A stretch of DNA of 20,319 bases, from IMG/VR virus record IMGVR_UViG_3300042987_001852, positions 1 to 20,319 of that record. One strand, given 5' to 3'. This document shows, one piece after another, positions 1 to 20,319 of this stretch. Every line of letters begins with the position of its first letter. Positions within the stretch are counted from its first letter, which is position 1. The position numbers and the translations under genes are program-made. The stretch comes from a virus. The notes below the pieces were generated by a model, which was given only the letters and a program-made list of their open reading frames with translations, did no database searches and was not told where the DNA came from.

Positions 1-2021
1 GGATCAAGGCCGTAAGAGACAAAAAGCTCGGCTTCGGTTGTTTCTTCGGCTTTTAATCGCACATGCTCAAGGATATGCTTGTGCAAAGTCATTGCTGCCA
101 TGGGTTGAGCCTGCAACATAGGCGATAAACCCATCATCAAGTGTGATGCAATGTGCGCATCGTGCTGTTGGCCCGCAAACGCCTTCAATTCCATCGTATC
201 CAACACGTCTGCGTTCTCTTGCGCAGGATCCTTGGGCATTTGAGTGCGCTGCGGCTTCAAAATGCTGTCGATATCGCGCACATTCATCGCAGAATATACT
301 CGATAATAAGCTTCATACAAATTATGCATCTGAGGGGCCGACTGAGCCATCTGCAATTGCATTTGCGCCAGTGTTAAACGCTGAGCTGATGAGAAAATGT
401 TGGGATCTGAAACCGGTTGCACGGCAACAAGGTTGTTGAAATCCGCTTTCTTGATTTTTCTTGACGCTCCAGGCACGTCATAAGGGTATTCATCGGGTAA
501 ATACTGCCCAAAGCCCTGGGCCAAGAGCTCAAATTCTTCTTTCAACGCGTAGTGCAGCCGTTTGTGGATGGCCGACATGACCTGCGTGCCGCGTTCAAGC
601 AGTGCAAGGGTCGTTCCGACCTGCGCCATCTGGTTGCCTTCGCCTACTTGCATGTCAGCGATGCTTGCCAAGCGTCTTCCGGCATCCACACAAAAGCCAA
701 GCAGGGCAAAAAGCGTCTGCGAGGGCTCTTTATAAGGCAAAGGCAGCATGTTTTGCTGCAATTCCGCCCCACCCACGTCAATATCGCGCCATTCTCCGGG
801 CTGAATCGGATTATCCTGGTCCGCGATCCTTGCGCCTTTGGCCTTAAAGCCCGCTGGAAGGTTAGAAAGCGTCCCCGCATCCAACAATTGACGCAGTGCA
901 GAGGTTGCCGTCTTGGAAAGGCCACCAATTAAATGCACAAAACCCAAGCCGTACGACCCAAGGCCCTCGATTAAGACGTAATGCACAAAATAATTACGCC
1001 GATTCTTGCGCTCGTCGTCCTCTTTCCAGTTCCTACGCACGCCAATGACGCGTTTTGTAGCTTCATCCAACGTAATCACATACGGCAGCTTGATCCCCGT
1101 GGGCTCTCCCTTGTCATCTTTGTCCTCGAACCCTGGTAAATCGTAGTCCACCTGGAATTCAAGCAAAAAAATCTCTTCCGGTGCGCCTGTTTCCACGACA
1201 CCCGTCTGCTTATCGACCTGATAACGAATCTGACTTGCATCTGAAGGGTAGAGTTCACCCTCAACAATGACATCCAAGTACTCGCCTGCGACCACGCGCT
1301 TGCGATATTCGTTGGAATCCATCGCAATACGGTGCGTGATCCGTGGGCATTGGCTCATGACGCTTGATCCGTAATACGGAATAAACACGTCGTCTGCCAA
1401 AACAAGCTTGGAAACCATCCGCCCAAGCTGCTCGTCGTAGTAAACCTTCTTAAATACCGACCCGCCGTAGCCCAAATAGAACATCGCCTGATCAAACTCG
1501 GGCGTATATTCCTTCATGACCGTGGTGATCTGGTAATTCATGAAGTCCTGCACGCGTCCAGCCTGCTGGAACTTGTCCAAGGTCTCTTTGCCCAGGATCT
1601 CCGTGCGCACAGGACCGCCCGCTGGCATCAATTCCTTGGTCGCTTGGGCCTGAAACTGGACCACGGCCTCCATCAACAAGGGGTGAGTCGCCGCTGCCGC
1701 ACCTCGAAAGGGCTTGGTGCGCTCTTGAAAGTTCATGCCTAAGAGCTCAAGGCCCTTGGCATAGGTCTGCTCCCAGTCAGAACGGCTTGACTTATCCGCT
1801 TCAAAGAAGGCCGAGAGGTCTATAGCGATCTTGGATAACGTGTCCTCGTCCACGACTTCTGCCAGATTGGCATAGAAATCCACCTCGTTATCGTCTTCTT
1901 CCCCGATTTCGACCGTCGCTCCACCGTCCTCATCAAGAATAATCTCAATTTCAGGCATATTCTCCTGATCGATCTCGATCGATGTGGCAGGGGCTTCGTA
2001 GAGGGATTTGTCGATGGGCAT
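1..2021 (-). CDS. Phage portal protein (P22-like), C-terminus cut by window edge
   Basis: The minus frame is open from the ATG at 2021 to the left edge, giving 673 residues. The portal forms the dodecameric ring at the capsid vertex through which DNA is packaged and ejected. The N-terminus is acidic. It is followed by a segment with RTKPFRGAAAATHPLL and then FQAQATKELMPAGGPVRTEI, which I recognise from large podovirus-type portals. The middle has DDVFIPYYGSS and KLPYVITLDEATKRVIGVRR, and the later part is helical and Gln/Met-rich, as expected for the stem, wing and barrel. The start is supported by AAGGA 7 nt upstream and lies 14 nt after the stop of the 839-residue gene, so the two are co-transcribed. 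Missing residues lie beyond position 1. The P22-like assignment rests on length and these segments and was not checked by alignment. Confidence 0.82.
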   Translation of the reverse strand, partial: MPIDKSLYEAPATSIEIDQENMPEIEIILDEDGGATVEIGEEDDNEVDFYANLAEVVDEDTLSKIAIDLSAFFEADKSSRSDWEQTYAKGLELLGMNFQERTKPFRGAAAATHPLLMEAVVQFQAQATKELMPAGGPVRTEILGKETLDKFQQAGRVQDFMNYQITTVMKEYTPEFDQAMFYLGYGGSVFKKVYYDEQLGRMVSKLVLADDVFIPYYGSSVMSQCPRITHRIAMDSNEYRKRVVAGEYLDVIVEGELYPSDASQIRYQVDKQTGVVETGAPEEIFLLEFQVDYDLPGFEDKDDKGEPTGIKLPYVITLDEATKRVIGVRRNWKEDDERKNRRNYFVHYVLIEGLGSYGLGFVHLIGGLSKTATSALRQLLDAGTLSNLPAGFKAKGARIADQDNPIQPGEWRDIDVGGAELQQNMLPLPYKEPSQTLFALLGFCVDAGRRLASIADMQVGEGNQMAQVGTTLALLERGTQVMSAIHKRLHYALKEEFELLAQGFGQYLPDEYPYDVPGASRKIKKADFNNLVAVQPVSDPNIFSSAQRLTLAQMQLQMAQSAPQMHNLYEAYYRVYSAMNVRDIDSILKPQRTQMPKDPAQENADVLDTMELKAFAGQQHDAHIASHLMMGLSPMLQAQPMAAMTLHKHILEHVRLKAEETTEAELFVSYGLD

Positions 2022-2035
2022 GCTAGGTCCTTGGA

Positions 2036-4555
2036 TCAAGCGTGAGCTTTGATGAATGCTGTTGTTTTGTCAACGGGGCCACCGCGTTTGTAACCGTAAG
2101 CCTTGTATTTACGCAAAAGCTCAGTAAGTTCCTCTTGTGTAACGTACTGAGGGATCGTAGCGTTTTCTGCCTTCATTGCCGCAGCTAGATCGCTGCCTCG
2201 ATCAATGGCAAATAAATTCGCGTTTAGTAAGTCTTTTACTTCCGACCAATTGCCGCTGCGCACAAAGTCTTGAACAAATGGAAGAAATTCTTTTTTTATT
2301 GCCTTATTGCCCTCTCCCTTGATTTGAGTAATCATTGCTGGACGACTTTCAATAACGCGATTCATCGCCTCATCGTATGCAATTCGACCTTCCGGGCCTT
2401 GGAGTTTGCTAGACCCAGGCTGAAACCGCTCCATCTCGGCAACGATTGCCTTATTATCCAAAGGTGTGGATATGTCATGTTTTACTTCGATGGTTGCATG
2501 CGACTGTCCTTTTGCGTCGCGCAGTGAATATACCTTAGCTTCACCGCTTTGTATCGCCCCCCAACCTCCCAGGCCGTAAAAGGGGTTTCCTCCCTTTTCC
2601 GGAGGTTCGTAGCCGCGTACCGAATGACCCATGGCATCCGACTCAGCAGCAAACTGCCCAGGTTTATTAAGCTGGATCCAACGATACTTCTGTTCTGGAT
2701 AAGCCTTGTAAAGATCGGCTTTGTTCGTTTCCTCGATGGCAAGCGCTTTTTTATTGTTGATCCGCCAATTATTAATCTTGGCTACACGCTCAACGGCCTG
2801 CGGTACGGTCATTTTCTCAAGGTCTTTGGGCTGTACACGCAACGCATCGGGCAGGTTCGATTGCGGGCTCATGGCGTTGGTTAACTCATCAACAAGATGG
2901 TCAAAGCCTAGCCCAGATGTAATATCCGAATTTAACTTCATGCCATAAACTGGCGTGTCTGGCGCTACTTTTCTCAACCAAGGATTCCTTTCCATCTCAC
3001 TTTTAATTGGAAAGAATACCGCAGCATCATCGGGTTGTATGCTCAGATCTGCAAGCGTCTCCCAGTCTTTGGCGAGATTAGACTTGCCCAGGCCTTCTGG
3101 TGGATATTTGGCACCCTCTCTGTTTAACTTCAACAAACGCATTCGAGCTTCCTCGTACCCACCTAAAGATCTAGGAACGTCTTGATTTTGCGTGTCAAAG
3201 TGCAATATATCTCTTTCCGCCAGCGCCCGAACGGGATCCTCGGGGGTGGCCATTTCGTTCTTGACATACTTCGTAAGCTTGGTGTCAATCCACTTGTTAA
3301 TTGCTGCCGCAGGCTTTAACTCAGCGTAGGCCCTTTCGACCTGAGCCAAGGACTCTGGGCTAAGTCTTGCCATAGCCTCCGGCGTATAAGTCGCATTCAT
3401 TTCCGCGAGTACTTGATCAGCTGGCAGACCACGAGCGCCAGCGGTTCTTTTGAGCGGCTTCAGCGCTTGCTCAGCCGAGAAAAGTCCAGCAAGCCAATTT
3501 CCACCCTTGGGCTTGATGACCCCTGCTCCACCTAGAGCCGCTAGTGCGGTTGCTGCATCCCCGGCCATACCAGCAACCTTAGCGGGCATGACTCCTGAAC
3601 CAACCGCTTGTCCTGTGCGATAGCCTTCGCCTCCAGGAATAATGGGCGTTGCACCAAGCACGCCTCGGGGCATGTCCGCAAATTCTTTAAGCAGCTCTAT
3701 TCCCCGCTGATCTTCGCCATACCCTTTTAACTGCGAAGCCCGCAAGCCTTTAGTAAACCCAGTACGCTGGGGCGGTTGTTTCGAAGCATCGAGCCGATTG
3801 AGCATGCGCTGCGATTCGCTGCGGATCTCTTCGCGCTCGTCAATGACACTAGGAACTTCGTCGGGGTTGGGGGAGCCTTGGGCGAACTTGGCAACAGGAC
3901 GATCCTTTTGACCAATACGTCCTAGATTAATAAGAACATCGCGACCCGTTCCAGGAGGAATCTTTTCTCCTGCGTACTCCCGGATCATGCCGTAAGGCCC
4001 AAATGCACCATAGTCCCCGGTCCGTGCCTCACGCATATCTTGCAACATGGGCGGATTAAAATCATACTTATCGACGACCTGTAGGTTACCTTTAGGATCC
4101 GTCCTATAAGAAAACCGCCCTAGCGTGGTCTGTATATTGCCTAGTGGATCACCCATGGAAAAAAGACTTGGGGTAAAGGACATAGGCATGGGACCATCTT
4201 TGCTCAGCTTTTGAGCTAAGGCAACATAGTCCCCGTAGGTAATCGATCCCTTATCCGATCCTTTAAGTGCAATAAGCTGACGGATAGCGTCCAACTCCTC
4301 GGGCTTAAAGTTCTTCTCAGTAATCGGTGTTTTTACCCCTTGCGCCGTTTCCAAAAGGGTTCGCCCCGATGTTGGAAACCACTCAGGATTGAGCTTTTGA
4401 GCGATGAAATCCACCACACGGTTCATGCCCGTGACTTCCGGGGCCTTGTCCTTGGGTGATGTTTCACGTGAAACATCTCCACCGTTGGATTTTTTTACGA
4501 TAAACTCCTCGGTGCTTGCCTCACCGCCCGCGTTTTTCTTAAGGGGTTTTTTCAT
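2036..4555 (-). CDS. Large virion-associated protein with PcfJ-like C-terminal domain (839 aa)
   Basis: This gene lies between the repeat protein and the portal in the late block, so a virion or ejected internal protein is the best inference. Residues 1-40 are basic/polar and contain D27-S33, encoded by a perfect parS palindrome. Residues about 65-170 hold TTLGRFSYRTDPKGN and DKYDFNP, a pattern I associate with phage structural proteins. Residues about 535-610 contain YGMKLNSDITSGLGFDHLVDEL and PQAVERVAKINNWR. Residues about 625-790 hold MGHSVRGYEPP, then KVYSLRDAKGQSHATIEV, then ITQIKGEGNKAIKKEF. This order resembles the PcfJ-type domain (HCV.GY, I.SLR, TIEV, Q.KG.GN), but the usual Cys after His is Ser here. 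No Shine-Dalgarno site precedes the ATG, which lies 5 nt after the upstream stop, so translation is probably coupled. No enzymatic activity is claimed. Confidence 0.75.
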   Translation of the reverse strand: MKKPLKKNAGGEASTEEFIVKKSNGGDVSRETSPKDKAPEVTGMNRVVDFIAQKLNPEWFPTSGRTLLETAQGVKTPITEKNFKPEELDAIRQLIALKGSDKGSITYGDYVALAQKLSKDGPMPMSFTPSLFSMGDPLGNIQTTLGRFSYRTDPKGNLQVVDKYDFNPPMLQDMREARTGDYGAFGPYGMIREYAGEKIPPGTGRDVLINLGRIGQKDRPVAKFAQGSPNPDEVPSVIDEREEIRSESQRMLNRLDASKQPPQRTGFTKGLRASQLKGYGEDQRGIELLKEFADMPRGVLGATPIIPGGEGYRTGQAVGSGVMPAKVAGMAGDAATALAALGGAGVIKPKGGNWLAGLFSAEQALKPLKRTAGARGLPADQVLAEMNATYTPEAMARLSPESLAQVERAYAELKPAAAINKWIDTKLTKYVKNEMATPEDPVRALAERDILHFDTQNQDVPRSLGGYEEARMRLLKLNREGAKYPPEGLGKSNLAKDWETLADLSIQPDDAAVFFPIKSEMERNPWLRKVAPDTPVYGMKLNSDITSGLGFDHLVDELTNAMSPQSNLPDALRVQPKDLEKMTVPQAVERVAKINNWRINNKKALAIEETNKADLYKAYPEQKYRWIQLNKPGQFAAESDAMGHSVRGYEPPEKGGNPFYGLGGWGAIQSGEAKVYSLRDAKGQSHATIEVKHDISTPLDNKAIVAEMERFQPGSSKLQGPEGRIAYDEAMNRVIESRPAMITQIKGEGNKAIKKEFLPFVQDFVRSGNWSEVKDLLNANLFAIDRGSDLAAAMKAENATIPQYVTQEELTELLRKYKAYGYKRGGPVDKTTAFIKAHA
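4458..4477. promoter_or_regulatory. parS: Perfect parS-like palindrome (ParB centromere site)
   Basis: The 20-bp sequence GATGTTTCACGTGAAACATC is a perfect inverted repeat. Its inner 16 bp (4460-4475) is identical to the canonical parS consensus TGTTTCACGTGAAACA bound by chromosomal ParB in most bacteria. It lies in the coding sequence of the 839-residue gene, about 80 bp after the ATG, and reads D-V-S-R-E-T-S in frame. The chance of a given exact 16-mer in 20 kb is roughly 5 in a million. No ParA or ParB gene is visible here. Identity to parS is seen directly; use of host ParB is inference. Confidence 0.85.
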
Positions 4556-4560
4556 GGATG

Positions 4561-7383
4561 CTATGGTGGGGGTTGGTCGTTACTTGTTCCACCCGTTACG
4601 GTGTCAGTGGCTGTCTTGGTGGTGTCAGTAGCAGGTGCGGCGGCTACAGTGGTACGGTCCGCGACCAAAGCGTCCGCAGCGGCGGCTACCTTACTGGGGT
4701 CAACCGGATCGCCAAAGGCCCCTGCCCGCGCCTGATTCATGAGTCGATAGTACTCCGGCGTGGTAATCTTCTTACCAGCAAGACCTGAAGAAAGGGCAAG
4801 TAATAGCTTCCTTCTTGCCTCAGCGTTCAAGGAACTGGCTGAGCCTGCGGTCGTGTAGGTATTCGTTGCTGCATTGTAATCCGGCTGCTCGCCTTCCCCG
4901 TACTGCACATTCAAGAGCGTACGCGGACGGGATGTCACCACGGGGGGCGTCCAACTTAGCCCACTGCCCGTGGAGCTTTGAATTGAGGCGGCGGGCGCGT
5001 AAGTAAAGGACCGTGTCACAGGGTCCCAGGTCCGTTGCGAACTAGCACGGAACTTTGCATCAACTGCTGGGACGTTGATCGCGGACACGGCTCTTTCTTT
5101 ACTATCCGGCAACTTAATGCCTTCAACAAGCTCATCAAGCGTAGGATAAGGACCAATTGAAGGTGGAAGCGGAGTGAGTGTCGGGGAAAGTGTTTTTGGA
5201 TCAGGGACTTTCTGCTGTGCGTTATAAAGGGATAAGACAAAGTTGTAAATATTCCCTGCTTGCGTAGCCAACGGTGAAAGCGTGCTGTTAGTTGAAGCCC
5301 TGCCTGAAAGATGTATGTACTGGTTTAAGTAATCTTGTAGCAACGATCTTGTTATTGAGGTATCAGCATTTGGCAACCCAAGATACCCTGGGGCTGATTG
5401 GTACTTTACGCTGTTATCCCCGTATGTCGCCATCCGGTCAAATGGGTTGTAGTACGCCCCTAAGTTCTGAGCAGCAAGATAAAGGTCTGCCCCTGTGGCG
5501 TTTGGAGCGCCTGCAATATAATTGTTAAACGCTGTTGTGAACTGGTTAAACGTTGCATTCGGTGCATTAGGGGTTCGATAACTATATCCCCCATAAGTAA
5601 AGGTTTTGGAGAACGGGTCGTAATTAACGCCTAAGTCTGTAGCCCTATTAACGAGTGTTTCGCCCGTCAGATTTTTACCCCCCGTTACAAGACCACCGAC
5701 AATGCCTTGAAACTCACGCTCCGTAGGCGTGGGTGCAGTGGCCGCTGTGTAGGATAAGTCACCTCGTGTAACAGTCTGTGTAAACGGGTTATATGTAGCA
5801 CCAATGCTTGAAGCCGCTTGTGATGCCGTGGTGGCGGATACTCCGGGTGTTGCAGCTAGATACGCATCAACATCGCTTTGAAACTCTTGTTGTGTTACAT
5901 CCGGAAGCGCAGCATTTCTATAAGTAAACCCGCCAAAAGTCACTGTGTCAGTGTAAGGATCAAATGTGCCACCGACACTTGACGCCGCCTCACGGGCTTG
6001 CGTTGCAGTCAGCCCAGGTGTTGATTGCGTATATCGATCGACAAAAGTCCCTAGTTCTTGGTTGCTGGCAATCTTTGGGGCATTGGCCGCTGTATAAGAA
6101 ACATCACCAAACGAAACAGTCTGGTTAAACGGGTTATAGAAGCCTCCTATGCTTGTTGCCGCTTGCGCCGCTTGCGTAGCACTCACCTTAGGGTTGGCTG
6201 TAAGGTAATCGTTGACAATGTACGAAAGCTGGCTTTGTGTAGGACCAGGGGCTTTTGGAGCATCAAAGCTAAACCCACCAATGCTCGTTACGCCTGTAAA
6301 GGGGTCATAGGTACCCCCTACACTTTTTGCTGCGGCTGCGGCTTCTTCTCCCGTGGCATTTGGATTAGCTGCAAGCCAATCCTTCACCGCAGTTTCAACA
6401 GAACTTTGCGTCCAAGGGTTACTGCCCTCTGCAAACCGCTGAACAGGTATCGCGTCTAACATACGCCGAGAGGCAGTAATCTCGCCACCTTGAGCCTTTC
6501 TCACCAAACCAGGAATCGCCGTCCCATAACCCGTGGACTGGTAACCCGTGGCAATAGACCCTGTGGGGTCACTCGCTGCGCCCTGCAATAATGTCCGTCG
6601 AACAGGGCTAATGGTCCGAGGTGCATTGATCCCGGTCATGTCTACCGTCCTTGGTTGAATCATTGGTTGTCCTTGGGCCGTGGCCGGTGCAGCATCTCCC
6701 GTGTACCTACCTGTTACTTGAGCCATCGGAATGGCAGAAGGCATCTGCTCCTGGGACAACGCGGCATACCGCATTCTTGAAGATGGAAGCGAAAAAACCT
6801 GCCGAGAGGCAATACCTCCTTGAGCCATTTTTACAATCCCGTACTTACCTTCAAGGGGAAATGCCCCTTGCCCTGCGCCCGTTGACGGGCTTCGTGCATT
6901 AAAGGCGCTTCCTCCAGGGTAACTAGGGGGAGGCTGGAATGACTGTTGCATGGGCATTTGAAACGATTGCGGCATTTGAAACGATTGCGGCATTTGAAAC
7001 GATTGCGGCATTTGAAACGATTGCGGCATTTGAAACGATTGCGGCATTTGAAACGATTGCGGCATTTGCTGCATTTGCAACATAGGGCTGGCCTGTTGCA
7101 TGAGCACCTGAGGCATGGCCAACGATGCCCGCGTGTTCATTGCCCCGCCAAAAGGAGAAGAAGGAGCTTTAGCCATTGCTGATTGCGTAGGGGCGGAGAC
7201 CATGCCCTGCAACTGCATCATCTCCTGTTCTATTTGCCGACGAGCTGTTGCGTCAGCTATTTGTTGCTCAGCTGTCAAACCTGGACCCCGGTAGTCCATG
7301 GTCATGGCATTTGGTGACGGCATCCGTTCAGGCCTGCTTCCAAAATTATTTAAATAGTCAAAAATATTGTTTGATGTCGTCAT
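4561..7383 (-). CDS. Repeat-rich virion protein, six ~57-residue modules (940 aa)
   Basis: This follows the terminase gene and precedes the 839-residue gene. The ATG at 7383 is preceded by AGGGGA. Residues about 100-145 are Met/Gln-rich and include a perfect FQMPQS hexapeptide tandem. Around residues 184, 294 and 316 are short MAQGG, KAQGG and RFAEGS motifs. Residues about 320-665 hold six degenerate modules of about 57 residues with the pattern (D/N)xYLxxxPxxSATxAxxAAxSIGGxYxPFTxTVxxGxxSYxxxxAP. The C-terminus is Ala/Thr-rich and ends in PPP. There is no signal peptide or clear membrane segment. I do not recognise a family with known function. Position in the late operon and modular architecture suggest a structural, tail or adhesin-like protein, but this is inference. 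Confidence 0.72.
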   Translation of the reverse strand: MTTSNNIFDYLNNFGSRPERMPSPNAMTMDYRGPGLTAEQQIADATARRQIEQEMMQLQGMVSAPTQSAMAKAPSSPFGGAMNTRASLAMPQVLMQQASPMLQMQQMPQSFQMPQSFQMPQSFQMPQSFQMPQSFQMPQSFQMPMQQSFQPPPSYPGGSAFNARSPSTGAGQGAFPLEGKYGIVKMAQGGIASRQVFSLPSSRMRYAALSQEQMPSAIPMAQVTGRYTGDAAPATAQGQPMIQPRTVDMTGINAPRTISPVRRTLLQGAASDPTGSIATGYQSTGYGTAIPGLVRKAQGGEITASRRMLDAIPVQRFAEGSNPWTQSSVETAVKDWLAANPNATGEEAAAAAKSVGGTYDPFTGVTSIGGFSFDAPKAPGPTQSQLSYIVNDYLTANPKVSATQAAQAATSIGGFYNPFNQTVSFGDVSYTAANAPKIASNQELGTFVDRYTQSTPGLTATQAREAASSVGGTFDPYTDTVTFGGFTYRNAALPDVTQQEFQSDVDAYLAATPGVSATTASQAASSIGATYNPFTQTVTRGDLSYTAATAPTPTEREFQGIVGGLVTGGKNLTGETLVNRATDLGVNYDPFSKTFTYGGYSYRTPNAPNATFNQFTTAFNNYIAGAPNATGADLYLAAQNLGAYYNPFDRMATYGDNSVKYQSAPGYLGLPNADTSITRSLLQDYLNQYIHLSGRASTNSTLSPLATQAGNIYNFVLSLYNAQQKVPDPKTLSPTLTPLPPSIGPYPTLDELVEGIKLPDSKERAVSAINVPAVDAKFRASSQRTWDPVTRSFTYAPAASIQSSTGSGLSWTPPVVTSRPRTLLNVQYGEGEQPDYNAATNTYTTAGSASSLNAEARRKLLLALSSGLAGKKITTPEYYRLMNQARAGAFGDPVDPSKVAAAADALVADRTTVAAAPATDTTKTATDTVTGGTSNDQPPP
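5395..6420 (-). repeat. Six-fold protein-level module array inside the 940-aa gene
   Basis: Six consecutive modules of 55-59 codons each begin with a helix-like segment and end with a GG/GD-x-(S/T)Y hairpin-like element. Examples of the core are VGGTYDPFTGVTSIGGFSF, IGGFYNPFNQTVSFGDVSY, VGGTFDPYTDTVTFGGFTY, IGATYNPFTQTVTRGDLSY, LGVNYDPFSKTFTYGGYSY and LGAYYNPFDRMATYGDNSV. A degenerate seventh trace, WDPVTRSFTY, lies further towards the C-terminus. The modules have diverged at nucleotide level, unlike the 18-bp array in the same gene. Confidence 0.85.
6955..7068 (-). repeat. Perfect 18-bp tandem repeat, 6.3 copies
   Basis: The unit CATTTGAAACGATTGCGG (plus strand) is repeated six times without mismatch from 6955 to 7062, followed by six more bases of a seventh copy. 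It is in frame and encodes a repeating FQMPQS hexapeptide. Perfect identity points to recent expansion by slippage or recombination, so copy number may vary between relatives. Confidence 0.97.
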
Positions 7384-7426
7384 GACTTCCCCTGGCCAGG
7401 GTTATTCGATACGCGGCATTATGAGC

Positions 7427-8914
7427 TTAGTAGTACTCAAACTCAAGCTGCGTGACGGGGTCATCCGCTTCGTCATCATCCAAGGCCACAAAATTCCCCG
7501 CACGAAAACGCATAATCGCTTGCACCGTGCTATCCACAAGATCGTCCGAGTCGCCCTTGGGGAACGCCGCACACTCCTCAATCAACTCTTCAGCCCACTT
7601 CGTCTCCGGGGCCCAGACCATCCCAGACTCAAACACAGGCGCTACTGCATTGGCCCTGGATATCTTATCCTGGCCCGCCCTTCGTCCACCTGGATTGTAC
7701 ATCGTCACAGGAATCCCAACACGCCTTAACTCCTGCTGCAACGTAATCCCCGTTGCCTTGCCCTCAATCAACACATTATCCGGTCGCCAATGATCGTACT
7801 GCGCCTTGGCAACCCGCTTTAACTCCGGAAAGTCCCAGCGGCCTTTTTTAACATCGAGGAGAATAATGGCAGGTCCGTCGTCCGCGCTGGGACGGAATAC
7901 ACCCCAGGTGGTGATTGCTGAAAAGTCAGCTGTCTCTTTTTTGCTGTACGCGGTGTCATAACTCTGGATGATATATTCAACTTGGGGGGTGTAATCATTT
8001 TCCCAAATCCTCCACCATTCACGCTTTAAAATCGCCCCCTCATCATTCGTGGGCTGCTGCTGATACATCGACTGCCACTTCTGCACCGACAAGGTGGCCC
8101 TGACCTTTTGTAACTCATCAAGGCTCCAGTAACTCGGCCAAAGGGGCTTCTCCTCCTCCGTGTTCTCATTCAATATCGCCGGGAACTCCAAAATCTCCCA
8201 CTGATCCGACTTGGGCTCGGCCTGCGCTTTGAGCAAACGCGCCGTCAAATCTTTCATGCCCCATCGGGTCATGACCACCACTACAGCCCCTCCGGGCTGC
8301 AATCGCGACCTCGGCCCCGATGTGTACCACTCCCAAGCGTTGTCAAGCGACAACTCCGACAAAGCATCCTGCTCCGAATGCGGATCGTCAATAATCAAAA
8401 GATCCGCCCCACGCCCCGTCATTGCACCACCAACCCCCACAGCATAGTATTCCCCGCCCCCATTCGTATCCCACCTGCCAGCTGCCTTTGAATCAGGCTT
8501 CAAACTCACCGCCGGAAACAACTCCTTATACGTCTCCTGATCCATCAGGTTCCTAACCTTACGGCCAAAACGCACCGCTAACTCCCCATTGTGCGTCGCT
8601 TGAATGATCTTGGACCGAGGCTCATGGCCCATGGCAAACGCAGGCAAAAGGTAGCTAGCAAATTCCGACTTGGTGTGTCGAGGCGCCATGTTGATAATCA
8701 ACCGCTTTAACTCGCCCCTGACAATCCGGTCAAAAGCATTCGCCATCTTTTGATGATGCGCACTAAATATCGCCTCGGGCCAGACATAACGGGCGAAATC
8801 TATGAAAGAAGCCTTGGCCTTGTCCCGAGCCTCAAGGATCCTGAGCCGTAGCTCAAGCTTCAAGCGTTCTGCTTCAAGGTCCGGGGGTAGGGCCATAGGT
8901 TTTGGAATTTGCAA
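7427..8914 (-). CDS. terL: Terminase large subunit (ATPase + nuclease)
   Basis: This is the motor that pumps DNA into the prohead and cuts the concatemer. The N-terminal ATPase shows a Walker A-type motif MAPRHTKSE (residues 76-84), Walker B LLIIDD (172-177) and the coupling motif MTRW (215-218). The C-terminal RNase H-like nuclease shows SYDTAYSKKETADFSAI with Asp near 320, an acidic LIEGKATG (E384) and GDSDDLVDS (Asp 455-458). At 495 residues it has the usual length. The start is uncertain: 8914 is a TTG with no clear ribosome-binding site, and an ATG six codons in (8896) gives MALPPDLEAERL and is equally possible. It heads the virion block and follows the G-rich non-coding stretch. Confidence 0.95.
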   Translation of the reverse strand: MQIPKPMALPPDLEAERLKLELRLRILEARDKAKASFIDFARYVWPEAIFSAHHQKMANAFDRIVRGELKRLIINMAPRHTKSEFASYLLPAFAMGHEPRSKIIQATHNGELAVRFGRKVRNLMDQETYKELFPAVSLKPDSKAAGRWDTNGGGEYYAVGVGGAMTGRGADLLIIDDPHSEQDALSELSLDNAWEWYTSGPRSRLQPGGAVVVVMTRWGMKDLTARLLKAQAEPKSDQWEILEFPAILNENTEEEKPLWPSYWSLDELQKVRATLSVQKWQSMYQQQPTNDEGAILKREWWRIWENDYTPQVEYIIQSYDTAYSKKETADFSAITTWGVFRPSADDGPAIILLDVKKGRWDFPELKRVAKAQYDHWRPDNVLIEGKATGITLQQELRRVGIPVTMYNPGGRRAGQDKISRANAVAPVFESGMVWAPETKWAEELIEECAAFPKGDSDDLVDSTVQAIMRFRAGNFVALDDDEADDPVTQLEFEYY

Positions 8915-9067
8915 AAAATTTTCAGGGAAATCGGTTTAAAAAACAAGGGGGTGGGTTTCCTGGAAGTGAAAAGTATACGCTTATCTTGGTTTTGTTTCGA
9001 GGGCTCATTGATTCTGCGAAACCGGGCCAAGGTCGGCGTCCGCTACGACGTCGGGCCATTTGTGCCG

Positions 9068-9103
9068 GATTCTAGAACCTAGAGCGTTCTACGCTCTAGA
9101 ATC
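9068..9103. repeat. Compound inverted repeat
   Basis: Outer arms GATTCTAGA (9068-9076) and TCTAGAATC (9095-9103) are complementary. Inside, CTAGAGCG (9079-9086) and CGCTCTAG (9092-9099) form an 8-bp stem with loop TTCTA. The two pairings share bases and are mutually exclusive, so the element could switch between two hairpins or serve as a protein-binding site. Confidence 0.75.
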
Positions 9104-9163
9104 GATACCGGGACTCGCCCCGGGGGACGGGGCCCAGGAGCCGGGGACCATGCGAGCCGAGCC

Positions 9164-9233
9164 GGGGCCCGGGGCCAACGGGACGGGAGCCGGGGCCATG
9201 GCCCGGGGCCCGGGGAGCCCGGGCAACGGGGGG
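9164..9233 (+). other. Two canonical G-quadruplex motifs
   Basis: On the plus strand, 9164-9187 has four runs of at least three G with loops CCC, CCAAC and AC. At 9205-9233 four runs are separated by CCC, AGCCC and CAAC. Interspersed C runs mean that GGGCCC hairpins compete with the quadruplex. Transcription towards the terminase gene would place C-rich sequence in the RNA and G-rich sequence on the non-transcribed template side. Confidence 0.55.
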
Positions 9234-9357
9234 CGGATAACGGGGAAAAGGAGGGGTTACAAGGCCCGAGAATCACGGGCCAAGTTTGAGAATCGATCAA
9301 TATCGGGGTTTTGATCGAAAAAACCGATCTACTTATAGGGGGCGGAAAAAATACAAC

Positions 9358-9381
9358 AAAAAACCCCGGACAATGCCGGGG
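9358..9381 (-). terminator. Rho-independent terminator (CCCCGG stem)
   Basis: On the minus strand, a 6-bp stem CCCCGG/CCGGGG (9376-9381 with 9364-9369) and a 6-nt loop are followed by a T6 tract. It closes the unit of the 66- and 99-residue genes. Confidence 0.85.
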
Positions 9382-9406
9382 CCTATGGTGGGGTTAAACC
9401 GAGGGC

Positions 9407-9607
9407 CTATTGGCTCACGGCTCCCGCATGCTCAAGCATGGCCTGAGCCGTTGCGATCGCGTCCGATTGATCCTCAGTAAAGTACAAGCCGAGCAATTGC
9501 CCTTGAGAGCCCGTGAGCCGGACGCGGTATTCTGACAAATCGGGATCATATGAAACGCGGATCCGGGCCAAGCCAGGGACATTGGACGTGTAAACCGTGG
9601 TAATCAT
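9407..9607 (-). CDS. Small hypothetical protein (66 aa), coupled to upstream gene
   Basis: I chose the ATG at 9607 because it overlaps the stop of the upstream gene as ATGA, a typical coupling arrangement; an upstream in-frame extension would run further into that gene. The product starts MITTVYTSNVPGLARI, has a middle segment YRVRLTGSQGQLLGLYF, then an acidic helical tail (TEDQSDAIATAQAMLEHAG). It has no signal peptide or membrane segment. The second gene of a two-gene unit, it is followed by a terminator at 9358-9381. I know of no function; the alternating hydrophobic pattern suggests a small beta/alpha fold. Confidence 0.65.
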   Translation of the reverse strand: MITTVYTSNVPGLARIRVSYDPDLSEYRVRLTGSQGQLLGLYFTEDQSDAIATAQAMLEHAGAVSQ

Positions 9608-9903
9608 TGCCCGGTCCCCCGTGATAAGCCGCACGGCTCAGGGTTAACAGCAAAAACATAGCCTTTATTATCGGGAGCATTGCCACAAAGCATAAGCCTG
9701 AGCATGCCAGCACTAACGGGGGCGGCATGCTTATCAATCAAAGCCTGAGCCGCTAAAGCATGCCGGGACTCACAATCAAGGGCATGGTCGAAACCGATTG
9801 AAACTTTCCATGTGGTTTGATTGTCGCGCCTACACGTTGCACTGATACGGGCTCCCCGTGTAACTGTCGGACCGTGATATCGGGTGAAAATTGCCATTGC
9901 CAT
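9604..9903 (-). CDS. Small hypothetical phage protein (99 aa)
   Basis: The start at 9903 is set by AGAAAGGG about 9 nt upstream and by a promoter just before it. The frame stays open further upstream, but that part crosses the preceding terminator and the end of the DUF932 gene, so it is not used. The N-terminus, FTRYHGPTVTRGARISA, resembles a short family (TKYLGPT.TRG.RI.A) that I associate with phage and plasmid accessory genes; the rest contains HALAAQALIDKH and a C-terminal GYVFAVN. Function unknown. It is the first gene of a two-gene moron-like unit. Confidence 0.68.
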   Translation of the reverse strand: MAMAIFTRYHGPTVTRGARISATCRRDNQTTWKVSIGFDHALDCESRHALAAQALIDKHAAPVSAGMLRLMLCGNAPDNKGYVFAVNPEPCGLSRGTGQ

Positions 9904-9952
9904 TGCAGTATCCCTTTCTGTTAGTCCGAGCCGATATTGCTCGGGTGAAACA

Positions 9953-9982
9953 ATTTTAGTTTGAAATTGCAAAACCATGCAA
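9953..9982 (-). promoter_or_regulatory. Sigma-70-like promoter for the 99-aa/66-aa unit
   Basis: On the minus strand, TTGCAT (9982-9977) is followed after 18 nt by TAAAAT (9958-9953), about 50 nt before the ATG at 9903. It begins directly at the T-tract of the upstream terminator. Confidence 0.6.
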
Positions 9983-9983
9983 G

Positions 9984-10011
9984 CAATAAAAAAACCCCGG
10001 CATTGCCGGGG
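9984..10011 (-). terminator. Rho-independent terminator after the DUF932 gene
   Basis: On the minus strand, a stem CCCCGGC/GCCGGGG (10011-10005 with 10001-9995) with a 3-nt loop is followed by a run of seven T. It sits 22 nt after the stop at 10034 and its tail runs straight into the next promoter. Confidence 0.92.
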
Positions 10012-10012
10012 C

Positions 10013-10062
10013 TCGGGCTCGGGCTCGGACCTATTAAGCCGGGACGGGCTCGGGCTCGGACG
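10013..10062. repeat. GGGCTC hexamer arrays flanking a stop codon
   Basis: The 17-mer CGGGCTCGGGCTCGGAC occurs at 10013-10029 and again at 10046-10062. The right copy encodes the SEPEP tail of the DUF932 protein and the left copy lies just beyond its stop codon, next to the terminator. This looks like a small duplication of the gene end. Confidence 0.8.
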
Positions 10063-11074
10063 CGAAATCAGCCGTGAGCATTTCAACGGCTCGGGCCTTT
10101 AATGCTCCCCCGGTCCCAAACCATGCGGATTCAATGCGGGTATTGTTTGAACGTCCCCGGCTATGGTCCACCATTTCAGTAACAGCGTTAAGCATGCCCC
10201 ATCGGGTACCCGTTACCCCGGGGATATCCGAGCCAATAGCCGAGCCATTGAAAAGCCGCATGATTTCCCTATAGCCTTTCGTTTCGTCGATCGGTTTTTT
10301 GCTTGTTTGGTACGGCTCAAGCAATTGCCGCACAAATTGATCGGCTTCCAATGCTCCCATTGGGACCGTTGCAAGCATGCGGGAGTCTATTAAAAACTTT
10401 TCCCATGCTCCCGCGACAATGCCCAACTGAAGCCGGACGGCTTGCGGATCAAACTTTTCTGAATGCAAAACCCGAACGGCTGATTTGAGATATCCCTTAT
10501 CGGTTTCGGTTTCACCCTTAATAACGCGTCCCCCGGTATATCCACCTACTGCCGCTGTGATGGTGTTATTACATACCACGCGGATTGCTGTAAACTTTGC
10601 AACGGTTGCCATGGTCCCATCATAGGACGTGCCAAGCAATAAATAGGGCCTTACTAGGTCCCCATCAATCACGGGAGCCCCATCGGATACCCGAGCAAGT
10701 GCCCAAACCCTTTTTCCGTCCGACAATGCCCCGGCAGTCTCTAGTTCAAAACCCCCGATATCCGTCAGCGTCCGGAAAAACTCCATAATCTCCCCCGGCT
10801 GTACCACGTTATAGCTTTTGCTCACAACGGCTAACGGGGCCCCGTTATCGCTACGATGCAAAACTTTACGGTCAGCCCAAACTTGGTGGCCCGTAACTGC
10901 CGGGGTTACGTATTCCACGGCTGACTCAAGCACGGTATAACCGAGCCCGGCTTGTTGCGTCCAAGTTTCAATGCTCGCCCCCGGGGTTAAAGCATGACCT
11001 AAGCCGTGCCACGGCTCGGATCCAACATAAGCCATTGCCGCACGTCCCGTTGATAAGTCAATCATATGAGCCAT
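10034..11074 (-). CDS. DUF932 / TIGR03299-type phage-plasmid protein (346 aa)
   Basis: The N-terminus (AMAYVGSEPWHGLGHAL) is typical of the DUF932 family, as are the following VSKSYNVVQPGEIMEFFRTL, the central VCNNTITAAVGG and the C-terminal part with TEMVDHSRGRSNNTRIESAWFG. The family is common on phages and plasmids and its biochemical role is not established. At 346 residues it is complete. The ATG at 11074 has AGAAAGGA about 8 nt upstream and its own promoter at 11127-11156; a terminator follows. It is a self-contained transcription unit inside the late region. The tail is a low-complexity EPEP sequence produced by GGGCTC repeats. Confidence 0.85.
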   Translation of the reverse strand: MAHMIDLSTGRAAMAYVGSEPWHGLGHALTPGASIETWTQQAGLGYTVLESAVEYVTPAVTGHQVWADRKVLHRSDNGAPLAVVSKSYNVVQPGEIMEFFRTLTDIGGFELETAGALSDGKRVWALARVSDGAPVIDGDLVRPYLLLGTSYDGTMATVAKFTAIRVVCNNTITAAVGGYTGGRVIKGETETDKGYLKSAVRVLHSEKFDPQAVRLQLGIVAGAWEKFLIDSRMLATVPMGALEADQFVRQLLEPYQTSKKPIDETKGYREIMRLFNGSAIGSDIPGVTGTRWGMLNAVTEMVDHSRGRSNNTRIESAWFGTGGALKARAVEMLTADFASEPEPVPA

Positions 11075-11126
11075 TTCAGTATTCCTTTCTGGTTTGGACC
11101 GAGCCCCATCGGCTCGGCTTGCGACA

Positions 11127-11156
11127 ATTATAGGCTGAAATTATTTTACTTTGCAA
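11127..11156 (-). promoter_or_regulatory. Sigma-70-like promoter for the DUF932 gene
   Basis: On the minus strand, TTGCAA (11156-11151), an 18-nt spacer and a perfect TATAAT (11132-11127) precede the ATG at 11074 by about 50 nt. The -35 overlaps the last codons of the upstream 231-residue gene; no terminator is seen between the two. Confidence 0.75.
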
Positions 11157-11841
11157 GTCCTAGGTCTCCGGCAATGTGATGGCGCAATTTTGAACCCGAG
11201 GGCAATTGCTTAGCAAAGGCCACAATGGCCTTTGCATCGTCCGGCTTGCCAGTTTTTCTTGTCGCATGCCATTGGATCGCAACATGCCCGTTAGCGGCAT
11301 AACATCCGCCCCCATCGTCCAATCCTACTTTGGCCTTACCCGTACCGTGAGCCACAAAGACAATTACATAATCCCGATCGGGACGGGCACATAAGGGCAT
11401 GCCGTTGCCACAATCGTTGCAAGTAAAATTGTCGGACAATTCAGCCGGACAACGGACGAAACGCGTCCCATCAACGTTCAAAGGCCATCGCTCGGCCGTA
11501 TCAACGGGAGCCGCAAAAACTGCCGGGACGCCTAAACTCACGGCATGCTTTGCTTCAGCAATAGAATCGCATGATGCGTTAAAAACCGATTGCCCGGGCT
11601 CCCATCGGGGCAAGCTTTCGGCGGGAAAATGCGAGTAAAGCCAAGCAATGCCGTTATCGGGTACGGCATGCTTTACGGCTTCCATATATTCAGCATCAAT
11701 CAAATCACCCCCATGTTCGGCTTTCGGATTGAGCGCGCAAGTTTTCGGACATGTTGCGAAAGTCTCATGCTCCCCGGCTCGATAAGTTACGGCAATCGGT
11801 CCGGTTTTGCCATTGCTTGATTTTGCTACAGTTTTCAACAT
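11146..11841 (-). CDS. Cys-rich phage/plasmid protein of unknown function (231 aa)
   Basis: The product has a CPKTC pair near residues 31-35, FNASCDS near 90 and GVPAVF near 105. A second cluster follows with RCPAE, CNDCGNG, PLCARPDRDYVIVFVAHG at about 130-170. The spaced Cys pairs suggest a metal-binding site, zinc or an iron-sulphur cluster. The overall order resembles a family found on phages and plasmids (I believe DUF7227, related to mycobacteriophage gp88-like proteins), but this is from memory. The ATG at 11841 has AGAAAGGG upstream and a strong promoter at 11895-11922. It lies next to the DUF932 gene, in the same accessory block. Confidence 0.7.
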   Translation of the reverse strand: MLKTVAKSSNGKTGPIAVTYRAGEHETFATCPKTCALNPKAEHGGDLIDAEYMEAVKHAVPDNGIAWLYSHFPAESLPRWEPGQSVFNASCDSIAEAKHAVSLGVPAVFAAPVDTAERWPLNVDGTRFVRCPAELSDNFTCNDCGNGMPLCARPDRDYVIVFVAHGTGKAKVGLDDGGGCYAANGHVAIQWHATRKTGKPDDAKAIVAFAKQLPSGSKLRHHIAGDLGLAK

Positions 11842-11871
11842 GATTGGATCCCTTTCTGACTTTCTGAATTG

Positions 11872-11887
11872 CTGAAAAATTTTTCAG
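11872..11887. promoter_or_regulatory. 16-bp perfect palindrome in a 5' leader
   Basis: CTGAAAAATTTTTCAG is fully self-complementary and lies between the -10 box (11895-11900) and the ATG (11841) of the Cys-rich gene. It could be an operator covering the transcription start region or an RNA hairpin near the 5' end of the transcript. Confidence 0.55.
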
Positions 11888-11894
11888 TCTCATA

Positions 11895-11922
11895 AGTATA
11901 CACTTTTCACGGGACCGTGCAA
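11895..11922 (-). promoter_or_regulatory. Sigma-70-like promoter for the 231-aa gene
   Basis: On the minus strand, TTGCAC (11922-11917), a 16-nt spacer and TATACT (11900-11895) are seen. A GTGAAAAGTG element lies immediately before the -10. The -35 begins a few bases after the T-tract of the terminator at 11927-11952. Confidence 0.78.
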
Positions 11923-11926
11923 GCAA

Positions 11927-11952
11927 TAAAAAACCCCGGGGATTAGCCGGGG
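11927..11952 (-). terminator. Rho-independent terminator (CCCCGG stem)
   Basis: On the minus strand, CCCCGG/CCGGGG (11952-11947 with 11939-11934) with a 7-nt loop is followed by T6. The sequence after it, ATTGCTTGCA, is the same as after the terminator at 9984-10011. Confidence 0.88.
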
Positions 11953-12007
11953 CCTATTTTTTCAGGCTTTGCTTTGAAGCTTTGCAACGGGGGCAATTTT
12001 CGGGGTT

Positions 12008-12100
12008 TCATCGACGTTTTCGGTCCCCGGCTAAGGCCCTCAAAATGCTCATGATGGCAAAGTTTTTAAGCAATTGCTTAACTAGGTCCCATTTGCTCAT
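12008..12100 (-). CDS. Possible 30-aa peptide coupled to the 64-aa gene
   Basis: The ATG at 12100 overlaps the stop of the 64-residue gene as ATGA, and the frame encodes MSKWDLVKQLLKNFAIMS followed by a basic tail. Its stop again overlaps an ATG (12011) opening a 22-codon frame that ends inside the terminator at 11943. Chained ATGA junctions are suggestive, but the peptides are very short and no other support exists. Confidence 0.3.
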   Translation of the reverse strand: MSKWDLVKQLLKNFAIMSILRALAGDRKRR

Positions 12101-12291
12101 GATGAAAAACGCCCTAGGCCTGGGATTCGATAGGCAAGCGGCGCGCCGGTCCAATCCTTTGCTCTGTTAGCCTTAAGCTCATTACAACACAAGCATGCAC
12201 CGCACCCACAAATGCGTCCTACCGCTATGCGCTCCTGGCGCAGATACTCTTCACGTGAATCTTGGTCTTTCTTGCGCTCGGTATCGTTCAT
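12097..12291 (-). CDS. Small Cys-rich hypothetical protein (64 aa)
   Basis: The first 22 residues are highly charged (MNDTERKKDQDSREEYLRQE). They are followed by CGCGACLCCNE, five cysteines in nine residues, which could bind zinc. The ATG at 12291 is preceded by AGAAAGGAG, and a promoter lies at 12325-12352 inside the end of the nuclease gene. It is the first gene of the accessory block. I do not recognise a family. Confidence 0.7.
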   Translation of the reverse strand: MNDTERKKDQDSREEYLRQERIAVGRICGCGACLCCNELKANRAKDWTGAPLAYRIPGLGRFSS

Positions 12292-12324
12292 CGCTCTTTC
12301 TCCTTTCTGATTAGCGAAGGTTTA

Positions 12325-12352
12325 ATCATACACTTTTCAAAAACTCATGCAA
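12325..12352 (-). promoter_or_regulatory. Sigma-70-like promoter inside the nuclease 3' end
   Basis: On the minus strand, TTGCAT (12352-12347), a 16-nt spacer and TATGAT (12330-12325) are seen, with TTGAAAAGTG just before the -10, matching the promoter at 11895-11922. The -10 overlaps the stop codon of the nuclease gene. Confidence 0.68.
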
Positions 12353-12748
12353 CCCCGACGCGTCCTTTAACGTCCAATGTATCCAGGCCTTAACCGTGAT
12401 CCCTTTCTGAGCGACCTCGACTATCTGCGCCGCCTTATAGGCAAAAACAGTGCTGTTCGCCGATCTGAATACCTCCTTAGGCCAATGTTGGACCAACAGG
12501 TAAACAGGGGCCCCGAGCCGAGCCGCGCGATCCGCAAAAGCCACTTGATGGGGCGAAAGCCTCACCTTTACCCCTTCCCGTACAACCTTCAGTTCAACCA
12601 GGGCTATCTTCCCCCGCTCCATGATCAGCAGGTCTGGCATCCCCAACGGCTGCTTGGCTTCGATCCTTAGCCAGCCTGCGGAGGACTCCGGGGATAGGTG
12701 TATGCGAAGTCCTTTGTATAAGTCCTTTTCTAACTTTCTCTGCACCAT
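12326..12748 (-). CDS. VRR-NUC-like PD-(D/E)XK nuclease (140 aa)
   Basis: Residues 35-54 read LGMPDLLIMERGKIALVELK, with the G-x-PD and E-x-K core of the PD-(D/E)XK superfamily. LSPHQ (64-68) and the hydrophobic strand APVYLLVQ follow, as in VRR-NUC domains. Such stand-alone nucleases in phages may resolve branched DNA or help packaging; the partner here is the small terminase gene just upstream. The ATG at 12748 has GGAG upstream and lies 155 nt inside the small terminase gene. The length fits a single-domain VRR-NUC protein. The nuclease assignment is good; the role in packaging or recombination is inference. Confidence 0.82.
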   Translation of the reverse strand: MVQRKLEKDLYKGLRIHLSPESSAGWLRIEAKQPLGMPDLLIMERGKIALVELKVVREGVKVRLSPHQVAFADRAARLGAPVYLLVQHWPKEVFRSANSTVFAYKAAQIVEVAQKGITVKAWIHWTLKDASGLHEFLKSV

Positions 12749-13430
12749 TCATCTCCTCGATCCACGTTGCTTGGGCCTCGATTGTTTTCTCACGCTCCCC
12801 ATACAGGGTATGGAGCTCCTGAAGCTTCTTCAAAACCTCTTCCTTGCTCATCGAGTCGATCGTGCCAACCCGAATCTCTTTACGCTCCACATAGATCGTC
12901 CCAAGAGCCTGCCCTCGCCGATATTCAGCAGCGACTGCCGCTGAATACGCTCCCGCTGCCAGTGCTTGATCCCTGATCCGTTGCATGTCACGCATGTGCC
13001 GCTCAAACGTGGTCCCGTGCTTAGTTGCCAATTCCGTTCGCAACTCCTGGATCGCGGCCACAATGTGGGGCGACTTGTGCGGATCAGTCAGTCTCCTGCC
13101 CCAATACTCCAGATTGGTCTCTTTATACCCCGCACGGCGAGCCGCCTCTTTCAAAGTCACTTCACCGTCGCCGGTCACGAACTCCTTTACAAAGGTCCAC
13201 TCTTGCTTAGTCAGAACCTTTTTCTTGATCTTCTCCGGCATCGGCGTCGTGATCCGTGATTCAACGACCTCGGGCCGCATCGCAGGAATCTGATCCAAAA
13301 GCGGCTGCTGCTTCGCAATCCCTAACGGCGGCGCAACCTCCCCCGAATCAATCCCAACCGAAACCCCAGCACCAACCCCCGAACCACCCGAATCAACACC
13401 GCCCTCTACATGATCCTTCTGCATACCCAT
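12594..13430 (-). CDS. terS: Terminase small subunit-like protein (278 aa)
   Basis: Residues 1-60 are Gly/Ser/Val-rich and disordered. Residues about 73-115 form a helix-turn-helix (LTKQEWTFVKEFV, LKEAARRAGYKE, YWGRRLTDP), as in small terminases that recognise the packaging site. A helical region with RHMRDMQRIRDQALAAGAYSAAVAAEYRRGQALG and a coiled coil (SKEEVLKKLQELHTLYGEREKTIEAQ) follows, fit for oligomerisation. The last ~50 residues are Arg/Ala/Pro-rich and are read from sequence that also encodes the nuclease N-terminus. The start may be 13430 or the ATG at 13424, which has better spacing to GGAG. It overlaps the upstream gene by 25 nt. Confidence 0.8.
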   Translation of the reverse strand: MGMQKDHVEGGVDSGGSGVGAGVSVGIDSGEVAPPLGIAKQQPLLDQIPAMRPEVVESRITTPMPEKIKKKVLTKQEWTFVKEFVTGDGEVTLKEAARRAGYKETNLEYWGRRLTDPHKSPHIVAAIQELRTELATKHGTTFERHMRDMQRIRDQALAAGAYSAAVAAEYRRGQALGTIYVERKEIRVGTIDSMSKEEVLKKLQELHTLYGEREKTIEAQATWIEEMNGAEKVRKGLIQRTSHTPIPGVLRRLAKDRSQAAVGDARPADHGAGEDSPG

Positions 13431-13666
13431 TCTCCATCTTCACGTTGCCTGACCCAAAACTTCCTTCCCGCATGCCGACTGTAAAACGATTGCAGCGCGG
13501 ATCGTACCCCGTGGGCCTCGGTCCGTGAATAAACAATAAAAAAATCCCCCACAAGCATCTTTTTAAACGGGTATTTTGCCCTCCCAGAAGTCGCTCTTCT
13601 GCCCAATCCCCAATCCCGAGGCGTGATCCCCGGCAACCGAACCTCTTCATCCCTCGCTTTACTCAC
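13406..13666 (-). CDS. Small phage protein of YPFKKM type (86 aa)
   Basis: A GTG start at 13666 has AGAGG about 8 nt upstream. The C-terminal two thirds read KYPFKKMLVGDFFIVYS, VRSALQSFYSRHAGRKFWVRQ and DGEWVCRRI. This is a pattern common in small phage proteins (YPF..M..GD.F, then R...Y....G.KF..R). Function unknown; the compact alpha/beta pattern suggests a small nucleic-acid or protein-binding domain. It opens the small terminase operon, directly downstream of the CATTACG repeat zone, and its 3' end overlaps the small terminase start. Confidence 0.75.
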   Translation of the reverse strand: MSKARDEEVRLPGITPRDWGLGRRATSGRAKYPFKKMLVGDFFIVYSRTEAHGVRSALQSFYSRHAGRKFWVRQREDGEWVCRRIM

Positions 13667-13700
13667 CGTTTATCCTCTCTTTCTAGCCGTTCACTCCAAC

Positions 13701-14166
13701 ACATTACGTCCATCCCGTTTTTCTTTAGTCTAGTAAACTTTTCATTTTTTCATTTTTCATTTTTTTTTTTCAGTCAAAAGTAATGTCATATGACGTAATG
13801 TTGCTAAACACCCTGTAAATAAAGGCTTCCCAGTACGACACTACACATTACGTATATTTATAAACGACGTAAGGTAAACGTTTAACGTAATGTTCGTTTA
13901 TCTTACTCTTATAGATACACTAATGCAATACCCATTACCGTAATGAAAAAAGTACTGTCATATAGGAACCCAATAACTACGGTACTTCTTACAGCATTAC
14001 GCTTATGACACTACTTTATTTAATTCAAAAAAAAAAAATTTCAAACACAGAAAGTTTACCTAATAGGCCTTTCAAAGTAAGCTTTTTTGCCCTCCCCTCA
14101 TCCCACTCTTTTTTAAAGTGAACTTCCTGCTTTTCCCCGCCCTTTAAGTACATACTTCCATTACGC
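13701..14166. promoter_or_regulatory. Cluster of CATTACG/CGTAATG words in AT-rich non-coding DNA
   Basis: The 9-mer ACATTACGT or its complement occurs at 13701-13709, 13793-13801, 13845-13853 and 13885-13893. The 13-bp palindrome CATTACCGTAATG lies at 13933-13945, and GCATTACGC and CATTACGC at 13994-14002 and 14159-14166. Additional repeats are AAAAGTAATGTCATAT (13776-13791), matched at 15 of 16 positions at 13948-13963, GACACTAC twice, the palindrome TAAACGTTTA (13875-13884) and three TTCATTTTT units at 13740-13770. No gene covers 13667-14024. A candidate origin or late-operon operator region. Confidence 0.75.
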
Positions 14167-14312
14167 CCCAAAAGTATGTCTATTGACCGCTCATCCTTCT
14201 TTTTCCACCGTTCGCCCTCCTCCGTAATCCCTGGGCCGTGGTCCTTGGTCCTTGAGCCTTGAAAAACCCCCTTTGAACCATGAAAAAAGCCCCGTGAACT
14301 TCTCCACGGGGC
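14025..14312 (-). pseudogene. Coding-like open stretch without a recognisable start
   Basis: A 96-codon minus frame is open from the TAG at 14315-14313 to a TGA at 14027-14025. It reads like protein: GPGITEEGERWKKKDERS, IDILLGRNGSMYLKGG, EKQEVHFKKEWDEGRAKK, LTLKGLLGKLSVFEI. It has no ATG or GTG near its beginning; the first usable codons are a TTG and an ATG about halfway in. An ATG at 14280 opens a different frame that stops early. It ends in a run of twelve T. It may be a decayed gene, one with a frameshift or an unusual start, or a chance open frame. Confidence 0.3.
14283..14312 (-). terminator. Rho-independent terminator after the 78-aa gene
   Basis: On the minus strand, GCCCCGTG/CACGGGGC (14312-14305 with 14296-14289), an 8-bp stem with an 8-nt loop, is followed by T6. 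It isolates the 14340-14576 gene from the downstream non-coding zone. Confidence 0.9.
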
Positions 14313-14339
14313 CTAAAAAGCGAGAGTTAGCCTCTTGCC

Positions 14340-14576
14340 TCAATGCACTGCCAATCTCCTGTGCCGTTCGCTGACTGCTCTAAGCAGCACGCAGCTCACT
14401 TTTTCCCCAAAGGTCACCTCCCGGATCTCTTCCAGTTCTTCTTCAGAGATCGGTGGCCCGAGGAAGACCAGTTTCTTGCCTCCGGCGAGGTGGATATAGA
14501 CCACCTGGATCACCTCTCCTACATTCAGCATCGCTGCCACTTCTGGACTCAGCTGCATTGCCTCATTCCATTCCAT
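14340..14576 (-). CDS. Small hypothetical protein (78 aa)
   Basis: The ATG at 14576 is preceded by AAGGGGG at good spacing; a GTG one codon earlier is a less likely alternative. The product has a mixed beta/alpha pattern (EVIQVVYIHLAGGKKLVFLGPPISEEELEEIREV). The basic C-terminus ends RHRRLAVH. There is no membrane segment. It is flanked by a terminator on each side, so it either has its own promoter or depends on readthrough from the winged-helix gene. No family recognised. Confidence 0.62.
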   Translation of the reverse strand: MEWNEAMQLSPEVAAMLNVGEVIQVVYIHLAGGKKLVFLGPPISEEELEEIREVTFGEKVSCVLLRAVSERHRRLAVH

Positions 14577-14598
14577 CACAACCCCCTTTAAACGCGTT

Positions 14599-14619
14599 AA
14601 AAAGGGCCTTAGAGGCCCT
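14599..14619 (-). terminator. Rho-independent terminator after the winged-helix gene
   Basis: On the minus strand, AGGGCC/GGCCCT (14619-14614 with 14608-14603) with a 5-nt loop runs into T5 (14603-14599). Confidence 0.75.
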
Positions 14620-14649
14620 CTTGTACCTTCCTTGTATCCTACTGCCCCC

Positions 14650-14982
14650 TCAGGCCCTCAGGCCCATGTTAAACGGATCATGGAACTTAAACGTAATTCT
14701 GTCTATCTTTTCAGGTTTAGGTTTCAAGTCCACAGCGCTATAGGCATACGCCGCCCCTATTTTCTTTGAGATTGCTGATCGTCGTTGAATCCTCTTACGG
14801 GTGATCTTGCCTTCATCGAGCAGCGGGTCAAGTGAGTTTTTGATTGAGCGTGGGGTCATCTTCAGCTTGTCTGCCAGCTCTTTGAGCGTGATCGGTGTGG
14901 CCCGACCCTGTATGTACTTAAGACACGCTTCGCCTCTGTTGATACGAGCTTGTTTTTGTAACTGTGCTGCACTCATTGCCAT
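14650..14982 (-). CDS. Winged-helix/HTH DNA-binding protein (110 aa)
   Basis: Residues about 30-65 read TPITLKELADKLKMTPRSIKNSLDPLLDEGKITRKRI, a winged helix with an ELA...TPRSI recognition helix and a basic wing. The rest is basic, with a C-terminal KFHDPFNMGL. It is likely a phage transcription regulator. The ATG at 14982 has AAGGA about 11 nt upstream and the gene diverges from the plus-strand metallophosphoesterase promoter, so it may control that promoter, the nearby CATTACG cluster or both. Target assignment is inference. Confidence 0.75.
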   Translation of the reverse strand: MAMSAAQLQKQARINRGEACLKYIQGRATPITLKELADKLKMTPRSIKNSLDPLLDEGKITRKRIQRRSAISKKIGAAYAYSAVDLKPKPEKIDRITFKFHDPFNMGLRA

Positions 14983-14995
14983 AATATGTATGTCC

Positions 14996-15023
14996 TTGAC
15001 TTGTTAAATATATGTGTTATAAG
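14996..15023 (+). promoter_or_regulatory. Sigma-70-like promoter for the plus-strand cassette
   Basis: TTGACT (14996-15001), a 16-nt spacer and TATAAG (15018-15023) are close to consensus. The position shows that an ATG at 15012 lies inside the promoter, so the gene starts at 15054. Confidence 0.75.
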
Positions 15024-15053
15024 CCGCGTGTCTCTACAAATGTTGGAGCGGTC

Positions 15054-16007
15054 ATGCCTAAGCAAATAGTCACTGATGAGGACTTTATCGCAGCGTGGAA
15101 TGAGCTAGGTTCTGCAACCCTTGTGTCTCGAAAACTCGGCCTGACCGAACGCACTGTCATGCACCGGCGCAGCTTAATTGAATCAAAACTAAACATAAGC
15201 TTGCACGCTCATAATGACCAGCGGTTCAACCGACACATTATGCATTCAGAGAACAAGATCCGTTCTATTGCAGATGTTAAAGGGGCCGTTGTTGTGTTTT
15301 CTGATGCACACTTCATGCCCAACGAAACCTCCACTGCTTTCAATGCTCTGATTAAAGTTATAAAAAAGGTAAGACCACAGATCGTGATTGCGAATGGTGA
15401 CATTTTAGATGGCGGTCAGATAAGTAAATACGGGCCGGAAGGCTGGCAAGCTAAGCCCACCTTGAAACAAGAGTTGGAAAGTGTCCAATGGCACATGGAT
15501 CAAATCCATAAAGCTTGCAAGGGGCTTGGAACAATACTTCATAGAACAATTGGTAACCATGATATAAGATTTGATAAAAGGTTGGCGGGTGTTGTTCCTG
15601 AATACCGCGACATCAGCGGCACTAAACTATCAGACCACATACCCGAATGGACGGTAAGCTGGTCAGTCATGGTTAACAACAATACCATGATAAAACATAG
15701 AATGCAGCATTCTGGAATTCATAGCGGTTACAACAATGTTTTGAAGTCGGGCATAAGTTCTGTAACGGGTCATACGCATTTGTTAGAAGTAAGGCCGTGG
15801 GGCGACTATAGAGGACGTAGATACGGCGTATCTACAGGGATGCTTGCTGATCCAAAGAGTCAGGCATTTGACTATACCGAGGACAATCCTTTGCCCTGGT
15901 GTAGTGGATTTGCAATCCTTTCATATCATAATGACGGTCGATTGCTTCCACCTGAGTTGTGTGAGGTAATCGAAGGGACGGCCTATTTTCGTGGTGCTGC
16001 AATCTGA
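15054..16007 (+). CDS. HTH-fused calcineurin-like metallophosphoesterase (317 aa)
   Basis: Residues 8-45 look like a helix-turn-helix (DFIAAWNELGSATLVSRKLG, TERTVMHRR). A metallophosphoesterase core follows: FSDAH (D84, H86), NGD (D116), GNHD (167-170), KHRMQHSG (H215, H219) and GHTH (239-242), the full set of metal ligands of the family. Phage members hydrolyse phosphoesters, but the substrate cannot be read from sequence. The ATG at 15054 has GGAG 7 nt upstream; an in-frame ATG at 15012 is inside the promoter. It is the only large plus-strand gene, and heads a two-gene cassette ended by a terminator at 16213. Confidence 0.88.
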   Translation: MPKQIVTDEDFIAAWNELGSATLVSRKLGLTERTVMHRRSLIESKLNISLHAHNDQRFNRHIMHSENKIRSIADVKGAVVVFSDAHFMPNETSTAFNALIKVIKKVRPQIVIANGDILDGGQISKYGPEGWQAKPTLKQELESVQWHMDQIHKACKGLGTILHRTIGNHDIRFDKRLAGVVPEYRDISGTKLSDHIPEWTVSWSVMVNNNTMIKHRMQHSGIHSGYNNVLKSGISSVTGHTHLLEVRPWGDYRGRRYGVSTGMLADPKSQAFDYTEDNPLPWCSGFAILSYHNDGRLLPPELCEVIEGTAYFRGAAI

Positions 16008-16018
16008 AAGGATGAATC

Positions 16019-16186
16019 ATGAATGAGATCTTTGTAAGCGTCGATTTGACCGAATTTGAATATGATGAGCTGCTTGAGTGGCTTGGTGAGCAGGAAATTT
16101 CTTCCGGTTTGAGCGATCTGTACAACAAACTGCTGGCGGCTGTTGAAGCACGTGATGCAGATGAAGAGGTAGAAGACGAAGAGTAA
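16019..16186 (+). CDS. Small acidic protein (55 aa)
   Basis: The ATG at 16019 has AAAGGA about 7 nt upstream and lies 11 nt after the metallophosphoesterase stop. The product, starting MNEIFVSVDLTEFEYDELLEW and ending in a run of Asp/Glu (DADEEVEDEE), is very acidic and helical. It could be a small regulator or a partner of the metallophosphoesterase. A strong terminator follows. No family recognised. Confidence 0.75.
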   Translation: MNEIFVSVDLTEFEYDELLEWLGEQEISSGLSDLYNKLLAAVEARDADEEVEDEE

Positions 16187-16212
16187 GGCAATTGCATTAC
16201 TTCAAAGTCAGG

Positions 16213-16245
16213 CCCCCCGACTAACCCTCGGGGGGTTTTTCTTTT
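16213..16245 (+). terminator. Strong rho-independent terminator between convergent units
   Basis: CCCCCCGA/TCGGGGGG (16213-16220 with 16228-16235), an 8-bp stem with a 7-nt loop, is followed by TTTTTCTTTT. On the other strand the same hairpin overlaps the last codons of the 51-residue membrane protein gene. Confidence 0.93.
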
Positions 16246-16376
16246 CCAAGTACCTTGACAAAAACCTGTTGAATAAACACTACGACCGCACCGATTGCCA
16301 TTACTGGCAATACAAACAGCAATAGCAATCCAACTGCTAAACAACTATCAAGAAATCCACCAATTCGCTCAAACAT
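16221..16376 (-). CDS. Small single-span membrane protein (51 aa)
   Basis: The frame starts MFERIGGFLDSCLAVG, continues with a hydrophobic stretch (LLLLFVLPVMAIGAVVVFI, about residues 17-35) and ends in a basic tail KVLGKEKPPEG. One transmembrane helix is expected, as in small phage membrane proteins such as holins or inner-membrane modulators. The Shine-Dalgarno site is weak, but the ATG lies only 8 nt after the stop of the upstream gene, so coupling is possible. The stop is inside the loop of the convergent terminator. It is the last gene of the early operon; a holin role is only a possibility. Confidence 0.55.
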   Translation of the reverse strand: MFERIGGFLDSCLAVGLLLLFVLPVMAIGAVVVFIQQVFVKVLGKEKPPEG

Positions 16377-16384
16377 AACCAACT

Positions 16385-16780
16385 TTATTTGGGTTCCTGT
16401 TTTGGCATTTCCATCTCGTCAGATATGCCTACCCATCCACGCTTTTTAGCCTCTTCGTATGCCTGCATTCCCCGTTCTCCTATGCCTACGCCGGTCTGTG
16501 TAAGTGTAAAGTGGCCGTAACAAACCCGCGCCACCGGCTCCTGCTTCTCTGCTTGCTCACGAATCTGCCAATCAAGTTCTGTCAGCAGGTCTGCCGTGGA
16601 GTCTCCGTGGCCCGTGGCGTAACCACGCCCCATCATCCACCGGGCCACCTTCTCACGCTCGGCTGCGGCAACAAGGGCGGCAAAGCGTTCAAGTTCTTTC
16701 AGATACAACACGCGCCCGGTGTCGTACTCGTACGGCAATTTAGCCTTTTTCGCCATCTTGATAATGTCGTCTCGTGTCAT
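16385..16780 (-). CDS. Hypothetical phage protein (131 aa), ERFAALVAAAEREK type
   Basis: The N-terminus MTRDDIIKMAKKA and the segment LERFAALVAAAEREKVARWMM are typical of small proteins in phages of Burkholderiales, judged from memory. The middle has GRGYATGHGDSTADLLTELDWQI and the tail KKRGWVGISDEMEM. It is helical and soluble. Its ATG at 16780 overlaps the upstream stop as ATGA. Function unknown. Confidence 0.75.
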   Translation of the reverse strand: MTRDDIIKMAKKAKLPYEYDTGRVLYLKELERFAALVAAAEREKVARWMMGRGYATGHGDSTADLLTELDWQIREQAEKQEPVARVCYGHFTLTQTGVGIGERGMQAYEEAKKRGWVGISDEMEMPKQEPK

Positions 16781-17016
16781 TGCTCACCCCTTGCCTTTTC
16801 CACTTTCTTCAACAGCTTGAGAACAGCTTTGGCCGTTGTCGGCCCAAAAGTGCCTTCAAGCCACCCTTTGTACGCACTGGCTTCGGTCTTGTACCCAACA
16901 AAGAAGCAATTAGGATGGTCAACCGTATGCCATTGGTACTGGCCGCCCCATCCTCGCGGGTCTTCGTTCATGCTGACCACACAGCCAGCTTGCTTCGCGA
17001 ATTGTTCGAGTGTCAT
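16777..17016 (-). CDS. Hypothetical phage protein (79 aa)
   Basis: I chose the ATG at 17016 (MTLEQFAKQAGCVV): it has AAAGGAG about 10 nt upstream and overlaps the preceding stop by four bases. An open extension upstream falls in the neighbouring gene. The middle (GQYQWHTVDHPNCFFVGYKTEASAYKGWLEGTFG) is aromatic-rich and the C-terminus is a basic helix (AKAVLKLLKKVEKA). No family recognised. It is coupled to the 131-residue gene downstream by another ATGA. Confidence 0.75.
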   Translation of the reverse strand: MTLEQFAKQAGCVVSMNEDPRGWGGQYQWHTVDHPNCFFVGYKTEASAYKGWLEGTFGPTTAKAVLKLLKKVEKARGEQ

Positions 17017-17030
17017 GTGTTCTTCTCCTT
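17012..17030 (-). repeat. Gene-junction repeat, copy 1
   Basis: The 19-mer GTCATGTGTTCTTCTCCTT (plus strand) is identical to 17677-17695. On the minus strand it carries the Shine-Dalgarno site AAGGAG, the stop of one gene and the ATG of the next. The duplicated junction resembles boundary sequences used for module exchange in phages. Confidence 0.85.
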
Positions 17031-17681
17031 TAATTGATAGTCTTTGAAAACCACCCCTTTGCTTGCGTCTCCCTTCCAGCATTCGCTTACCCATCCACGC
17101 TTTCCTGATTTATAGGTGCGCCAATGTCCACGAACCTGATGTCGGCGTGGCGTTGCGTGTGTGCCACCTTGTGGGTCATTTTTTTGTTTTGGCGGCTCTA
17201 CCATCACGGTATGCCAATCAAATGTCAATGCAGGCTTGCCTTTGGACTGCCTTTTCTGATTTATGAAAGTTCGCCGTGGCGTTGGTCTGTACCCTTCGGT
17301 CTTCATAGCCAACTTAATCATCACGGCAAGGACCATGCGATGCACTGGCTTGATGTCCTCCAATGTAATCTCTTCGCCTTTGCGGTAAATCTTGAACCCA
17401 TTACCGTCCAGCATGTATGCGAACGGTGGAAAGTATTTCCCGCCGTGCCACATCGAACAGCCACCAACAGTGACTGATCCATCGCCCTGCAAAAGCCACA
17501 TTGCAAAGTCTTTGCCTTGCGTATCCAAACCAACGATGCCTGTGCGTTTTGATGGCAGATGCATCAAAAACTCGGCAGGAACCTTTCTGGCTTGCGTGGC
17601 TTCCATTTGACCAACATCAAACCAAAGTGCTGTTTCTGGTTCCGGCGCAAACTTGACGGCTTTGCGAACTAAAGGGGTCAT
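17013..17681 (-). CDS. Hypothetical phage protein (222 aa) with RHQVRGHWR motif
   Basis: The ATG at 17681 overlaps the upstream stop as ATGA, with AGGAG upstream. The N-terminal half is mixed alpha/beta (TALWFDVGQMEATQARKVPAEF). The C-terminus has the pattern PRRHQVRGHWRTYKSGKRGWV...GDASKGVVFKDYQL, which I have seen in phage proteins of unknown function and which, with His/Arg/Trp, could be a small nucleic-acid-binding fold. The protein ends LKEKNT, as does its upstream neighbour, because both gene ends lie in the repeated junction sequence. Confidence 0.72.
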   Translation of the reverse strand: MTPLVRKAVKFAPEPETALWFDVGQMEATQARKVPAEFLMHLPSKRTGIVGLDTQGKDFAMWLLQGDGSVTVGGCSMWHGGKYFPPFAYMLDGNGFKIYRKGEEITLEDIKPVHRMVLAVMIKLAMKTEGYRPTPRRTFINQKRQSKGKPALTFDWHTVMVEPPKQKNDPQGGTHATPRRHQVRGHWRTYKSGKRGWVSECWKGDASKGVVFKDYQLKEKNT

Positions 17682-17695
17682 GTGTTCTTCTCCTT
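17677..17695 (-). repeat. Gene-junction repeat, copy 2
   Basis: Identical to 17012-17030 over 19 bases, at the junction between the 149- and 222-residue genes. It makes the two upstream proteins share the KEKNT tail. Confidence 0.85.
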
Positions 17696-18127
17696 CAGCT
17701 TGGCTTCGATTGCACGGGCAAACTCTCGAATACCACTCTCGCTCAACGACAGGCGACTCCCACTACCCCAAATCTCCTCATCAGTCAGCCCAACCCATTC
17801 TCTCGGTGCGCGGTACAGGGCCATGCCAGCAGGCAAAACAACAGCGGGGTCGGTTGGTTGTATGACGCAATAACCGCCATAAAACCCCGATACATATCCC
17901 ACAGGTTTTTGTTCTGGTGTGTTGGCTCGCGCTTGCGCCTCGTCCCAAGACTTTTCAAGCCAATCCTTCCATTCATCTCTCGTCATTGGTTTGTTTTTCG
18001 GCGGTTCCCAACTCTCACACTCACAGACGTAGCGGTCAGCGTTGTGCGAGGCGTTGCGGTCAAATCCGTGCGGCGCGTCGGGGTGCGGGTTGCACTTCAC
18101 GCTTGATCGTTCGTCTGTGTTTTCCAT
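17678..18127 (-). CDS. Hypothetical phage protein (149 aa)
   Basis: The ATG at 18127 has AAGGAG about 8 nt upstream and overlaps the DUF3310 gene by 31 nt. The N-terminus has scattered Cys/His (KCNPHPDAPHGFDRNASHNADRYVCECESW) that might bind zinc. A charged helix (MTRDEWKDWLEKSWDEAQARA) follows. The end is WVGLTDEEIWG...IREFARAIEAKLKEKN, a C-terminal pattern common in small proteins of Burkholderiales phages. Function unknown. Confidence 0.72.
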   Translation of the reverse strand: MENTDERSSVKCNPHPDAPHGFDRNASHNADRYVCECESWEPPKNKPMTRDEWKDWLEKSWDEAQARANTPEQKPVGYVSGFYGGYCVIQPTDPAVVLPAGMALYRAPREWVGLTDEEIWGSGSRLSLSESGIREFARAIEAKLKEKNT

Positions 18128-18372
18128 ACATCATTCTCCTTAATCCGTTCATGGACCTTAACTTCTCTTTTGCCTACCAATCTCGCAATCTCACGGTCGA
18201 TGTACCATCTTGCTTTGCGCAAGTCCTCAACCTCTTTACCTTTCAACGAAGCTCTCCAAATGTATTTCACAGCGTTGCCAAGGTTAAAGCACATGTGCTC
18301 TGTTATTTCAATACACTCCACACCACTTGGGTGTGAGGTGTAATGTCTAGGGTTGTTTACTGAGTCGCTCAT
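18097..18372 (-). CDS. DUF3310 protein (91 aa)
   Basis: The product contains SVNNPRHYTSHPSGVECIEI, then the helical NLGNAVKYIWRA and the EDLRKARWYIDREIARL segment, which together identify DUF3310. This small family is widespread in phages, sometimes annotated as nucleotide kinase-like, with unproven function. I chose the ATG at 18372 rather than an upstream TTG because it follows the stop of the previous gene by 2 nt and has GGAAGTGA upstream. It is part of the early operon, consistent with a role in nucleotide or DNA metabolism. Confidence 0.88.
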   Translation of the reverse strand: MSDSVNNPRHYTSHPSGVECIEITEHMCFNLGNAVKYIWRASLKGKEVEDLRKARWYIDREIARLVGKREVKVHERIKENDVWKTQTNDQA

Positions 18373-18374
18373 GC

Positions 18375-18584
18375 TTAGGTCACTTCCTCTGTCCAGCTCC
18401 GTGGCCAAAGATGCTCGGTCCTTTTTTCGGCATTCAATTCCACAAGCTGCGTGGTGGTGTAGACGTACTCAAAGCCTGGGCTTACCCAGGTGTGCTTCTT
18501 TGAGTAATGCGGTAAGAACATGACCCCATCGAGGTCAAAAACAGGCTGTGGCACGGTCAAAGCCATTGCGCTTGGCTTAAGCAT
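18375..18584 (-). CDS. Hypothetical protein (69 aa)
   Basis: The ATG at 18584 has GGAG 7 nt upstream and overlaps the preceding gene by 8 nt. The product has an aromatic-rich core (YSKKHTWVSPGFEYVYTTTQLVEL) and an acidic end. No membrane segment; no family recognised. It is followed after 2 nt by the DUF3310 gene. Confidence 0.65.
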   Translation of the reverse strand: MLKPSAMALTVPQPVFDLDGVMFLPHYSKKHTWVSPGFEYVYTTTQLVELNAEKRTEHLWPRSWTEEVT

Positions 18585-18777
18585 TGTTTTGCTCCGATAA
18601 GAGGACGTAGGCGTGCTTCATGCGCTCGGCAATGCGATCCAGGTCTAGATCGGCAATGCGTTGACGCTCAGCCAAGACCTTGGGGTCCTTCCAAGGCGGC
18701 AGTTGACCTAAGCGTTCCCACTCAAGAATAAACGTTCCTAAAACGTTGGTTGCTTCAGCATTTGTTTTGACTTTCAC
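18577..18777 (-). CDS. Hypothetical protein (66 aa), GTG start
   Basis: A GTG at 18777 has AAGGAG about 8 nt upstream; the nearby ATG at 18782 is out of frame and stops after two codons, so the GTG is preferred. The product is helical (MKVKTNAEATNVLGTFILEW, then PKVLAERQRIADLDLDRIAERMKHAYVLL) and likely soluble. No family recognised. Confidence 0.68.
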   Translation of the reverse strand: MKVKTNAEATNVLGTFILEWERLGQLPPWKDPKVLAERQRIADLDLDRIAERMKHAYVLLSEQNNA

Positions 18778-18795
18778 TGCATTTCTCCTTTCTAA

Positions 18796-18966
18796 TTAAA
18801 ACGGTGCTGGCTCCATGTTTTCCAGCTCTTTGACTTTATCACGCTTTCTTTGTTTTTTAACCCAGGCAATGATCTTTTTTTGTTCCTCGGGCGTCCTGAA
18901 CGGCCACTTCATTTGTTCAGGACTGAGGGGGAAATCATCAATCCCCTTTTTCTTTTCTGTATGCAT
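18796..18966 (-). CDS. Small basic hypothetical protein (56 aa)
   Basis: The ATG at 18966 has GAGGG about 6 nt upstream and overlaps the preceding gene by 29 nt. The sequence starts MHTEKKKGIDDFPLSPEQMK, has WPFRTPEEQKKIIAWVKKQR in the middle and ends in an acidic tail NMEPAPF. The Lys/Arg-rich helix suggests nucleic-acid or membrane-surface binding. It is 18 nt before the next start. No family recognised. Confidence 0.68.
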   Translation of the reverse strand: MHTEKKKGIDDFPLSPEQMKWPFRTPEEQKKIIAWVKKQRKRDKVKELENMEPAPF

Positions 18967-19153
18967 TGTATTCCCTCAATAGTTTGTCGTGCATGGCTTG
19001 GAGCTTGTGCAGCCGGTCATCTACCTCGGCCCAACGCAGCTTCCAAGTTCTGGCAGCTTCGATGTGGTTAACGGCGTACATGATTGTGCGGGCATCTTCC
19101 CTGTCTTCCATGTACTCAGCCATCAGCCGTAGTCGATCAGTTAGATGTTGCAC
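18938..19153 (-). CDS. Hypothetical coiled-coil protein (71 aa), GTG start
   Basis: The GTG at 19153 is chosen because an excellent AAGGAGG lies 6 nt upstream; a longer open frame has no such site. The protein is almost entirely helical and charged (LTDRLRLMAEYMEDREDA, VNHIEAARTWKLRWAEVDD, LHKLQAMHDKLLREYNAYRK), so a coiled coil is likely. It overlaps the upstream gene by 17 nt. Confidence 0.7.
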   Translation of the reverse strand: MQHLTDRLRLMAEYMEDREDARTIMYAVNHIEAARTWKLRWAEVDDRLHKLQAMHDKLLREYNAYRKEKGD

Positions 19154-19406
19154 GATATTCCTCCTTATAAACTTCTTTGACGTTGTCTCTGAATTTCTCA
19201 ACAACGTCGTGGAAATTGTTCAGCCTGCGTTCTGTCTTGAAGTGTCCAAGCCTATCGGCCATGACAAGAGCAAACATCGCTGCTGCTTTGAGTCTTAGGC
19301 ACTCATCCTCCTTCAGTAATCTATCAATGATCCTAGCAACTTCAAACGACTTCTGAAGCGTGAAGTTGTGGGCATCGTCATCCAGGTGATCCGGGTCCAT
19401 CGTCAT
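19137..19406 (-). CDS. Hypothetical helical protein (89 aa)
   Basis: AAAGGAG precedes the ATG at 19406 closely; the second ATG at 19400 has more usual spacing, so the protein may be two residues shorter. It starts acidic (MDPDHLDDDAHNF) and continues helical (SFEVARIIDRLLKEDECLRLKAAAMFALVMADRL), with a charged C-terminus. It is soluble and has no recognised family. It overlaps the coiled-coil gene by 17 nt. Confidence 0.65.
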   Translation of the reverse strand: MTMDPDHLDDDAHNFTLQKSFEVARIIDRLLKEDECLRLKAAAMFALVMADRLGHFKTERRLNNFHDVVEKFRDNVKEVYKEEYRATSN

Positions 19407-19423
19407 TTCTCCTTTCTGGGGGG

Positions 19424-19786
19424 TTAGTCAATGAGTACTTCGATAAGTTCAATAGGTACTGGTTGTGTGCTGTTTCCATCTCCTGCCGTAACCGATCCCG
19501 GCAATTCTTGTAGTACAGCAGATTTGCGAGCAGGCTTTCTTGGGTTAGTTTTTCGGTGTTCAAGGATCTCATCCTCCAGGTTGATGATGGTGCCTTCGTC
19601 CAAAGCATGGAGGATGTTGACGCGTGAACGCTTTTTGCGAAGCGCTTCTGGCCCGTGGTCCAAGTCCAGCCAGACGTGGGTAATGTCTATTTGTTCTGGT
19701 AAGCCAATCAAGGACCGTGGTTCAAGGACCTCGTAGAACACACAGACATCAACTGCTGGGAGCGTTAGATACAAACCGCTGCGCAT
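19424..19786 (-). CDS. Hypothetical protein (120 aa)
   Basis: The ATG at 19786 has GGAG about 8 nt upstream and lies 38 nt inside the end of the ribbon-helix-helix gene. The N-terminal half is beta-rich (SGLYLTLPAVDVCVFYEVLE, ITHVWLDLDHG). The second half is basic, then acidic/hydrophobic (PVPIELIEVLID). A competing frame at 19378-19608 also looks protein-like but lacks a ribosome-binding site. No family recognised. Confidence 0.6.
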   Translation of the reverse strand: MRSGLYLTLPAVDVCVFYEVLEPRSLIGLPEQIDITHVWLDLDHGPEALRKKRSRVNILHALDEGTIINLEDEILEHRKTNPRKPARKSAVLQELPGSVTAGDGNSTQPVPIELIEVLID

Positions 19787-20042
19787 AAACTTTCTCCATT
19801 TCTAAGGCTTTCTCGGGGTCAATCGTGTTAAGTGTACGTATAAATTCAGCATAGATCAAGCGCTGAACGATAGAAGTTCGTGTTGTTTGATGAAAATCTG
19901 ACATCTCCGAGAGCATAGAGTAGATGTCCAACGGCAGGGTGACGGTATTCCAAGGTTTGTTTTGCCTACGCGAGGGGGAGTCTTTTTTGCTTTTGATCCG
20001 ATACCAGACGCGAGGACGACCTTTTTTAGATTTTTTGCGCAT
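19749..20042 (-). CDS. Ribbon-helix-helix-like DNA-binding protein (97 aa)
   Basis: I chose the ATG at 20042 because GGGAG lies just upstream and the frame further up crosses a terminator hairpin. The first 30 residues are strongly basic (MRKKSKKGRPRVWYRIKSKK). Residues 31-70 read WNTVTLPLDIYSMLSEMSDF, then HQTTRTSIVQRLIYAEFIRT, a strand followed by two helices as in the Arc/MetJ fold. It is likely a transcription repressor or DNA-associated regulator of the early operon. The fold call is by pattern only. Confidence 0.7.
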   Translation of the reverse strand: MRKKSKKGRPRVWYRIKSKKDSPSRRQNKPWNTVTLPLDIYSMLSEMSDFHQTTRTSIVQRLIYAEFIRTLNTIDPEKALEMEKVYAQRFVSNAPSS

Positions 20043-20052
20043 GTTAGCTCCC

Positions 20053-20079
20053 AAAAAAAGGGCCCGTGGAGCACGGGCC
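20053..20079 (-). terminator. Rho-independent terminator after the DNA polymerase gene
   Basis: On the minus strand, GGCCCGTG/CACGGGCC (20079-20072 with 20068-20061), 8 bp with a 3-nt loop, is followed by T7. A second small hairpin AGCGTT/AACGCT lies just upstream at 20084-20099. The pair separates the polymerase from the small-gene operon. Confidence 0.9.
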
Positions 20080-20126
20080 AAATAGCGTTGGGAAACGCTC
20101 AAGGAGACTTACACGAACAGCCCTCA

Positions 20127-20319
20127 TCATACCGCTTCTCCCCAGGAAGGTCCAGTCTCTACATCGACAATTGAGGGGACTGCCAGATCAACGGCGGTTG
20201 CCATGACGTGGGCGGCTTCTCTTGCCTCATCGACTGAGTTAACGGATAGTGCAATTTCATCATGGACTTGTAAAAGCAGCGTAAAGCCTGCTTGATCGAG
20301 TTTGATTAGGGCACGTTTG
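20127..20319 (-). CDS. Family A DNA polymerase, C-terminus only
   Basis: The minus frame entering from the right edge reads RALIKLDQAGFTLLLQVHDEIALSV and runs to a TGA at 20129-20127, 63 residues. QVHDE is motif C of family A polymerases, with the catalytic Asp preceded by His, and the segment lies about 45 residues from the end as in phage PolI-type replicases. It points to a self-encoded replication module extending beyond the window. The rest of the protein is not visible. Confidence 0.9.
   Translation of the reverse strand, partial: KRALIKLDQAGFTLLLQVHDEIALSVNSVDEAREAAHVMATAVDLAVPSIVDVETGPSWGEAV

Follow-up and report, generated by a model that had tools for sequence, protein, structure and literature searches.

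The window, by which we mean the whole stretch of DNA analysed here, is a 20,319-base IMG/VR virus record. Its minus strand carries terL, a 940-aa ORF, an 839-aa ORF, and the portal gene, in this order. The features of the locus are as follows.

3..2039, minus strand: portal protein (phrog_1216), truncated by the window end
2036..4555, minus strand: 839-aa PcfJ-like ORF, with parS in codons 27-32 of a linker-like N-terminal part
4458-4477, no strand assigned: perfect 20-bp palindrome GATGTTTCACGTGAAACATC, the core of which (4460-4475) equals the consensus bacterial parS
4561..7383, minus strand: 940-aa repeat-rich ORF between terL and the PcfJ-like ORF, without a family match
7427..8914, minus strand: terminase large subunit (TerL); the sites of the family gather around terL
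9150..9175, minus strand: empty counterpart of the intergenic parS of two relatives (L004 and L181), with the junction at ~9162/9163

Genes and palindrome of the window

The portal and TerL group the window with the HTVC023P-type pelagiphages and the lake phage DSL-LC04; both proteins are homologous and the gene order matches, as in members of the HTVC023P-type podovirus group. The original prediction had described the 839-residue gene as a phage virion gene. This is unsupported, as its homologues in L012, L024, and Phage DSL-LC04 match PcfJ (PF14284), and a Pfam search with the window's own 839-aa protein returned no match. Near the N terminus of the 940-aa ORF, MPQSFQ is repeated in tandem about six times. 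Upstream of terL, positions 10034-11841 (minus strand) encode DUF932 and DUF7227 proteins, which have counterparts in relatives.

A scan of the window found an exact match to TGTTTCACGTGAAACA at 4460-4475, nested in GATGTTTCACGTGAAACATC, and the palindrome with its canonical 16-bp parS core is exactly as originally described. TGTTTCACGTGAAACA is given as the consensus parS, and the ParB–parS crystal structure used a 20-mer identical to GATGTTTCACGTGAAACATC (PMC7383237). With a 16-bp match to this consensus, for which tolerated variants are also accepted, the site is a bacterial chromosomal parS by sequence. It is the only site in the window with three or fewer mismatches to parS, and dinucleotide shuffles of the window gave a mean of 0.12 sites at this threshold. 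The site lies ~80 nt inside the 839-codon ORF and forms codons 27-32 (D-VSRET), which confirms the in-frame position noted originally.

Recurrence and conservation of the site in relatives

Relatives were gathered with three queries (the 839-aa protein, the portal, and TerL). In the clade set of 49 contigs (522 kb), TGTTNCACGTGNAACA occurred 52 times in 35 different contexts (10 + 10 nt flanks) and the runner-up palindrome of the same design 5 times; these site counts are not independent because the contigs are related, and the sample is not blind because the portal and TerL queries were taken from parS-bearing contigs. Twenty distinct clade contigs span terL to portal, on the criteria of a TerL identity of at least ~85% and the presence of a portal; each of them has one site or more in the interval from the terL start to the portal. 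Those clade contigs in which the site is missing either contain no more than 1.7 kb upstream of the portal or have no portal. The number of sites per clade contig ranges from 1 to 4, and one site per genome is common. The sites occupy several non-homologous places, namely, an N-terminal linker, a mid-gene linker, and a position 78 nt before the portal start, occupied in relatives by a second parS. Their positions have therefore turned over. In short, parS has reached fixation in the window's clade, as far as this was sampled, but has a patchy distribution elsewhere. The picture of one isolated site holds for the window alone; across the lineage, the site is a shared trait with shifting positions.

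Variation among the clade sites is confined to positions 5 and 12 (Y/R only) and position 16 (A or G), the positions that also vary in bacterial parS. The sole one-mismatch variant of the clade has G at position 16, and the Myxococcus parS consensus TGTTCCACGTGGAACG has the identical end base (PMC3899335).

The scan of IMG/VR found exact parS in at least 120 contigs; a single control palindrome of matched composition was found in 10. Of the 120 listed parS contigs, 40 encode a relative of the window's TerL or portal, as opposed to none of the 10 control contigs. In the 33 listed family contigs with a TerL match, which average 7.5 kb, 16 of the 46 exact sites are located within 200 nt upstream of terL. 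Exact parS is also present in 80 listed viral contigs outside the family (L026-L142). Among these non-family contigs, ParB_N was matched in only 3 of 50 tested, and in a raw tally the ORFs closest to the site frequently encode terminases or head-tail adaptors.

More distant relatives carry the site in noncoding DNA as well, so that the search for further parS copies proposed originally gave a positive answer. In relatives with ~72% TerL identity, noncoding DNA contains [AG]GTT[TC]CACGTG[AG]AACA ~100 nt upstream of terL, and the flanks of this site differ. L004 and L181 share a one-mismatch intergenic parS, TGTTTCACGTGAAACG, ~300 nt upstream of terL, and the ~52-nt intergenic segment that bears it is missing from the window. 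Arrays of 3-5 exact parS are found in three very distant relatives (TerL ~27%). L041 (2657-3444) has five exact sites within ~1.5 kb upstream of terL. Of the five sites of L068 (10535-11462), four occupy the 1 kb ahead of terL, and the fifth sits at the beginning of the terL frame and is translated there in a different register (MFHVKH). The clusters of L041 and L068 each fit within 1 kb. In L077 (240-961), the exact parS cluster is 3-4 kb upstream of terL. These clusters resemble small chromosomal centromeres. The cultured lytic pelagiphage HTVC027P (PMC12753301) has a one-mismatch site, CGTTTCACGTGAAACA, between convergent genes ~4 kb from terL in the portion of the record examined; no parS site was found in the examined portion of the HTVC023P record or in Phage DSL-LC04.

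In the marine relatives (599 kb, a set that includes contigs already known to carry parS), 14 parS were found versus none for each of 200 composition-matched palindromes. A site near terL was present in 3 of the 59 marine contigs with enough upstream sequence, and two of these three came from the parS scan itself. Universal presence of the site in marine relatives is therefore false. As a separate observation, the TerL frames of L242 (5938-8535) and L283 (8765-11362) have an in-frame insertion after PRHA (PRHTKSE motif) that includes LRGLMDTDG; this insertion resembles an intein that harbours a LAGLIDADG homing endonuclease.

What is conserved could in principle be a fortuitous 16-mer, a peptide, a DNA structure, or the DNA sequence itself. 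A lone site in a single window is compatible with luck, but the family-wide recurrence, at 52 sites in 522 kb versus 5 for the runner-up, together with the IMG/VR and marine controls, refutes a chance occurrence, to which we assign a negligible probability. Protein-level constraint, or a shuffled linker peptide motif of the form GGxV[SP]R[EG]TS, would account for the single reading frame shared by all clade sites within long ORFs and for the shuffling of linker segments between proteins. However, the long clade ORFs contain 36 distinct V[SP]R[EG]T motifs, every one of them coded by parS and none seen in other codons; codon usage predicts such coding at ~1e-3 per unrelated instance. The S/P and E/G swaps are nonconservative, yet they preserve parS. 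Moreover, intergenic sites and sites in other frames refute a peptide motif, which is thus highly improbable. The homologue comparison proposed originally, palindrome against residues alone, is decided for the palindrome. The site that precedes the portal start by 78 nt is represented by 13 distinct sequences, in which the motif changes only at the Y/R positions, whereas the residues upstream differ widely. The closest relatives of the window have synonymous changes directly before the site, which is itself unchanged. The sequence is maintained by selection at the DNA level. A hairpin or cruciform was rejected, because the asymmetric coding-strand variant TGTTCCACGTGAAACA breaks the dyad, and base pairing is therefore not what is kept.

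Candidate reader and possible consequences

The domain searches detected neither ParB nor ParA in the window, which bears out the original remark on their absence. ParB_N is absent from the window and from 112 of the 113 further family records; the exception (G009, L156) has a 432-aa open frame with ParB_N in a record that has no parS site. None of 18 large or complete relatives, among them the complete HTVC027P, HTVC023P, 023Pt_psg01, and DSL-LC04, has HTH_ParB, ParA-type AAA_31, or tyrosine integrase (PF00589). The nearest large sequences to the window's own species are contigs of 55 and 50 kb. The searches found no self-encoded phage or plasmid ParABS, with parA and parB near the centromere, and the 18 large genomes lack the tyrosine integrase gene that would mark an integrating temperate phage.

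No tRNAs, which were sought for host assignment, were found in the large relatives. The only match to a bacterial genome is the portal (71%) on a contig of a Verrucomicrobia metagenome-assembled genome (MAG), a weak indication as phage contigs are often mis-binned; another contig of this MAG has two TGTTCCACGTGGAACA sites. A link to the replication origin was also considered and rejected: the cumulative GC skew was unipolar in four of six long sequences, and none gave a usable origin.

Because ParB_N was confined to the siteless G009 among the family records searched and HTH_ParB and AAA_31 were absent from the 18 large genomes, host ParB is most likely the reader of the phage parS. Against this, a phage protein of an unrecognised fold could be the reader, and most marine relatives have no site near terL. 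Here, we propose that the palindrome is probably a true parS kept by the phage for the chromosomal ParB of its host; host ParB binding and any consequence of it are inferred from the sequence. On infection, host ParB would bind the phage parS and form a closed, CTP-dependent clamp that slides along the neighbouring phage DNA. The terminase–portal region would thus bear a ParB cluster as a substrate for host ParA and, in hosts whose ParB recruits SMC, for SMC as well. A single exact parS should suffice to load ParB. The original proposal that parS recruits host ParB has passed the sequence tests (palindrome kept, further copies, no phage ParB or ParA found); its interpretation overall survives in the parS inference, is unsupported for the virion gene, and is too narrow in the isolated site.

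As to the consequence, established knowledge of ParABS indicates that ParB loaded on parS would let ParA move or anchor the genome. Our tentative preference is for positioning or partitioning of the phage genome in slow or stalled infections, by which both daughter cells would stay infected. The latent period of HTVC027P is ~18 h (PMC12753301), so partition through host division could pay. Partitioning is ranked ahead of two other consequences of host ParB binding, both doubtful, whose weights lie inside the same explanation. Replicating phage genomes may outnumber the few chromosomal parS and titrate ParB, disturbing host segregation or division; this would need no phage protein and would suit the site numbers, which are 1-4 on a clade contig and reach five in distant relatives, but one site per genome is common and titration does not require clustering around terL–portal. 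ParB spreading from the site might instead repress the terminase–portal operon early in infection and delay the late genes, as the location at terL and portal would allow. In Pseudomonas aeruginosa, some parS sites are flanked by genes that ParB represses, but the other bacteria tested are reported to show little or no such silencing (PMC5521831), and the HTVC027P site is far from terL. Alternatively, host ParB would play no part and the site would serve as the operator of a DNA-binding protein encoded by the phage, which would control the late operon or packaging and whose recognition of parS would have arisen by convergence or descent. The sites of many relatives do cluster just upstream of terL, a possible place for a late promoter, and L041, L068, and L077 have arrays of 3-5 sites. 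The large genomes, however, encode no ParB_N or HTH_ParB protein, the variation matches bacterial parS exactly, the sites of the window's clade are inside coding DNA at varying places, and that of HTVC027P is between convergent genes ~4 kb from terL. We thus consider a phage operator unlikely, less so than either chance or a peptide motif and more so than any of the three consequences of host ParB binding.

ParB–parS is among the most conserved bacterial segregation systems, and a phage in need of partitioning usually encodes its own partition genes. It seems somewhat more probable than the reverse that an abundant freshwater and marine lineage without detectable ParB, ParA, or tyrosine integrase adopted the host centromere and moved it repeatedly around the terminase–portal region, and that the host ParB–CTP clamp marks these phage genomes like host origins. 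Lake-water phages and some marine relatives would then probably borrow host ParB. If true, this would represent a general 'stolen centromere' strategy in which 16 bp are enough for a phage to take over chromosome segregation, and it would suggest how phages without a detectable integrase could persist through host division. The strategy may be wider still, as hinted by viral contigs outside the family in which exact parS is often close to a terminase gene. The positions of parS make these genomes natural probes of ParB spreading and action outside the origin.

Comparison with known systems

HTVC027P, HTVC023P, and Phage DSL-LC04 (58-62 kb) share the order terL–(PcfJ-like or unknown)–portal–GroES–capsid with the window group, and their TerL and portal are homologous to those of the window. 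parS is unmentioned in the main text of the publications checked on HTVC023P-type pelagiphages and DSL-LC04, and the literature searched, the coverage of which is incomplete, contains no report of parS in these phages.

The phage-plasmids P1 and N15, mycobacteriophage RedRock, and cyanophage Mic1 also have a parS-type centromere on the phage genome. Unlike the window family, they encode their own ParA/ParB. The centromere of RedRock consists of an 8-bp repeat that is present eight times at each parS locus and that of Mic1 is a different palindrome, and both are thus unlike the parS of the window.

The phage sites are like bacterial chromosomal parS in the 16-bp consensus and in the tolerated positions 5, 12, and 16, and they too are sometimes present in several copies within ~1 kb. 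They differ in their location around terL–portal, not beside parAB or a known replication origin, and in that no ParB or ParA gene was found alongside.

A precedent for host ParB as the reader is provided by Bacillus phage phi29, the DNA of which is described as being entrapped in spores by the host Spo0J (ParB) (Meijer et al. 2005, as cited in PMC9437464). From this description, phi29 is likewise a virulent phage whose DNA is handled by host ParB. It is a small Bacillus phage unrelated to the window lineage, which differs in having exact consensus sites and visible DNA-level selection.

Follow-up and report, generated by a model that had tools for sequence, protein, structure and literature searches.

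An array of short words between inverted-repeat arms upstream of the terminase small subunit gene in phages related to DSL-LC04, a candidate packaging initiation site

Many plasmid replication origins consist of iterons, A/T tracts and IHF sites, and the pac site of phage P1 is a two-sided multi-site array at the terminase genes. In phage lambda, the TerS repeats of cosB are arranged around an IHF site in the order R3-IHF-R2-R1, and packaging requires A-tract bending (PMC4856287). The pac sites of P22 and SPP1 lie within or beside terS, the gene of the small terminase subunit (PMC9611059), and SPP1 pac is two-sided (pacL/pacR), with several sites arrayed at the terminase genes (PMC4856287, PMC9611059). 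Specific binding by the small subunit (TerS) has been hard to demonstrate in P22 and SPP1-type phages (PMC9611059), and TerS recognition of DNA is still disputed for headful phages. A compact, repeated and naturally varied candidate site beside terS would offer many matched TerS-site pairs. Here we describe such a candidate, a conserved non-coding locus in abundant uncultured aquatic phages ('Dishuiviridae'/HTVC023P-type relatives), which the DSL-LC04 annotation shows merely as an intergenic gap.

The window analysed is the whole 20,319-bp stretch of the IMG/VR virus record IMGVR_UViG_3300042987_001852. Among named genomes the nearest is that of DSL-LC04, a metagenomic phage for which 'Dishuiviridae' has been proposed; more distant TerS homologues are found in the cultured pelagiphages HTVC023P and HTVC027P. 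Nearly all window genes lie on the minus strand. Downstream of the element come an 86-aa small gene, terS, a nuclease-like gene and, about 5 kb further, terL (Table 1).

Table 1. Positions of the repeat element, its parts and the surrounding genes in the window
Feature	Position	Strand	Basis or remark
terL, terminase large subunit	7427-8914	-	phrog_38, Terminase_6N/6C; profile match
terS, terminase small subunit, proposed word reader	12594-13430	-	phrog_51; profile match
Small gene, 86 aa, YPF..M.GDFF family	13406-13666	-	phrog_10287; DUF7303 below cut-off
CATTACG word 1, between right arm and small gene	13702-13708	+	ACGTAATG in most window-group contigs
Whole element in terS orientation, outer arm to outer arm, A/T tracts and words inside	13733-14059	-	Window-group alignment, inverted repeats
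Outer arm, terS-proximal, GTAAACTTTTC	13733-13743		Pairs with 14050-14059 over GTAAACTTT/AAAGTTTAC
T11 tract on + (A11 in terS orientation)	13760-13770		At least 11 A in nearly all window-group contigs
Second repeat, copy one, AAAAGTAATGTCATAT	13776-13791	+	Repeat scan
CATTACG word 2	13794-13800	-	Word search
CATTACG word 3	13846-13852	+	Word search
CATTACG word 4	13886-13892	-	Word search
Hyphenated palindrome CATTAC-C-GTAATG holding word 5 (13939, -)	13933-13945		TTTTTTCATTACRGTAATGG in 18 viral contigs and the window
Second repeat, copy two, AAAAGTACTGTCATAT	13948-13963	+	Repeat scan; ATTACGTCTATT site instead in some relatives
Tandem 9-bp word block, degenerate, GTGTCATAA-GCGTAATGC-TGTAAGAAG	13985-14011	-	Holds word 6 (13995-14001, +)
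Second repeat, inverted third copy, TATGACACTACTTTATT	14004-14020	-	Repeat scan
A12 tract on + (T12 in terS orientation, GAAATTTTTTTTTTTT)	14027-14038		Invariant core, window group
Outer arm, distal, GAAAGTTTAC	14050-14059		Window-group alignment
CATTACG word 7, outside arms, least conserved	14159-14165	+	Word search, relatives' alignment
Intrinsic-terminator-like hairpin, ends upstream transcription unit	14287-14314	-	12-bp stem; 1 found vs 1.1 expected in shuffles
79-aa protein	14340-14579	-	Homologues in window group, G002, G004
Winged-helix protein, divergent pair with phosphoesterase	14650-14982	-	Judged not the conserved binder

The word CATTACG/CGTAATG occurs seven times within 13702-14165, in both orientations, and its sole copy elsewhere in the 20,319-bp record searched is at 977 on the minus strand. 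Dinucleotide shuffling of 13661-14300 (2000 shuffles) gave a mean count of 0.055 and a maximum of 2, seven being reached in 0/2000; the biggest cluster per 470 bp in 300 shuffles of the whole window also held 2. The dense cluster that a first-pass annotation had reported from the letters alone is thus real. The 9-mer ACATTACGT has exactly the four identical copies described there, all in the cluster (13701, 13793, 13845 and 13885). The reported palindrome and two-copy second repeat were likewise recovered, the latter with a third, inverted copy, and TAAACGTTTA is present at 13875-13884. The cluster is more structured than first reported. Other 7-mers equally clustered in the window are confined to tandem-repeat or GC-rich low-complexity stretches, at 6.8-7.0 kb and 9.1-10.0 kb. 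A similar density of the word elsewhere had been named beforehand as grounds for abandoning the claim; no comparable cluster exists in the record or in the 50-62 kb relatives, where ACGTAATG clusters nowhere but at the site before terS.

The cluster is also conserved in close relatives, several CATTACG words being found at homologous places in five of them. In an alignment of the 18 contigs recovered with TTTTTTCATTACRGTAATGG, words and A/T tracts are constant and spacers variable. Word columns are 0.879 conserved vs 0.791 elsewhere (12 non-redundant rows), with 11/338 shifted masks equal or better, which lends modest support to word conservation. The tandem 9-bp block is better preserved in L008 (GTGTAATAG-ACGTAATGC-CGTAAGAAG), and counterparts of it can be read in distant relatives. 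The outer arms of the window are short (GTAAACTTT/AAAGTTTAC), with A/T tracts behind them; some window-group members carry one compensated change there (GTGAACTTT/AAAGTTCAC), but the arms of L006 and L009 pair poorly. DSL-LC04 itself (L026, 13013-13656) keeps the inverted repeat and a GGGGTGCGCGCGCG motif, with a single CGTAATG word at the element.

A recurrent plan is found upstream of terS in most of the ~80 related freshwater and marine phage contigs scanned: a long inverted repeat whose arms are ~110-250 bp apart, together with A/T tracts and tandem words of ~9 bp. The inverted-repeat score (15-37, against a shuffle maximum of 12) exceeds every shuffle in 15/15 lineages tested, and the element outscores every other inverted repeat in the entire record of each control genome (G002 and G007). 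Arm sequences are almost wholly different between phages, yet complementarity is retained. The words vary as well: GACGTAAT/GGTGTAAT in most phages, GTGTAAC in L078, GCGCCCA in L073, L089, L092 and L108, and GGTGTATAG in L022. Judging from these comparisons, the layout is retained by relatives even where the sequence letters change. The exact IHF consensus WATCAANNNNTTR lies inside the element, with repeats on both sides, in 37/70 loci, a count that overstates the independent cases because many loci are related; its background frequency is 24 matches in 184 kb (~1 per 7.7 kb). Nearly all of these sites share one strand, their distance from terS is constant within a lineage, and they also accompany the unrelated GCGCCCA words.

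We predict that the element is a multi-site phage initiation site. Like lambda cosB (R3-I1-R2-R1), it would combine short repeats, arranged around an IHF-consensus site in about half of the relatives' loci, with A-tract bending, directly upstream of the small terminase gene. It departs from cosB in its ~9-bp words, which are repeated in tandem and occur in either orientation, and in its long inverted repeat; a unique end comparable to cosN was not seen, and the window phage lacks an exact IHF match. It resembles the P1 and SPP1 pac sites in being a two-sided, multi-site array at the terminase genes, and differs from them in being intergenic and in having covarying arms. Clustered repeats, A/T-rich tracts and, in several relatives, a strand-composition step recall the iteron origins of plasmids and phages, whereas the words are shorter (~9 bp vs the usual 17-22), no initiator gene adjoins, and the element is locked to terS in the main lineage.

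This last point was examined with a 19-base motif from inside the relatives' element (TTTACGGGGTGCGCGCGCG), searched as DNA only. All 23 contigs in which it was found carry terS on the same strand, 70-660 bp downstream. The element is thus within or beside the small terminase gene, as pac and cos sites are; the exceptions, with a different array, are G016 and G018. A TerS of the window family is present in every element-bearing long genome examined. The first-pass annotation had proposed a replication origin or a multi-site operator before the terS operon. Its protein-binding array is supported by word density, by fixed-place conservation in close relatives and by the shared architecture, and its two functional proposals retain the lesser probabilities discussed below; a terminase-loading (pac/cos) site, which it overlooked, fits the terS linkage better. 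We favour, at a little under an even chance, a pac-/cosB-like site on which terminase would be loaded, read by TerS, in a lytic tailed phage related to DSL-LC04. A landing site of the packaging machine is probably the better reading, a replication start being less likely. We favour it because about half of the elements contain the IHF consensus, because lambda cosB exhibits this order and A-tract bending, and because the pac sites of P22 and SPP1 are at terS.

At such a site, TerS oligomers, each with several helix-turn-helix domains, would bind the CATTACG words, with their main contacts at the tandem 9-bp block and, on the opposite side, at the inverted words. Bending in mid-element (at the IHF-consensus site that about half of the relatives have and that is degenerate in the window phage) and at the A/T tracts would fold the flanks together, and the inverted-repeat arms may frame or lock the fold. 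We infer that TerL would then be recruited, the concatemer cut and packaging started. In favour of packaging, the cultured relative HTVC023P has a different array, five copies of CTAGGAA at 11680-11771, upstream of terS at 11866. Several findings count against it. The word class does not map one-to-one onto the TerS recognition helix; G016 and G018 carry a comparable array 7-10 kb from terS, upstream of terL; and the homologous place in the window lacks an exact IHF match, the window's single one-mismatch match being in the right arm. A unique physical end (cos cut) is not indicated either. By our count from the locus table, contig starts fall 300-700 bp upstream of terS in 10 cases vs ~3.4 expected, but contigs stopping in the element do so at many positions, often in homopolymer tracts, with no common end; being so scattered, the starts are read as assembly breaks and not as a fixed genome end.

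Two neighbouring genes were considered as readers of the words and rejected. The winged-helix protein, the binder suggested by the first-pass annotation, is a poor candidate, not being conserved with the element. Its gene is absent from the locus in L009, where the cluster is kept, and its homologue is undetected in most element-bearing long relatives, its occurrence being limited to some window-group members and to G015; in the latter it is paired with a phosphoesterase, and the 40 kb fetched yielded no terS of the window family. The small gene is no better as a required reader. No homologue of it was found before terS in L103-L105 and others (in L103-L105 the element directly abuts terS), and its beta-alpha-beta-beta structure model gave no significant PDB match. 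Its profile gave no match in L194, L195 and L210; it is therefore not a constant partner of the element. It may also be noted that an NrdR-like zinc-ribbon reading frame (1443-1637) replaces the winged-helix gene beside the otherwise conserved element of L009, and that the divergent pair of winged-helix and metallophosphoesterase genes (14650-16007 in the window) is also seen from 15078 onward in L256 (G015).

The main rival to packaging is a replication origin, in which an initiator would bind the words as iterons, the A/T-rich tracts would melt and forks would leave the element. We regard it as a serious alternative, albeit an unlikely one. Among terS-strand genes of 12 long relatives, whose kinship means that they are not independent trials, third-position GC skew steps upward from upstream to downstream of the element in 10/12 and third-position TA skew in 12/12. 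Gene by gene, G002 has its change point at -0.37 kb (log-likelihood gain 98), and G004 has two competing ones, the best at +3.4 kb (gain 78) and the second at -0.11 kb (gain 70). G016 and G018, the two relatives in which such an array is distant from terS, also suit an origin, and in G016 (terS 7 kb away) composition switches at the array, which comes after a primase/helicase gene. However, the element marks the boundary between replication/early and late genes, so that transcription or codon use could give the same skew step. Skew signs are mixed for upstream genes on the opposite strand, change points in G007 and DSL-LC04 are weak and kilobases off, and HTVC023P exhibits no composition step at its array upstream of terS. 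Cumulative GC skew, which the first-pass annotation proposed checking for a minimum, has none at the cluster within the 20,319-bp record, a stretch that is uninformative on its own. The terS linkage in 23/23 contigs is not expected of an origin, nor is there a conserved adjacent candidate for an initiator gene; G016 alone has a primase ahead of its array. Packaging and origin functions could also be combined in one locus.

An enhancer or operator of the late operon, with a phage regulator binding the words upstream of a terS promoter and the bend assisting, appears less likely still. The element does follow the terminator-like hairpin and precede the terS operon in the direction of transcription, and in several relatives visual inspection picks out sigma70-like sequences in the interval from the right arm to the small gene, for example TTGCGT-17-CACAAT for the L041 clade. 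A promoter consensus scan of the window region found none, however, and no regulator gene is conserved beside the element. The words form no second cluster in the window or in the 50-62 kb relatives; a regulon is thus not seen. It is similarly doubtful, and slightly more so, that self-complementarity itself is selected while the inverted-repeat sequence is free, a terminase-loading or replication machine reading extruded or looped DNA together with fast-evolving words. To our knowledge, no initiation site with selected self-complementarity and free arm sequence has been described for tailed phages.

Arms that vary between phages while remaining complementary would also suit a structured RNA (a 5' leader or non-coding RNA) closed by the inverted repeat, but this is very improbable: arm mismatches comprise 14 G.T and 12 A.C, so that neither strand is favoured as RNA, the element has no Rfam match, and an internal hairpin hinted at by pairwise comparison within the window group was discarded, its halves not covarying in the larger alignment. 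Hardly credible is an invertible or mobile segment, which the ~110-250 bp bounded by inverted repeats might recall, the orientation of the internal motif relative to terS being identical in 23/23 contigs, the window group exhibiting no inversion, and the place of the element being constant.

Other features of these genomes deserve mention. Identifying the host via integrated copies was given up, merely two MAG contigs carrying this terS. A sub-threshold Rfam match to Betaproteobacteria_toxic_sRNA at 20054-20109 (minus strand; 35.5 bits, gathering 50, E 0.0017) hints at a possible betaproteobacterial host. The arrays of G016 (43180-43296, L264) and G018 (3223-3503, L266) are iteron arrays with unrelated words (GGTAACT, AGGGCGAT), terS being in the replication region. 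Degenerate tandem repeats of the GGACCACGG/GGATCACGG type occupy 14205-14300 of the window, just upstream of the element; they also occur upstream of the element in many relatives (e.g. L041, L049 and L100) and before terS in HTVC023P. In-frame tandem QSFQMP repeats are found at 6761-7000, within a 940-aa protein encoded at 4561-7383.
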